From an uncultured Marinicella sp. (lineage in GTDB: Bacteria; Pseudomonadota; Gammaproteobacteria; Xanthomonadales; Marinicellaceae), in contig CANNAM010000004.1 of NCBI GenBank assembly GCA_947502595.1, forward strand, positions 62,001-126,000: a stretch of DNA of 64,000 nt, given 5' to 3'. Shown here piece by piece: positions 1 to 64,000 of the stretch. Under the pieces are notes generated by a model. That model searched no databases. It had not been told where the DNA came from and worked only from the letters and a program-made list of their open reading frames with translations. Within the stretch, counting starts at the first letter, position 1, and each line of letters starts with the position of its first letter. The translations under genes were made by a program, and so were the position numbers.

Positions 1-138
1 ATCGAAGCCACTGAACACAATCACGTGCGTTGGGAAGCCGCTGATTTGTTGTTTTTTACGCTGGTGATGGCCAAAGCCAAAGGGGTGAGTTTTGGAGAAA
101 TTATCAATGATTTGCGGAGTCGCAACAATGAAAGGTAA
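1..138 (+). CDS. hisE: Phosphoribosyl-ATP pyrophosphatase (HisE domain, or C-terminus of HisIE), truncated by window start
   Basis: Frame 1 reads IEATEHNHVRWEAADLLFFTLVMAKAKGVSFGEIINDLRSRNNER*; RWEAADLLFF is a HisE-like C-terminal motif; directly followed by hisD. Confidence 0.7.
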   Translation: MEATEHNHVRWEAADLLFFTLVMAKAKGVSFGEIINDLRSRNNER

Positions 139-1351
139 ATACAGCCTGCTTAAAGATTACCAACGCCCGACCTTTAAAGACCAAACTAAAGTTGAGGACA
201 CGGTGGCTAAAATACTGGACAAAATCAAGGTCCATGGAGACAAGGCGGTGCGCGCCATCAGCCTGAAAATTGACCAACAAGCAGCCCAATACATTGAGTT
301 ATTACCGTTCGATGATTACGACATACCACCGGCTTTGAAACAAGCCATTCAAAGTGCGCACAAACGCATCAAAAAATTCTGTCAATTTCAAATCAAGGGT
401 CTGAAGAATGATCAGTACAGTGATGAAATGGGCGAGTTTGGTTTTATTTACCAACCAATTGAGCGCATCGGTGCTTACATTCCTGGTGGTCAGTTTCCTT
501 TGGTGTCTACGGCATTGATGACTTTGACCCCAGCCCAAGTAGCTGGTTGTCCAGTAAGGGTTGCTTGTTCGCCGTCTGCTGACCCCGCTTTATTGGCGGC
601 GGCCAGTTTGGCTGGAGCCACCCAATTTTTACAGATTGGGGGCGCACAAGCCATCGGCGCCTTGTCTTATGGTTTTGATCAAACAGCACCAGTTAATATG
701 ATAGTTGGACCGGGCAATGCCTATGTCAACCAAGCCAAAGCACAATTACAGCACCGTACCCAAATTGATACTTTGGCTGGTCCCAGCGAATTATTGATTT
801 ACACCAACCAGGTCAAACAGCCAGAGTGGCTGATGTTTGATGCCTTGGCGCAAGCTGAACATGATGCCAATGCCGTCAGTATCGTGGTCAGCGAGTCGGT
901 TGAAATGTTAGAAAATCTTTACGACCTGTTGGCAGAGCATGACAAAGGTAAAGCCCTGTTAAAAGCCGATAACATAGTCTTGCTGTTGGCAGATGACCAG
1001 CAGCAAGCCTTGGATTTCATCAATGATTATGCGCCTGAACATTTAATGATTACCGATGAATCATTGAAAACATCTTTATTTAAAAATTATGGTTCTCTGT
1101 TCATAGGTGAAAATTCAGCTGTGGCTTTTGGTGACTATTGTGCAGGACCCAACCACACTTTACCCACTGCTGGTGCGGCTAAATTTTCTGGCGGCTTGAG
1201 TGTGCATCAATTCTTGAAAGTGTTGTCAACGCAGAAAATCAGCTCAATGGGTCGTGGGGTATTGGCCAATATTTCAGCCAAATTAGCTGCCGCAGAAGGC
1301 TTGGCGTATCACCAACAAAGTGCCGAAATCCGCAAACAATTGGATGATTAG
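128..1351 (+). CDS. hisD: Histidinol dehydrogenase
   Basis: Motifs ERIGAYIPGG, VGPGNAYVNQAK, DTLAGPSELLI, AEHD, GPNHTLPTAGAAKFSGGLSV. Likely ATG at 128 (MKGKYSLLK); the track start at 92 is a TTG. Confidence 0.95.
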   Translation: MKGKYSLLKDYQRPTFKDQTKVEDTVAKILDKIKVHGDKAVRAISLKIDQQAAQYIELLPFDDYDIPPALKQAIQSAHKRIKKFCQFQIKGLKNDQYSDEMGEFGFIYQPIERIGAYIPGGQFPLVSTALMTLTPAQVAGCPVRVACSPSADPALLAAASLAGATQFLQIGGAQAIGALSYGFDQTAPVNMIVGPGNAYVNQAKAQLQHRTQIDTLAGPSELLIYTNQVKQPEWLMFDALAQAEHDANAVSIVVSESVEMLENLYDLLAEHDKGKALLKADNIVLLLADDQQQALDFINDYAPEHLMITDESLKTSLFKNYGSLFIGENSAVAFGDYCAGPNHTLPTAGAAKFSGGLSVHQFLKVLSTQKISSMGRGVLANISAKLAAAEGLAYHQQSAEIRKQLDD

Positions 1352-1671
1352 GCTGGTTATGTTGAATCTACTCTGATGTGTCGCAGGTTGAATACATAGC
1401 ACCAACTTTGGGTAGGAATTAACTTTTTCAGATAAACAGCAATCCAATTAAAGCGGGAAAGTTTGTTTGTTAGGTTTGGTTGTAGATAGGCCCTCTCAGC
1501 CAAACCTGCATCATCCATAGCTGCTGAAAACCAATCAATAAAGGTGTAGTTATTAGCTGTTTAGACTTCCATAGAAATTATTTTATTTAGTTTTATTGTG
1601 CTGGTATATAATCAAAGTCAACCAGTAAAAAATGACATTCAGCAGTCTGTCTACGACCCACAACTAGCCAC

Positions 1672-3951
1672 ATGAAATATAAATTTTACCAGTTTGCATT
1701 AGACGACAAAAAACAAACTTTATACCACACAGGCAGCGATGGGGTTGAGGTTGAAATTGACATCACCAAAATCAATTACCAAGTGTTGTTGTACTTTGTG
1801 CAACACCATGAGGAAGTGGTGACCAAAGACCAAATCATTGAAGCGGTGTGGCAAGGTAAAATGGTGACTGACAACTCCATAGACCAATCAATATCTAAAA
1901 TCCGTAAATCATTGGCTGCATACGATGATCGGGTGGTAATCAAAACAGCTTATGGTAAAGGATTGGAGCTTGCCCCTGAAGTAACCCAGGAAGATGAGGA
2001 CAGCACAACAACAGTCAGTCCCAATAAACAGCCAATGAAATGGTTGGTTTGGCCGGTCGTGGCGGTGTTGGTTCTGCTTGCAGTGGTGCGGTTTGCGCCG
2101 CAATTAATTAATCAGCCAAAAGCCGGCATGCAGCCGACTGTTATGTGGCTGAGTGAGGCAGCTGATGAAGATTGGCAGAACCAGAGTGGGCAACAATTGC
2201 TGCACCAGGTATTTGCTCAAACAGGGGTGAATTATCAGTTGGACAGCGAAGCCAAGCCCAAACAATTAAGCAATCAAGAATACATTGATAATTACTGGCG
2301 CATCAATCCCGAGCTTGAGGTCATCAAAACTGATTTACAACAAGTCGATGATCAGTACACCTTAAACATAGAGGTTGCTACCCAAGCAACAGTTAAGAAT
2401 GGCAGTTTTAGCGGCAGTAATTTACTGAAAATTTTGACCGATGCCAACCGTTGGCTGATTGCTAACAGCCATTTAATTGAGCCACAGACTGACAGCCAAA
2501 GCCTGTTGCCGCAAGACCCTCATGTGTTGGAATTACATTTGCGTAGTTTGCATGCTTTCGCTGCAGGTCAGCTTGACCAAGCGTTAAATTATGTGCAACT
2601 GGCAGTGAGACAGGAGCCAACTTTTGCTTTGGGTTGGTTGCAACTGGCGCAGGTACAGTATGCCCAAGGCGAGAGTGAACAAAGTTTAGCGACCTTGGAT
2701 AAGTTAAAAAGCGCACCACTTTATCTGCAGTTTGAAATTGCAGAACAGGCATTGCGAGGCGATATTTTAGACACGGCAGGTGAGCAACAACAAGCCATTG
2801 AAATTTTCCAACAACTGCTGAATAAATACCCAGATGAGGCACAAGGCAAGTTGTTGCCAGTGAAGCTGAATTTGAGCTATTCACTGGCGGCAACACAACG
2901 CTATACAGAGGCACTGGAGGTGCTTAATGAAGTTGTTCTAGCACTTGGAGATCAATTTGATTTAGATTTACTGGCCCATGCTTGGCATAAGAAAGGCAGT
3001 GTTTTATTACAGATTGGCCAAACCACGGCAGCCAAGGAGGCGGCCAACCTTGCATACCAACATTTCAATGACTTATCAGACATGATGGGGGCTGCCAAAG
3101 TCAGCATCCTTTTGGCACGGATAGCCAACCATGAATCTGATTACCAACAAGCAGCTGATTACCTGCAGCAATCGATTGGAATTTATCGACATGCTGAATA
3201 CCCATTGGGTGTGGGTGCTACTTTGAATGAGTTGATTTATACCTTGATGGTTGACGGTCGCTTTACCCAAGCATGGAGCCACATGTTGGAAATGCGCCAA
3301 ATTGCTTTGGACATTGATTATTTTGCTATGCTGATGGCGGCCAAACAATTTGAAGTAGAAATTGCTCGGGCGCGTGAACAGTGGGCCATCGCAGAGGCGG
3401 CATTAGAGGATTATGTCAGGTTGGCAACTGACAATAGCTTCACTCGCGGCTTATTCAAAAAGCAATTGTTTGAGTTAGATTTGGCTTTAGACCAAGCACA
3501 GGCAGAACGTGCACAAACTATCATCCATAGCATTCAACAACACATCGACAGCAGTGGTGAAGAACGCTTGCAGCCAAGAATCAACACCCAACAAGCCAGG
3601 GTGTATTTTATTCAGGGTAATGCGCAACAAGCGATTGAATTATTGAACCAAACAAAAGCCATGGCTTTGTTAACTGAAGACATGGAGTCGATTCATGCCA
3701 TCAACAATGAACTGCTGCAATACCATGTTGATCACCAACAGTACACAGCAGCTCAAAGTATCATCGAAACGGTTGATCAAAGCAACACACCACCGGTGGC
3801 CTACCCTTATCTTTTACTGAAGTCAAAAATACTGTCAGGTTTGGGTGATCATGCCGAAGCCATCAAATGGGCTGAGCAATGTAAAAACCGAGCCAATGAA
3901 TTTTGGCGACCTGCTGATGAACTTTATCTTAAAAGCCTCAAAGCCAACTGA
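1672..3951 (+). CDS. CadC-like membrane transcriptional regulator: N-terminal OmpR/PhoB-type winged helix, TM helix, C-terminal TPR-like repeats
   Basis: N-term KDQIIEAVWQGKMVTDNSIDQSISKIRKSL...GKGLEL typical of Trans_reg_C; TM WLVWPVVAVLVLLAVVRF; helical repeat C-terminus. Confidence 0.85.
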   Translation: MKYKFYQFALDDKKQTLYHTGSDGVEVEIDITKINYQVLLYFVQHHEEVVTKDQIIEAVWQGKMVTDNSIDQSISKIRKSLAAYDDRVVIKTAYGKGLELAPEVTQEDEDSTTTVSPNKQPMKWLVWPVVAVLVLLAVVRFAPQLINQPKAGMQPTVMWLSEAADEDWQNQSGQQLLHQVFAQTGVNYQLDSEAKPKQLSNQEYIDNYWRINPELEVIKTDLQQVDDQYTLNIEVATQATVKNGSFSGSNLLKILTDANRWLIANSHLIEPQTDSQSLLPQDPHVLELHLRSLHAFAAGQLDQALNYVQLAVRQEPTFALGWLQLAQVQYAQGESEQSLATLDKLKSAPLYLQFEIAEQALRGDILDTAGEQQQAIEIFQQLLNKYPDEAQGKLLPVKLNLSYSLAATQRYTEALEVLNEVVLALGDQFDLDLLAHAWHKKGSVLLQIGQTTAAKEAANLAYQHFNDLSDMMGAAKVSILLARIANHESDYQQAADYLQQSIGIYRHAEYPLGVGATLNELIYTLMVDGRFTQAWSHMLEMRQIALDIDYFAMLMAAKQFEVEIARAREQWAIAEAALEDYVRLATDNSFTRGLFKKQLFELDLALDQAQAERAQTIIHSIQQHIDSSGEERLQPRINTQQARVYFIQGNAQQAIELLNQTKAMALLTEDMESIHAINNELLQYHVDHQQYTAAQSIIETVDQSNTPPVAYPYLLLKSKILSGLGDHAEAIKWAEQCKNRANEFWRPADELYLKSLKAN

Positions 3952-4327
3952 GTGATTGGATTTAATAGTTTGTATTTAAATAAGTTGATAGCAATTCAGT
4001 TAAGTTCATTGTCTTTTGATTAATTAATTTAACCCACGGTGCTCGCTGCCGAACTTATATCAGCACTGGATTTCGAGTGGGCTGGTGTTAGAGTCTGGCG
4101 ATCAATATAACCCTTACCAACGCTTATATCTTAGAGCCTAAATAGCAGCTGTAACAACAAAGTCAATAATAGGGTGGCAAGTTTTTGTTTAAATTAACCC
4201 TTTTTCTTTTATGTTTGAATGAAACTGAGAATTCATTACATTGAATAACAACTGACGAATAAAATTGCGATAAAATAGCTGGTTCTGTATAACTGCCAAG
4301 CAGTTGTTAACTACACCAGGAATCCAC

Positions 4328-5341
4328 ATGCGTTTGAGCCTTTTGCTGATTTGTTTATTGCTATTTATCTCAATCTCCCACAGTCAGGACTTACCTGTAG
4401 TGCCTGTAACCTCCAAGCCGTTTTCAGCCGCGCTGATAGAACGTAGATTAACTGCAAATGCCCAAGTGGTGGCGAAAAACAACAGTCAAATTTCGGCCGA
4501 AATCAGCGCAGTGGTGAATGAAATATATGTTGATGCAGGTGATACAGTGGCTGCCGGTGAAATGTTGATCAGTTTTGATGCGACTGACATTGACTTGCAG
4601 CTGCAACAAGCTCAAGCCAACAGCCAAGCAGCGCAAGCCAGATTGAGTCAGGCAGAACTGCGACTCAAACGAGCCCAAGAGATGAAAACCTTTATATCCG
4701 CCGATGACTTGCTGGCCAGAACAACCGATGTGGCGGTGTTAAAGGCTGATTTGATGCGTTTAAAAGTGGCAGAACAAACAGCGCAAAGACAAATCAATAA
4801 AACCCAGATCCGAGCGCCATTTGATGGTGTGGTCACCGTCCGACAGGCGCAATTGGGACAGCTGTTAGCCGTGGGTTCCGCAGTTTTAAGTTTGGTGCAA
4901 ATCACTGATACAGAAATTCAGGCCAAAATCCCAAGTCATTTAGCCGACTCAATCATTACTGCCGACCGGCTTGAATTTGTTGACCAAAAGCACAGTTATA
5001 CAGTTGAGTTGCTACAATTATCACCGGTGGTTGATCAGCAAGCGGCGGTGCAAACAGCCCGCTTTAAAGCCACAGACATACCGCCTTCAATCGGACAAAC
5101 TGGACAGCTGGTCTGGTACCTGAAAGACCAATTGTTGTCAGCAGATTTATTGGTCAGGCGCGGCGGTAAACTGGGGGTGTTTGTGGTCAACAACAGCAGC
5201 TCTGGACCAGTGGCTGAGTTTATCGAGTTGCCTGCAGCTCAGGAAGGCCGACCCATGCCGATTGATGGAGCGCCAGATTGGCAACTGATCATAGGCGGCA
5301 GAGAACGGCTGCAACATGGTCAAAGCATTTCGATCAAGTGA
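4328..5341 (+). CDS. RND efflux periplasmic adaptor (membrane fusion protein)
   Basis: Signal peptide MRLSLLLICLLLFISISHSQ; lipoyl-like halves (VNEIYVDAGDTVAAGEMLISFD, IRAPFDGVVTVRQAQLGQLLAVGS) and coiled coil; precedes RND permease. Confidence 0.9.
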   Translation: MRLSLLLICLLLFISISHSQDLPVVPVTSKPFSAALIERRLTANAQVVAKNNSQISAEISAVVNEIYVDAGDTVAAGEMLISFDATDIDLQLQQAQANSQAAQARLSQAELRLKRAQEMKTFISADDLLARTTDVAVLKADLMRLKVAEQTAQRQINKTQIRAPFDGVVTVRQAQLGQLLAVGSAVLSLVQITDTEIQAKIPSHLADSIITADRLEFVDQKHSYTVELLQLSPVVDQQAAVQTARFKATDIPPSIGQTGQLVWYLKDQLLSADLLVRRGGKLGVFVVNNSSSGPVAEFIELPAAQEGRPMPIDGAPDWQLIIGGRERLQHGQSISIK

Positions 5342-5354
5342 GAAGGACTTAAAC

Positions 5355-8300
5355 ATGCTAGCCAGAATGCTCACCAACCACCCCTTGGTCAATATTTTCT
5401 TTACTGTGGTGCTGGTAATGGGCCTGTTGTCCTATTTAATCATGCCACGCGAACAAGACCCGGAAATAAATTTTTATTGGGTCAATATTGGCACTGTCTT
5501 GCCCGGAGCTTCAGCAGAGGATGTTGAAAAGCTGGTAACCTCGCCACTGGAAGATGCGATTAAAAATGTGCAAGACATCAGTTTCACCAATTCAACCTCG
5601 CGTGAATCGGTGTCCAATATATTGGTCAGATTCCGAGACATTGGTGAACGTAATTTTGATAAGCGAATCAATGATTTGCGGCGTGAAATACAAAACAAAG
5701 CCAGTGCCGAGCTGCCGGATGAGGCGGATGACCCTTTGATTATTGAGTTGACCACCTCCAATGGCTTCCCAACTGCTTTGGTGGTGGTGACAGGACAGGC
5801 AGATGATGAGGTGTTGCGCTCACAGGCGCGTAAAATCAAAGAAGATTTAGAAGGTTTGCGCGGCGTGGATAAAGTCACACCCTCTGGGTTGCACGACCCT
5901 GAATTACAGGTTGAGTTTGATCCTGATTTATTGGCAGCTCATGGCTTGAATGCGGTACAACTGGCTGAAACTTTGCGGGGTGCGTTCCGAGATGTGTCTG
6001 CGGGCAGTGCCCAAGTGGCAGGCAATGAATGGTTGGTTCGGGTGGCTGGTACCACTGACCAACCGGCATTGCTGGCTCAGATTCAATTGCCAGTAATCGG
6101 TGAAACTGCAGTAACAGTCGACCAAATTGCCACCGTTGCTCGAGGTCGAGAAAAGGCCGCTCAACTGGCTGCTTACCAAGGCCAACCGGCGGTTTCGATG
6201 GCTGTCACCAAAGTGTCTATGGTCAACACTTTAGATTTGGTTGATCGTATTCGGGCTTATATAAACGACAAAAACCAACAAGTGGCAGATTTGGGCATTC
6301 AGTTGGTGTTGGCCGATGACCAAACCATCCAGACCCGCAGCGCACTGTCGGTGATGCAGACCAATGCAGCCTTAGGAATGATTCTGGTGCTGTTTGTTTG
6401 TTGGTTGTTTCTGGGGTTTAAAATTGCCTTTTTTGTGACCCTGGGTATCGCCTTTTCAGTGGCCGGCAGCATGTGGGTGCTGAACATGACTGGCAATACC
6501 TTGAATGTTTCTGTGTTGCTGGGCATTGTGATAGTTTTGGGGATGTTGGTAGATGATGCGGTGGTGGTGGTTGAAGCAATTTACTACCGCATGCAGCGCG
6601 GGGCCGATGCATTGAGTGCATCTGTCGAGTCTTTGCGCGAAGTGGGTGCGCCCGTTACGGCTGGAGTGTTGACCACCATGGCGGCATTTTTGCCGTTGAT
6701 GTTGTTGCCTGGAATTTTGGGTGCCTTTATGTTTGTGATCCCCTTTGTGGTGACTTTGGGTCTGGGTATCAGTTTAATTGAGGCTTTTTGGATTTTACCT
6801 TCACATGTGATTGGCAGTGAAACACCGAAAACGATTCGACCGTTACCACAGCACAGTGCTTACAACCCAATTAAGTACAGCAGTGCTGCATGGCACAAGT
6901 TGAAACGTCTTTTGTCAACAGCTTATGACAACGGTGCCAAGCGGATGCAGCTGTGGCGCAGTAACTGGACCCGCAAACTGCGCACGCGATACACTAAAGT
7001 GCTGTGTTTTATGTTGCGCCGACCTTATGTAATCATTGTATTTGGGGTGTTGAGCTTTTTCGGCGCTGTGTTCATTATGCAGCAAGAAAAGGTCAAGACT
7101 GAGTTTTTTACCTTTGATCCTTTTAGGTTGTTTTATGTCAATGTGGACATGCCATCCAACACACCTTTAGAGCAAACGTTGGCACAAACCATGGTGGTGG
7201 AAAAACGCCTGAGAAACTTTGTTGAAGATCATGAAATTCGTGCCATCACAGCTTTGTCAGGGATTAAGTTCACAGAAATGGAAGTGCTGTTTGGTGACCA
7301 ATATGGTCAGATTCAAGTGTCGTTGATGCCTAAAGAAAATGACATGCGGTCAGTGTCTGAAGTGGTGGCCAGCATGCGAGAGACTTTGGTTAATACACCT
7401 GGTGATGCCCTCATTTCTTTTCTGGAAATATCTGGTGGTCCACCCGCGGGGAAACCAGTCAGCGTTAAGGTGCGCAGTGATGATTTTATTGAGTTGCGGG
7501 CGGCGGCCGATGCAGTCAAACAAATCGTAACCGACCGACCAGGTGCCAAAGACGTGAATGACAATGATGTACCGGGCCGTTCTGAGTTGGTGCTTGAACT
7601 GAATCATCAAAACATCCGCAACTTGGGTTTGGAGCCGGGCACAGTGTCGCGCATGTTGCGGTTGCATTTAGATGGTGAAATAGTGGCATTGATGCGCGAC
7701 CAAGGGGAAAAAGTCGAGCTGCGAGTGCGTGCGCAGCAACGCAATCTACAAGCGATTGATGGCTTTATGAATGACCCAGTGGCCTTACCTGGTGGCGGAC
7801 AAACCACCTTAGGTAACCTGTTTACACAGCGCACTGATGTAGGGCGCAGCGCCATCAGACATTATAATTTACGCCGAGCGATAACAGTTGAAGCGGAAAT
7901 CAACAGTGAGTTAACCAACACCGCCAATATCAATGCAGAAATCATTGACGCCTGGCAAAAGATCAGAGACCAGTACCCCAATACCGATTTAGATTTTTCT
8001 GGGGAGCTTGATGACATCAATGAAAGCTTGGGCGCCATGGGTTCTTTGTTTTTATTGGGTTTGGGTTTGATTTACTTGATTCTGGCTACTCAGATGCGCA
8101 GCTATTTTCAGCCATTTTTGATCATGGTTACTGTACCCATGGCCTTTACTGGTGTGGTGTTCGGGTTATTTATTACCAACAACCCATTGAGTTTATACAC
8201 CATGTACGGCATCATCGCTTTAACGGGTATTGCGGTTAATGGTGCCATTGTATTGATTGATGCGGCTAATGAACGCATCAAAGCCGGTAAGCGTCCGTTG

Positions 8301-8528
8301 CATGCCACAGTCTATGCTGCCCGCCGCCGCATAGTCCCGATCATCATGACCACCACCACTACCATTGCAGGTTTGTTTTCACTGGCTGCTGGTTTAGGTG
8401 GTAAGTCTTTGCTTTGGGGGCCAGTGGCCTCAGCCATTGTGTTTGGTTTGGCGTTTTCATCGGTTTTAACCCTATTTATGGTGCCGGTTTTATACCGCCA
8501 ATTCATGAAACAACATGATGCCCATTGA
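5355..8528 (+). CDS. RND family efflux transporter permease (AcrB/MdtB-like)
   Basis: About 1057 aa; MLARMLTNHPLVNIFFTVVLVMGLLSYLIMPREQDPEI; GIVIVLGMLVDDAVVVVEA; GIIALTGIAVNGAIVLIDAANE. ATG at 5355 preferred over the upstream alternative. Confidence 0.95.
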   Translation: MLARMLTNHPLVNIFFTVVLVMGLLSYLIMPREQDPEINFYWVNIGTVLPGASAEDVEKLVTSPLEDAIKNVQDISFTNSTSRESVSNILVRFRDIGERNFDKRINDLRREIQNKASAELPDEADDPLIIELTTSNGFPTALVVVTGQADDEVLRSQARKIKEDLEGLRGVDKVTPSGLHDPELQVEFDPDLLAAHGLNAVQLAETLRGAFRDVSAGSAQVAGNEWLVRVAGTTDQPALLAQIQLPVIGETAVTVDQIATVARGREKAAQLAAYQGQPAVSMAVTKVSMVNTLDLVDRIRAYINDKNQQVADLGIQLVLADDQTIQTRSALSVMQTNAALGMILVLFVCWLFLGFKIAFFVTLGIAFSVAGSMWVLNMTGNTLNVSVLLGIVIVLGMLVDDAVVVVEAIYYRMQRGADALSASVESLREVGAPVTAGVLTTMAAFLPLMLLPGILGAFMFVIPFVVTLGLGISLIEAFWILPSHVIGSETPKTIRPLPQHSAYNPIKYSSAAWHKLKRLLSTAYDNGAKRMQLWRSNWTRKLRTRYTKVLCFMLRRPYVIIVFGVLSFFGAVFIMQQEKVKTEFFTFDPFRLFYVNVDMPSNTPLEQTLAQTMVVEKRLRNFVEDHEIRAITALSGIKFTEMEVLFGDQYGQIQVSLMPKENDMRSVSEVVASMRETLVNTPGDALISFLEISGGPPAGKPVSVKVRSDDFIELRAAADAVKQIVTDRPGAKDVNDNDVPGRSELVLELNHQNIRNLGLEPGTVSRMLRLHLDGEIVALMRDQGEKVELRVRAQQRNLQAIDGFMNDPVALPGGGQTTLGNLFTQRTDVGRSAIRHYNLRRAITVEAEINSELTNTANINAEIIDAWQKIRDQYPNTDLDFSGELDDINESLGAMGSLFLLGLGLIYLILATQMRSYFQPFLIMVTVPMAFTGVVFGLFITNNPLSLYTMYGIIALTGIAVNGAIVLIDAANERIKAGKRPLHATVYAARRRIVPIIMTTTTTIAGLFSLAAGLGGKSLLWGPVASAIVFGLAFSSVLTLFMVPVLYRQFMKQHDAH

Positions 8529-8555
8529 GGTGTTTTCCATAAACAATGTTGTCAA

Positions 8556-9656
8556 TTAAGGATCAGGCCAAATAATCAAGTCTGCATCAGGCCAATTAAA
8601 AGGGTTGTAAGCAAAGCTGTTATTGTTGGCCCATGACTGACAAAACGGTATTTTTTCAGGTTGGTCATGAATATTCCAATAGCTGCTACAAACCTCTGTC
8701 ACATGGATGTTTCTGCATTCACTCATGGTTGGTGCAGAGAAACTGGTTTGGTATTGGTGCACCGCTTCCCAAGCAATTTGTAACAAAGCTTGACCCGTGT
8801 CAGGGGCAATTTCTGCTGGAATCAGCAGGCCTTCAGGAGAGCTGTTCAGCAAGCTGGCATAACTAACAGCTGCCATATAAAACACTCCTTCGGTATTCAA
8901 ATGCACATCATCACTGAACAGTTGGTCTAACTTTTCAACATCGGTTCCAGTGAAACCTGGTACTTGGTCAGCCAATATGTGTTCGACCAAAGTGACCAAT
9001 GCCAAACCGGCCGGGATGTTATGTATGGCGCTGGGTAAACCTTCATCTGCCAGGGTTAAGTTGACTTTTTCCGCCACACACTCCCAACTTTTAACCACCA
9101 GACTTTCATGGTCCAGCCACTCCTGAATGTTGTTAAAATCGATGTACCACCATGAATGGTACAAGTAAGTTTGGGCATCAGGGTTGCCACTAAGCAAGCG
9201 GTCATGGTAATGCCTCAATAAGCTGCTACTGTATTCATAAATAATGGTGTCTATGATGTCATGTCTTTCGGTGATGATTAAGGTGTTATAGTTTTCATTT
9301 GGGCCCAGAGTAGCGGGGTTGGCCAATTCGTTGATGACATTCATGTTTGTTGTGTCTCGATTTTTACCATTTAAATATCCGGTCCATTCATTACTTGAAG
9401 GTAAGTTCATGCCACTGGTTCGTACCCGAATTGGTGAGCCAATGCCAATCTGCTGGTTCCAGTTGTAATCGACACCTTTACCGGCAGCGATGGTGTGTAA
9501 AAAATCAGCATAAGGGTTGTCAGTCAAGCTGTGGCCGCTGATGAACACCCGTTTGGATTGCTGGTCAAAGCCATTGTAAAAAATCAGGTCTGCGGTACCA
9601 CCTGCACTTGCGTTCATTGAAATAAGACAGCACAGTGTTTTAGTTAGATGATTCAT
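8556..9656 (-). CDS. Secreted SGNH/GDSL-like hydrolase (tentative)
   Basis: Signal-peptide-like N-term, then ADLIFYNGFDQ; block-I-like ISGHSLTD and block-V-like SDDVHLN (DxxH). Confidence 0.55.
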   Translation of the reverse strand: MNHLTKTLCCLISMNASAGGTADLIFYNGFDQQSKRVFISGHSLTDNPYADFLHTIAAGKGVDYNWNQQIGIGSPIRVRTSGMNLPSSNEWTGYLNGKNRDTTNMNVINELANPATLGPNENYNTLIITERHDIIDTIIYEYSSSLLRHYHDRLLSGNPDAQTYLYHSWWYIDFNNIQEWLDHESLVVKSWECVAEKVNLTLADEGLPSAIHNIPAGLALVTLVEHILADQVPGFTGTDVEKLDQLFSDDVHLNTEGVFYMAAVSYASLLNSSPEGLLIPAEIAPDTGQALLQIAWEAVHQYQTSFSAPTMSECRNIHVTEVCSSYWNIHDQPEKIPFCQSWANNNSFAYNPFNWPDADLIIWPDP

Positions 9657-9982
9657 TGTGTCGATTGGACCTCATGGTTGTGGTTGGGTACTGCAGCAGC
9701 AGCCTTGGTCGTATTTTGTTTTAGATTGCAGTTTGTTTGTTTAGCTTGAACCCATAATCACCTGATTAAACGACAAGTATGACTGTAAAAATAACAAGTA
9801 CTGAAGCTTGATTCGTAATATCAGTGGAATTTATGACATGGTTATGCAATAAATTTTAACCAGCCATGTAAATGAATTTATTGGCTTAGATATTGGCTTG
9901 TTCTTGTCATGGTGTTTTGAACTGCTAAAAGCCGTTGATTTAAGGTAGAATCTAAACTCTTTACAAATGGTAGGTAAATGGT

Positions 9983-10366
9983 ATGGCTTATGTGACAATT
10001 GTGTTGGCTTTGGCGCTGTTACAGTACACGTTTTTTGCGTATAAGGTGGGTATGGCGCGTGGTAAGTTTGGTGTCAATGCGCCAGCCGTGACCGGCCATC
10101 CTGAGTTCGAGCGGTATTATCGGGTGCAGCAAAATACCTTAGAGCAGCTGGTGGTGTTTGTTCCTGGTCTGCTTATATTTGCTCATTATTTACATGCTTT
10201 GACCGCAGCTGGCTTGGGTGTGGTGTTTTTACTGGGGCGCATGATTTACTTCAAAGCCTATGTGGCTGAGCCCAAATCCAGGGGCATAGGTTTTATGCTG
10301 ACTTTGTTGCCGTCTCTGGCATTGGTGGTGGGTGGTTTGATTGGTGCAGTGTTTGAATTGATATAA
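9983..10366 (+). CDS. MAPEG family membrane protein
   Basis: 127 aa, 3-4 TM; GVNAPAVTGHPEFERYYRVQQNTLEQLVVFVPGL matches the MAPEG motif. Confidence 0.85.
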   Translation: MAYVTIVLALALLQYTFFAYKVGMARGKFGVNAPAVTGHPEFERYYRVQQNTLEQLVVFVPGLLIFAHYLHALTAAGLGVVFLLGRMIYFKAYVAEPKSRGIGFMLTLLPSLALVVGGLIGAVFELI

Positions 10367-10376
10367 GGGTGGTCGG

Positions 10377-10865
10377 CTAGTTATTTTGTAACCATGTGGC
10401 GTTGATGGGCATGAACTTGGTGGCGGTGTTAATCAGTGCATCTGCGGTCAATTGAGTGACACCATAAACATGGGTAGTTACAGCGTAATGTTGCATCACA
10501 TGCTTGAGTAAAATGGCAAAGTCACCATCGCCTGAGAGCAGCACAATTTGGTCTAAATCTTTGGCTGCTTCTAAAACATCTATGGTGATGCCCACGTCCC
10601 AATCACCTTTGGCAGAGCCGTCACTGCGTTGGATGTAGGGTTTCAGTTTGACTTCAAAACCAATGTGTCTGAGGGCACTTTGAAATTTCTTTTGGTCATC
10701 GATGTTGCGACTGATGGCATAGGCATTGGCGGTGATTATTTCACCTTGGCAACTTACATGCTGCCAAAATGCTCGGTAATCAAATGATCGCCCAAAAGCG
10801 TCTCTGGTGGTGTAATAGATGTTTTGAACATCCACAAAGACGCCAATTTTAGGCAGTTTATGCAA
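10377..10865 (-). CDS. NYN domain (LabA/DUF88-like) putative RNase
   Basis: IGVFVDVQNIYY, GDWDVGITIDVLEAAKDLDQIVLLSGDGDFAILLKHV; conserved acidic residues. Confidence 0.85.
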   Translation of the reverse strand: MHKLPKIGVFVDVQNIYYTTRDAFGRSFDYRAFWQHVSCQGEIITANAYAISRNIDDQKKFQSALRHIGFEVKLKPYIQRSDGSAKGDWDVGITIDVLEAAKDLDQIVLLSGDGDFAILLKHVMQHYAVTTHVYGVTQLTADALINTATKFMPINATWLQNN

Positions 10866-10870
10866 GCTGA

Positions 10871-12562
10871 TTACCTTTTGGGTCCGCTAGAACGGTTGTT
10901 GCTGGTGCGTGATCCAGTAGACCGGTTACCACCACCAGAGTTGCTGGCTGCCGGTTTGCCACGGCCTTTATGCTGGCTGCGGCCTTTGTAACCACTTTTG
11001 GCAGGACGTCCATCCGATGAACTTGAACGTGTATTGCCTGAACCATTGCCGTTGTTGCTATTTGCACGCTTGCCTTTATAGCCAGATTTATTGTTGCCTT
11101 GAGACTCATCGGCATCTTTGTTCCAAGGACTGATGCCAGCTCTGCGCTGGCCTTCTTTGGCTTGTAAGCTGCGCTCACGTGCTTCTTGATTTTCTTTGGC
11201 AGAACGGTTGGCCCATTTTTCTTTGACCGCCGCTTTTACGAAAGGTCTGACTTTGGGCTTTTTAGGCTTTTTGCTGTTGCGTTCTTCGTTTTCCAATTGG
11301 TTACGAAATTTATTGCTGTCCTTTTTGTATTGCTTGGCTTTGGCTTGTGCTTGTTGCTTATATGGTTTTGGGCGCTTGGGTTTGGCTGCATATTGTCCAC
11401 GCATGGCTTGCTTGGACTCAGGCACATCATGGATCGGCTCAAAACCGTCAACAAACTCACGTTCCAGTTTATTGCCCAGTAATTTTTCAATGTCAAACAA
11501 TTGTACAAACTCATCGGCGCTGACCAATGAGATGGCTACGCCATCAGCACCAGCTCGGCCAGTACGGCCAATTCGATGCACATAATCTTCGGGTACATTG
11601 GGTAAATCAAAATTCACCACGTGCGGCAACAGGTCAATATCAATACCACGCGCCGCGATGTCGGTAGCAACCAACACCCTGACTTTACCTTGTTTGAATT
11701 CATCTAAAGCACGGGTTCTGGCGCCTTGGCTCTTGTTGCCATGAATGGCCAATGAAGTGATGCCAAATTTATTCAAGTGGTCAGATATTTTATTGGCACC
11801 ATGTTTGGTGCGGCTGAAGACCAACACTTGCTGCCATTGACCATTGGCCACCAAGTGCAACAACAGTTCTTTTTTGCGTTTTTTATCAACTGGGTGCATT
11901 TTTTGTGCCACTTTTTCGGCGGTGGTCACTTCTGGGTTGATGGCAATTTCAACTGGGTTTTTGGTGATGGTTTTAGCCAAGCTTCTGATTTCTTTAGAAA
12001 AAGTCGCTGAGAACATCAGGTTTTGACGTTTGCTGGGTAAATGGTGAATGATGCGCTTGATGTCATGAATAAAACCCATGTCCAGCATGCGATCGGCTTC
12101 ATCCAGTACCAACACTTCTAAATCATCAAAACGCACTGCATTTTGACCGTATAAATCAAGTAGGCGACCGGGAGTGGCCACCAAAATATCAACACCGCGT
12201 CTGAGTTTTTGCATTTGTGGGTTGATTTTAACGCCACCAAAAACCACTGCAGTTTTTAAATTGAGGTGTTTGCCATAAGTTCTTACACTGGCTTCAACTT
12301 GTGCTGCCAACTCCCGCGTTGGGGTCAGTATCAAAGTTCGAGCAGTGTTGGATCTGGCAGGTTTACCTCTGCTTAAAAGCTCTAAAATAGGTAAAGTGAA
12401 ACCAGCAGTTTTGCCGGTGCCAGTTTGTGCTGCAGCCATCACGTCACGGCCGGATAAAACGGCAGGAATGGCTTGGGCTTGAATGGGTGAGGGCGTATCG
12501 TAGCCATGATCAGCCACTGCACGCAGTATCGGCTTTGAAAGGCCGAGTTCGGTGAATTTCAT
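10871..12562 (-). CDS. rhlE: DEAD-box RNA helicase, RhlE-like
   Basis: [42 protein letters not shown]; basic low-complexity C-terminal tail. Confidence 0.93.
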
Positions 12563-12579
12563 ATTTTTCTCTAATGTTT

Positions 12580-12621
12580 ACAGCACTTCGGGCTGTTTGC
12601 ACAGCACTTAAGGCTGATTGC
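12580..12621 (-). repeat. Tandem 21-bp repeat (2 copies) in the rhlE 5' leader
   Basis: + strand acagcacttcgggctgtttgc / acagcacttaaggctgattgc, 3 mismatches by eye. Confidence 0.7.
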
Positions 12622-12813
12622 ACTTTTGGGTTGTGCGACAAATATCAGAAAAAATAAAATTGCTGTTTTGCGCACGCTTTTGAGTTCAGGGACTCAATAT
12701 CAATCCGCTTGAATCAGCGGGAGGCGTACTTTACCTGATGTGCTGGCGATAAACCAGCTATTATTTACCTTTCTGTTAATTGGCTGCCTTGCAATCAGCT
12801 CGCAACTCAGGGT

Positions 12814-15204
12814 TTATTCAAAGCCATCAATGAAAATAATGTCGTCATTGGCTGTGCCACAAACCATGCCCGAGCTTGTAACTGACACATCATCTATATA
12901 CCATCCATCGGTTTCTACGAAGCTATCAGTTTGTAGACGAAATCTGAATCTTAAGACGTCTGTATTGGCTGGTAGGTTGAGCTGATGTGACTCTGAGCGC
13001 CACGCATTTTGGCCATCACATGCACCAATGGTTTGCCAAGCACTGTCATCATATTGCACCTCAAAGTAGCCATAATCATAATCAGCTTCGGTGTCACAAT
13101 AGCTGCTGTAGCTGATTTCAATAAACTCTGTATCAGTCACCATGATATTAGGTGAGGTTAACGCAGTGTTGCTGTTGGGTGCATAGTTACCTCCGGGGCT
13201 GTCACTCCATGCACTGCTTGGAGTGTTGCTGAATTCTGTGCTGATGGCCCAAGTCGACTGCGTCGTCCAACCCTTGTTGCCATTTTCTACATCGTCATGA
13301 AAAATCTCACAGATGGGTTGCAGTTGGATGTCTTGGTTGGTCGTTTGTCCTGCCTGCAAGTTAAGGCCAGATAGGGATTGTGGCAGGTAATTACTGGCTG
13401 AGACCACCAGGTCAGCCACTGCTGGCTGAACCAACATTGAATAACTGCCATCAGCTAAAGACAACCTATTCGATTGGTTGATAATCAGTAAGCTGTCAGC
13501 GATGCTGGCTCCAGTTACGGCGTTCGTGACTCGACCAGCTAAAGTAGCCACTGCTTTGGCATCAACCACATCAACAAACTCGGCATAGCTTGCTCCCGCA
13601 CGTGCGCCATCATGGGCTTGTACATAGAGGGTGTTTTTGCCTGTATTTAAACCGGTGGTGGGCAATGAGCCGATGAAGTTTTCTGCCACTTGGTCAAAAG
13701 ACCCATCTGCAGCTGCCAATGCAGTACCTGAGCTTGCGTTTATCGGCAATTGATTGATGTAAGCAGACACCGACTGTACAGTTTCGGTGCTTTGCGTACC
13801 ATTATTCTGGCTGTAACGATCGTCGTTGGCAGTGCCATTTATTTGAATTTGTGTGCCTGCAGTGATGACATTGGGGGTTATAACCAAGTGTTCTATGTCT
13901 GGCCCCAAAGGTTGTTTATACGGTGCTTGACTGACTCGGGCTAAATACATCAGTGCCGCTAAATTATCTGGTAAAACTGAGCTTTCAAAGGTTTCACAAT
14001 CTTGAAAAAAAGCTGTGCCCAGTTCGAACACCAATGAAGCAACGCCCAGTTCACCATAAGTGGTATCAATTGAAGCCCCAAAGGTGGGGTACAAGTCACT
14101 GGCCGCTTGTGGTAAATAATTATTGAAGTACGCGGTTCTTTTGCCTAAGGCTCGAAACTGATTTTCGTTGGGAGAGTCGGCATCAGAATAGCCCCAAGGG
14201 TACAGCACCAATTCACTGTAACTGTGGATGTCTACAAACAGACCCGTGGTATCATCTGCCACAGCATCATTGATTCCAGGACCGCGGTTGTCTGTAAAAA
14301 TTTCTCTGATATAGGTCATTTGTGCGTCCAACTCAGGTTCAGACTCAGGCGCACCACCTGAGAAAGTAGCGCTGCACTGATCATTACTTGCGGCCCACTC
14401 AAAGGAATAGTTGCGATTCAAGTCAGCACCTCGAGAATCGCTGTTCGGGGAACAGTAGGCTTGGTTGGTGTTTTTACGCCACAACAAACCCGTTTCAGCC
14501 TGTTTGCGGCCATCAGGGTTGGTTTGTAGTGAAAGGTGAATCTCATGGTTGTCAACAATCCAGGTGACATCGGCATTTTGGTCGTATTCAGTCAATAAAT
14601 ATTCGGCAAAACGGGTGTTCAATTCTGCCGTGGCATACTCGCGGGCATGGATGGCGGATGCCAAAAACAGGATGGGTTTATCGCCGGCAATGTTTTGATT
14701 GGTGATTTTTAAAATTTTAATGTCATGGCCTTCAGCGGCGTTGATGGTTTTTTCCCAGCTGTCACCAATATCGATGATTTCGGCTAAATTTGGGTGGGTG
14801 CTGGCCATTTGTTCCATTCTTTGGAAAGTTTCTTCCACCGTGGAGTAACAAGCAAAACCAGGAATCCCCGTTGTGCCTTGGGTGCCTGGTGTGTTTTGTT
14901 CGCGGTTGACTTGAACTTTGGCGAGTTGGGCCATGAGTTTGTGGTCAATACGCAGTGCCAGATTTAAATTGCTAAGCTTTTGGTAAGTGTATTGTTCTTC
15001 AACGTAAATGGTGGCAAATTTTTGCTGTTTGTTGACTGCCCAAAGGTCAGTCAAAGCAGCCAATTGTTGCAACTGTTGTTGTTGATCAAAATAAACCCTG
15101 ATAACAGCAGGTAATTCAATGTTTTGGTTTTGTTCTGTGGGTTGGGAATCGATGGCCCAGCTTAACTGAGTCCAGATGAGCATCAGGAGTAATTTTGATT
15201 GCAT
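12814..15204 (-). CDS. Secreted M14 zinc carboxypeptidase with C-terminal accessory domains and terminal DGFE motif
   Basis: SAIHAREYATAEL, NPDGR, GADLNRNYSFEW, HSYSELVLYPWG, ASLVFELGT; C-terminus ANDDIIFIDGFE*. Confidence 0.9.
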   Translation of the reverse strand: MQSKLLLMLIWTQLSWAIDSQPTEQNQNIELPAVIRVYFDQQQQLQQLAALTDLWAVNKQQKFATIYVEEQYTYQKLSNLNLALRIDHKLMAQLAKVQVNREQNTPGTQGTTGIPGFACYSTVEETFQRMEQMASTHPNLAEIIDIGDSWEKTINAAEGHDIKILKITNQNIAGDKPILFLASAIHAREYATAELNTRFAEYLLTEYDQNADVTWIVDNHEIHLSLQTNPDGRKQAETGLLWRKNTNQAYCSPNSDSRGADLNRNYSFEWAASNDQCSATFSGGAPESEPELDAQMTYIREIFTDNRGPGINDAVADDTTGLFVDIHSYSELVLYPWGYSDADSPNENQFRALGKRTAYFNNYLPQAASDLYPTFGASIDTTYGELGVASLVFELGTAFFQDCETFESSVLPDNLAALMYLARVSQAPYKQPLGPDIEHLVITPNVITAGTQIQINGTANDDRYSQNNGTQSTETVQSVSAYINQLPINASSGTALAAADGSFDQVAENFIGSLPTTGLNTGKNTLYVQAHDGARAGASYAEFVDVVDAKAVATLAGRVTNAVTGASIADSLLIINQSNRLSLADGSYSMLVQPAVADLVVSASNYLPQSLSGLNLQAGQTTNQDIQLQPICEIFHDDVENGNKGWTTQSTWAISTEFSNTPSSAWSDSPGGNYAPNSNTALTSPNIMVTDTEFIEISYSSYCDTEADYDYGYFEVQYDDSAWQTIGACDGQNAWRSESHQLNLPANTDVLRFRFRLQTDSFVETDGWYIDDVSVTSSGMVCGTANDDIIFIDGFE

Positions 15205-15222
15205 AAGTTGTTTGTGTGTGGG

Positions 15223-15459
15223 TTAAGGGTTGAGGGCGTCTAATTGTTTTTCTAAAGCAGTTAATTTTGCACGGGTTTTGGCCAGTACAGCTTTTTGCAC
15301 TTCAAATTCTTCTCGGGTAACCAAATCGGCTTTTTGTAAACTGGAGGTAAGAATGGATTTCATGTTTTTACTGAAGTCCTGACGCATGGTTTTCAGGTCT
15401 TCGGGAATGAATTGTTCAACTTTTTTAACGATGTCTTCGACTACTTCGGCTTTAATCAT
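15223..15459 (-). CDS. ubiK: Ubiquinone biosynthesis accessory factor UbiK (BMFP domain)
   Basis: MIKAEVVEDIVKKVEQFIPEDLKTMRQDFSKNMKSIL...LVTREEFEVQKAVLAKTRAKLTALEKQL; start trimmed to the conserved Met. Confidence 0.8.
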   Translation of the reverse strand: MIKAEVVEDIVKKVEQFIPEDLKTMRQDFSKNMKSILTSSLQKADLVTREEFEVQKAVLAKTRAKLTALEKQLDALNP

Positions 15460-15683
15460 GGTGTGTTTTTTGTAGGTTGTTGCTCTGAATGCTTCAGATT
15501 TTAGCATGTAATTAACTCAGCTGGATACGTTGTGTTCAACAAGGGACATTCATTAACAGAACAGTTTGACATATAATTATGTGATTGCAGGCTGGGTTTT
15601 TAGCTTCAGGTAAGGGTCGTGTCTACAGACTGGGCTGCTAAACTTAGTTATGTTGTTTTGTAAAAGCGGTTATAATATGCGCC

Positions 15684-18044
15684 ATGAAAAATCCTTTTAA
15701 TATCCCTGATCCGGAATTTGCAGATCAAGTCAAACAATATAAAAACCCAATCCCCAGCAGAACTGCACTGATTCAATTCCTTGAATCAAAGAAAAAATTA
15801 CTCAAGCTTGAAACCATTGCAGTCAAAATTGGCATTCAAAATGATGAACAATTTGAAGGCCTGAGAATCCGTTTACGCAGCATGGTGCGCGATGGCCAAT
15901 TGTTGGTCAACCGCCGTGGCGGTTATGGCGTACGTAAAAAACTCGCCTTGATTCAAGGGCGCGTCAGTGCGCACAGTGATGGTTTTGGTTTCCTGGTTTC
16001 CGATGAGTTATCAGACGATGCTTTCATTACACCCAAACAAATGCGCATGGTGATGGATGGCGACACGGTGTTGGCCGATGTCCAACGAGCCTATAAAGAC
16101 GACAGCAAGACCGATGCCATCATAGTTGAAGTGTTACAGCGGGCCCATGCTACAGTGGCTGGGCGTTTGATTGATGAAGAAGGTTTGGCATATGTTAAAG
16201 CCGATAATTCACGCATCAGCAACATCATGATTCCAGCAGAAGCAATGGGCAGCGCCAAGCACAACGACTATGTGACAGTCAGCATCAAAAAATACCCAGA
16301 TAAACACCGGCCTGCTTTTGGTGAAGTGATTGCTATTTTAGGTCAGCAGTTGAACCACGAACTGTCGATGCAGTTAACCATAGTCAGCGAAGGTTTACCA
16401 ACTGAGTGGCCAGAAGCGGTAGAAAATTACCGCAACCAAATTCCTAAAACAGTGGATGAACCCAACATTGGCCCACATAAAGACATCAGGCATTTGCCTT
16501 TGGTGACCATTGATGGTGATGATGCCCGAGATTTCGATGATGCGGTTTATGTAGAACCCACAGACAAAGGGCATAAGTTGTTGGTGGCCATTGCCGATGT
16601 ATCAACTTATGTGCGACCAGAATACCCGCTGGATAAAGAAGCTTATAACCGCGGTACTTCGGTTTATTTTCCGGGCAGGGTGATTCCTATGTTGCCATTG
16701 GAGCTGTCCAACGGTATTTGCTCACTGAATCCGAATGAAGACCGTTTGAGCATGGTTTGTGAGATGCACATCAATGGTGCAGGCGAAATTCAATCTTATG
16801 AGTTTTACCGTGGTCTGATGCATTCACATGCGCGAATTACTTATGATGAAGCTTGGGCCTATTTAGAGTCAGGTGAAAACCAAGAGAATTGGCCAGATGC
16901 AGTGACTGAGTCCTTGAACCATCAATATGATTTGTTTAAATTGTTACAGCAAGAAAAACAAGCGCGTGGTGGTATTGAGTTCAACTCATCTGATGTGTTC
17001 ATTGAAATTGGTTCAGATGGCATGGTTTCAAATATACAACAATACACCCGCAATGATGCGCACAAATTGATTGAAAATTTCATGATTTCAGCCAACGTTT
17101 GTGCGGCAAAATTCATTGAAAAACATGACATCCCAGCGTCGTTCCGTTGCCACAACCCTCCGCCAGAAAGTAAAGTCAAAGATTTGATTACTTTTTTGAA
17201 AGGTTTGGGTGTCACTCCCAACTTCAAGGATGACCCCACACCTAAGGACTTGACTGAATTGTTGAAGCAAATTCAGCACCGTGAGGACAAGAGTTTGATT
17301 GAACAAGTGGTGTTGCGATCGCAATCTTTGGCCAGTTATGAAGCGACCAATGCAGGGCATTTTGGTTTGGCCTTGACGCATTATGCGCATTTCACTTCAC
17401 CCATCAGGCGTTACCCTGATTTGATGGTCCATCGGGCGATTGATCACATTGTTTACCACCAAGGTGAAAATTACCATTACAGCCAAAGCCAAGCAGCAGA
17501 AATGAACAAGCAGTGTTCTATGAATGAACGCCGAGCAGAAACAGCTTCTCGAGAAGTTGATGCACGTTTGAAGTGTTTATTTATGCAGCAATTCATAGGT
17601 GATGAGATGGTAGGCACTGTCTCCGGGGTCACCCGTTTTGGATTGTTTGTGCAATTAGAGCAATACCAGGTCGATGGTTTGATTCATGTCACTTCATTGC
17701 CCAATGATTATTACCACTATGACGGTATCAAGCACCAGTTAACCGGTGAGCGAGGTGGCAATCAATTCAGGTTAACTGATCAGCTGATGGTAAAAATCGC
17801 GGCAGTTGATTTGGATGATCGTAAGATTGATTTTGATTTTGTCGGTAAAATCAATGCCAAAGGCGAGGTCCTAAAGTCCAAAGACAACGACAAAAAGCCG
17901 AGCAAAAACAAAGCCAAAAAAGCCCAGAAAAACCAAGGTACTGGGGGTAAAAAAGAGACCAAAAAAAGTGCGGCCAAAAGTGTCAAGCAAGGCGATAAAA
18001 ACAGCAAAAACAAACGTCGCAGAAGCCGTAAAAAGCCGTCGTGA
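15684..18044 (+). CDS. rnr: Ribonuclease R
   Basis: DGDDARDFDDAVYVE, YFPGRVIPMLPLELSNGICSL, HYAHFTSPIRRYPDLMVHRAI; S1 domain and Lys-rich tail. Confidence 0.95.
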   Translation: MKNPFNIPDPEFADQVKQYKNPIPSRTALIQFLESKKKLLKLETIAVKIGIQNDEQFEGLRIRLRSMVRDGQLLVNRRGGYGVRKKLALIQGRVSAHSDGFGFLVSDELSDDAFITPKQMRMVMDGDTVLADVQRAYKDDSKTDAIIVEVLQRAHATVAGRLIDEEGLAYVKADNSRISNIMIPAEAMGSAKHNDYVTVSIKKYPDKHRPAFGEVIAILGQQLNHELSMQLTIVSEGLPTEWPEAVENYRNQIPKTVDEPNIGPHKDIRHLPLVTIDGDDARDFDDAVYVEPTDKGHKLLVAIADVSTYVRPEYPLDKEAYNRGTSVYFPGRVIPMLPLELSNGICSLNPNEDRLSMVCEMHINGAGEIQSYEFYRGLMHSHARITYDEAWAYLESGENQENWPDAVTESLNHQYDLFKLLQQEKQARGGIEFNSSDVFIEIGSDGMVSNIQQYTRNDAHKLIENFMISANVCAAKFIEKHDIPASFRCHNPPPESKVKDLITFLKGLGVTPNFKDDPTPKDLTELLKQIQHREDKSLIEQVVLRSQSLASYEATNAGHFGLALTHYAHFTSPIRRYPDLMVHRAIDHIVYHQGENYHYSQSQAAEMNKQCSMNERRAETASREVDARLKCLFMQQFIGDEMVGTVSGVTRFGLFVQLEQYQVDGLIHVTSLPNDYYHYDGIKHQLTGERGGNQFRLTDQLMVKIAAVDLDDRKIDFDFVGKINAKGEVLKSKDNDKKPSKNKAKKAQKNQGTGGKKETKKSAAKSVKQGDKNSKNKRRRSRKKPS

Positions 18045-18808
18045 GTTCAGCAACTAAACAATTGATTTTTGGGATTCATGCGGTAGAAATGGCCCTCAAA
18101 GCAGGTGATCAGGTCAAAGCTGTTTGGTTACAAAAAGATGCGCAAAATAAACGCTTATTGAATTTGTTGGGGGCCATTGAAAAAGCCGCCGTGCCATTGG
18201 AGCGGGTGAGTCTACAACAGCTTGATAAAATGGTTGATGACCGCCACCAAGGGGTGGTGGCCAGCATCCATGCGGTTCAGTTAAAGTCCGAAAAAGACCT
18301 CAAGGCTCACCTCAAAACATGGTCTGATGATGAGTCGGTCAGTCCTTTTATACTGGTTTTAGATTGTATCGAAGACCCGCGCAATTTAGGTGCATGTTTA
18401 CGCAGTGCAGAAGCCGCTGGGGTGACCGCTGTGGTGTTTGGTAAGGATAAGTCTGCCTCAGTCACGCCCATCACCCACAAGACAGCGGCTGGCGCAGTGG
18501 AGCACTTGGCGTTGTTTCAGGTCACCAATTTAGTGCGTGCCATTGAGGCCATCAAAGCCGCGGGCGTGTGGGTACACGGTGCTGCATTGACAACCGACAG
18601 TCAAAACATCTACCAAGCTGACCTCACAGGGCCAGTGGCGATTGTTATGGGTAATGAGGGCAAGGGCCTGCGTCATTTGGTACAACAATCCTGCGACCAT
18701 TTAATCCACATCCCAATGGCTGGGGAGGTACAAAGTTTGAATGTTTCGGTGGCCACTGGTGTGTCTTTATTCGAAGTGGTTAGGCAGCGCTCTGGCCAAC
18801 TCAAATAG
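18041..18808 (+). CDS. rlmB: 23S rRNA (guanosine-2'-O-)-methyltransferase RlmB (SpoU family)
   Basis: LDCIEDPRNLGACLRSAEAAGV, VMGNEGKGLRHLVQQSCDHLIHIPMAGEVQSLNVSVATGV; overlaps rnr stop with a GTG start. Confidence 0.93.
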   Translation: MSSATKQLIFGIHAVEMALKAGDQVKAVWLQKDAQNKRLLNLLGAIEKAAVPLERVSLQQLDKMVDDRHQGVVASIHAVQLKSEKDLKAHLKTWSDDESVSPFILVLDCIEDPRNLGACLRSAEAAGVTAVVFGKDKSASVTPITHKTAAGAVEHLALFQVTNLVRAIEAIKAAGVWVHGAALTTDSQNIYQADLTGPVAIVMGNEGKGLRHLVQQSCDHLIHIPMAGEVQSLNVSVATGVSLFEVVRQRSGQLK

Positions 18809-18993
18809 TAACTGTAAATCTGAACTATTTGCTAGGGTCATCCAATCAATTCTAACGCCTCTTAATCAGTATAAACAAATCTGAAACTACCCCAATGCCA
18901 ATGACTGACTACTGGATTAAATCATCTGATTGACGTGATTTTGACTGTGCTGCTGATAGGCTGTAGTCACACCAATATTACAACGGAGGATTT

Positions 18994-19245
18994 ATGAAAT
19001 TAACTCATGTATTTACGGCATTTTTATTGTTGCTATTCAGTCAAATTGCGGCGGCAGCTTCATTTTTTGGTATGGGCTGGGGTGGTGGCATTGTCGGGCT
19101 GATTCTTTTGATTTTGGCCATCATTGCCATCATGGATGTGCTGCAGTCATCGCGGGCAACTGAAGAAAAATTGCTCTGGATAGTGGTGATTTTAATCCTC
19201 CCTTTGATTGGGTTGATACTGTATTATGTAATTGGTAAAAAATAA
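18994..19245 (+). CDS. Small PLDc_N-type membrane protein
   Basis: GGIVGLILLILAIIAIMDVLQSSRATEEKLLWIVVILILPLIGLILYYVIGKK resembles the phospholipase D N-terminal membrane segment. Confidence 0.7.
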   Translation: MKLTHVFTAFLLLLFSQIAAAASFFGMGWGGGIVGLILLILAIIAIMDVLQSSRATEEKLLWIVVILILPLIGLILYYVIGKK

Positions 19246-19320
19246 TACAATCATTACTGCGTGGGCTGGCAAAGTTGCATGCATGTCGGCCCATTCATTA
19301 AGCTGTTTCTTATGCGGTTA

Positions 19321-19758
19321 TTAATTAACTGTTGGATTAAAGTTTTTCAAGTGCATGTTGTACAGCAATCCAAAAACCCACCCACTGGCCATAAATCCAA
19401 ATGTCTGTACTGCAGTTAGCAATAACAATGAATCAGCAAAGAAAGGGTATAAGTTTTGCTCGAGATGCAACATCATATTGAACAAAACCAACAAAATCAC
19501 CAACATGCCAAATATTATTCCAAAGCGCAATCCATCGGTTCGAGCTGTGTTTGTTGCCATATAAAAATAAGCCAAAAAGCTGATAGCCAAGCCTTCAGTC
19601 CACCAAATTAGAATCTGCGACATGTAATTCAGATCGGTATACAAGAACCAATTGTACTGGAAAAATACAGCTGAGCCATTTAGTTGTGAAATCAACTGTT
19701 CAGTCAAAGATGAAATGACAGTGAAAGAAAGGGCGGCATACATCAGGTATTTAGTCAT
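19321..19758 (-). CDS. Hypothetical four-TM membrane protein, divergent to an HxlR regulator
   Basis: 145 aa, several hydrophobic helices; no family recognised. Confidence 0.65.
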   Translation of the reverse strand: MTKYLMYAALSFTVISSLTEQLISQLNGSAVFFQYNWFLYTDLNYMSQILIWWTEGLAISFLAYFYMATNTARTDGLRFGIIFGMLVILLVLFNMMLHLEQNLYPFFADSLLLLTAVQTFGFMASGWVFGLLYNMHLKNFNPTVN

Positions 19759-19763
19759 GGTAT

Positions 19764-19827
19764 TAATTACTTGCTTTTTGAAAGTAATTGCCAGTTTACT
19801 TAATTGCTTGTTAATTGCAAGTAATTA
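19764..19827. promoter_or_regulatory. Candidate HxlR operator: 11-bp inverted repeat and a third AAGTAATT copy
   Basis: TAATTACTTGC (19764-19774) and GCAAGTAATTA (19817-19827) perfect inverted repeat; further AAGTAATTGC at 19782-19791. Confidence 0.5.
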
Positions 19828-19842
19828 GTTTAAAATTTAACT

Positions 19843-20271
19843 ATGACTAAAAATCAAACTTATAAAATGACAGTTTGCCCGATGACCTATGTATTGGAAA
19901 TATTGGGTGATAAGTGGACCTTCTTGATCATCCGTGACATGCTTTTTAAAGGTTGTTGTCAATACAAACAATTCATCGAAAGTGATGAAGGTGTTGCGAC
20001 CAATATTTTGGCTGATCGTTTAAAAAAGTTAACACAACATGGCTTAATCACACAATGCAAAGACCCAGAGAATGGTCGTCAAAAGTTGTACCATTTAACT
20101 GAGAAAGGACTGGATTTGATTCCTTCAATTTTACATTTGGTGAAATGGAGCGGTCAATATGACCCCAATACAGTGTTGTCAAATGCGATCATGCAATTCT
20201 TGGAAGGGCGATTTGATGAAGCGGTTCAAATTGTCAGAAAAGAGTATCTGAATAATTGTCATGTACACTGA
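19843..20271 (+). CDS. HxlR family transcriptional regulator
   Basis: MTVCPMTYVLEILGDKWTFLIIRDMLFKGCCQYKQFIESDEGVATNILADRLKKLTQHGLI; N-terminal Cys conserved in the family. Confidence 0.9.
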   Translation: MTKNQTYKMTVCPMTYVLEILGDKWTFLIIRDMLFKGCCQYKQFIESDEGVATNILADRLKKLTQHGLITQCKDPENGRQKLYHLTEKGLDLIPSILHLVKWSGQYDPNTVLSNAIMQFLEGRFDEAVQIVRKEYLNNCHVH

Positions 20272-20431
20272 ATCAAGCTCAAAAATAAATTGAATATTCG
20301 TTATTATATCGTTATTATTCAGTGATTTAGCTGTTAAAACTCAGCGTAATTTAATGATCTGTGACGTGGGTCTATAATTCTGCTTAAAGCAAGCTGTAAT
20401 TTTGGCAGTCCTTTAATCTAGGAATTAAAAA

Positions 20432-20713
20432 ATGAGAAAAATGTTAATTATTATTTTTGCAATGTCATCCAGTGCTGGTTTTGCAATGGATGCTGATCAA
20501 ATGCAAAAAGCCGCCTTTAAAGCCTGCGAAACGCAGCTTGAAAATATACCTGAAGGCTTGCGTGAACAAAGCAAAAAAAGTTGTGAATGCAACGTTAAAA
20601 ACACAGATTATGCAGCTGTGTTGGCCGCACATCAGGCAGGTGACACAGAAAAAGTACAACAAGATGCTTTAAAAGTTGCTGAAAAGTGTGCCAAAGAAAC
20701 TACTTTTGAATAA
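20432..20713 (+). CDS. Small secreted hypothetical protein
   Basis: 93 aa with signal peptide MRKMLIIIFAMSSSAGFAMD, four Cys in the mature part. Confidence 0.6.
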   Translation: MRKMLIIIFAMSSSAGFAMDADQMQKAAFKACETQLENIPEGLREQSKKSCECNVKNTDYAAVLAAHQAGDTEKVQQDALKVAEKCAKETTFE

Positions 20714-21186
20714 GTCTATATTGGATTAGCAATACAGCCAGTCAATCAGTTCAATTGGTTGTCTGGTTGTATCTGGCTTTAATGCACAAAATCAATTAAT
20801 ACATGTTTTGTCTTTCAGTTTTGTTGATTCATCAGGGTAATAATTATAACCCTAAAAGATTGGACTGAATTCAGTAGATGCTCGGCTAAAAGTCTGTTCC
20901 AAATTAGGTGTTAATAATGAATTTTTACTTTCTAAAAACCACTGTAAAGCCAATTAAAATTTTTCACTAATAAATCAATTAAAATTATTGCAATATTTAC
21001 ACCGATAAAAAACCAGCGCAACTGGACAGCATAAAAATGTTTATTTTTACAGGTGTTTTGGTGTGTATGCAAGTCATACAGACGGTAATGAAAGCATGAA
21101 TTTTAAGGTGTAATTAATTAGGTAGAACTAGAATAGATTTTGCAAAAACTATGGTTATATTTTTAAAATAAAACCGCATTAAAGGG

Positions 21187-21215
21187 TTGACTTTAGAATT
21201 GGCTTGCTTGAATAT
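21187..21215 (+). promoter_or_regulatory. Possible promoter for the ilv leader transcript
   Basis: TTGACT at 21187, 17-nt spacer, weak -10 GAATAT at 21210; about 70 nt upstream of the leader ORF. Confidence 0.25.
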
Positions 21216-21286
21216 ACGTCCAAACCAAGCAAATTTTTTAAAACTTACAAGCAAAAACTGAACTGAATTAAACTGAAAAAACAACC

Positions 21287-21364
21287 ATGAATTTATCTGC
21301 CAACATCATCCTCATCAACATTATTGTAGTCATTATCGTGATTATTGGTCCACGTGTGTGGTGA
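21287..21364 (+). CDS. ilvL: ilv operon leader peptide (attenuation)
   Basis: Direct translation: MNLSANIILINIIVVIIVIIGPRVW* (25 aa; 9 Ile, 4 Val, 2 Leu); absent from the ORF track because it is short; followed by a terminator and ilvE. Confidence 0.88.
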   Translation: MNLSANIILINIIVVIIVIIGPRVW

Positions 21365-21388
21365 GTTCGGCAAACAATTGGTAATCCC

Positions 21389-21424
21389 AAAAAAGCCCTT
21401 CTCACCGAGAAGGGCTTTTTTTTT
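21389..21424 (+). terminator. Rho-independent attenuator terminator upstream of ilvE
   Basis: AGCCCTTCTC (21394-21403) / loop ACC / GAGAAGGGCT (21407-21416), followed by a T-run to 21424. Confidence 0.92.
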
Positions 21425-21474
21425 ACCTGAATTTTTTATTAACCAAAAAACGACAAAAAAAAGAGCATAAAAAC

Positions 21475-22371
21475 ATGTATTACGATAAACAAACAGTGAA
21501 TTACTTAAATGGCAAGTGGCAACTGGCTACCGACACCCAAGCTGGTTTATACCAACAAACTTTCCATTATGGAAATGGTGTTTTCGAAGGCATCAGAGCT
21601 TATGCGACTGATCAAGGTACCCATATTCTCAGAGCACAAGCGCACTATGAAAGGCTGCTGTATTCAGCAAAAACCATGCACATTGATATCCAGCAAAGTG
21701 TTGAAGAGCTGGTTGCAATCAGCCATAAGTTGTTAGCTAAAAATGGTCTTCAAGACGCTTATATCCGCCCTTTTGTTTACACCGATGAAATGCTGGGTTT
21801 ACAAGCGAATAGTCAAGCCAATGTGTTTATATGTGCATGGGATTGGGGGCAGTATTTTGATGCCGGTGCACTGAAATTAAAAGTTTCACGTTATTGTAGA
21901 CCCGACCCTCGGTCATGTCATGTGGATGCCAAGGTGTCTGGCCATTATGTCAATTCAATCTTAGCGATGAAGGAAGCCCACTTGGCTGGTTATGATGATG
22001 CCTTGTTGTTGGATCAAAATGGCTTTGTTGCAGAAGCCAGTGGTGCCAATTTCTTTATACAGAAAGAGGGCGCCTTATATACCCCGCCCAAAGGTCATAT
22101 ATTACCAGGCATTACCCGCAGTATAGTTATGGAACTGTGTGAAGCAAATGGCATCAAGGTACATGAAAAACTGTTCAAACCAGAGGATATTTATGCAGCT
22201 GAAGGCGCCTTTTTAACTGGGACAGCCGTTGAAGTGAAAGCCGTTGGAACTTTAGGTGAGCATACGTTTAAGCGCCCATGGGATGAAACCTTTGGGGCTT
22301 TGTTACAAAAACAGTTCAGTCAAGTGGCCAGAAAACAAAAAGTTAAATACCAACAATTTAAGGCAGCATAA
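21475..22371 (+). CDS. ilvE: Branched-chain amino acid aminotransferase
   Basis: [53 protein letters not shown]. Confidence 0.93.
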
Positions 22372-24158
22372 TGAGTGCTTTGAACAAATATTCAAAGGCA
22401 GTCACTCAAGATGACTCACAACCGGCAGCCAAAGCAATGTTGCATGCCATCGGCCTGAGCCAAGCTGAATTGAACCAGCCATTTGTTGGTGTGGCATCAA
22501 CTGGTTATGAGGGCAACCCTTGCAATATGCACCTCAATGACATGGCCAAACAAATCAAAGATGCCGTATGTGAAAAATCGCTGAATGGTCTGATTTTTAA
22601 CACCATTGGAATTTCAGATGGCATATCAATGGGCACCTCAGGTATGCATTATTCTTTACCCTCACGTGATTTAATCGCCGATTCCATTGAAACTGTGGTG
22701 GCTGGTATGCATTACGATGCGGTGGTTACGGTGGTTGGCTGTGATAAAAATATGCCTGGAGCAATGATGGCCATGTTGCGTCTGAATCGACCGGCTTTAT
22801 TGGTCTATGGTGGCACCATTGCACCTGGCTGTCACGCGGGTAAAAAGCTTGATGTGGTCTCGGCTTTTGAGGCTTGGGGTGAAAAACTCACGGGTAAAAT
22901 ACAAGCTTCGGAGTACCAACAAATCATCCAAAAAGCCTGTCCTGGTGCTGGTGCCTGTGGTGGCATGTACACCGCCAATACCATGGCATCAGCCATTGAG
23001 GCGATGGGCATGAGTTTGCCCTATTCATCATCAAATCCTGCCATCAGTTCAGCAAAAATAAATGAATCGCAACAAGTGGCGGAGACCATTGAAAACTTAC
23101 TACTTTATGATATAAAGCCCAAAGACATCGTTACCAAAGCGGCTCTGAGCAACGCGTTTAAACTGGTTACTGTACTGGGCGGCTCAACCAATGCGGTGTT
23201 ACATTTTTTGGCCATTGCAGATGCAGCGGGAATCGATATGGGGCTGGATGATTTCCAAGCAATCAGTGATGCCACGCCCTTGTTAGCCGACTTAAAACCC
23301 AGTGGTCGATACTTGATGCAAGACTTGCATGAAGTAGGCGGTATCCCTGCAGTATTAAAATACATGCTTCAACTTGGTTGGTTAGACGGTTCATGTATGA
23401 CCGTAACAGGCAAAACACTGGCTGAAAATTTAGCTGCAGTGAATGACTTGGATCATCAACAACAGGTCATTCATAAGGTCGAAGCACCCATCAAGTCATC
23501 AGGCCACATTCAAATCCTTAAAGGTAACTTAGCTCCACAAGGTGCGGTGGCCAAAATAACGGGCAAAGAAGGTGCGGTCTTTCATGGCAAAGCCATCACT
23601 TTTGATGGTGAGGCTGCAGCTAATCAAGGCATAGCCAGCGGTGTTGTTAAACCTGGAAATGTGGTGGTGATTCGGTATGTTGGTCCCAAGGGTGGGCCGG
23701 GCATGCCAGAAATGCTCAAACCTACCGCTGCCATCATTGGTGCCGGTTTAGGTGATGCTGTGGCACTGCTTACGGACGGCAGATTTTCCGGTGGAACCCA
23801 CGGTTTTGTAGTGGGTCACATCACCCCAGAAGCGCAGGTAGGTGGTACTTTGGCATTGGTTAAAGACGGCGATGACATATCCATCGACGCCAATATCAAC
23901 AGTTTAACGCTGCATGTCAGCGAAGCTGAACTGGCAGTCAGGAAACAGCAGTGGGTGGCACCTGAAATGAAATTCAAGCGCGGTGTTTTGGCCAAGTATG
24001 CCAGGGCGGTGACATCGGCTTCTTTGGGGTGTTTGACTGATGCGGATGAAGCAGGTATGCAGGCAGTACAAGCAAACCAGCAACCCCACCTTGATGCCAT
24101 TAAAACCCACTCAAAAGATAAAAACCATGGATTAAAGTCACCTGGAGTTAGCGCATGA
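22371..24158 (+). CDS. ilvD: Dihydroxy-acid dehydratase
   Basis: [71 protein letters not shown]. Confidence 0.95.
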
Positions 24159-25939
24159 AATCAGCCTCAATCACATCTGATCTGACAACAATAAACGACC
24201 CGTTGGCCGCTGAAAAAGCACCCACTGTTACAGGTGCTGAGTCAATTATATTGAGCCTATTGGCAGAAGGGGTGACGCAGATTTTTGGTTACCCAGGTGG
24301 TGCCATCATGCCCACTTATGATGCTTTGATGGATTTTGAGGAGCAAATTCAACACATATTGGTTCGGCATGAACAAGGTGCGGTACATGCCGCTCAAGGC
24401 TATGCCCGGGCCTCTGGAAAAGTCGGTGTGTGTTTGGCTACCTCAGGCCCTGGTGCCACCAATTTAATCACTGGAATTGCTGATGCTTACTTAGACTCAA
24501 CACCGCTGGTTTGTATCACTGGCCAAGTTTTTGCGCACTTGTTGGGCACCGATGCTTTTCAGGAAATCGATATTTTAGATATATCGATCCCGGTGACCAA
24601 ATGGAATATCAAAGTCACCCAAGCCAGTCAAATACCAGCGGCTGTGGCCAAAGCATTTTATATTGCCAAAAGCGGACGACCAGGTCCGGTGCTGATAGAC
24701 ATCACTAAAAACGCCCAAACCGAAGGGCTGACTTTTGCTTACCAGCCTTGTTTACAATTGTTCAGCTATGAACCCTATCCACAACCCAATGAATTGGCAT
24801 TGGTCAGGGCGGCCAGTTTAATCAATGCCGCCAAAAAACCCCTGGTGTTATTTGGTCAAGGGGTGATTCTGGGTGCTGCGGAGCAAGCATTTTTAGCCTT
24901 TGCTGAACGTTGTGGTGCGCCACTGGCAGCCACTATTTTAGGTTTGTCAGCCATCCCAACTGACCACCCTCAGTATGTCGGAATGCTGGGTATGCACGGT
25001 AATTATGCCCCGAATACACTGACCAACGAGTGTGATGTATTGATAGCAGTTGGGATGCGGTTTGATGATCGGGTTACCAGTAATTTAGCTTATTATGCCA
25101 AACAAGCACAAATCATTCACTTGGAAATTGACCCTTCAGAGATCAACAAAAATGTGGCTGTAGATGTGGCAGTGTTGGGCGACGTTAAACAAACCCTCCC
25201 GGCACTGACAAAACTTCTCGATGTCAATCAACACCCACAATGGTTTGCAGAATTTCATCGGCTGCAAGCCACAGAGCAAAATAAGATTATTAACTATGAC
25301 CTCAAGCCCCAAAGTGATGCCATCAACATGGCTGAAGTGATTGAGTGTTTAAACCAACAAGATGAAAACTGTATTGTCGTTACTGACGTTGGGCAGCACC
25401 AGATGGTGGCTTGTCGCTATGCCAAGTTCAAGCAAAGTCGAAGTCTGATTACATCCGGTGGTTTAGGAACCATGGGCTTTTGTTTACCTGCTGCCATCGG
25501 CGCGAAGTTTGCTCGGCCTGACAGGCAGGTGGTTGGCATTGTAGGCGATGGAGGTGTGCAAATGACCATCCAAGAACTGGGTGTATTGATGCAACATCAA
25601 CTGCCAGTCAAAATGATTATTTTAAACAATCAATTTTTAGGCATGGTGCGTCAATGGCAAGAACTGTACTTCGATAAGCGTTATGCTTCTACGGCCATGT
25701 CCAATCCTGATTTTGGGCGCATTGCTGATGGTTATGCGATCAGCAATGCCAGAGTCAGCAACAGAGAACAACTGGCTGCTGCAGTTCAAACCATGTTATC
25801 CCACTCTGGTGCTTATATTTTAGAAGTTATGGTGGCGCAACAAGACAACGTCTTTCCAATCATCACCCCCGGTGCCTCAGTGGCTGAAATGTGCTTGGGT
25901 ACCGCTAACGACAACAGTGAGGAGGTGCAACATGAATAA
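24155..25939 (+). CDS. ilvB: Acetolactate synthase, large (catalytic) subunit
   Basis: [76 protein letters not shown]. Paralogue letter (B/G/I) not determinable. Confidence 0.93.
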
Positions 25940-26507
25940 TCACTATACTTTTGCTATTTATTCAAATGATCAAGCCGGGATATTGAACCGCATAACGGCG
26001 GTATTTTCCAGAGCAGGTCTGAATATTGAAGCTTTATCAGTGTGTGAATCGGCCCAGTCAGGTTTATTCAGACACAATGTTCAAGTCAGCTGTGATCAGC
26101 AAACTGGATTCAGGGTAAGTAAACAATTGGAGCGACAAATTGAAGTCGTTAAAGCTGATTTTTTTCATCAAGATGAGGTAATTCAGCAAGAAGTAGCGCT
26201 GTATAAAATGGCTTCAAAATCCATGTTAGAGCAGGCCCTAACTGAGCAGATTATGCACCGCCATCATGCCCGCGTACTGAGCATGAACAGTGAATTTACG
26301 GTGCTTGAAAAAATCGGTAATCGCTCGGAATGTCAGGCCTTACTTGATGATTTATCGGTTATTGGGGTGCTTGAATTTGTGCGCTCAGGACCAGTCAGTA
26401 TCAGTAGGCCCATGTCAGCACAAGAAATACCGACAGATGGTACGGTAAGTCAACAACTCAATCCTGGTAGAGCTGTAAGTGCTGTGCCAGCAGAAACTTC
26501 ACTTTAA
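25932..26507 (+). CDS. ilvN: Acetolactate synthase, small (regulatory) subunit
   Basis: ACT domain [37 protein letters not shown]; overlaps the large-subunit stop; ATG at 25932. Confidence 0.88.
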   Translation: MNNHYTFAIYSNDQAGILNRITAVFSRAGLNIEALSVCESAQSGLFRHNVQVSCDQQTGFRVSKQLERQIEVVKADFFHQDEVIQQEVALYKMASKSMLEQALTEQIMHRHHARVLSMNSEFTVLEKIGNRSECQALLDDLSVIGVLEFVRSGPVSISRPMSAQEIPTDGTVSQQLNPGRAVSAVPAETSL

Positions 26508-26530
26508 TATCAAAAATAATAGGATTAATT

Positions 26531-27577
26531 ATGGCACAGTTAAATTTTGGCGGAACAACAGAAGAAGTGGTCACTCGAGAAGAGTACCCTTTGGCAAAAG
26601 CCCAAGACTTTTTAAGCAACAAAACCATTGCAGTGCTTGGCTACGGGGTGCAAGGACCTGGTCAAGCATTGAACCTGAAAGACAATGGTTTCAATGTTAT
26701 TGTCGGTCAACGCAAAGGTGGGGGGTCTTGGAATAAAGCCATTGAGGATGGCTGGGTAGAAGGTGAAACTTTATTTGAATTGGCAGCAGCCACCCAGCAA
26801 GCAGATGTGGTGATGTACTTATTGTCAGATGCTGGTCAAATTTCAGCCTGGCCGGAAGTTAAGGCCAATCTGAATGCTGGTGATACCTTGTATTTTTCGC
26901 ATGGTTTTGCCGTTACATACCATCAGCAAACAGGCATTGTGCCGCCCAAAGATGTCGATGTGGTGCTGGTCGCTCCAAAAGGTTCTGGCCGGTCATTGCG
27001 GACGTTTTTTAAACAAGGCAAAGGCTTGAACTCCAGTTATGCAATCTTTCAAGATGTCACCGGTCATGCCAAACAAACAGCGACTGCTCTGGGTATCGGC
27101 GTGGGTTCAGGGTATTTGTTTGAAACTGACTTCAAAAAAGAGGTTTATTCTGACTTAACCGGTGAGCGGGGCATTTTAATGGGTGCCATTGCTGGTTTAT
27201 TTGAAGCACAGTATAATGTATTACGTAAACATGGCCACTCGCCATCAGAAGCTTTCAATGAAACAGTTGAAGAATTGACCCAAAGTTTGATGCCTTTGGT
27301 CGCTGATAATGGCATGGACTGGATGTTTGCCAATACTTCAACCACCGCACAACGTGGTGCATTGGACTGGCGGCATAAATTCCGCGAAGCCAACACACCA
27401 ATTTTTGAAGATTTGTATGCCAGTGTGGCCAGCGGTGAAGAGGCCCGTGTGGTGATTGAGGCCAACCAAAAGCCTGATTACCGAGAAAAATTGAATCAAG
27501 AACTTGAGGCGCTGCGAAATTCTGAGTTGTGGCAAACCGGTCAACAAGTCAGAAAACTCAGACCAGAAAATGTTTGA
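26531..27577 (+). CDS. ilvC: Ketol-acid reductoisomerase
   Basis: VLGYGVQGPGQALNLKDNGFNVIVGQRKGGGSWNKAIEDGW, VAPKGSGRSLRTFF, SDLTGERGILMGAI, GHSPSEAFNETVEELTQSL. Confidence 0.95.
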   Translation: MAQLNFGGTTEEVVTREEYPLAKAQDFLSNKTIAVLGYGVQGPGQALNLKDNGFNVIVGQRKGGGSWNKAIEDGWVEGETLFELAAATQQADVVMYLLSDAGQISAWPEVKANLNAGDTLYFSHGFAVTYHQQTGIVPPKDVDVVLVAPKGSGRSLRTFFKQGKGLNSSYAIFQDVTGHAKQTATALGIGVGSGYLFETDFKKEVYSDLTGERGILMGAIAGLFEAQYNVLRKHGHSPSEAFNETVEELTQSLMPLVADNGMDWMFANTSTTAQRGALDWRHKFREANTPIFEDLYASVASGEEARVVIEANQKPDYREKLNQELEALRNSELWQTGQQVRKLRPENV

Positions 27578-27582
27578 ACAAT

Positions 27583-28857
27583 ATGATTGATCTCACCCCA
27601 GCTCTCAAAGAAACAGTGGCTCATATCGATGTTGATGCGGCCATCAAACGACTCAAAGGTGTGGTTGAACCCACGCCTTTGTTGTCTAATTTGACGTACA
27701 GCAATGAATTTGGTGCTGAAGTTTTATTGAAGCGTGAGGACTTACAGACCGTGCGCTCCTATAAAATCCGTGGTGCATACAATAAAATTTCAGCCTTACT
27801 GGAACAACAGCCCAAGCTCTCACATGTGGTTTGCGCCAGTGCGGGCAACCACGCCCAGGGAGTGGCTTACACATGTCGAAAACTGGGGGTAAAAGCCGCT
27901 GTGTATATGCCAATTACAACGCCACAACAAAAAGTTGAACAGGTTAAAATGTTTGGTGGTGATCAAGTTGAGTTGGTGCTGATTGGTGACACTTTTGATG
28001 AAGCACAACAACAAGCTGTTATTTATAGTGAACAACAGCAATACCCGTTTATTCACCCTTTCGATGACCCTGACATCATTGCTGGCCAAGCAACAATAGG
28101 TGTCGAAATACTGCAACAATGTCAGCAGTCAATAGATCATATCTTTGTACCAATAGGCGGTGGTGGTTTGGCAGCTGGCATGTTAACGGTGATCAAAAAA
28201 TTATCACCACACACACAAGTCATTGGTGTGGAGCCTGAAGGTGCTGCATCGATGACTGCTGCGATACAAGCTGGTCACAACACCAAGCTGGATCACATGA
28301 GTCGTTTTGTTGATGGCGCTGCTGTCCAGCAGGTGGGTAGTCACACTTTCAAAATCTGTCAATCATTGTTGGATGATGTCATCACTGTGCCAGATGGATT
28401 GACTTGTCAGGCCATATTAAGCCTGTATAACAAAGATGCCATTGTGGTGGAACCAGCTGGGGCATTATCCATAGCTGGTTTGCATCAATACCAAGATCGA
28501 ATCAAGGGCAAACGGGTGGTGTGTGTACTCAGTGGCAGCAACAATGACATCACCCGAATCGAAGAAATTCGTGAACGTGCGCTGTTGTACAATGGTTTGA
28601 AACATTATTTCTTGGTGCGTTTTCCACAGCGAGCCGGTGCTTTAAAAGAGTTTGTTGCGGAGGTGTTGGGTCCAACTGATGACATCACATATTTTCAGTA
28701 CCATAAGAAACACAACCGTGAGCATGGTCCGGCTGTGGTGGGCATTGAATTGAAATTAGCTGCGGATTTCGATTCTTTGTTGCAGCGCATGAAAGCCGGT
28801 GGTTTCTTTAATGATTACCTCAATAACCAACCAGAATTATTTTCGATGTTGATGTGA
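27583..28857 (+). CDS. ilvA: Threonine dehydratase, biosynthetic
   Basis: LLKREDLQTVRSYKIRGAYNKI, SAGNHAQGVAYTCRKLGVKA, PIGGGGLAAGML, VLSGSNND; C-terminal ACT-like region. ATG at 27583. Confidence 0.92.
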   Translation: MIDLTPALKETVAHIDVDAAIKRLKGVVEPTPLLSNLTYSNEFGAEVLLKREDLQTVRSYKIRGAYNKISALLEQQPKLSHVVCASAGNHAQGVAYTCRKLGVKAAVYMPITTPQQKVEQVKMFGGDQVELVLIGDTFDEAQQQAVIYSEQQQYPFIHPFDDPDIIAGQATIGVEILQQCQQSIDHIFVPIGGGGLAAGMLTVIKKLSPHTQVIGVEPEGAASMTAAIQAGHNTKLDHMSRFVDGAAVQQVGSHTFKICQSLLDDVITVPDGLTCQAILSLYNKDAIVVEPAGALSIAGLHQYQDRIKGKRVVCVLSGSNNDITRIEEIRERALLYNGLKHYFLVRFPQRAGALKEFVAEVLGPTDDITYFQYHKKHNREHGPAVVGIELKLAADFDSLLQRMKAGGFFNDYLNNQPELFSMLM

Positions 28858-28939
28858 TCTGCCTTGCCCTTTTGAACTGAAGGTTTATTGTAGATAGTCA
28901 AGCAGAATGAATAATTTACTGGTTAAGTCGTGGCTGTAT

Positions 28940-28967
28940 GCCTTCTCAAGCAGATGCTTGGGAAGGC
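28940..28967. other. Strong hairpin downstream of ilvA
   Basis: GCCTTCTCAAGC-AGAT-GCTTGGGAAGGC (12-bp stem, one T.G wobble) without a T-run. Confidence 0.55.
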
Positions 28968-29008
28968 AGATGAGTTTGGTCAATAGAGATCAAAACCCCC
29001 AAGTTGAA

Positions 29009-29743
29009 TCAGTGCTTGCTTTTAGACAGTGCAATGCGTTGTTTGAGTTGTTCTGGGGTTTGGTAACCGGGTATCAAAGTGCCATCAGCTAAGACGATGT
29101 AAGGAGTGCCTTTGATTCCCGCATTCAGGGCCAGTTTATATTGCGATTCGATCGGGTTAGGACACATCAGTGGTTCGAGGTTAGCACCCGCTATGGCTTG
29201 ATTTATGGCCTGTTGTTGGTCTTTTGCACACCAAACGTTGACTGCTTTTTGATGTGAGGCTGAGCCGATACCTGCTCTGGGATAAAACAAATACGAGACA
29301 CCAATACCAGCTTGGTTAAACGCGTTGATGTTTTCATGGAATTTCCGGCACACCCCACAATCTATATCGGTAAAAACCGTCACTTGGTCAGTCATTTCTG
29401 CGGGTAAAAAATCAATGCTGTTATGGCTTTTTTTGAACTCATTCATTAACTCATTGCGAAGGCTGTTCTGGGTCAATTCGGTTAAGTTGACTTGGTCTTT
29501 AATACTCAATAGATTGCCATCAAATATATAGGCACCATCTTCACTGAGGTAAATGACTTCCTTGGTGGAGGAACCTGAAACCACAACTTGCTTGATGCCT
29601 TTCACCGGCGTGTCTGTGACAGATTCAACAGTGATTTTTTGCGGCGACATGGATTGTAAGGCTTGTTGGTATTGAGCGTCTTTTGGGTTGGCAAGTGACA
29701 GGCTGGCCAGCAAGGTTGTGATCAGGGCAAGCAGGGTTTTCAT
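29009..29743 (-). CDS. dsbC: DsbC-family thiol:disulfide interchange protein
   Basis: Signal peptide; VFTDIDCGVCRKFHENI (CGVC active site); NAGIKGTPYIVLADGTLIPGYQTPEQL. Confidence 0.88.
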   Translation of the reverse strand: MKTLLALITTLLASLSLANPKDAQYQQALQSMSPQKITVESVTDTPVKGIKQVVVSGSSTKEVIYLSEDGAYIFDGNLLSIKDQVNLTELTQNSLRNELMNEFKKSHNSIDFLPAEMTDQVTVFTDIDCGVCRKFHENINAFNQAGIGVSYLFYPRAGIGSASHQKAVNVWCAKDQQQAINQAIAGANLEPLMCPNPIESQYKLALNAGIKGTPYIVLADGTLIPGYQTPEQLKQRIALSKSKH

Positions 29744-29925
29744 ATCAGTTCTCTGGTTGGTTGAATAAACTTATTAAAGGTATGTATCTGACTGCACAGG
29801 CATTTATTTGTTCAAATAAATTTAATTTCAACTGCCTTGATAGTTTTGAAAGGGTTGAAAACACTGAGTTTCCTGGCTAAATAACCATGAATTGTCGGTT
29901 GAAAAGCACTGGTTTTTAGTTGAAA

Positions 29926-31593
29926 ATGGTCGGTTTGCAAATAAAAGTTAACAGCGCCACGAGGAGCCAAATTTTGACTACGAAAAGCCAAACTACAAAA
30001 GATAATCAGCCGCCAAACCCAAATCAATCAGCCGAGCAAAATTCTGGCTGGTTCGCTAAATTTTTAGCCACTGTTGAATGGCTGGGTAATTTGTTGCCTC
30101 ATCCAATAACATTGTTTGCCTTGTTTTGTGTGTTCATTGTGGTGTTCAGTGGTGTCGCTGAATTCTTTGGCTTGAGTGTGCCAGACCCACGTCCGGTGGG
30201 TGCAGCAGGACGAGAAGCCGACGGGGTGATTGAAGTCATTTCATTGTTCTCAGGCGAGGGATTGCGACGCATAGTGGCAGGTTTGGTGACTAATTTTACC
30301 GGTTTTACACCGTTAGGTACGGTGTTGGTGGCCTTGTTAGGGGTTTCGGTGGCTGAACATTCTGGCATGTTGTCTGCGGCCATGCGATCATTGGTGATGG
30401 GTGCGTCGAAACGCATGGTTACGGTCATGGTGGTGTTCGCTGGGGTGGTATCAAATACCGCATCTGAGCTGGGCTATGTGGTACTGATTCCGATGGCAGC
30501 ATTGATATTTCATTCTTTGGGTCGCCATCCATTGGCTGGTTTGGCTGCTGCATTTGCTGGGGTCTCTGCGGGTTACAGTGCCAATTTATTCATTGGTACG
30601 GTAGACCCATTGTTATCCGGCATCACCCAAGAAGCTGCACAAATGTTGGACCCCAGTTATTTGGTTGGTGCAGAGGTGAACTGGTATTTTATGATTGTCA
30701 GCACTTTCCTGATTGCTTTGATGGGTACTTTTGTTACTGAAAAAATTGTTGAACCCAGGTTGGGTAAATACAACCCTGCCGAAGCCAGTATTGATTTGGG
30801 TGAGCAGCAAGTGGAAGACGTTACCGCTCAAGAACGTAAAGCCCTGCGTATGGCGGGGGTTACCTTTTTAATTCTGTGTGCATTGTTGGCACTGACGGTG
30901 GTGCCTGAATGGGGTGTATTGCGAAATCAGGAAACCGGTGGAGTGAAAAATTCACCTTTCTTAAAAGGCATCGTGGCTTATATTTTCATCACTTTTGCAG
31001 TCCCTGGTTTTGTCTATGGACGGGTGGCTGGCACCATGAAAAATGACCGTGATGTGATCGATGCCATGAGTAAAAGCATGAGCACCATGGGCATGTACAT
31101 CGTGCTGGTGTTTTTTGCCGCGCAATTTGTGGCGTTTTTTAAATGGACCAACTTAGGTACGGTATTGGCAGTTAAGGGTGCGGTTTTATTACAAACTTTG
31201 GGCTTGGACGGTCCTGAAGTGTTTGTGTTTTTTATTCTTTTGTGTGGGGTGGTTAACCTGACTTTAGGCAGTGCTTCTGCACAGTGGGCGGTGACCGCAC
31301 CGATTTTTGTGCCGATGTTGATGCTGATCGGCTTTGCACCTGAAACCATTCAGGCTGCTTACCGGATTGGTGATTCAGTAACCAATGTCATCACCCCGAT
31401 GATGAGTTATTTTGGCCTGATCTTGGCAGTGGCTGCACAGTATAAAAAAGATTTGGGTATTGGCACCTTGATTGCTACCATGTTGCCTTACAGTATGGTG
31501 TTTTTCGTCGGCTGGACACTGTTGTTTTACCTCTGGGTTTTTGTGATTGGTTTTCCAGTTGGGCCTGGTGCAGCGACTTACTATACACCTTAA
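29926..31593 (+). CDS. AbgT family (p-aminobenzoyl-glutamate-type) transporter
   Basis: VEWLGNLLPHPITLFALFC; GVSAGYSANLFIGTVDPLLSGITQEAA; GSASAQWAVTAPIFVPMLMLIGFAPE. A TTG at 29974 after GAGGAG is an alternative start. Confidence 0.88.
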   Translation: MVGLQIKVNSATRSQILTTKSQTTKDNQPPNPNQSAEQNSGWFAKFLATVEWLGNLLPHPITLFALFCVFIVVFSGVAEFFGLSVPDPRPVGAAGREADGVIEVISLFSGEGLRRIVAGLVTNFTGFTPLGTVLVALLGVSVAEHSGMLSAAMRSLVMGASKRMVTVMVVFAGVVSNTASELGYVVLIPMAALIFHSLGRHPLAGLAAAFAGVSAGYSANLFIGTVDPLLSGITQEAAQMLDPSYLVGAEVNWYFMIVSTFLIALMGTFVTEKIVEPRLGKYNPAEASIDLGEQQVEDVTAQERKALRMAGVTFLILCALLALTVVPEWGVLRNQETGGVKNSPFLKGIVAYIFITFAVPGFVYGRVAGTMKNDRDVIDAMSKSMSTMGMYIVLVFFAAQFVAFFKWTNLGTVLAVKGAVLLQTLGLDGPEVFVFFILLCGVVNLTLGSASAQWAVTAPIFVPMLMLIGFAPETIQAAYRIGDSVTNVITPMMSYFGLILAVAAQYKKDLGIGTLIATMLPYSMVFFVGWTLLFYLWVFVIGFPVGPGAATYYTP

Positions 31594-31610
31594 AATAGTC
31601 GAAAAAAATC

Positions 31611-33386
31611 GTGAAAGACAGTCGTAAAAAGTTTGATTTATACCTGGCTGTTACTGTGGCGCTTGGCTTTTATGTGATGTTGTATCACCGCAGTGTGGCG
31701 GTGGAAACAGTGGTTGCGCAGGTACAAGAGTGTGGTGGTTGTTACCAGTCGTGGGTGTTGATGTCTGATGGTTGGTTGGCGCTGCTGTTCATGCTGTTGA
31801 TGGTGGTTGCTTATTGGGCGCCATGGTATTTGCTCCGGACACTGGCACGGTTGTTGGTGGTTGCGCTGATACTGCTTTACTTACTTGATTTAACTTTGTT
31901 CAAAAACCTCATCGTTCGTTTGTTCTTTTATGACATCAGTACGTTTTTTGATTTGAACGCCATCAAATCTTGGCTCAGTCATGCCAATGGTATTTGGGCC
32001 TTCCCACTGGTCATCAGTGTGCTTGGGTTATTCTTTGTGTTTGTGTTTAAGCACCAAAAGTCTGCCATGCATTATGGTCTATTGGCCTTGTTATTCAGTC
32101 CGATGCTGGTTTGGGCGTATGTAAACTTGAACCATAAGCCCATCAAGTTCGTACATGATATGTACATCAGGAACTTTATTTCAATCAACCTCCAGATGGG
32201 TGAGGCGGTTGCCTACAGTCCTGAGTTTGTTGAAGCGGCAGCTCAGCGCATAGACAGTTATGAAGCATTGCAATGTAAGCCTGGGCTCAAACAACAACCC
32301 AACATCATTTTGGTGGTGCTTGAGTCGTTTTCATTTTATCAAAGTCAGTTGTTGTCTGGTATTTATGACTGGACACCGAACGTCGATAAATTGGCCCGGC
32401 AATATAAGTATTTTGATCAGTTTTACGCCAATAATTTCAACAGTCTAGGTGGTCGCTTGGCCATGCTGACTGGGGAAAAAACATTCCGTCAAGTAGCGCC
32501 TTTTATGACCACCATGCGGCAAGGCTATTATAACACCCAACGCAATTTGCCGGCGATCTTACGTGAAAACAATTACCACAGCAGTTTTTTAGATGCGGCA
32601 GATTTAGGTTTCACCAATACCGGTGACTACATGCGCAGCCTTGGTTTTGATTTTGTTGAAGGACATGAAGCTTCGTTTTATATCGGACACCCTCGATTTG
32701 CTTATGAAGCGGTTGCCGATGAAGTGCTTTATGACAGGGTACTTGAGTACACCAAGCAAGCCGAGCAACCTTATTTTAGTATGGTCATAACGGTTTCCTC
32801 TCACCATCCTTATATCGACCCAAGGACCCAGCAGCCAGATTTGGAGGCTGTGATTAAATACGCAGATCAGGCGGTTTATCGGTTTTATCAAGACCTGTTG
32901 GCCCAAGATTTTTTCAGCAATGGTGTGTTGATTTTGACCAGTGACCACCGCAGTATGACACCTTTATTTGAGCAAGAATTGGCAGCGCTTGGTGAGCCGG
33001 CTTTGGCCAAAGTGCCATTGGTTTTGATTGGTAAAGATTATGCAGGCTTGGGTGTGGATTCAGCATTAACCCAACAATCTGATTTGTTGAACTCTATACA
33101 GTACCTGATTGCGCCAGAACACTGTTACCGTCAAGGTGAGGGCAATGTATTGGCTCAACCGGCGCAATCCGCAGATTGTGTGTTCCATAACCGCGGTGAC
33201 TACCGTGACCAAGTAGATGTTTATTGTCAGGCCGGAGCATCTTATGGACAAGTAAAATTAAAAGGTGATGACACTGAGTTACACAAAGGGTCGATTCCTA
33301 ATGCAGAGCAGGTCATAGACTTTATCAATGTATCAAGGGTGGCCAATATGCTGCGAGATGCTGCCTATCAAGGTCAAGGTGATTAG
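31611..33386 (+). CDS. Membrane sulfatase / phosphoglycerol transferase-like protein (alkaline phosphatase superfamily)
   Basis: N-terminal TM helices; NIILVVLESFSFYQS, TPNVDKLARQYKYFDQFYANN, TVSSHHPYI, GVLILTSDHRSM. Confidence 0.8.
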   Translation: MKDSRKKFDLYLAVTVALGFYVMLYHRSVAVETVVAQVQECGGCYQSWVLMSDGWLALLFMLLMVVAYWAPWYLLRTLARLLVVALILLYLLDLTLFKNLIVRLFFYDISTFFDLNAIKSWLSHANGIWAFPLVISVLGLFFVFVFKHQKSAMHYGLLALLFSPMLVWAYVNLNHKPIKFVHDMYIRNFISINLQMGEAVAYSPEFVEAAAQRIDSYEALQCKPGLKQQPNIILVVLESFSFYQSQLLSGIYDWTPNVDKLARQYKYFDQFYANNFNSLGGRLAMLTGEKTFRQVAPFMTTMRQGYYNTQRNLPAILRENNYHSSFLDAADLGFTNTGDYMRSLGFDFVEGHEASFYIGHPRFAYEAVADEVLYDRVLEYTKQAEQPYFSMVITVSSHHPYIDPRTQQPDLEAVIKYADQAVYRFYQDLLAQDFFSNGVLILTSDHRSMTPLFEQELAALGEPALAKVPLVLIGKDYAGLGVDSALTQQSDLLNSIQYLIAPEHCYRQGEGNVLAQPAQSADCVFHNRGDYRDQVDVYCQAGASYGQVKLKGDDTELHKGSIPNAEQVIDFINVSRVANMLRDAAYQGQGD

Positions 33387-33742
33387 CTGGGTCGAGTGCG
33401 GCTGATGCTTACCCCGACAGTTTGGGTGTTCTCTACGGCTTCAGGTTTAAACAAGGTAAGTTCAATGTGTTCACAATTGAATTGACGAAAAATCAGTTCG
33501 GTGATTTCTTCCGCTAAAGTTTCAATCAATTCATAACGGCTTGCGCCGACAAAGTCAGTCACCTGTCGACAGACCTCAAAATAATCCAAGGCATCTTTGA
33601 TGTCATCCGACAGGGCAGCTTGATGACAGTCATGACTTAAGTCCAAATCGATCAGCAGCGGTTGGGTTTGTTGTTTTTCCCAGTCATGTATGCCAATCAC
33701 TGCCGATACCAACAGTTGTCTGATCAATATTTTATCAGTCAT
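33383..33742 (-). CDS. folB: Dihydroneopterin aldolase
   Basis: IGIHDWEKQQTQPLLIDLDL, DALDYFEVCRQVTDFV, YELIETLAEEITELIF. Confidence 0.85.
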   Translation of the reverse strand: MTDKILIRQLLVSAVIGIHDWEKQQTQPLLIDLDLSHDCHQAALSDDIKDALDYFEVCRQVTDFVGASRYELIETLAEEITELIFRQFNCEHIELTLFKPEAVENTQTVGVSISRTRPS

Positions 33743-33762
33743 TGAGTTTTCTGGCTGTGAAA

Positions 33763-34170
33763 TCAGCGGGTGAGCTTGGGTAAACCTGACAGTAACAACC
33801 AGACTTTTTTGTCGTCATCGTATTCCCACACCTGACGATCGATGATAACTTTTTCGCGTTTGGTGTGTAAGTTATACAGTTTCAGTTGAACATCTTGTTT
33901 GATTTGATTCTCTGTGTCACCAGGCAAAATGGGTGAGGCCACATAAGAGCTTACGCCAAATTGTTTGATGCGTTCAACATCCGTTGTAGAAGGTTTGTTG
34001 GTCGCTGTCATGTCCGGACTGAAAAAAGTCATGGCTGCATTGTAATCAGCCCAACGCATGACTTTGGCGTATTGGTACAAGGTGTGGTCAAGTGATTTTT
34101 TCTTGCTCATGCGTCCACCACAGGCAGACAACAGGGTGCAGATAATCAGGATACCAATAATTTTTTTCAT
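33763..34170 (-). CDS. Hypothetical lipoprotein
   Basis: MKKIIGILIICTLLSACGG lipobox; 135 aa. Confidence 0.7.
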   Translation of the reverse strand: MKKIIGILIICTLLSACGGRMSKKKSLDHTLYQYAKVMRWADYNAAMTFFSPDMTATNKPSTTDVERIKQFGVSSYVASPILPGDTENQIKQDVQLKLYNLHTKREKVIIDRQVWEYDDDKKVWLLLSGLPKLTR

Positions 34171-34300
34171 AGAACCAACCCATCAATATAAAAATGTAAT
34201 GGTAAGAGTATGACATATCAGGCATTAAAAAAAAATTAAAATCTAAAATGTGTCATAGAACAATCAAGTATTTGGAGTTAGTAATTGGATTGGTGGTTGA

Positions 34301-34759
34301 TTAATTGGCTGATTTTAGAACCACGTAGCTGGCATCCATTTGGCTGCATATTTGTTTGGCCTGATTCAAAACCTGGCAAGTTAGTTGCAAGCTGGTGTTG
34401 CGGTTTTGTTGATTCAGCTGGGTGCTGAAATCAGTCCAATTGATGCTGTTGTTTGTTTGTGCTGTGATGATCAGGTCATCTTTTTGGGCTCGCTGCCAAT
34501 GGGTGTTGGCTTGGTGGATCACCACGTCATTAGATAAGCCATTGGCTTCCAACTGATATTTAATCAAGCTCCAACCACAAATGGTCATTAAAGCGGCACT
34601 GCTGCCGCCGAACACAGTGGATTTGTCATTGATATTGGGGGCGATTGGCGCTGTCGCAGTCAGGCCGTTTGTAGTACAGTTAAGCAACTGTAACTGCATC
34701 TGCTTTACCAATGGGATGTGGTGGTATAAAAAGGCTTGAAAAGCCGTTAAGTCAGGCAT
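34301..34759 (-). CDS. YiiD C-terminal-type hot-dog thioesterase-like protein
   Basis: ITATAPIAPNINDKSTVFGGSSAALMTICGWSLI-like N-terminal region resembles the YiiD_C domain. Confidence 0.65.
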   Translation of the reverse strand: MPDLTAFQAFLYHHIPLVKQMQLQLLNCTTNGLTATAPIAPNINDKSTVFGGSSAALMTICGWSLIKYQLEANGLSNDVVIHQANTHWQRAQKDDLIITAQTNNSINWTDFSTQLNQQNRNTSLQLTCQVLNQAKQICSQMDASYVVLKSAN

Positions 34760-34804
34760 TGTGGTGTGACCGAATGAATTACGAAGGTTTAACCAGCGTT
34801 GTTG

Positions 34805-35143
34805 TTATTTGGCTGGGTTTCTTAACTTTGAAGGCAACAGTATGTCAAACAGGCCGCCCAAAGGTGATGATTTTTTAGCCGATTCGGTGGCAGCTTCTTG
34901 CTCATTGTTTTGCGCGGTTTCTTGTGCTGCTTCTTGAGTTGAGTTCTTGTGGTGATTTCTTAGTCTAATTTGAGTTTCAGCGACAGTCAATTTGGCAGGT
35001 TTGTCATGTTCTTCCAAGACCATAGAGGCTTGCATTTTTGGTTTTAAAATATCTGTCTGGCACGAAACATCACCTGCTTTGGCTGCACCTATGCTAATAC
35101 AGCTTAATGTAGCTAAGAATAAAAGTATAAAACCGAATTTCAT
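34805..35143 (-). CDS. Hypothetical secreted protein
   Basis: Signal peptide MKFGFILLFLATLSCISIGAAKA; Glu/Gln/Ala-rich tail. Confidence 0.5.
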   Translation of the reverse strand: MKFGFILLFLATLSCISIGAAKAGDVSCQTDILKPKMQASMVLEEHDKPAKLTVAETQIRLRNHHKNSTQEAAQETAQNNEQEAATESAKKSSPLGGLFDILLPSKLRNPAK

Positions 35144-35250
35144 GCTTATAATATTGAATTGATGACTAAACCACTGGGATTTTTCTATAAAATAGCCAAT
35201 AAATCAACTAAAACCACGGATATTTTTAAAATGAAGTACATTATGGGCAA

Positions 35251-36276
35251 ATGAGTAACGAATTACCAAATACTACCCAACCTTGGCTGGCTGACTTTTC
35301 TGACCCCATCCGTATTTTTACGGTCATTGTGGTGGCAGAAATGATGGTTGTTATTTATTCTTTGAGTTTTCTTAGTTTTGAATTTGCTTATTTTAACCAG
35401 TTGGCTGTTTTGAGTTTATTGACTCAATTAATCGCTGTCAGTGTGGTGGTGTTGCTGTCAGTATTGGGTCAATTTTTTAATCAGTTTAAAGTTGTTTTCG
35501 GTTTGGGTATGGTGTTGTTATTGACCTTGGTGTTGGCTGCCACTTATACCTTATTATTAAGTTGGATTGACCAAGCATTGATGTTTGACTTGATTGACAA
35601 CAGCTTGTTGACCACTTTAAAAATCAGTTTGGCCACTGGTATGACTTTGCTGGCTTTGATGCGCTATTTTTATGTGCAAGAGCAATGGACTGCACAAGTT
35701 GAAGCATTGGCGAAAGCCCAAATGAATGCCTTACAAGCCAGAATCAAACCCCATTTTCTTTACAATTCTTTGAATTCAATTGCTACTTTAATTGTCATTG
35801 ACCCACCGGCTGCTGAGAAAGCAGTACTGAATTTATCCAGTTTATTCCGCAAGGCTTTTTCCAGCCCTGGCCAAAGCATGACAACTCTGGCTAAAGAGCT
35901 GGAGTGGGTGAATGAATATTTGGCCATTGAAAAACTGCGATTGATGGAACGTTTGGATTATCAGCAGGATGTGGATGAGGACTTGTTGGTGCAAAAAGTA
36001 CCACTGTTGTCTATCCAACCATTGATCGAGAACGCAGTCATCCATGGCATTCAACATTTGACCGATGGAGGAGTGATTAATTTGTCAATAAAGGCAATCC
36101 ACGCTGGTTTCAGGGTGCAAGTGACCAACCCATTCAAAGCAGATCAAATCAAATCAGGTTCAAAAACTGGGTTAGATAACATCCGGCAAAGGTTGGTGCT
36201 GGTTTATGGTGATAAAGTGACCATGCAAATAGATCGAAATGATTTGTTTGTTGCCACTTGGGAAGTAAAGTACTGA
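35251..36276 (+). CDS. algZ: LytS/AlgZ-like sensor histidine kinase
   Basis: N-terminal TM; LQARIKPHFLYNSLNSIATLI, VPLLSIQPLIENAVIHGI, GLDNIRQRLVLVYG; followed by a LytTR regulator and hemC-hemD. Confidence 0.85.
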   Translation: MSNELPNTTQPWLADFSDPIRIFTVIVVAEMMVVIYSLSFLSFEFAYFNQLAVLSLLTQLIAVSVVVLLSVLGQFFNQFKVVFGLGMVLLLTLVLAATYTLLLSWIDQALMFDLIDNSLLTTLKISLATGMTLLALMRYFYVQEQWTAQVEALAKAQMNALQARIKPHFLYNSLNSIATLIVIDPPAAEKAVLNLSSLFRKAFSSPGQSMTTLAKELEWVNEYLAIEKLRLMERLDYQQDVDEDLLVQKVPLLSIQPLIENAVIHGIQHLTDGGVINLSIKAIHAGFRVQVTNPFKADQIKSGSKTGLDNIRQRLVLVYGDKVTMQIDRNDLFVATWEVKY

Positions 36277-36278
36277 AT

Positions 36279-36971
36279 ATGAATGATCCATGTATATTGA
36301 TTGTTGATGATGAGCCGCTGGCAAGAATGCGCTTGAAATCAATGCTTAAGCATTTGAATTTCGAACAAATTATAGAAGCAAAACATGGTGCGCAAGGCGT
36401 TGAGCTGGCTAGTTCACAGATGCCTGATTTGATTTTTATGGACATTGAAATGCCAGAACTTGATGGCATCAAAGCAGCAGCAGAAATCAAACTTCAGCAC
36501 CCAAGTATGCCGATTATATTCTCCACCGCGCATGATGAATTTGCTTTGCAGGCATTTGATTTATCGGCTGCTGATTATATTTTAAAACCTTTGTCTTTGG
36601 ATCGACTGAAACAAGCGATTGAAAAGGTTGGATTAAATTTTATCAATGATAAAATACAGGTCAAACGAGGCAATGATGTGATCAGGTTGGCGGTCAGCGA
36701 CATCATTTGTTTAATGGCTGAAGATAAGTATGTGATTGCGCATTTGCATCAGCAGACGTTTTTGTTGGATCAAAGCTTGGCAGAATTTGAAAATGAATTC
36801 AGTGGGTTTCTGCGTATTCATCGCAATGCATTGATCAACACCGCGCACTTGAAAGGCATACATCACTGTCCTGGCCAAGCACCTCAGGCACTGTTAAACA
36901 ACCTTACTTTACAACCCAACATCAGCAGAAGACAATTGCCGCTGGTTAAAAAATTATTGAAGGAACTATGA
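36279..36971 (+). CDS. algR: LytTR response regulator, AlgR-like
   Basis: CILIVDDEPLARMRLKSML, DLIFMDIEMPELDGI; C-terminal LytTR domain (FLRIHRNALIN). ATG at 36279. Confidence 0.88.
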   Translation: MNDPCILIVDDEPLARMRLKSMLKHLNFEQIIEAKHGAQGVELASSQMPDLIFMDIEMPELDGIKAAAEIKLQHPSMPIIFSTAHDEFALQAFDLSAADYILKPLSLDRLKQAIEKVGLNFINDKIQVKRGNDVIRLAVSDIICLMAEDKYVIAHLHQQTFLLDQSLAEFENEFSGFLRIHRNALINTAHLKGIHHCPGQAPQALLNNLTLQPNISRRQLPLVKKLLKEL

Positions 36972-37882
36972 AAAAAACCATCACCATAGCAACAAGAGAA
37001 TCGGCCCTGGCCATGTGGCAAAGTGAGTATGTTGCGGCCTTGATAGAAGCCAAAACACCGTATAAAACCCAGTTGTTACCGATGACTACAGAAGGTGATC
37101 AAAGACTGGAAGTTGCGTTGAATAAAATTGGTGGTAAAGGCTTGTTTTTGAAAGAGTTGGAGCAAGCCATTTTAGCTGGTGAGGCAGACATTGCGGTGCA
37201 TTCCATGAAAGATGTGCCCGCAAATCTGCCGAGTGAATTTCAAATTTGTGCGGTGTTCCCAAGAGCCGATGAAAGCGATGCTTTTGTTTCAAACAAGCAT
37301 CAGCTGTTGGCTGAATTACCCCAAGGAGCGGTGGTTGGGACTTCAAGTCTAAGGCGCCAGGCGCAATTACTTGCACTGCGCCCCGATCTAGATATTCAGC
37401 CTTTGCGAGGCAATGTAAACAGTCGTTTAGCTAAGTTGGATGCAGGGCAATACGATGCCATAGTCTTGGCCTCAGCGGGTTTGAAACGTTTGGGTTTTGA
37501 TCAGCGTATCAAGAGCAGGTTGACGGCTCCCGAATGGTTGCCTGCCGTATCACAAGGTGCTATTGGCGTGGAGTGTTTGGCCGACAATGCCGAGTTGGCC
37601 GCGGTGCTGAGAGAATTGGCAGATCACAAAACTTGGCAATGTGTGCGCGCAGAGCGGGCATTGAATTTAAAACTAGAAGGTTCTTGTTCGGTGGCTGTGG
37701 GTGCTTTGGCCACATACCATTTGGATGACACCATTGCTTTACAAGCCGGTGTTTTCAGCCCCGATGGCAGTCAGGTTCTAACCGCCAGACAACAGGCTTA
37801 TGACCCTAAAATATTGGGTGAACATGTGGCCGATGAATTACTGCAGCAAGGTGCCAAAGAAATTTTGGCCTTAGGCGGTTGA
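36968..37882 (+). CDS. hemC: Hydroxymethylbilane synthase
   Basis: IATRESALAMWQSEYV, HSMKDVPANLP, GTSSLRRQAQLLALRPDL, LRGNVNSRLAKLD, EGSCSVAVGALA. Confidence 0.95.
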   Translation: MKKTITIATRESALAMWQSEYVAALIEAKTPYKTQLLPMTTEGDQRLEVALNKIGGKGLFLKELEQAILAGEADIAVHSMKDVPANLPSEFQICAVFPRADESDAFVSNKHQLLAELPQGAVVGTSSLRRQAQLLALRPDLDIQPLRGNVNSRLAKLDAGQYDAIVLASAGLKRLGFDQRIKSRLTAPEWLPAVSQGAIGVECLADNAELAAVLRELADHKTWQCVRAERALNLKLEGSCSVAVGALATYHLDDTIALQAGVFSPDGSQVLTARQQAYDPKILGEHVADELLQQGAKEILALGG

Positions 37883-37888
37883 TTTAAT

Positions 37889-38626
37889 ATGGCAACTGTT
37901 GTGATTACGCGCCCAGATACGGCCATTGCGGCGGCCACTGCGGTTTATAAAAAGGCCGGTTTTGATGTGTTTACAGCACCTTGCTTTGCCATTCAAACCA
38001 ACCCAACAGTACAGCCGCAGTGGTTAAAGACTGAAGCCGAAGTTTGGTTGGTGCTCAGTGTTTATGCCCTCAAACATGCATTGCTTATTGCGCCAGATTT
38101 AAAGCCAAATAAAAATACCCGAGTCATTGCAGTTGGGCCAGCAGTTGAACAGCTGTGGCGACAGTGTTTTGCTCATCCGGTTGAGTCACACCCAGGCATG
38201 AACTCTGAAGGGGTGATCGAGTTGTTGCAAAAATACCGACCTCGATCAGTCAAAATCATGACTGCCGATGGTGGTCGAAGAATGATTCAAGCCCATTGCA
38301 TGCAACAACAAATCAGTTACACTCAGATAAATACCTACCAACGGATTGCCTTGGACGTTGATGTTAAAGGCATCACTGATTTATTAGTTGATCAGAGCGC
38401 CATGCCGGTGGTGCTGACTGTGACCAGTGGTGGAATTTTGCAGCAGTTTAAGCGTCAGATGTCGGCTGAGCTTAAGGCGCAGTTAAGCCAATTGCAAGTA
38501 TTGGTTGCTGCACCAAGACTGGCAACAATGGCAATGAAATTAGGCTTTGAAAATGTCCATACCGCTGATGACCCAAGTGATCTGACCATGTGTGCAGCGG
38601 TCAAACAATTAACCCAAGTAAAATGA
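37889..38626 (+). CDS. hemD: Uroporphyrinogen-III synthase
   Basis: Position after hemC; VITRPDTAIAAATAVYKKAGFDVFTAPCFAI; TVTSGGILQQF. Confidence 0.82.
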   Translation: MATVVITRPDTAIAAATAVYKKAGFDVFTAPCFAIQTNPTVQPQWLKTEAEVWLVLSVYALKHALLIAPDLKPNKNTRVIAVGPAVEQLWRQCFAHPVESHPGMNSEGVIELLQKYRPRSVKIMTADGGRRMIQAHCMQQQISYTQINTYQRIALDVDVKGITDLLVDQSAMPVVLTVTSGGILQQFKRQMSAELKAQLSQLQVLVAAPRLATMAMKLGFENVHTADDPSDLTMCAAVKQLTQVK

Positions 38627-38680
38627 GCAATGCTTGGGCAGCTCTTGGGTCTACATTAAAGTCAGTTGTTGAGGTGGTTT

Positions 38681-39175
38681 ATGTCTAAACAAGCATTGAA
38701 TATAGCAGTTCTGGTGGTTAGTGACACCCGCACACTTGAAACTGACACATCAGGCGCGGCGCTTAAATCTGCGGTTGAAGCCGACGGGCATAGAGTGATT
38801 GAACGCATGGTGATTAAGGATGACCTGTTTCATATCAGGGCAGTGGTATCGCAATGGATACATCAAAGTGAAGTTCAAGTGGTGTTGATTACAGGTGGTA
38901 CTGGTTTTGCAGCGCGAGACATCACACCTGATGCAGTTGCACCCTTGTTGGAGCAAACAATTCCTGGTTTTGGTGAGCTGTTCAGACAGGTTTCTTATGC
39001 TGAAATTGGCTCATCTACGGTGCAATCCAGAGCGTTGGCAGGTTTGGCCAATAAAACCTTGGTTGCTGCCCTGCCAGGTTCGTCAGGTGCTTGTAAAACT
39101 GCTTGGACTAAAATTCTCAGTGAGCAATTGGACAGCACCCATAAACCGTGTAACTTTGTTAGTGTATTGCTTTAG
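38681..39175 (+). CDS. moaB: MoaB-like molybdenum cofactor biosynthesis protein
   Basis: IAVLVVSDTRTLETDTSG, VLITGGTGFAARDITPDAV, LPGSSGACKTAWTKI. Confidence 0.9.
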   Translation: MSKQALNIAVLVVSDTRTLETDTSGAALKSAVEADGHRVIERMVIKDDLFHIRAVVSQWIHQSEVQVVLITGGTGFAARDITPDAVAPLLEQTIPGFGELFRQVSYAEIGSSTVQSRALAGLANKTLVAALPGSSGACKTAWTKILSEQLDSTHKPCNFVSVLL

Positions 39176-39177
39176 TT

Positions 39178-39360
39178 TTAAGCTTCAAAAGCATTTTTGT
39201 AGACTAAGTCTGATTTAAAAATTGTCACATCGTTAACCATGGCAAAATAATAATCAACATCAAACCGCCATTCTGATTGTCCAGTCAATGCTTCAGCATC
39301 CCATATGTTCTGTGCCTGGCTGCTGCTTATAAAGCTTAAAGATGTCATCAATACAAGCAA
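39178..39360 (-). CDS. Possible small secreted protein
   Basis: 60 aa with signal-peptide-like start, 8 nt downstream of the channel gene; TTG start, no recognised family. Confidence 0.3.
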   Translation of the reverse strand: MLVLMTSLSFISSSQAQNIWDAEALTGQSEWRFDVDYYFAMVNDVTIFKSDLVYKNAFEA

Positions 39361-39368
39361 TGGTTATT

Positions 39369-40175
39369 TCACTGGTTTTTTTTCGATTGTTGGGTAATCA
39401 TTGATTTTATGGCAGCCAGCTCGTTTTGTATTTCGTCCAGTTGGCTGAGGTTGTCTGCACTGTTCTCTAACCAAGTTTGTCGCTCATGGGCGGCATTTTC
39501 TTTTTCCAATACACCCACTACAATCCCAATAATCATATTTAAAAAGGCAAATGCAGTGAAAAATATAAAGGATAAATAAAATGACCAACTCAGGGGGTAT
39601 GTGCCCATGGTTTCATACATCACATCAGTCCAATCTTCGAATGTCATGATTCTGAACAAAGTCAACATACTGGTGGCAATATCACCCCATAAGACCGGGT
39701 TGATGGTGTTGAAGAAAAAGCTACCAACAGCGCCATAAATATAAAATATGATGAACATCAGAAGCATCACATATGACAGTTGTGGCATGGCTTTGAGCAG
39801 TGAATTAATTAAAATTCTGAGTTCAGGCACAATTGAGACCATGCGCAGTACCCTGAAAACCCTGACCAACCGGCCTATCAGGGCCATTTCGGAGTCTTCA
39901 ATTGGAATCAGGCTAACCACCACAATGAGTGTGTCAAAAATATTCCATCCACTTTTAAAGAAATTGCTTTTGTTATCTGAGGCTATGAAACGGATTGAAA
40001 TTTCCAGCAGAAAAAACCATGTGATCAACACATCAGCATAACTGAGCAAGGTAATGATGGTTGGTGGTAAATGGTAGGTTTTGGCTCCAATCAACAGTGC
40101 TGATAAAATAATGACAAAAACCACTGACCACTCGAAAATTTTATTGTCGTGAACTTTCTTTAGCGTTAACTTCAT
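39369..40175 (-). CDS. Single-domain 6-TM voltage-gated cation channel (BacNav-like)
   Basis: S4 LIGRLVRVFRVLRMVSIVPELR; pore/filter TLFRIMTFEDWTDVMYETM; S6 FFTAFAFLNMIIGIVVGVLE; C-terminal coiled coil. Confidence 0.88.
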   Translation of the reverse strand: MKLTLKKVHDNKIFEWSVVFVIILSALLIGAKTYHLPPTIITLLSYADVLITWFFLLEISIRFIASDNKSNFFKSGWNIFDTLIVVVSLIPIEDSEMALIGRLVRVFRVLRMVSIVPELRILINSLLKAMPQLSYVMLLMFIIFYIYGAVGSFFFNTINPVLWGDIATSMLTLFRIMTFEDWTDVMYETMGTYPLSWSFYLSFIFFTAFAFLNMIIGIVVGVLEKENAAHERQTWLENSADNLSQLDEIQNELAAIKSMITQQSKKNQ

Positions 40176-40254
40176 TAGGGTAAAGCTGATTTAAAAGTAT
40201 ACCTGTATTGGGGTGATATTCGTCGTTACAAGCATTAAAACCAGCTCAAAGCAG

Positions 40255-40283
40255 AAAAAAGCCAGTTAGATGAACTGACTTTT
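40255..40283 (-). terminator. Terminator-like hairpin downstream of the MBL-fold gene
   Basis: + strand AAAAAAGCCAGTT-AGATG-AACTGACTTTT; on the minus strand ends in CTTTTTT. Confidence 0.7.
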
Positions 40284-40303
40284 GGAGTTATTTTTTTCAG
40301 TTA

Positions 40304-41242
40304 TCAGTGCGTGTGATTGTGACCCTGGTGGCTCTGTGCATGGGATAAATCTTGGTACAATTGGGTGGTCATTTTTTCAGTGGTGATAAAGCCCCAGTTC
40401 CAATCATCGTGGTATTTTTGTAGTGGGTTAGCGGCCAATACCTGTTCTAAAGTATGGCCTTCTTTGAGGTGTTTGTTGACCAGGTCTTTGGCATCAATCA
40501 GCATATCCAAAGCCGCTTGTAATTGCTTTTTATTGGCCAATGGCCCATGACCGGGAATGATGGTGGTCTGTGCATTGGATAAACTGATGATTTTCATCTG
40601 TGCATTGATGTAACCATCCACTGAACCACCGGAACCCAAGTCAATATAAGGGAACAGGCCATTGAAAAAAGTATCGCCGGCATGGATCACGTTGGCAGGT
40701 TTAATGTGGATGATGGCATCACCATCGGTATGGGCCTTGGGGGCATGAATGGCGGTGGCAGTTTGGCCGTTGAAATGGAAGCTCATTTGATTGGAAAAAG
40801 TCAGCACCGGCAACGCTGCTTTGGCTGCTGGAACCATGCCATCTTGGCCTTGTACACCTTTGGTTAACAGGTGTTTTCTGAGGTTGTCGTGGGCCACTAT
40901 GTGTGCACCCGACTCGCCCATGGATTGGTTGTTGCCGGTGTGGTCGCCATGCACATGGGTGTTGATCAGAAAATCTATGGGCTGATCAGTGAGGTCTTTG
41001 ATGGCATCGGTCATGGCAGCCAAAAATGGTGGCATAGAATCATCAATAAGCACCACGCCATCTTCACCAACTAACAGGCCTAAATTACCACCTGTAAAGC
41101 CACCTTGTCCAGATAACATATAAATGCCAGAACCTACATCGGTGCTGGTGAAGCTGATTTTGGCTTCTTCTTTGGCTGCACCAAGGTTGCTGAACAACAA
41201 GGTGGTCAACAGTACGCTGAATGTGTTGGATTTAAATTTCAT
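40304..41242 (-). CDS. Secreted MBL-fold metallo-hydrolase with His-rich C-terminus
   Basis: LINTHVHGDHTGNN (HxHxDH), HAGDTFFNG, IPGHGPL; signal peptide; ends SHAQSHQGHNHTH*. Confidence 0.88.
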   Translation of the reverse strand: MKFKSNTFSVLLTTLLFSNLGAAKEEAKISFTSTDVGSGIYMLSGQGGFTGGNLGLLVGEDGVVLIDDSMPPFLAAMTDAIKDLTDQPIDFLINTHVHGDHTGNNQSMGESGAHIVAHDNLRKHLLTKGVQGQDGMVPAAKAALPVLTFSNQMSFHFNGQTATAIHAPKAHTDGDAIIHIKPANVIHAGDTFFNGLFPYIDLGSGGSVDGYINAQMKIISLSNAQTTIIPGHGPLANKKQLQAALDMLIDAKDLVNKHLKEGHTLEQVLAANPLQKYHDDWNWGFITTEKMTTQLYQDLSHAQSHQGHNHTH

Positions 41243-41309
41243 CAGTGATTCCTCTTAAATATGAATTGATTTATAATTATCTTATGCCTTAAAACAGCGA
41301 AGTTCAATC

Positions 41310-41777
41310 ATGCAAGTCAGAAAAGTTAACCCTCAAGACCTTCACCAGCTCAGTCTTTTATTTGATGGATACCGACAGTTTTATCAGCAAGCACCTGATG
41401 TTAAAGGGGCTTATCAGTTTTTAAAGCAACGAATGGATGCCGATGAGTCTATGGTATTTGTCGCAGAACACAACAAGCAATTGCTTGGTTTCACTCAACT
41501 TTACCCAAGTTATTCTTCGGTCAGCATGCAACGGTTGTGGGTACTGAATGATTTGTTTGTGATTGAACAAGCGCGCCAAACAGGTGTGGCAGCGGCTTTA
41601 ATCGAGGCGGCTGAACATTGGGCACAAATTACTGACAGTAAGGGCTTGGTGTTGGAGACTGATTCGGATAATATAAAGGCGCAAAAATTGTATGCAAAAT
41701 TAAACTTGATTAAACAAGTCAATACCCAGCATTATTTTTTACCAACACAACAAATAAATACGGACAAATTATCATGA
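41310..41777 (+). CDS. GNAT family N-acetyltransferase
   Basis: LNDLFVIEQARQTGVAAALIEAAEHWAQ...LVLETDSDNIKAQKLYAKLNL. Confidence 0.88.
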   Translation: MQVRKVNPQDLHQLSLLFDGYRQFYQQAPDVKGAYQFLKQRMDADESMVFVAEHNKQLLGFTQLYPSYSSVSMQRLWVLNDLFVIEQARQTGVAAALIEAAEHWAQITDSKGLVLETDSDNIKAQKLYAKLNLIKQVNTQHYFLPTQQINTDKLS

Positions 41778-42376
41778 AAAACGAATTGAAAAGACTTAAA
41801 GATGGCAACCAAAGATTTGTCTCAGGTACCACCATACATGACATTGACTCAATCAGTTCACAACGCATATCAGCAGTTAAAGCACAAAAACCTTTTGCTG
41901 TTATTTTGGGCTGTTCGGATTCACGGGTTCCTGCTGAGTTGGTGTTTGATCAAGGTTTAGGTGATTTGTTTGTTATTCGAGTGGCTGGTAATATCGTGGC
42001 CCCTTCTCAAATTGGCAGTGTGGAGTTTGCCGTTGCCATGTTTGACTCACCTTTGGTGGTGGTGTTGGGACATTCAGATTGTGGGGTGATTCATGCCACA
42101 TTAGACGCCATGAAAACCCCAGGTGAAACCAAATCTATCAATATACAATCCATCGTCAGAAGGGTTAAGCCAGCGATTGAGCCACTGGCTATGCACGGTG
42201 GCTTGGACCAGGTCAAAATTGACGAAGCGGTTAAGGCCAATGTAAATAAATCAGTTGAACAGTTGATTAACAGTTCCGACATCATCGAATCTCGGGTGGC
42301 AGAAAATAAAGTCCATGTCTCTGGCGCCTACTATGATTTGAAAACCGGCGTGGTTGAATTTATTGAGTCAGATTAA
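41774..42376 (+). CDS. Beta-class carbonic anhydrase
   Basis: ILGCSDSRVPAELVFDQGLGDLFVIRVAGNI, VVLGHSDCGVI. Confidence 0.92.
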   Translation: MKNELKRLKDGNQRFVSGTTIHDIDSISSQRISAVKAQKPFAVILGCSDSRVPAELVFDQGLGDLFVIRVAGNIVAPSQIGSVEFAVAMFDSPLVVVLGHSDCGVIHATLDAMKTPGETKSINIQSIVRRVKPAIEPLAMHGGLDQVKIDEAVKANVNKSVEQLINSSDIIESRVAENKVHVSGAYYDLKTGVVEFIESD

Positions 42377-42405
42377 CCCTTGCTTTAACAACCTTATTTT
42401 GCTGG

Positions 42406-43608
42406 CTATGCAGTCGTAAAAAACTGCTGTAAATGTTCAAAAGGCCCTGTAATTTCATAGGTCAAACCTAATCGTCCATTTTTAGACGGTCCGCGCTGTG
42501 AATTGAAATACATGCGCGTGCCGTCATCGGTGAATGCCACGCCGGTGATTTCAGACTTATCTTGCCGCTCAATTTTCAGCAGTGGTACTGCTTGACCAGA
42601 CTCTTTAAGCATCACGATTTGCATGTTACCACCATCTTCACAGACATAAATGATGCCATTGTTATCAACAGTGATGTTGTCCACCCCGGTTAATACGGGG
42701 AATGGGCTGGTTTTGAAGTCATAAATGACTTTGATGATCTGCTGATCCAAATCCAATGACCAGATGCGGTTGTCGCCTTTGGTTGAAAAGTATACAAACC
42801 CAGCATAATACCAGAGGCCTTCACCGCCTTTAAAGAGGGACGATTGTTTGACTTGATAGCGGGTTTCTTGTTCCGGCTTTTTAGGGTTGGGTCGTGGTAC
42901 ATCGTGCCATACCAACTTGGCATTGCTTGAAAAGGGATCACCCTGCATTTCAGCGACTTGCAGTTTGCCCCCTTCAAAACCAGGGTATTTGGGTAACACG
43001 GTGCGATAGAAGCGACCGTCTTTTTCGTCTTCAGTCAGGTAAATGGCTCGACCAACTGGGTCTACCGCACAGGCTTCATGCGTGAATGAACCCAGGCAAT
43101 GAATGGGTTGCGCATTGTGATTGCCATAAGGGTCGCACTCCCAGACCAAGCCATAGGGTGTTTCTTCTCCAGATAACCAGGTATTCCAAGGTGTTTTACC
43201 GCCTGCACAGTTCCATAAGGTGTGGTCCAAAATACGGTAGGCATCTACCACTTCACCGTTGGCGTTGAACTTAAGTGCCCCCACACCACCGGTTTTACTT
43301 TCTTCATTACAAGCGTAAATCCAGCCGCCCACGTTATCACGGCTGAAATCTTGGTAGACGGCACCACCATCTGGTCGTTCATGCCACAAATAATTGGATT
43401 GTGCAGTCGGAGGCAAACCTTCAGTGGCCACCACCCTTGATTTGAAGCCGTAAGGCAGGCGGATGCCATTGTTATCCGCGGGCATTAAATGCATGGTGCT
43501 GGCATCAACTGTGGTGCCTGATTTTTTGGCGTTGGCTAATTGAGGTAAGGTCAATGACAAAGCTGAAATTTTCAGTACTTTGCCAACAAATTGTCTTCGG
43601 TTGGTCAT
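42406..43608 (-). CDS. PhoX-like (DUF839) family protein with possible Tat signal
   Basis: MTNRRQFVGKVLKISALSLTLPQLANA; WNTWLSGEE, FTHEACAVDPVGRAIYLTEDE, IYVCEDGGNMQ. Confidence 0.75.
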   Translation of the reverse strand: MTNRRQFVGKVLKISALSLTLPQLANAKKSGTTVDASTMHLMPADNNGIRLPYGFKSRVVATEGLPPTAQSNYLWHERPDGGAVYQDFSRDNVGGWIYACNEESKTGGVGALKFNANGEVVDAYRILDHTLWNCAGGKTPWNTWLSGEETPYGLVWECDPYGNHNAQPIHCLGSFTHEACAVDPVGRAIYLTEDEKDGRFYRTVLPKYPGFEGGKLQVAEMQGDPFSSNAKLVWHDVPRPNPKKPEQETRYQVKQSSLFKGGEGLWYYAGFVYFSTKGDNRIWSLDLDQQIIKVIYDFKTSPFPVLTGVDNITVDNNGIIYVCEDGGNMQIVMLKESGQAVPLLKIERQDKSEITGVAFTDDGTRMYFNSQRGPSKNGRLGLTYEITGPFEHLQQFFTTA

Positions 43609-43679
43609 ATCAAAAGTGTCTAATTCTGTCGCTAGGTATCATAACCAATCGGCCCCAAAACTGCACCCATGTTTTGGCT

Positions 43680-44828
43680 TCAGATGAAGTTTTGTAGTAT
43701 CTCATCGCTCATCAGAAAACCCGCATTACTTAACTGCAGCTGTTGGTCATCCATGTGGTACCACTCTTGGGGCACACTGTCTTGAAACACCTGCTGCAAA
43801 GTGGTTGCGGAAAGGCCGGTAACGGCTTGGTATTTGTCCCAGCTGAACGCTTGTTTAAGGCGCAAAGCATTGAGCAAAAACTCAAAAGGCAAAGTCGCCT
43901 CATCCAAAGTTCTGGTTTCAACAATGCGCTGTTCGGTGGCAGCGTGATTTAAATACATCTGCGGGTGTTTTTGTTTGACTTGGCGCTGGATTTGGCTGTT
44001 GTGGCCCAGTGTGATTTTGCTGTGCGCGCCGGCACCGATGCCCAGGTAATCACCAAACTGCCAGTAGTTTAAATTGTGTTCACTGCGCTGCCCATCCTTG
44101 GTATAGGCTGACACTTCGTATTGCTCAAAGCCATGTGCCGATAGCAGTTCTTGGCCCTGTAAAAACATGTCGTGTTGGCGCTCCGTGTCAGGCATGTTAT
44201 CTGGTGTTTTCACCGCAAATAAAGTGTTCGCTTCAATGGTCAATTGATAGTAGGAAATGTGGGTCGGTTCGAGTTCAATTAATCGCAATAAATCGGTTTT
44301 GGCTGCTTGTAAGGTTTGACCAGGCAGGCCAAACATCATGTCTAAATTAAAATTGTTGTAACCTGACTGTTTGGCCAATTTTACGGCTTGAATGGCTTGG
44401 GCACTGTTATGGATTCTTTTTAAGACTTTCAGGTTCTCATCATTCAATGACTGGATGCCAAATGATAAACGGTTGATGCCAGCTGCTAGGTAGCCAGAAA
44501 AATGATCAAATTCCTGACTGCCAGGATTCACTTCCATGGTGACTTCGGCGTCAGGTCTCAGTGGCAACAAGGCGCGGACTTGCTGCATCAGTTGTTGCAT
44601 GGCAGGTGCTGAAAACAGACTGGGAGTGCCACCACCCATAAAGATGCTGTTAACCGTGCGACCCCAAACACTTGGTAGGTCTTGTTGCAAGTCTTCAATC
44701 AAGGCTGCTATGTACTGTTTTTCATTCAATGGATTTTTTAATTCATGGGAATTAAAATCACAATAGGGGCATTTGCTGACACACCATGGAAAATGAATGT
44801 ACAGACTTAATTTGGGTGGGATTAACAT
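43680..44828 (-). CDS. hemW: HemW (radical SAM, coproporphyrinogen III oxidase-like)
   Basis: LYIHFPWCVSKCPYCDFNSHE; FMGGGTPSLFS; RLSFGIQSLNDENLKVLKRIH; GIGAGAHSK. Confidence 0.92.
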   Translation of the reverse strand: MLIPPKLSLYIHFPWCVSKCPYCDFNSHELKNPLNEKQYIAALIEDLQQDLPSVWGRTVNSIFMGGGTPSLFSAPAMQQLMQQVRALLPLRPDAEVTMEVNPGSQEFDHFSGYLAAGINRLSFGIQSLNDENLKVLKRIHNSAQAIQAVKLAKQSGYNNFNLDMMFGLPGQTLQAAKTDLLRLIELEPTHISYYQLTIEANTLFAVKTPDNMPDTERQHDMFLQGQELLSAHGFEQYEVSAYTKDGQRSEHNLNYWQFGDYLGIGAGAHSKITLGHNSQIQRQVKQKHPQMYLNHAATEQRIVETRTLDEATLPFEFLLNALRLKQAFSWDKYQAVTGLSATTLQQVFQDSVPQEWYHMDDQQLQLSNAGFLMSDEILQNFI

Positions 44829-44829
44829 A

Positions 44830-45429
44830 TCAAATGTTCAAATCACTCAATTGTGCCGCCATAAATTTAATGGCTTGGGCGCGGTGCGACTCTTTTTGCT
44901 TTGTGGCTTTGCTGAGCTCTGCAGCCGTACATTGGTGGCTGGGCACGTAGAAAACAGGGTCGTAGCCAAAACCACCGCCACCTGAAGCTTTGGTGCTGAT
45001 GTTGCCTTGCCAGGTGCCTTTGGCAATGATGGGGTCTGGGTCTTGGTGGTGTCGCAGCAGTACCAAACAACAAAAGAACAGGGCTTCACGTGCAGCAGGC
45101 TCGTTGATGTGCTGCATGTTAAGTAACAACAAGTTGAGGTTTTCCTGATCAGTGGCCTGCTCACCTGCATACCTGGCAGAGCGTACACCTGGCTGGCCTT
45201 GTAAAACGGGTACAATCAAGCCTGAGTCATCGGCCAAAGCCGGTAGGCCAGATAGTTTGCTCGCATGGCGGGCTTTGATGATGGCATTCTCAACAAAAGT
45301 GGTGCCAGTTTCCTCAACTTCATATTCGGCTGTTTTGGGTTGTGGAACCAGTTCAATACTCAAGTCACTGAATGCGGCTGTGAATTCATTGAGTTTGCCG
45401 GCGTTACCACTGGCCAAAATAATCTTCAT
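44830..45429 (-). CDS. rdgB: XTP/dITP diphosphatase
   Basis: IILASGNAGKLNEF, NAIIKARHASKLSGLPALADDSGLIV, SGGGGFGYDPVFYVP. Confidence 0.94.
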   Translation of the reverse strand: MKIILASGNAGKLNEFTAAFSDLSIELVPQPKTAEYEVEETGTTFVENAIIKARHASKLSGLPALADDSGLIVPVLQGQPGVRSARYAGEQATDQENLNLLLLNMQHINEPAAREALFFCCLVLLRHHQDPDPIIAKGTWQGNISTKASGGGGFGYDPVFYVPSHQCTAAELSKATKQKESHRAQAIKFMAAQLSDLNI

Positions 45430-45433
45430 GGGT

Positions 45434-46150
45434 TTACTCGGATAATGCCTGTTGTTGGCAGTTCATCAGCTCCTTGATGCCTTGTTCCGCCAAATCCAAT
45501 AAATCATTCAATTCATCACGGCGAAAAGCATGGCCTTCTGCGGTGCCTTGTACTTCAATGAAATGACCACCATCATTCATCACTACATTCATGTCAGTTT
45601 CGGCATTGGAATCTTCTGGATAATCTAAGTCTAATACCGCCTGGTTCTTATAAATACCCACCGATACGGCCGCAATGGAGCCATGTATTGGGCTTTTCTT
45701 AATCGTACCGGTTTTGATTAAACTGTCCACTGCATCGCACAACGCCACATAAGCGCCGGTGATTGCAGCGGTGCGGGTACCGCCATCGGCTTGTATCACA
45801 TCACAGTCAACAGTGATGATGCGTTCACCCAATGCTTTAAGGTCCACCACTGCACGCAGGGAGCGGGCTATCAAGCGTTGAATTTCTAGGGTACGACCGC
45901 CTTGTTTCCCATAAGCGGCTTCACGACCCATTCTTGAATTGGTGGATCGCGGCAACATGCCGTATTCTGCTGTCACCCAACCTTTGCCTTTACCACGAAG
46001 CCAATGCGGCACTTTGTCCTCAACACTGGCATTACACAGGACTTTGGTGTTACCACAAGTGATCAACACCGAACCTTCGGCGTGCATGGTGAAGTTGCGT
46101 TGGATGGTAATGGCTCTCAGTTCGTCATTGGCTCTTTCAGATGGTCGCAT
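45434..46150 (-). CDS. rph: Ribonuclease PH
   Basis: [84 protein letters not shown]. Confidence 0.95.
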
Positions 46151-46360
46151 GGTTGGCTTCAGTTTTTAAAAGCGGCTATTTTAGCACCTGTCGCCAGAGC
46201 AAGTTTTATTGATGGGGATTATTTTATGAAGTCTGGCTGAATGTATGGCAATTAAGTTATGTGACAGACTCAGTTATTTATCTTTTATAATGATTCTAGT
46301 CGGTGCAAATTTTATGTAGTTTTGCTAAGATATTTGTTTTATTAATAAGAGAGGGTTGTC

Positions 46361-46792
46361 ATGTCTACTTTAATGCCATGGGTTTTTTTAATTACATTGT
46401 TGGTTATGGGTTTGATTGCTGCGGCACAAAAAATTGGTGAGTTAATTCCCGCCAGTAAACAATTAACCGACTACCTGAAACAATCAGAAGGTTGGGTTGG
46501 GCTGGTGGCTATTTTCATCTCGCTCTACTGGTTGATATTTGTGGTGTTGCGCTACATCGGCGTGATGTTGCAGCATGCGTTATTGAGCTGGATTATTTCA
46601 GTCTTGTGTGTTGCTGTGATGTTTTCATTGGGATTGTTGTTTGCCAAAGGTCAGTTGTCAGAATGGACCAAGTCGAATGAAAGTGCTACCGGACTGTTGA
46701 ATAAAGCGGCGGCCTTTTTAGAGCCTAAAAGAGAAATGCTGGGTTTAGTGGCTTTGATTCTCGCCTTGGTGTTTTTGGGAAGAATGCTTTGA
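46361..46792 (+). CDS. Hypothetical membrane protein
   Basis: 143 aa, about four TM helices; followed by a terminator. Confidence 0.65.
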   Translation: MSTLMPWVFLITLLVMGLIAAAQKIGELIPASKQLTDYLKQSEGWVGLVAIFISLYWLIFVVLRYIGVMLQHALLSWIISVLCVAVMFSLGLLFAKGQLSEWTKSNESATGLLNKAAAFLEPKREMLGLVALILALVFLGRML

Positions 46793-46822
46793 TTTAAACC
46801 AAGGGGGTTAAATTTTTTATAG

Positions 46823-46847
46823 AACCCGCTGTTCAGCGGGTTTTTTT
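46823..46847 (+). terminator. Rho-independent terminator
   Basis: AACCCGCT-GTTC-AGCGGGTT followed by T-run. Confidence 0.88.
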
Positions 46848-47014
46848 GTGCCGGTAGCTTTGTCAGTTTTGTTGAGGGAATTCGGCGGGTTCAGTCAGCT
46901 TTGAATTGCCGAAGTCAGTCAACATAAGATCAAACAGTGTGTCTAGGTGTGTGTCGAATAATAGCCACATAGGCTCGATGCTGGGTGTGGCTATTTGTTT
47001 TGAGACTGCGACAG

Positions 47015-47055
47015 CGTCATTAGATTGCCGCGGACTTGCCTCCATCACAATGACG
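47015..47055. repeat. Candidate short dispersed palindromic repeat (CGTCATT...AATGACG)
   Basis: cgtcattagattgccgcggacttgcctccatcacaatgacg: 7-bp terminal inverted repeats and CCGCGG core, intergenic. Confidence 0.5.
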
Positions 47056-47083
47056 AATTTTTTACGTTAATAGCTAACCCTCA

Positions 47084-48337
47084 TCAATCCCAGCCTTCAA
47101 TCACTTTTTTAAAGTGGCTTAAAAAGTCATTGGTTTGGTGGGCGTCCAAGGCGCGGTGGTCGATGGTTAGACTGACGTAGCACATCGGTTTAATCACCAT
47201 CATGTCTTGGCCGTTGTGCTCTTCAACCACCACCCGTTTTTCCATCTTGCCCAAACCCAGAATTGCTGATTGCGGTTGGTTGATAATTATGGGTGTAGCA
47301 ACCAATGAACCGGAAACGCCATGGTTAGAGATGGTGAAGGTGCCGCCTTGAACTTCTTTCTGACTCAACTGATTGTTTCTGGCTTTTTCAGTTAAACGGG
47401 TCAGCTCTTGGGCTATTTGTAGCAAGTTCAGGTTTTGCGCTTGTTGAATCACTGGCACAATCAAACCGTCGTCACCCAAAGCAGTACCGAAACCGAGGTT
47501 AACATGTTTGAACACTTCTAGGCCATGTTCATGGAACTGTGAATTGACTTTGGGTTGGTGCTTGATGGCTTGCACAGCAGCAGCAACAAAATAGGCAGTA
47601 AAAGTCAGCTTGGTGCCTTGCTCAGCAAAAGCCTGTTTATGGGCTTTGCGGTGCTTGATGATGGCGGTTAAATCCAAATCAAAAACTGAAGTCACATGGG
47701 GCGCAGTTTGCACGCTGTGCTGCATGTGTTCGGCGATGATTTTACGCATTTGCGTGTGTGGAATGATTTCGCTACCAGCTGTTGTAGGATTGATCGCTGT
47801 CTGTATGGCAGTCGGTTGAGGTGCCGGTGTGGTCGCCAAATAGGCATTCACATCACGCGAAGTGATGCGGTTGTTTTTTCCGGTACCGGTGATTTGCTTG
47901 AGGTCTAGTTGGTGTTGTTGGCTTAAACGCCGAACTGCTGGGCTTATGAAGCTAGAAGGAGGATCGGGTAACCCAGCAGTCGGGTCTTTACGAGGTAAAT
48001 CGTTTGAAACTTTATTTGGAGTTGTTTCAGCCCTGTCTTCTTGTGTAGATTTTATTTCGTTCGAGGGGTTGGACACGCCCGATTCATCAATAGTTCCCAA
48101 TATTTTATTTTCTTCTGCTGCTTCGCCTTCAAGCACATGTTTTTCGACCAATACACCGGATGCCGGGGCCACCACCTCCATCATTACCTTGTCTGTTTCC
48201 AGTTCAATGATGGGTTCATCCTTAACCACAGTCTCACCCACGCGTTTCAGCCATTGGGCGACCGTTGCTTGGGTGCCTTCGGTTTGATCGGCGGACAGTT
48301 TGATGGCCACTAAATTGTTGTCAGTAGTGTCGTTCAT
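47084..48337 (-). CDS. 2-oxoacid dehydrogenase E2 (dihydrolipoyl acyltransferase)
   Basis: Lipoyl domain ELETDKVMMEVVAPASGVL; E3-binding domain SPAVRRLSQQHQLDLKQITGTGKNNRITSRDV; catalytic LTIDHRALDAHQTNDFL. Confidence 0.92.
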   Translation of the reverse strand: MNDTTDNNLVAIKLSADQTEGTQATVAQWLKRVGETVVKDEPIIELETDKVMMEVVAPASGVLVEKHVLEGEAAEENKILGTIDESGVSNPSNEIKSTQEDRAETTPNKVSNDLPRKDPTAGLPDPPSSFISPAVRRLSQQHQLDLKQITGTGKNNRITSRDVNAYLATTPAPQPTAIQTAINPTTAGSEIIPHTQMRKIIAEHMQHSVQTAPHVTSVFDLDLTAIIKHRKAHKQAFAEQGTKLTFTAYFVAAAVQAIKHQPKVNSQFHEHGLEVFKHVNLGFGTALGDDGLIVPVIQQAQNLNLLQIAQELTRLTEKARNNQLSQKEVQGGTFTISNHGVSGSLVATPIIINQPQSAILGLGKMEKRVVVEEHNGQDMMVIKPMCYVSLTIDHRALDAHQTNDFLSHFKKVIEGWD

Positions 48338-50484
48338 ATTTGATCCAGTTCTGTGATGCGCTGAGCAATGCTTTGTGGGTTAGGTAATGCATGTTCCATT
48401 AATCGGGGGTCATGCGGATTACCGATGTCTGCTGTGGCCAGCCTTTCAACTGGCGCATCCAGATAAAAGAAAGCTTCTTTGGCCAATGTGGCGGCTATTT
48501 CTGCGCCAAATCCTGCAGAAATGTTGTCCTCGTGCACAATCAAACACCGACCTGTGCGTTTAACAGATTCCAACACCATGGCTTTGTCCCATGGACGCAG
48601 GGTACGCAAGTCGATTAAGTCAGCCGCAATGCCGGTGTTTTCGATGGCGGTTTGACACATGTGTACCATGCCGCCCCAACTGACCACAGTCAAGCGATCA
48701 CCGTGTAAGATTTTTTTGCCTTTACCAAACGGAACGATGTATTGGTCGCCAGGGTAGGGGCGACGGGACCAACTGTGGTCGAGCATTTTACGGTGTTCAA
48801 AGAATATGCTTGGGTTGTTGTTTCTCAATGCATAGCGCAACAGGCCTACGGCATCTTCGGCATTGGACGGCATGGCCACTTGCCAGCCTATGGCATGTAC
48901 CCATTTCACTTCAGCACATTGTGAATGCCATGGGTCACCACAACCAAAATAACCACCTGCCATGCGCACCACCATGGGTGCGGCAAAACGGTTGTTGGTG
49001 CGCCAGCGCATGGAACCCGTTTCATTCAATTGTTCCTCGGCTGGGTCGGCGTATTTACGGAACTGAATCTCAGGCACCGGTAACAAGCCAGCCAAAGACA
49101 GGCCTATAGATCGACCAATGATGCCTTCTTCAGATAAACTGGTATCGAACACTTGGGCTTCGCCGTGTTTTTCTTGTAAGCCCAAAGTAACTGCATGTAC
49201 CCCGCCTTTGGCACCGACGTCTTCGCCGAACACCAGCATTTTTTTGTTGTGGGTTAATTCGAAGTCCAGTGTTTTACGGATTGCTGTAACCATATTGATG
49301 CGCCCAGGTTCAGCGATGACTTCAGTTGATGAGGGTGGAAAAGTAGGTTGGTCTAAGTGGATACCGCCTTGTTCTTGTAAAATCGGCTGGCCTGCTGCAT
49401 CAAACTCCTCAAAAGCATGTTGTTCAACCCCCGCAGGATCGGCAAAGTCTTGTTGGTCAACACTTTGGTAGCTTGCATAACAATGCTGTTTGGCCTGTTC
49501 TGCCAGTTGGTCCCATTCAGATTCTTGTAAGTGTCCTTCACTGATTAAAAACTTCTTCAGCTTTGGCAAAGGGTCATGCTGCTGTTCAAAGGCAATGCGA
49601 TCGGCGCTTTTGTAGCTTTGGGTGTCTTGCGCAGAGTGGCCATTCAGACGAGGCACGGTCAGTCTGAGCAGCACAGGCTTGCGCGATGTTCTGACCAGTT
49701 CATTGGCTTGTTGAATCAGTTCAGCCGATTCAGCAGGGTTGGTGCCGTCACCTGAAAGCAAAGTAATACCACGAAATGACGCCAGGTTTTTGACAATGTT
49801 ACCACCTGGGGTTTGGAAATGAGAAGGCACAGAAATGCCGTAACCATTGTCCTCAATGTAAAACAACATGGGTAACTCAAGGGTGGTTGCCAAGGTTAAA
49901 GAGGACCAAAACCCATTGGTGGCCACTGAGCCATCACCGCCAAGCACCAAACCCATGGCACCATCCCACTTTGAATCCTTTAAGTGCTCACGGTGGTATT
50001 CTATGGCTTGGGCCCAACCTGCTATTGGGGTGTATTGAGCACCAACACCACCGGACATAGGCAAAACGCATGCACCGTCGTGATTCGGTTGGTTGAACAC
50101 CACACCTATGTCACGACCATTGGAAAAGCCGCCTTGCTTCATCATGGTGGCTTGTAAAAATTGCTCAACAGGTAGGCCCATAGATAACAACAATGGTCGG
50201 GAGCGGTAATAGCCAGAGACCGCATCCTTCTGTCGGTTGAGGATTTGTCCCAGCATAATTTGAGCAACGTCATGGCCGCGAGCAGAAAATTGATACAGCA
50301 CTTTTTTTTGTTTGACCAGGTCAAATTCTTCCAAGTCATCCAGTGCGCGTGAGGTCAGTACGTCTTTAGCCACCTTGCGCCAATCGAAAGTGAATGGGTG
50401 CTTTGTGTCATCAGCTTGTGGGTCTGTGGTTTTGAATAGTTGCATCTGCTGGCTCGTCATAATAGATGAACCATTGTCTTTCAT
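48334..50484 (-). CDS. 2-oxoacid dehydrogenase E1, fused alpha-beta subunits (branched-chain type likely)
   Basis: Alpha part GGDGSVATNGFWSSLTLA, EDNGYGISVPS; beta part LVFGEDVGAKGGVHAVT, EIQFRKYADPAEEQLNE, LIDLRTLRPWD; 716 aa, alternative ATG at 50460. Confidence 0.88.
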   Translation of the reverse strand: MKDNGSSIMTSQQMQLFKTTDPQADDTKHPFTFDWRKVAKDVLTSRALDDLEEFDLVKQKKVLYQFSARGHDVAQIMLGQILNRQKDAVSGYYRSRPLLLSMGLPVEQFLQATMMKQGGFSNGRDIGVVFNQPNHDGACVLPMSGGVGAQYTPIAGWAQAIEYHREHLKDSKWDGAMGLVLGGDGSVATNGFWSSLTLATTLELPMLFYIEDNGYGISVPSHFQTPGGNIVKNLASFRGITLLSGDGTNPAESAELIQQANELVRTSRKPVLLRLTVPRLNGHSAQDTQSYKSADRIAFEQQHDPLPKLKKFLISEGHLQESEWDQLAEQAKQHCYASYQSVDQQDFADPAGVEQHAFEEFDAAGQPILQEQGGIHLDQPTFPPSSTEVIAEPGRINMVTAIRKTLDFELTHNKKMLVFGEDVGAKGGVHAVTLGLQEKHGEAQVFDTSLSEEGIIGRSIGLSLAGLLPVPEIQFRKYADPAEEQLNETGSMRWRTNNRFAAPMVVRMAGGYFGCGDPWHSQCAEVKWVHAIGWQVAMPSNAEDAVGLLRYALRNNNPSIFFEHRKMLDHSWSRRPYPGDQYIVPFGKGKKILHGDRLTVVSWGGMVHMCQTAIENTGIAADLIDLRTLRPWDKAMVLESVKRTGRCLIVHEDNISAGFGAEIAATLAKEAFFYLDAPVERLATADIGNPHDPRLMEHALPNPQSIAQRITELDQI

Positions 50485-50580
50485 TTGCTGCGAAATGTGT
50501 TTTCAATATTTGCGCTTATTATGCTGTAAACGCAATATAAATTCTTGAAATTAATTGATAAAGCAATTAAATTGTTTGGC

Positions 50581-51039
50581 ATGGACAATTATGATAAAAA
50601 AATTCTAAAAGCCCTGCAACAAAATGGGCGCATCACCAACAAAGATTTGGCTGAACAGGTGGCATTGTCGCAAGCACCTTGTTGGCGGCGGGTGGTGGCG
50701 CTGGAAAAGCAGGGCCTGATCAAAGGCTATACGGCCATTGTAGACCAGCATATGTTGGGTTTGAACTTAACCGCCTTTGCCCAAATATCGCTGGATAATC
50801 ACCACCCAGAAACCGTTGATTTGTTTGACCAAGGCATTCAGCAGTGGCCTGAAATTTTAGAATGTCATGCCACCAGCGGTGAATATGATTACCTGTTAAA
50901 AATCGTCACCCAAGACATGAACTCTTACAACCAGCTGATTTATGAAAAGATTTTACGCCTGCCTTCGATTCGCTCAGTGAACACCAGTTTTTCCATGCAA
51001 CAGAAAAAAAGAACCTCGCAATTACCCATTGGGGATTGA
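50581..51039 (+). CDS. Lrp/AsnC family transcriptional regulator
   Basis: MDNYDKKILKALQQNGRITNKDLAEQVALSQAPCWRRVVALEKQGLIKGYTAIVD; divergent to the dehydrogenase genes. Confidence 0.92.
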   Translation: MDNYDKKILKALQQNGRITNKDLAEQVALSQAPCWRRVVALEKQGLIKGYTAIVDQHMLGLNLTAFAQISLDNHHPETVDLFDQGIQQWPEILECHATSGEYDYLLKIVTQDMNSYNQLIYEKILRLPSIRSVNTSFSMQQKKRTSQLPIGD

Positions 51040-51104
51040 GTTCAAGGTCAGCAATGCCAGTATATGCCGTATAGAGCCTTGTTTAAGCTGTTGTTATCAG
51101 TGGC

Positions 51105-52025
51105 TTAAATCGGTCCAACTTTGGGAACTTTGGCCTCGCCAGATTTGTGTTGTAACAAGAACGGCACAGATTTGAGCTGTAAACCGTCATTGACTTGTAC
51201 GGCGAAATGTAAATGAGGCCCGCTGGTGAACCCTGTGTTGCCTGATTGGGCAATTTTTTGTTGTGCTGTCACGCGTTGGCCTTTGGCTACGGTGACTGAC
51301 TCCAGTTGCAGGTGGGCATAGATTGCCATCGAGCCATCGTCATGTAAGATGCGGATGTAGTTACCGCGCTGTAGCTTTTTGACATCGATGCCGCCGTCAT
51401 AAAAATCCTCTGCAATGTCCATCACCACACCGCCGCGGGCTGCCAATACCGCGCTGCCTTCTGGCATAGCGATATCCAGCGCGTATTTGTTTTGCGCATC
51501 AAAATGGCTGAACTTCCCGCCAAACCCTTGGCTGATGATGTAATGTTTGTTGCCAACAAAAGGCAGCTTATAAACATGGTTGCCATTGTGCACTGCGCGT
51601 GGGTCGCCCAAGGTCGAGCTGATGTTGTATTGGAATGACCATGATTGGTATTTGTCGATGGGCTTAATGGTCGAAAGGTACAGCTCGCTGTTGGCAGGCA
51701 CCACATAGCTGGCTGGCCATGGCGGATTGGCGGTGACGTTATGACTGCGAGTGAACTCAATAAAGACCTCAACCGGACCGTGGTAGTAATTGACCGCATA
51801 AAATACCGGTGACTGCTTGGTGCCGCGATTGATGACTTTGACCTCGTACTCAAGGTCTTCAGGTCGCACTTGCCAACTTTCAAAAGTGTCAGTGTCCTTG
51901 GGTGGTTGATCAGAATAATGGGTGATGCCGTTTTCGTCCACATGCTTGTAGTATTTTTTGGCGGCAGATTGGTTGCTGGTGAGTAAGGCCAAAACAAGCC
52001 AGCCCATGAAGGTCGTTAGGTGCAT
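51105..52025 (-). CDS. M23 family peptidase with N-terminal DUF4124-like segment
   Basis: KYYKHVDENGITHYSDQPP; HFDAQNKYALDIAMPEGSAVLAARGGVV; IYAHLQLESVTVAKGQRV...GNTGFTSGPHLHFAV. Confidence 0.9.
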   Translation of the reverse strand: MHLTTFMGWLVLALLTSNQSAAKKYYKHVDENGITHYSDQPPKDTDTFESWQVRPEDLEYEVKVINRGTKQSPVFYAVNYYHGPVEVFIEFTRSHNVTANPPWPASYVVPANSELYLSTIKPIDKYQSWSFQYNISSTLGDPRAVHNGNHVYKLPFVGNKHYIISQGFGGKFSHFDAQNKYALDIAMPEGSAVLAARGGVVMDIAEDFYDGGIDVKKLQRGNYIRILHDDGSMAIYAHLQLESVTVAKGQRVTAQQKIAQSGNTGFTSGPHLHFAVQVNDGLQLKSVPFLLQHKSGEAKVPKVGPI

Positions 52026-52279
52026 GCCAAGAATGTACCAAACCTAACAAAGCATTTCAAGCCGAAATCTGCTTCACAGGATATGGGTCAATAAGTTGGG
52101 TTGGATAGAACAACGCTAAGCCCAACGATTATTTATAGCTTAAACGGTACTTAAAGGGGTGCGCATAATTTTTCTGGATTTATAGGTATGCTGTAATTGT
52201 AGATATGGTATTGGGCTTCGTGCCACTGCGCCAACCGACAGTTTATTGGGAGGGTGAATAAAAAGAAGTTGATGAATAA

Positions 52280-52366
52280 TGGTGCCCAGGAGAGGACTTG
52301 AACCTCCACGACCTTGCGGTCACCAGCACCTGAAGCTGGCGCGTCTACCAATTCCGCCACCTGGGC
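52280..52366 (-). tRNA. tRNA-Leu(CAG), CCA encoded
   Basis: Minus strand GCCCAGGTGGCGGAATTGGTAGACGCGCCAGCTTCAGGTGCTGGTGACCGCAAGGTCGTGGAGGTTCAAGTCCTCTCCTGGGCACCA; anticodon loop TTCAGGT; long variable arm. Confidence 0.95.
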
Positions 52367-52432
52367 AAGGTGGTTGGAGTGAGACATCACTCGATGGGGT
52401 ATTCTACTTGAATGATGCGCTAAAAAAAAGCT

Positions 52433-53179
52433 TTATGCGCTGTGTATTTTCCAAAGTTCCAGCATCGCAGTAATCATGGTTTTGGCTGGTTTGAGCCACT
52501 GCTCATGCAGGTCTTTGGGGTAGTGTGCGCTTAAATCTGCGCCACTGTGGTGTTCCATGATCAACCAGTCAAGTAATGGGTGGCCTTGGCCTGCGTATTC
52601 CCAGTCGATGATTTGGACCGGGGCATGACCCAAAAGATTGCTTGGGTTCAAATCAGAATGGTACAGGGTGGTGTTGGCTTGCCAAAAATTCAAAATTTCT
52701 AACCGCTCTATGGCTTGAATTAAGCGGCGTTTGAGTTCGACAGGAATGGCAGGAATGTGCTGTAGGTAATTTTTGATGCGCTGGTCTAAACGGCTGGGTA
52801 GGTGGTTGTAGGTGATTGCTTGGAATTGACTCAATGTTTGCTGCAATGCGCTGAGTTTACGGGGGTTTTTAAAATCATCTGGGTGCCAGGTTGTCGCTGT
52901 TGAGTAACGGCTGATCAGGTAACCCTCATCAGGGTTGATTGCAATCAGTTCTGGCATGATTTGCAATGCTGCTAACTGCTGCAGTATGTACATTTCCTGA
53001 TGGCGGTTGATGCCTAAGGTGGCTTGGTTGAAGCGCAGCACCCAAATGCCTTGTTTCGTGGTTACTTTAAAATTATGGTTGCTGCTGCCTGATTCAATGC
53101 GTTGCCAATTCAGCAAACCCGCGGCACGAATTTCGGGAATCGCCAGGATGCGATCAGGCCATGGATCTTTGCTGGACAT
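52433..53179 (-). CDS. Aminoglycoside/choline/thiamine-kinase-like phosphotransferase (putative thiamine kinase)
   Basis: SGSSNHNFKV, LYHSDLNPSNLL, IIDWEYAGQGHPLLDW; last gene in the TPP-riboswitch operon; start trimmed to MSSKDPW. Confidence 0.75.
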   Translation of the reverse strand: MSSKDPWPDRILAIPEIRAAGLLNWQRIESGSSNHNFKVTTKQGIWVLRFNQATLGINRHQEMYILQQLAALQIMPELIAINPDEGYLISRYSTATTWHPDDFKNPRKLSALQQTLSQFQAITYNHLPSRLDQRIKNYLQHIPAIPVELKRRLIQAIERLEILNFWQANTTLYHSDLNPSNLLGHAPVQIIDWEYAGQGHPLLDWLIMEHHSGADLSAHYPKDLHEQWLKPAKTMITAMLELWKIHSA

Positions 53180-53765
53180 AGTTTTTATTCCATTGGAGCC
53201 AGCCAAAGATGGCCATAATTAAATACACAGCAAACATCATTGCGGTCAGGTACAGTTCTTTGGTAAAGAATATATACACTGATATGCTGTTGATGACAAA
53301 CCAGTAATGCCAGTGTTGTAATACTTTGTGCGCTAACATAACAGTGGCCAATACCGCAAAACAAGTGGTGAAGGCATCTAAGTAAGGCATGGTGGCACCG
53401 TATTGGCTGGTGAGGTAGCCCAAAACAGGGACCGTCAAGCCGGTTAAGCTGATCAAAGTTAAATGCTTTTTCAATGACCAGCTGGTGATTTGTCGTTGGT
53501 CATGTTGGTTGTTGCTGTGTCGCCATTGGTACCAACCGTAAACAGCCATGATTAAATAATAAACATTCAATAAAGACTCAGATAACAGCGCCACACTGTG
53601 AAATAGATAGGTGTACAGTGCGGTGCTGATAAAGGCAAACAGCCAGCACCAAATGCTCTCGCGGATGGCCAGTAACAAATACATGATGGCGGTCATGACG
53701 GCAATGATTTCCAAGTTAGATTGGGCCTGCCAAGCCGCCATGATTTGCATCCAAATGTCATGCAT
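53154..53765 (-). CDS. PnuC-family transporter, probably thiamine-specific (PnuT-like)
   Basis: LEIIAVMTAIMYLLLAIRESIWCWLFAFISTALYTYLF...LLNVYYLIMAVYGWYQW, YLIMAIFGWLQW; specificity inferred from riboswitch context. Confidence 0.82.
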   Translation of the reverse strand: MHDIWMQIMAAWQAQSNLEIIAVMTAIMYLLLAIRESIWCWLFAFISTALYTYLFHSVALLSESLLNVYYLIMAVYGWYQWRHSNNQHDQRQITSWSLKKHLTLISLTGLTVPVLGYLTSQYGATMPYLDAFTTCFAVLATVMLAHKVLQHWHYWFVINSISVYIFFTKELYLTAMMFAVYLIMAIFGWLQWNKNYVQQRSMA

Positions 53766-54012
53766 CAGGTGACAAGTCTCCTTGTAATACTTTCATCACA
53801 AAGGCTGCTTTGGGCGTGCCTTGATGGGTGCGTTGCATTTCAGTGTTCAGTATTTCGAACACCCTGGTGTAATCACCGAACACCTGTGTACTGAGGGTGT
53901 TGCCAATCACTTTCAACTCTGCATAACTGTTGAGCCGATCAATAAAGTCTTGGATCGGTGGGATGTAGTTTTGATCCAGTGGGTATAAACTGATTTCTAC
54001 AGAAACTTGCAT
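53758..54012 (-). CDS. Thiamine-binding-domain protein (PF01910/YkoF-MTH1187-like), no signal peptide
   Basis: MQVSVEISLYPLDQNYIPPIQDFIDRLNSYAELKVIGNTLSTQVFGDYTRVFEIL. Confidence 0.78.
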   Translation of the reverse strand: MQVSVEISLYPLDQNYIPPIQDFIDRLNSYAELKVIGNTLSTQVFGDYTRVFEILNTEMQRTHQGTPKAAFVMKVLQGDLSPDA

Positions 54013-54020
54013 AGTGGCTC

Positions 54021-56129
54021 CTAAAATTCAAATTGTGCGGTTACACCGAAATGCTTGGGGTCGCCCAAATGTTTATACAGTGTATCAGCAAAGTCAGGTG
54101 GCTCGACACCAAAATAAAAACCCCTAACAGCATAGGTCTCATCCAACACATTACGGCCCCAGAGATAAACCGACCAACTGTCGGCTTGGTAGCCTGTCTT
54201 AAGATTCAAAATTTCACGGCTGTTGGCTTGTTGTTCATGTGAGTCAGAAAAGTAAAAACCGTCAGAGCCATGTAAATCTGCACGAGCGAACCAGCCAGTA
54301 TCGCCGATATAACTGAAGCCTATATTAAAAGTGTAATCTGGTGCATGGGCCTGCTTGCGGCCATTGTAGTTGGCATCAACTGTGACATAATCTGAGAAGG
54401 TTGCATTCAACAAACCCAGCGAACCATGGAGGTTCCAGTTGCGGTTGATTTGGTACAACCAATCGGCTTCTAAACCATAGTTTTTACCGCTGGCGGCATT
54501 GCCAGTGAAATAGGTATAAGTTAAGGGGTCAGTGGGGTCATCTTGGGTTGAGGTACTGACTTGCATGTCATCACGCTCTGAGTAAAAAGCACTGACATTA
54601 AGGCTCAAGCGATAATCCAATAACAAGGCTTTGATGCCCAGTTCTAAGTTCAACAAGAACTCAGGGTCATAAGCACGACGATCGGCAGATAAGCTGGGGC
54701 TTAAATTAAAACCGCCGGCTTTATAACCGCGAGATAAAGTGGCATAAATGTTTTTGCCGGTACGCAGTTCGTGGTTGATGGAAATTTGGCCACCAAGCAT
54801 GTCATCATCTGGAGATAAGTCCAAACCATTGTTGTCAGTGTAATCAGCGGACCTGCGTTCAAATCGCAAGCCTGTGGTTAGCACTGTAGAGGCATTGATG
54901 TGGGTGTCAAGCTGAGTGAACACCGCCAAAGTGTCGGCTTCAAATTGGCTGTTGAAAGCGCGGCTGACATCACCGTTATAAAAATCATCGGTGACATTGT
55001 CTTCATCCAACTGAGACAAGTAAAGGCCTGCCAACCAGTCAGTTGTGGCATTGAATAAACGAGACTCTGGCTTAGAGACCAGACGAAACTCTTGGCTTAA
55101 GTTGGTTCGTTCCCGGTCATTGTTTGAAGTGAAGTCATAAGGTGCATATTCGCCCCAGTAATTATCATTGCCCCAATCACCATCGAAAAAGTACTGAATT
55201 TTATTGTCGGTATAGCTGGTGATACTGATTAAATCAAAACCCGCCGCTGAGGAAAAAGTTTGCCTGACGCTGAAGCCCACTGAACGTTGGTCATCAATAC
55301 CTAAATCATCGCTGTGTGTGGTGTAGCTGTTTTCTGGGTTCCATTTATCGAAACCATTGTTGATGTCCACCAGCATCAGGGTTAAGTCGGCTTGCCAATC
55401 ATCACTCACGGCCCAATTGATTTTACCGCGCAACATCATCTCATCTAAGCTGTCAGTGTCATCGGCATTGAAAAAATCATTGCGGCGAAAACCATCACTG
55501 TTAAATTGGTGGGCGGCCAGTCTGAAGGCGGCGCGGTCGGAATCCCCCAAAGCGCCAGTGGCACTGAAGCCAGCTGCATAGGTGCCATATTCGCCCAAGG
55601 TGGTTTCGAGGGTATAAGCTGAGTCAAAGCTGGGGGCTTGGCTTTGCACATAGATCAGTCCGGCCAAAGCATTGGCGCCATAACGTGTGCCTTGTGGGCC
55701 ACGCAGAACATCCACTTGTTGAAGATCAAACAAGGTGGCAGCGCCGCCAATACCAGTAAAGTCCATGTCATCAATAATAAAGCCGACCGATGGATTGGGT
55801 GCGCCTTCGTACTGCGATCGTTCACCAATTCCGCGAATTTGAAAATAGCGTGGCCGACTGGTCGAACCTGACCAGTTTAAATTGGGTATTAAGCCCAGCA
55901 CATCCTGAAAATGTTGGGTACCAGCTTGGGATAAGGTGTCGCTGTCTAATACGGTGACAGAAGTGGCGATTTCGCGCACTGTGGTGTCTTGGCGTAAATC
56001 TGCGGTGACCGTTAAATCTGAAAGTTGTTCACTGTCATTGTTGTCTTGAGCAATAGTGGCACAAGATAAGCTCAGTAAGATTGGCAGCAATGCTGTTTTG
56101 GTGTGTGTGATTTTCATGGGATCTCTCAT
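54021..56129 (-). CDS. TonB-dependent outer membrane receptor, probably for thiamine
   Basis: Plug VREIATSVTVLDSDTLSQAGTQHFQDVLGLIPNLN..., VDVLRGPQGTRYGANALAG; terminal beta-strand ending QFEF*. A start at 56117 is possible. Confidence 0.88.
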   Translation of the reverse strand: MRDPMKITHTKTALLPILLSLSCATIAQDNNDSEQLSDLTVTADLRQDTTVREIATSVTVLDSDTLSQAGTQHFQDVLGLIPNLNWSGSTSRPRYFQIRGIGERSQYEGAPNPSVGFIIDDMDFTGIGGAATLFDLQQVDVLRGPQGTRYGANALAGLIYVQSQAPSFDSAYTLETTLGEYGTYAAGFSATGALGDSDRAAFRLAAHQFNSDGFRRNDFFNADDTDSLDEMMLRGKINWAVSDDWQADLTLMLVDINNGFDKWNPENSYTTHSDDLGIDDQRSVGFSVRQTFSSAAGFDLISITSYTDNKIQYFFDGDWGNDNYWGEYAPYDFTSNNDRERTNLSQEFRLVSKPESRLFNATTDWLAGLYLSQLDEDNVTDDFYNGDVSRAFNSQFEADTLAVFTQLDTHINASTVLTTGLRFERRSADYTDNNGLDLSPDDDMLGGQISINHELRTGKNIYATLSRGYKAGGFNLSPSLSADRRAYDPEFLLNLELGIKALLLDYRLSLNVSAFYSERDDMQVSTSTQDDPTDPLTYTYFTGNAASGKNYGLEADWLYQINRNWNLHGSLGLLNATFSDYVTVDANYNGRKQAHAPDYTFNIGFSYIGDTGWFARADLHGSDGFYFSDSHEQQANSREILNLKTGYQADSWSVYLWGRNVLDETYAVRGFYFGVEPPDFADTLYKHLGDPKHFGVTAQFEF

Positions 56130-56180
56130 TAAATAAAGTAATAATTTGAGACCCGGTTTTGGCGTGTTGAAGTCAATTAC

Positions 56181-56275
56181 CCATTCCTACGCCGGTATTA
56201 ACCGGATCAGGTTCAAAGGGTTTGTCAAAATCTAATCTGACATCTCAGGCTGTGAATCCAGCCACCCCTCGGATG
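56181..56275 (-). ncRNA. TPP riboswitch (THI element)
   Basis: Minus strand ATCCGAGGGGTGGCTGGATTCACAGCCTGAGATGTCAGATTAGATTTTGACAAACCCTTTGAACCTGATCCGGTTAATACCGGCGTAGGAATGG: canonical CTGAGA and ACCCTTTGAACCTGATCCGGTTAATACCGGCGTAGGAA cores. Confidence 0.96.
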
Positions 56276-56495
56276 CGGCGCATTCTATCACACCCAACAG
56301 GATGTTCAAATCAACTTGCGCATTAAGTGGTTGAAATTTGATGTTTGTAATTTTGCTTTGTGGCGGTACAAAGGATTGTAGTAATGGGGTTTGATTGGTT
56401 GGTGTGGCTGGGTAAAAAAATGCGATGGCATAAGTGCCGAATGGATAGAAGATCCAAACCCCTGGTCGGGGTTTGAACCTACTGAATTTATGTTG

Positions 56496-58406
56496 TTACA
56501 AGGTTTCTTGCAACCAGCGAAAGAATTCTTGTTGCCAAACCAGGCCATTTTGTGGGCTGAGTACCCAATGGTTTTCTTCTGGAAAGTACAGAAAGCGACT
56601 CTTTAGCCCCAACAGTTGTGCGGCTTGGAAGGCTTGGATGCCTTGGCCAATCGGTACGCGGTAATCTTTACCACCGTGAATGACCAGCATTGGGGTGTCC
56701 CAATTGGCGACAAAGTTACTGGGGTTAAAGTCGGTATAACCTTGTTGTGCTGCTGCATTTTCTTGGTCCCAATAGGGGCCACCTAAGTCATGATTAACAA
56801 AGAACAGTTCTTCGGTGGTGCCGTACATACTGCGGAAATCAAACACCCCATCGTGAGCAATGAAAGTTTTGAAGCGTTGTTGATGGTGGCCGGCCAAATA
56901 AAATACCGAGTAACCACCAAAACTGGCACCGATGGCACCTAGACGGTCATTGTCAACATAAGGCTCTTTGGCCACATCATCGATCGCAGCCAAATAATCT
57001 TGCATGGCTTTTCCGCCCCAATCTTTACTGATGTCCGCATTCCACTCAACCCCATGGCCTGGCATGCCGCGACGATTGGGCGCCACCACAATATAGCCTT
57101 GAGAGGCCATTAATTGAAAATTCCAGCGATAAGAATAGAACTGTGACAGTGGTGACTGTGGGCCGCCTTGGGCGTATAACAAGGTGGGGTATTTTTGTTT
57201 TTCATCGAAGCCTGGTGGGTAAATGACCCACACCAACATTTGCTTGCCATCTTGGGTGGTCACATAACGTTGTTTTACTGTGGGCTTGTCAAGCGCTGCA
57301 AAAAAATCGTCATTCACTGTGGTCAAAGCCTGCAGTTTTTTGCTGTTTAAATCAAAGCCATAAATTTCTTTGGCGCTGTTCATGCTGTTGCGGGTGACCA
57401 GCAAACGGTCTGGTTTTGCGGCAACCAAACCGTTGACATCGAAAGGGCCTGCGGTGAGTTGCACGATGTCAGCCGGTTTTTCGCTGTTGGCTTTGAAATC
57501 AACTTGAAACAACTGAATGGTGCCTTTGGTGGGGGCAGTGAAGTAAATGCTTTGACCATCTGCACTCCAAATAAAGCTTTGTACTGTGCCATCCCAATGG
57601 GCTGTCAGGTTATTTTTGCTGCCATTTACCATCACCATCAAGTCATTTTTGTCGGCTTCATAGCCAGCTGTTTTCATGCTTAACCAAGCCAAATCACCGT
57701 TGGCCGAAAAGGCTGGGCTGGTGTCATAGCCAGGATTTTCAGCTGTCAGGTTGGTGGTTTTTTTGGACTTTAAGTTGTATTGGTAGATGTCGGTGTTGGT
57801 GCTGGTTACATATGCTGTGCCGGTTACTTTTTTACTGACATAGTAGATGTTTTCGCCTTTGGGGCCCCAAATATAGTCCTCATCACCACCAAACGGTGCT
57901 TGAGGTGAATAATAAGGTTGCTCTGCCATGATGTCTACTTTTTCTTCAGTATGCAAATCTTGGTAGAAAACATGGTTATAGCTGCCATCATTCCAAGTAT
58001 CCCAGTGGCGATAATCCAGTGAGTCAAATACGTAAGCGTCAGATTGCTTAAGATCAGGGTAGCGTTCGGTGCTGCGGGTGGCGTTCAGTGTAACCTTTTC
58101 ATGGAACAGTTTTTTTGTACCATCTGGAGAGATGTTTTTATCTTTGAGTACGCCCGCATAATGTTCAAGCAATTTGCTTGAGCCGCCATTAACGGGTACT
58201 TGGTAAACCTTTTTATCAAAACCATTGGCATCGATGTTGGGTGTGGTGACTTGGTATATGAGTTGTGAACCATCAACGGATAAACCCAGTGGTGCCACGC
58301 GTTTGACCTGCCAAAGTTTTTCTGGAGTCATGACCGAGGTTGCCAGCGCACTGTGACAAAGGAAAAGGCCGATAAAAGCCAGGGAAGAATATTTCAATTG
58401 CTGCAT
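56496..58406 (-). CDS. S9 family (prolyl oligopeptidase-type) peptidase
   Basis: Beta-propeller followed by LLYAQGGPQSPLSQF, LGAIGASFGGYSVFYLAGHHQQRF (GxSxGG), MLVIHGGKDYRVPIGQG. Confidence 0.9.
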   Translation of the reverse strand: MQQLKYSSLAFIGLFLCHSALATSVMTPEKLWQVKRVAPLGLSVDGSQLIYQVTTPNIDANGFDKKVYQVPVNGGSSKLLEHYAGVLKDKNISPDGTKKLFHEKVTLNATRSTERYPDLKQSDAYVFDSLDYRHWDTWNDGSYNHVFYQDLHTEEKVDIMAEQPYYSPQAPFGGDEDYIWGPKGENIYYVSKKVTGTAYVTSTNTDIYQYNLKSKKTTNLTAENPGYDTSPAFSANGDLAWLSMKTAGYEADKNDLMVMVNGSKNNLTAHWDGTVQSFIWSADGQSIYFTAPTKGTIQLFQVDFKANSEKPADIVQLTAGPFDVNGLVAAKPDRLLVTRNSMNSAKEIYGFDLNSKKLQALTTVNDDFFAALDKPTVKQRYVTTQDGKQMLVWVIYPPGFDEKQKYPTLLYAQGGPQSPLSQFYSYRWNFQLMASQGYIVVAPNRRGMPGHGVEWNADISKDWGGKAMQDYLAAIDDVAKEPYVDNDRLGAIGASFGGYSVFYLAGHHQQRFKTFIAHDGVFDFRSMYGTTEELFFVNHDLGGPYWDQENAAAQQGYTDFNPSNFVANWDTPMLVIHGGKDYRVPIGQGIQAFQAAQLLGLKSRFLYFPEENHWVLSPQNGLVWQQEFFRWLQETL

Positions 58407-58565
58407 GATTGATTTCTCAAATGTTTAAACTGGGCTTAGATTACAGAATTACTGCTGTAATTGAAAGGGCAATAATTGAATTTATCCCACTTCAACAAGT
58501 CCAGCATTCAACTGGATGGTGAATTATAATTATCAGATCAAACTTTGAAAATATTCACCCGCAGC

Positions 58566-59087
58566 ATGAAAATCATTCAATTAATCAGACACGCCAAGTC
58601 CAGTTGGGAAGCAGCTCATTTGACCGATCAACAACGACCCCTAAACCACAAAGGTAGCAAAGATTGCGCAGTCATGGCCAGGGCATTACATGCGGCTGGG
58701 ATTAAATTACACCCTGTGTATTGCAGCACCGCTCAGCGTGCACAATTGACCATTCAAGGCATCGCTGAACATTGGCCAGCTGCGTCACTTGGGTGTTCAG
58801 CTGTGCCGCTTAATTGGCAACTGTCAGATGCTTTGTACACTTTTTCAAGCACCCAGCTTTGGCAATTCATTCATGCTTTAGATGATGAAATTGATGAAGT
58901 TTGTTTGGTAGGTCACAATCCGGCTTTCACTGACCTCATTAATACGTCACAATCCAAGCCTGAGCACTTGGCTAATTTCCCCACTTGTGGTTTTGCCGAA
59001 TTGACTTTTGCTGCTGCAACTTGGGACCAGCTATGTCCAGGCGGTGCACAGCTGGTGCAGTTTTTTAAACCCAAGATGTTTCGATAG
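58566..59087 (+). CDS. Histidine phosphatase family protein, SixA-like
   Basis: MKIIQLIRHAKSSWEAAHLTDQQRPLNHKGSKDC; CLVGHNPAFTDLI. Confidence 0.87.
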   Translation: MKIIQLIRHAKSSWEAAHLTDQQRPLNHKGSKDCAVMARALHAAGIKLHPVYCSTAQRAQLTIQGIAEHWPAASLGCSAVPLNWQLSDALYTFSSTQLWQFIHALDDEIDEVCLVGHNPAFTDLINTSQSKPEHLANFPTCGFAELTFAAATWDQLCPGGAQLVQFFKPKMFR

Positions 59088-59161
59088 ACTTAAAGCGCCG
59101 CTGTTTGATGCATTGGCTTATGCTATTATCTTGATAACGTGTATTCAAAAGACAGGTACAG

Positions 59162-59386
59162 ATGATGAAGAAGACATTTATGGTGTTGCTGTGTGGTGTT
59201 GGACTTTGGTCTTGCTCAAGCTCAGAGCCTGACACCACCCAAGCCAACAAGACCGAAAATAACAACAACCAAGAACACATGCTCAGTGACCAGCAGCGCA
59301 TGATACAAAAAGCCAAAGACGCAGAAAAGTTGGTCAAAGAAGCCGATGAAAAACGCCGCAAGGCATTGGCAGAGCAAGGTGGTTGA
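59162..59386 (+). CDS. Small hypothetical lipoprotein
   Basis: MMKKTFMVLLCGVGLWSCSSSEPD lipobox; charged helical tail. Confidence 0.65.
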   Translation: MMKKTFMVLLCGVGLWSCSSSEPDTTQANKTENNNNQEHMLSDQQRMIQKAKDAEKLVKEADEKRRKALAEQGG

Positions 59387-59507
59387 AAGACTGGTATATT
59401 AACCCTGGGCTGATAAAATAACCGCTTACCATTGATTAAGCCGCTTGTATTGCTTGCTGCATTTGCTGAGCCCAGTTAAAATGTATGTATTTGCGAGAAC
59501 AACAATC

Positions 59508-60008
59508 ATGGCACAAATTAAATTCAAAGGTAATCCCATAAACACCAATGGAGATTTTCCTCAAGTTGGCACCCAAGCACCAGAAATCAAGTTGGTAAAA
59601 ACCGATTTAAGCGAAGTTGCATTATCAGACTTTGCAGGCAAACAAGTGATTTTCAATATATTCCCTAGTGTAGACACGGCAGTATGTGCTTTACAGCTGC
59701 AAACCTTCAGCCAAAAAATGGCTCAAAAAGATGATGTGGTGTTGTTGTTTGCGTCGCTGGATCTGCCCTTTGCGTTCAACCGTTTTTGTGCAGCCGAAGG
59801 CATCGAAAATGCAGTCACTGCCTCTGATTTTAGACACCATACTCTGGCCAATAATTATGGGGTTAAAATGTCAAGTGGGCCATTGGCCGGTCTTTATGCG
59901 CGTGCAACTTTGGTACTCAATGCCGAGCACCAAGTGGTTTACAGTGAGTTGGTTGACGATGTGGTCAATGAACCCAATTATGACGCAGCGATGGCGGCTT
60001 TAAGCTGA
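59508..60008 (+). CDS. tpx: Thiol peroxidase
   Basis: IFNIFPSVDTAVCALQLQTF, DLPFAFNRFCAAEGIENAV, start MAQIKFKGNPI. Confidence 0.93.
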   Translation: MAQIKFKGNPINTNGDFPQVGTQAPEIKLVKTDLSEVALSDFAGKQVIFNIFPSVDTAVCALQLQTFSQKMAQKDDVVLLFASLDLPFAFNRFCAAEGIENAVTASDFRHHTLANNYGVKMSSGPLAGLYARATLVLNAEHQVVYSELVDDVVNEPNYDAAMAALS

Positions 60009-60022
60009 GAAAGCTGCTGGAA

Positions 60023-60601
60023 TCAAACAAACCACTTGGCTGGTAAGTCAGGTGGTTGGTAGTCTGCTAAATACTTGACCGCTTGTTCTGGGGTATTACA
60101 AATGTGGTACAGCTGACGGTATTCAGCCTTGGCAAAATTTTCAGCATAAATGTGTTCAAACATTTGAAGCAAGTGGTCGTAATAACCGGCAGTATTAAGG
60201 AACACTATGGGTTTGTTGTGGTAACCCAGTTGTTTCAAAGTCATCACCTCAAGCATTTCTTCCAAGGTGCCAAAGCCTCCAGCTAATCCAATGAATCCAT
60301 CAGCCAACTCAATCATTTTGGCTTTGCGGGTGTGCATATCAGGCGTAATGATTTGCTCATCATCAATGGTGTTAACCACCCCTTCTATGTGTAAGGCTTC
60401 AGGCACTACACCGATGGTTTTACCTTGGTGTTGTTTAATTGATTTTGCCACTTGTCCCATCAGGCCCACCCGGCTGCCACCATAAACTAAGTTGATGTTC
60501 TGGGCTGCCATCATGGTACCCAAGGCTTCGGCATGTGCAAAATAGACTGGCTGGATGTGATCAGATGAGGAACAATACACGGCAAGGTCGGTAATTTTCA
60601 T
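60023..60601 (-). CDS. LOG family protein (cytokinin riboside 5'-monophosphate phosphoribohydrolase-like)
   Basis: LVYGGSRVGLMGQVA, MHTRKAKMIELADGFIGLAGGFGTLEEMLEV (PGGxGTxxE-type). Confidence 0.92.
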   Translation of the reverse strand: MKITDLAVYCSSSDHIQPVYFAHAEALGTMMAAQNINLVYGGSRVGLMGQVAKSIKQHQGKTIGVVPEALHIEGVVNTIDDEQIITPDMHTRKAKMIELADGFIGLAGGFGTLEEMLEVMTLKQLGYHNKPIVFLNTAGYYDHLLQMFEHIYAENFAKAEYRQLYHICNTPEQAVKYLADYQPPDLPAKWFV

Positions 60602-60604
60602 GGT

Positions 60605-61372
60605 TCAATTGCTGCTGGGATTGAGGCGAAATGTTTTGATTGTAACTGGCCATTTAACTGTCTTGGTTTCATCATCTCCCCAAGCTTCTTGTAATTCAGC
60701 TAAAATAATTTCACGTGGATCAGCGCCATGGTCTTGAATGTACTTTTGAGTGGCTGACCAAGTACCTAAATAGCCAACCAAGTGTTTAAAAGTCCATTGT
60801 TTTTGCATGATGCATTTAGGCGCCTTGATTGCTTCAAAGGGAAATACTATGCTGTCATAGGCTTGCTCAATGTGACGGCGTTCAGCTGGCCAATATTCAC
60901 CAATGATGTTGTTGTAATATTGCTGCACAACTGCATCTACAGCAGCATCAATTTGTTGTAATTCATAACACCAAGCAGCCAATACTGCATTGGGTTTGGC
61001 CACCCGCAGAGCCTCTTTAAAAAACAAGTCAAATTCAAACCAATGCAAGGCTTGAGCCACTGTAATCAGGTCAACACTGTGGTCTTTCAGTGGGCTTTGG
61101 TGAGCCAATGCCACTTCGTACTCTACGCGGGGGTAGGTGGTTGCATGGTAAATTTGTGCCGCACTGGCATCGGTGCCAATGACATAACCAAAGTGGTTGG
61201 TCAAAGCCACGGCCACTTGACCATTACCGGTGGCACAATCCCAAGCCAGCCGATGGTTATCACATAATGAAGCCAGCCAAGCATATAAATCAGCTGGGTA
61301 TTCTGGTCGATACAGGCTGTAGTCTTCAGCTTGGGCAGAAAAATGGTCTTTGAATTCAGTCGTGGTGGTCAT
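60605..61372 (-). CDS. Class I SAM-dependent methyltransferase
   Basis: LAWDCATGNGQVAVALTNHFGYVIGTDASAAQI, VDLITVAQALHWFEFDLFFKEALRV. Confidence 0.85.
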   Translation of the reverse strand: MTTTTEFKDHFSAQAEDYSLYRPEYPADLYAWLASLCDNHRLAWDCATGNGQVAVALTNHFGYVIGTDASAAQIYHATTYPRVEYEVALAHQSPLKDHSVDLITVAQALHWFEFDLFFKEALRVAKPNAVLAAWCYELQQIDAAVDAVVQQYYNNIIGEYWPAERRHIEQAYDSIVFPFEAIKAPKCIMQKQWTFKHLVGYLGTWSATQKYIQDHGADPREIILAELQEAWGDDETKTVKWPVTIKTFRLNPSSN

Positions 61373-61399
61373 ATTTATGTCTTTTATATAATGTAGGCT

Positions 61400-63367
61400 T
61401 CAGGCCTTAGGTGGTTTTTTTAAGTGCCGGTACAAAAATCGATTGGGGTGAATGATTTTACACAAATCAGTTTCAAGAGGCAAAGGGTCTCCGTTGATCA
61501 TCGCACTTAAATACTGTGCCAATAAGGGAGCAGATGTGAAGCCACGTGAACCCAGTCCGTTGAGGATATACAGGTTTTTCAAGGGTTCAGCTGCAGGGTA
61601 GTTTTGCCAATGTCTGCCATGGTGCAAGTCTTGGTAATCATGCTTGAATTGGGCTTGGTTAATCAGTGGCCCGCACAGGGGCAAGTGGTCTGGGGTGGTG
61701 GCTCTGATGGCTGCATGGCCATGCAAAACTTCGGCAGCACAGAGCTCGGAATGCCAAGGGTGGTTTTGCCATAAAGTGAAATTTCTGAGGGCGTGATCAG
61801 CATCTAATTGGGCCGGTTGTGACCAAGCAGTTGGAGGCAAGTGATCAAAAGTAGCGCCCAATAACCACTGTTGTTTGTTCAGCTGTGGAATCACATAACC
61901 TTTGTTCAGCAAAATGTGCTTTAAGGCAATGTTTGCAGGTGTTTTTATGGTGGTGGTCATGCCATGTTTACCAACCAAAGACAAATCAGCGGGTTGACAC
62001 AGTCGATGTGCATCAATACCGTTGGCCAGCACCAATAATTCGGTGTTGTGGATGACTTTGTTGTGTACGTCATACAATTGCCAAACACCGTTTTGGTTTG
62101 AGCTCAAGCGCTGTACATCAGCAGTGATCCATTGGTCGACATCGGCCAGCAGTCGTTGGCCCACTTTGTCCGTTTGGACGTAACCTGCTTGTGGGTAATG
62201 TAATTGACAGTGATCAGCTGTTACCTCGAGTTGCAGTAATTGTTTCGGTAATTTGGCTTGTTCAATTAAAGCAGCCCAGCTGTGCTGTTGATCTGAACGA
62301 ATTGCTTGCTGTACACCAATGGCTTTGAACTCTGTGGATTGGTAAAAGCGCACAGCCATTTCATATGCACGCAAATACAATAAGGCTTCAGGAGAATCTT
62401 TCACAGTCAGCATCGGCATCACCATGGCCAGTTCATTGCCTGAGGCTTGTTGCATGGGGGTTGGATGCAAATCAATCAGGGTGGTTGTATAACCCAATTT
62501 TTTCATCTGATGAGCCATGCAAAGGCCTGCGATACCAGCACCAAGGACAGTAACAGCGGGTTTTTCTGAAACCGTTTGCGGCCAAGGGTGCCAGGGTTGT
62601 ATATTGAGTGGTTGATGGGTTTTATCGGTGATGAAACGTGCTTTGATCATTTCTCTTTTTTGCGCAAAACCCGCTGGTTTTTGAACTTCAAAACCTTGAG
62701 CAGTCAGTGCCTTGTTTATCGCCGAAGCAGCGGTAAAGGTGGATAAAGTGGTGCCGGGCTTAGACAGTCTAGTGATTTCATCGAATAAATCAGCATGCCA
62801 CATGTCTGGATTTTTTTTCGGTGCAAAGCCATCCAAAAACCAGGCATCAACCTTGGCTTCTAATTGGCTAAAGCTACGTGTTGCATCACCAAACCCTAAA
62901 CTGAGTGAGACGTTATCTGGCAGTTGAAAATGATGAAATCCAGCTCGAAAACTGTCCTGAAAGCAATCCCATATTGTCAGCAGTTGCTGGCTGAATTGAG
63001 TCAGTTCAGGGAAACATTGGTGGGCCAAGCGCAGGCTGTTTTTATCCAGCGGAAATTTTTCTACACTGATGAAATGGAGGCGACCTGTTTGGCTGTTGCG
63101 TTGCTGCCACGCTTGTAAAACCGCCAAAAAATTCAAACCCGTACCAAAGCCTGTTTCGGCTATACAAAAAGTTTGTTCTGGATTCAGATGTTGCCACCGT
63201 TGGCTCAATTGGTTGGCTTGTAAAAACACATATTGGGATTCAGCCAAACCGCCTTGGTCATTGAAGTAAACATCATTGAAGCGTGGACAATGAGGTTGTT
63301 GGTTTTTAGGCGCTGTTGCAAAAGCTGGGGTGTAAGATAGGTTTAACGGGTCTTCAGTCTGGGTCAT
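61400..63367 (-). CDS. mnmC: Bifunctional tRNA 5-methylaminomethyl-2-thiouridine biosynthesis protein MnmC
   Basis: FCIAETGFGTGLNFLAVLQAW, AWFLDGFAPKKNPDMW; FAD domain VTVLGAGIAGLCMAHQMKKLGY; NLYILNGLGSRGFTSAPLLAQYL. Confidence 0.93.
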   Translation of the reverse strand: MTQTEDPLNLSYTPAFATAPKNQQPHCPRFNDVYFNDQGGLAESQYVFLQANQLSQRWQHLNPEQTFCIAETGFGTGLNFLAVLQAWQQRNSQTGRLHFISVEKFPLDKNSLRLAHQCFPELTQFSQQLLTIWDCFQDSFRAGFHHFQLPDNVSLSLGFGDATRSFSQLEAKVDAWFLDGFAPKKNPDMWHADLFDEITRLSKPGTTLSTFTAASAINKALTAQGFEVQKPAGFAQKREMIKARFITDKTHQPLNIQPWHPWPQTVSEKPAVTVLGAGIAGLCMAHQMKKLGYTTTLIDLHPTPMQQASGNELAMVMPMLTVKDSPEALLYLRAYEMAVRFYQSTEFKAIGVQQAIRSDQQHSWAALIEQAKLPKQLLQLEVTADHCQLHYPQAGYVQTDKVGQRLLADVDQWITADVQRLSSNQNGVWQLYDVHNKVIHNTELLVLANGIDAHRLCQPADLSLVGKHGMTTTIKTPANIALKHILLNKGYVIPQLNKQQWLLGATFDHLPPTAWSQPAQLDADHALRNFTLWQNHPWHSELCAAEVLHGHAAIRATTPDHLPLCGPLINQAQFKHDYQDLHHGRHWQNYPAAEPLKNLYILNGLGSRGFTSAPLLAQYLSAMINGDPLPLETDLCKIIHPNRFLYRHLKKPPKA

Positions 63368-63497
63368 GACCAGATTATAAATGAAATCAATTAATTAGGT
63401 ATTGTCGCTGTGTCAAGAATGCCTGCTGCTGGATTTACAACAGCGGTCGCAGTCATTGAGCTTGCTGTAAAATCGTTTAAATCAACTGTTTAATTGG

Positions 63498-63683
63498 TTA
63501 TTTGGTGTTAGAGGCAATTTGCACCATGCCATAGTTGCATTCTACGCAGGTATAGTCTTTAGCAACAAATGGAGAGGTGTTGTTGCGGTAATTCAACACT
63601 TTAATATAGACCACATTGGAGTGACATGTAGAACATGCAAACTTAACAATGTTACTGGTATTGGTTTGGTCAGTCTTGCCCAT
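63498..63683 (-). CDS. Small zinc-ribbon protein, hypothetical
   Basis: 61 aa with CSTC...CVEC motifs. Confidence 0.55.
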   Translation of the reverse strand: MGKTDQTNTSNIVKFACSTCHSNVVYIKVLNYRNNTSPFVAKDYTCVECNYGMVQIASNTK

Positions 63684-63820
63684 TAAAATGTTTATTTTGG
63701 TTGCGATTAATTAAATTATGCTGGTTTAATATTGGCATGTTAAGCGTTTGTAGGTTTATTCGTATTTTTCACCTTTAATACGGCCTTTTTGCTGATTTGT
63801 TAAGCTAAAATACCCTGCAT

Positions 63821-64000
63821 ATGACAAAAATTGATCACAAAATCCAAATTCCGGATTACCGCATCATCAGAAAAATAGGTGAAGGTGGTATGAGTGTGGT
63901 GTATTTGGCTTTTCAGGAGTCATTAAAACGTGAGGTGGCGCTGAAGATCATGCGCCCGGTAGTTACTGATGAAGAAAATGTGGTGAAACGCTTTGAACAA
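63821..64000 (+). CDS. Serine/threonine protein kinase, N-terminal part (truncated by window end)
   Basis: [45 protein letters not shown]-loop GEGGMSVVY and catalytic Lys (ALKIM). Confidence 0.9.

Follow-up and report, generated by a model that had tools for sequence, protein, structure and literature searches.

A predicted ribosome-mediated attenuator before the ilvEDBNCA operon of Marinicella, with probable relatives in Bacteroidota

How is the ilv operon of Marinicella controlled, and where did its control region come from? That ilv operons can be controlled by ribosome-mediated attenuation is textbook knowledge. In the window (the whole 64,000 nt stretch of Marinicella DNA analysed here) six genes, ilvE-D-B-N-C-A, specify the full Ile/Val pathway (Table 1), and the original prediction placed a 25-codon leader ORF, a terminator and a set of alternative pairings directly before ilvE. 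The region 21287-21424 is very probably a ribosome-mediated transcription attenuator controlling ilvEDBNCA, a reading best able to explain both the conservation of the unit in relatives and the outcome of stalled-ribosome simulations.

Table 1. Features of the ilv leader region and operon (positions in the window)
Feature	Position	Strand	Basis or remark
Predicted sigma-70-type promoter, TTGACT, 17-nt spacer, GAATAT	21187..21215	+	comparison; weak -10
Leader peptide ORF, ATG..TGA, 25 codons, MNLSANIILINIIVVIIVIIGPRVW	21287..21364	+	start, frame and Ile/Val/Leu run kept in 21/21 orthologous loci
Possible region 1, TGCCAAC, codons 4-6	21298..21304	+	pairs with 21365-21372 without ribosome; variable
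Ile/Val/Leu control codons	21305..21346	+	stalls here give antiterminator probability of ~0.7
Region 2, antiterminator 5' arm, GGTGAGTTCGGC, holds TGA stop	21360..21371	+	GGTGAG invariant in 21/21
Small hairpin TTGG/CCAA within antiterminator loop	21378..21390	+	found in 18/21 leaders
Intrinsic terminator (3:4) with U tract	21389..21424	+	about -20.6 kcal/mol; folding and comparison
Region 3, GCCCTTCTCACC, common to antiterminator and terminator	21395..21406	+	pairing
ilvE, branched-chain aminotransferase	21475..22371	+	NF005146, TIGR01122 above cut-off
ilvD, dihydroxy-acid dehydratase	22371..24158	+	TIGR00110 above cut-off
ilvB/ilvG, acetolactate synthase large subunit	24155..25939	+	TIGR00118 above cut-off
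ilvN/ilvM, acetolactate synthase small subunit	25926..26507	+	TIGR00119 above cut-off
ilvC, ketol-acid reductoisomerase	26531..27577	+	TIGR00465 above cut-off
ilvA, threonine ammonia-lyase	27583..28857	+	NF006390, TIGR02079 above cut-off

The leader ORF ends 24 nt before the terminator and is rich in codons for the products of the operon itself. The two strands of the window contain 819 ATG-initiated ORFs of 15-40 codons, of which this one is the densest in Ile, Leu and Val (13 in 15 codons). No Shine-Dalgarno sequence is evident before its ATG. The peptide matches none of the Pfam and NCBIfam leader-peptide models, the E. coli-type ilvL family included, and Rfam gives nothing at gathering score over the leader region: Phe_leader, on the opposite strand, comes closest with 32.6 bits (cut-off 55), and Thr_leader is the best match on the leader strand with 29.3 (cut-off 55). 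The Bacteroid-trp covariance model (RF01692) has no match in the window. Between a regulator-like gene (19843-20271) and the ilv promoter lies about 0.9 kb of AT-rich DNA (20272-21186) that contains no ORF of at least 100 aa.

Searching 61 genomes for IlvE orthologues (E below 1e-100) gave 20 relatives, which by their named records are Marinicella and allied MAGs, of two genera. Every one of the 20 relatives retaining this IlvE, all of the family Marinicellaceae, carries the leader unit, with a peptide of 17-26 aa in which Ile, Val and Leu predominate, and behind it a terminator of the GCCCTTCTC..AGAAGGG type and a U tract. The stop codon falls within an invariant GGTGAG at all 21 orthologous loci, where leader length varies in whole codons. 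Between leaders of equal length the third codon positions differ most (144 differences, against 89 and 72 at the other positions), an excess expected of coding sequence, and the Marinicellaceae genomes gain one small protein gene, so far unannotated. The 22-mer GGTGAGTTCGGCAAACAATTGG, which begins at 21360 and covers region 2 and the linker, occurs unchanged in 10 Marinicella genomes, at no other site than the ilv leader; across the 31 genomes searched it has no other match at up to two mismatches, and the remaining three matches have three mismatches. At one locus (L114, genome G019) ilvE is gone from the operon and the attenuator stands intact directly before ilvD. The comparison of ilvE upstream regions proposed with the original prediction thus bears out both its ORF and its terminator.

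Four otherwise complete Marinicella genomes (G001, G002, G010 and G011) have neither an IlvD match nor a close IlvE, and may therefore depend on branched-chain amino acids from outside; in another (G007) only a close IlvE is lacking.

The folding that had likewise been proposed shows the leader to be more stable than all 200 shuffled versions, at -45 kcal/mol for 181 nt against a shuffle mean of -30.7 (z = -3.8). A pattern-based promoter and terminator scan detected neither the ilv promoter nor the hairpin at 21389-21424, yet the latter is by folding and comparison an intrinsic terminator beyond doubt, situated between the leader ORF and the first gene. It scores 86.9 bits (E 5.5e-17) with the covariance model R1, which includes the window's own sequence. 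The pairings 2:3 (antiterminator) and 3:4 (terminator) had been described correctly, as judged by folding, by the 20 relatives and by simulation: GGTGAG (21360-21365), overlapping the stop codon, pairs with CTCACC (21401-21406), and GGC (21369-21371) with GCC (21395-21397), with a 3x3 internal loop between the two helices. These same pairs form the 2:3 helix throughout the window's genus. In the second genus the helix is TGAGAA/TTCTCA, i.e., (U)GAGAA/UUCUC(A), together with GGC/GCC, and in L019 it is GGTGAGAA/TTCTCACC, so that pairing is maintained by differing bases across the loci. Pairs were counted species by species because the MAFFT alignments A2 and A3 shift the second-genus terminator arms by one column.

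Ile-rich short ORFs arise readily in an AT-rich region such as this one, and the hairpin is strong by itself, so the leader might be chance coding and the hairpin a constitutive terminator or the 3' end of a small RNA. That account is highly improbable given the top rank of the ORF in Ile/Leu/Val density, and given that its frame, stop position and Ile/Val/Leu run are kept in 21/21 loci and recur in Bacteroidota; moreover, a constitutive terminator would have no need of a conserved alternative pairing.

The predicted 1:2 pairing stands only in part. CCAC (21350-21353) can indeed pair with GTGG (21358-21361), but the helix has only 4 bp, overlaps region 2 by two bases, is weak and is not consistently conserved, the second genus keeping it only in part. 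When folded without a ribosome, several Marinicella species sequester region 2 by codons 4-6, through pairing of TGCCAAC (21298-21304) with GTTcGGCA (21365-21372); this alternative, a possible region 1, also varies between species. The antiterminator probability without a ribosome ranges from 0.00 to 0.80 across species, which speaks against a region 1 protector shared by all of them, and no consistent region 1 was found across the 21 leaders.

The switch itself was simulated by parking a ribosome codon by codon on each of the 21 leaders and calculating the chance of 2:3 pairing just after synthesis of region 3, a calculation that presumes folding at equilibrium and a ribosome covering a constant 17 nt, counted from the first base of the P codon. 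In all 21, in silico, antiterminator pairing has a probability of mostly 0.6-0.8 as long as the A site lies in the Ile/Val/Leu run, drops off within a few codons past it and falls to zero at the stop codon; an antiterminator that excludes the terminator is thus available, in silico, only on stalling at the control codons. Leaders of 25 codons and those of 17-20 codons in the second genus behave alike, and the position of the switch tracks the end of the run regardless of leader length. Stalls at the first codons of two second-genus leaders (L016, L018) give a low antiterminator probability. The proposed logic of antitermination by stalling at Ile and Val codons therefore survives, in silico, both the simulation and the 20-relative comparison.

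The linker ACAATTGG and the TTGG/CCAA hairpin are conserved more than the peptide explains, as might be the case in a riboswitch or protein-bound leader that senses directly and carries the peptide incidentally. Such direct sensing has very little to recommend it when the hairpin is missing in three relatives, no Rfam riboswitch reaches cut-off, and the switch position shifts with the end of the Ile/Val/Leu run at any leader length. The small hairpin, lying in the antiterminator loop, would itself explain the conserved linker.

Attenuation of ilvEDBNCA would proceed as follows. Transcription would begin upstream, at the predicted promoter, and a ribosome would translate the leader behind the polymerase; promoter use, leader translation and the response to starvation are the steps that we infer. 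With ample charged Ile, Val and Leu tRNA, the ribosome would reach the stop codon within region 2 and cover that region, leaving region 3 to pair with region 4 and ending transcription at 21424. Where these tRNAs are scarce, the ribosome would halt in the Ile/Val/Leu run and the free region 2 could pair with region 3 (GGTGAG..GGC with GCC..CTCACC, the TTGG/CCAA hairpin in the loop), so that the terminator is blocked and the operon transcribed.

The nearest IlvE sequences outside Marinicellaceae are those of Bacteroidota (45-54% identity); matches from other families of the same order reach about 25-42%. The six-gene order ilvEDBNCA also occurs in many Bacteroidota, and the identity of IlvC to Bacteroidota is often 69-77%, compared with 33-42% to the same order. 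In some Bacteroidota (L050, L103, L071, L074, L076 and others) a distant IlvC type, of 25-29% identity, occupies the place of ilvC and the other genes are retained. In a tree of IlvD all 15 Marinicellaceae fall into a single clade (99), within a larger group (98) that takes in eight Flavobacteriales, and the IlvC tree again places Marinicellaceae among Bacteroidota and not with their own order. For IlvD a tree constrained to keep Bacteroidota in one clade passes the AU test (p = 0.149); neither the exact branching nor the direction of transfer is therefore proven. The direction is judged from breadth: operons of this type occur widely among Bacteroidota, and one family of Gammaproteobacteria was found to have them.

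Of the 50 Bacteroidota ilvE loci, 43 have both a leader ORF and a terminator, most with equal switch behaviour, which points to attenuators as a general feature of ilv operons in many members of the phylum. Tandem attenuators, each with its own Ile/Val leader and terminator, lie upstream of ilvE at L103, L104 and L056 (found by script) and at four further Bacteroidota loci seen by eye (L051, L052, L067, L079); such an arrangement is known for Salmonella mgtCBR (PMC3641672). Run against 577 kb of DNA from Bacteroidota, model R1, built solely from the Marinicellaceae stop-to-terminator sequences, has its six best matches all immediately before ilvE. With a limit of E <= 0.01, 20 loci (22 hits) are found before ilvE, with four matches on the opposite strand of those hairpins and five elsewhere. 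A weaker R1 match in a genome from another family of the order (G104) was considered as a relative and rejected, being a native, unlike attenuator before ilvD. This locus (L123) has a native-looking gammaproteobacterial attenuator, with an ORF containing ..EALLLLLVVVLISISSSAGSG and a CCCGCACTT terminator.

Did the attenuators of the two groups arise separately, with the enzymes alone being transferred? This would bear on their shared origin and not on the mechanism. Leader peptides have been argued to arise repeatedly from random sequence in Firmicutes, in a study that left transfer versus repeated invention undecided (PMC2965389), and terminators of like composition look alike, R1 having a few weak matches elsewhere. 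Independent origin is nonetheless unlikely, since both groups have the unit in front of the same gene, at the same position, since the stop codon in TGAG, the GCCCTTCTC terminator arm and the spacing agree between Marinicellaceae and three Bacteroidota loci (L053, L100, L104), and since the native leader of the same order (L123) looks different. The leader unit is most likely homologous to the Bacteroidota ilv leaders and was exchanged together with the operon.

The promoters differ. TTGAC(A/T)-N17-nAnnnT is found at the corresponding place in 20/21 Marinicellaceae leaders, that is, in all with enough upstream sequence, whereas several Bacteroidota loci have TAnnTTTG boxes shortly before the leader; none of the Bacteroidota leaders checked is preceded by a TTGACA-type promoter, and the reverse holds in Marinicellaceae. 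The promoter was thus seemingly exchanged and the attenuator kept. Operon and attenuator probably crossed phyla and acquired the sigma-70-like promoter afterwards. The fuller scenario is also reasonably likely, in which a complete attenuator and six-gene ilv operon crossed between Bacteroidota and Gammaproteobacteria, stayed working through the radiation of the family and had a Bacteroidota-type promoter swapped for a sigma-70-like one. If true, ribosome-mediated attenuation is a portable form of regulation that requires no host-specific factor. Marinicellaceae offer a clear case, open to test, in which a cis-acting amino-acid sensor has apparently moved between phyla with its operon.

A comparative prediction of branched-chain amino-acid attenuators by Vitreschak et al. 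in 2004 reportedly included Bacteroidetes/Chlorobi. A literature search for work on Bacteroidota ilv attenuators, or on attenuator transfer, found none; the attenuation mechanism is known, and the ilv family presented here and its cross-phylum spread were not found described. In Flavobacterium psychrophilum, leader-peptide attenuation has been proposed upstream of amino-acid operons from a transcriptome map (PMC9723704), i.e., by the same mechanism, but the main text of that study mentions neither an ilv leader nor any case outside Bacteroidota. The Bacteroid-trp leader (RF01692), present at one Bacteroidota locus (L053), is like the Marinicella unit a predicted leader-peptide attenuator, of Bacteroidota amino-acid operons, but concerns tryptophan and not Ile/Val. 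With these precedents, those of E. coli ilv (ilvGMEDA and ilvBN, named in PMC1183508) and that of mgtCBR, the kind of attenuator is already known. The original comparison with E. coli ilvGMEDA holds for the mechanism and not for kinship: the enterobacterial system (ilvL) shares with Marinicella an Ile/Val/Leu leader, mutually exclusive antiterminator and terminator, and control of an ilv operon, but the Marinicella genes have the order ilvEDBNCA, their IlvE, IlvD and IlvC are of Bacteroidota type, and their leader, also of Bacteroidota type, matches no known leader family and has no consistent 1:2 protector.
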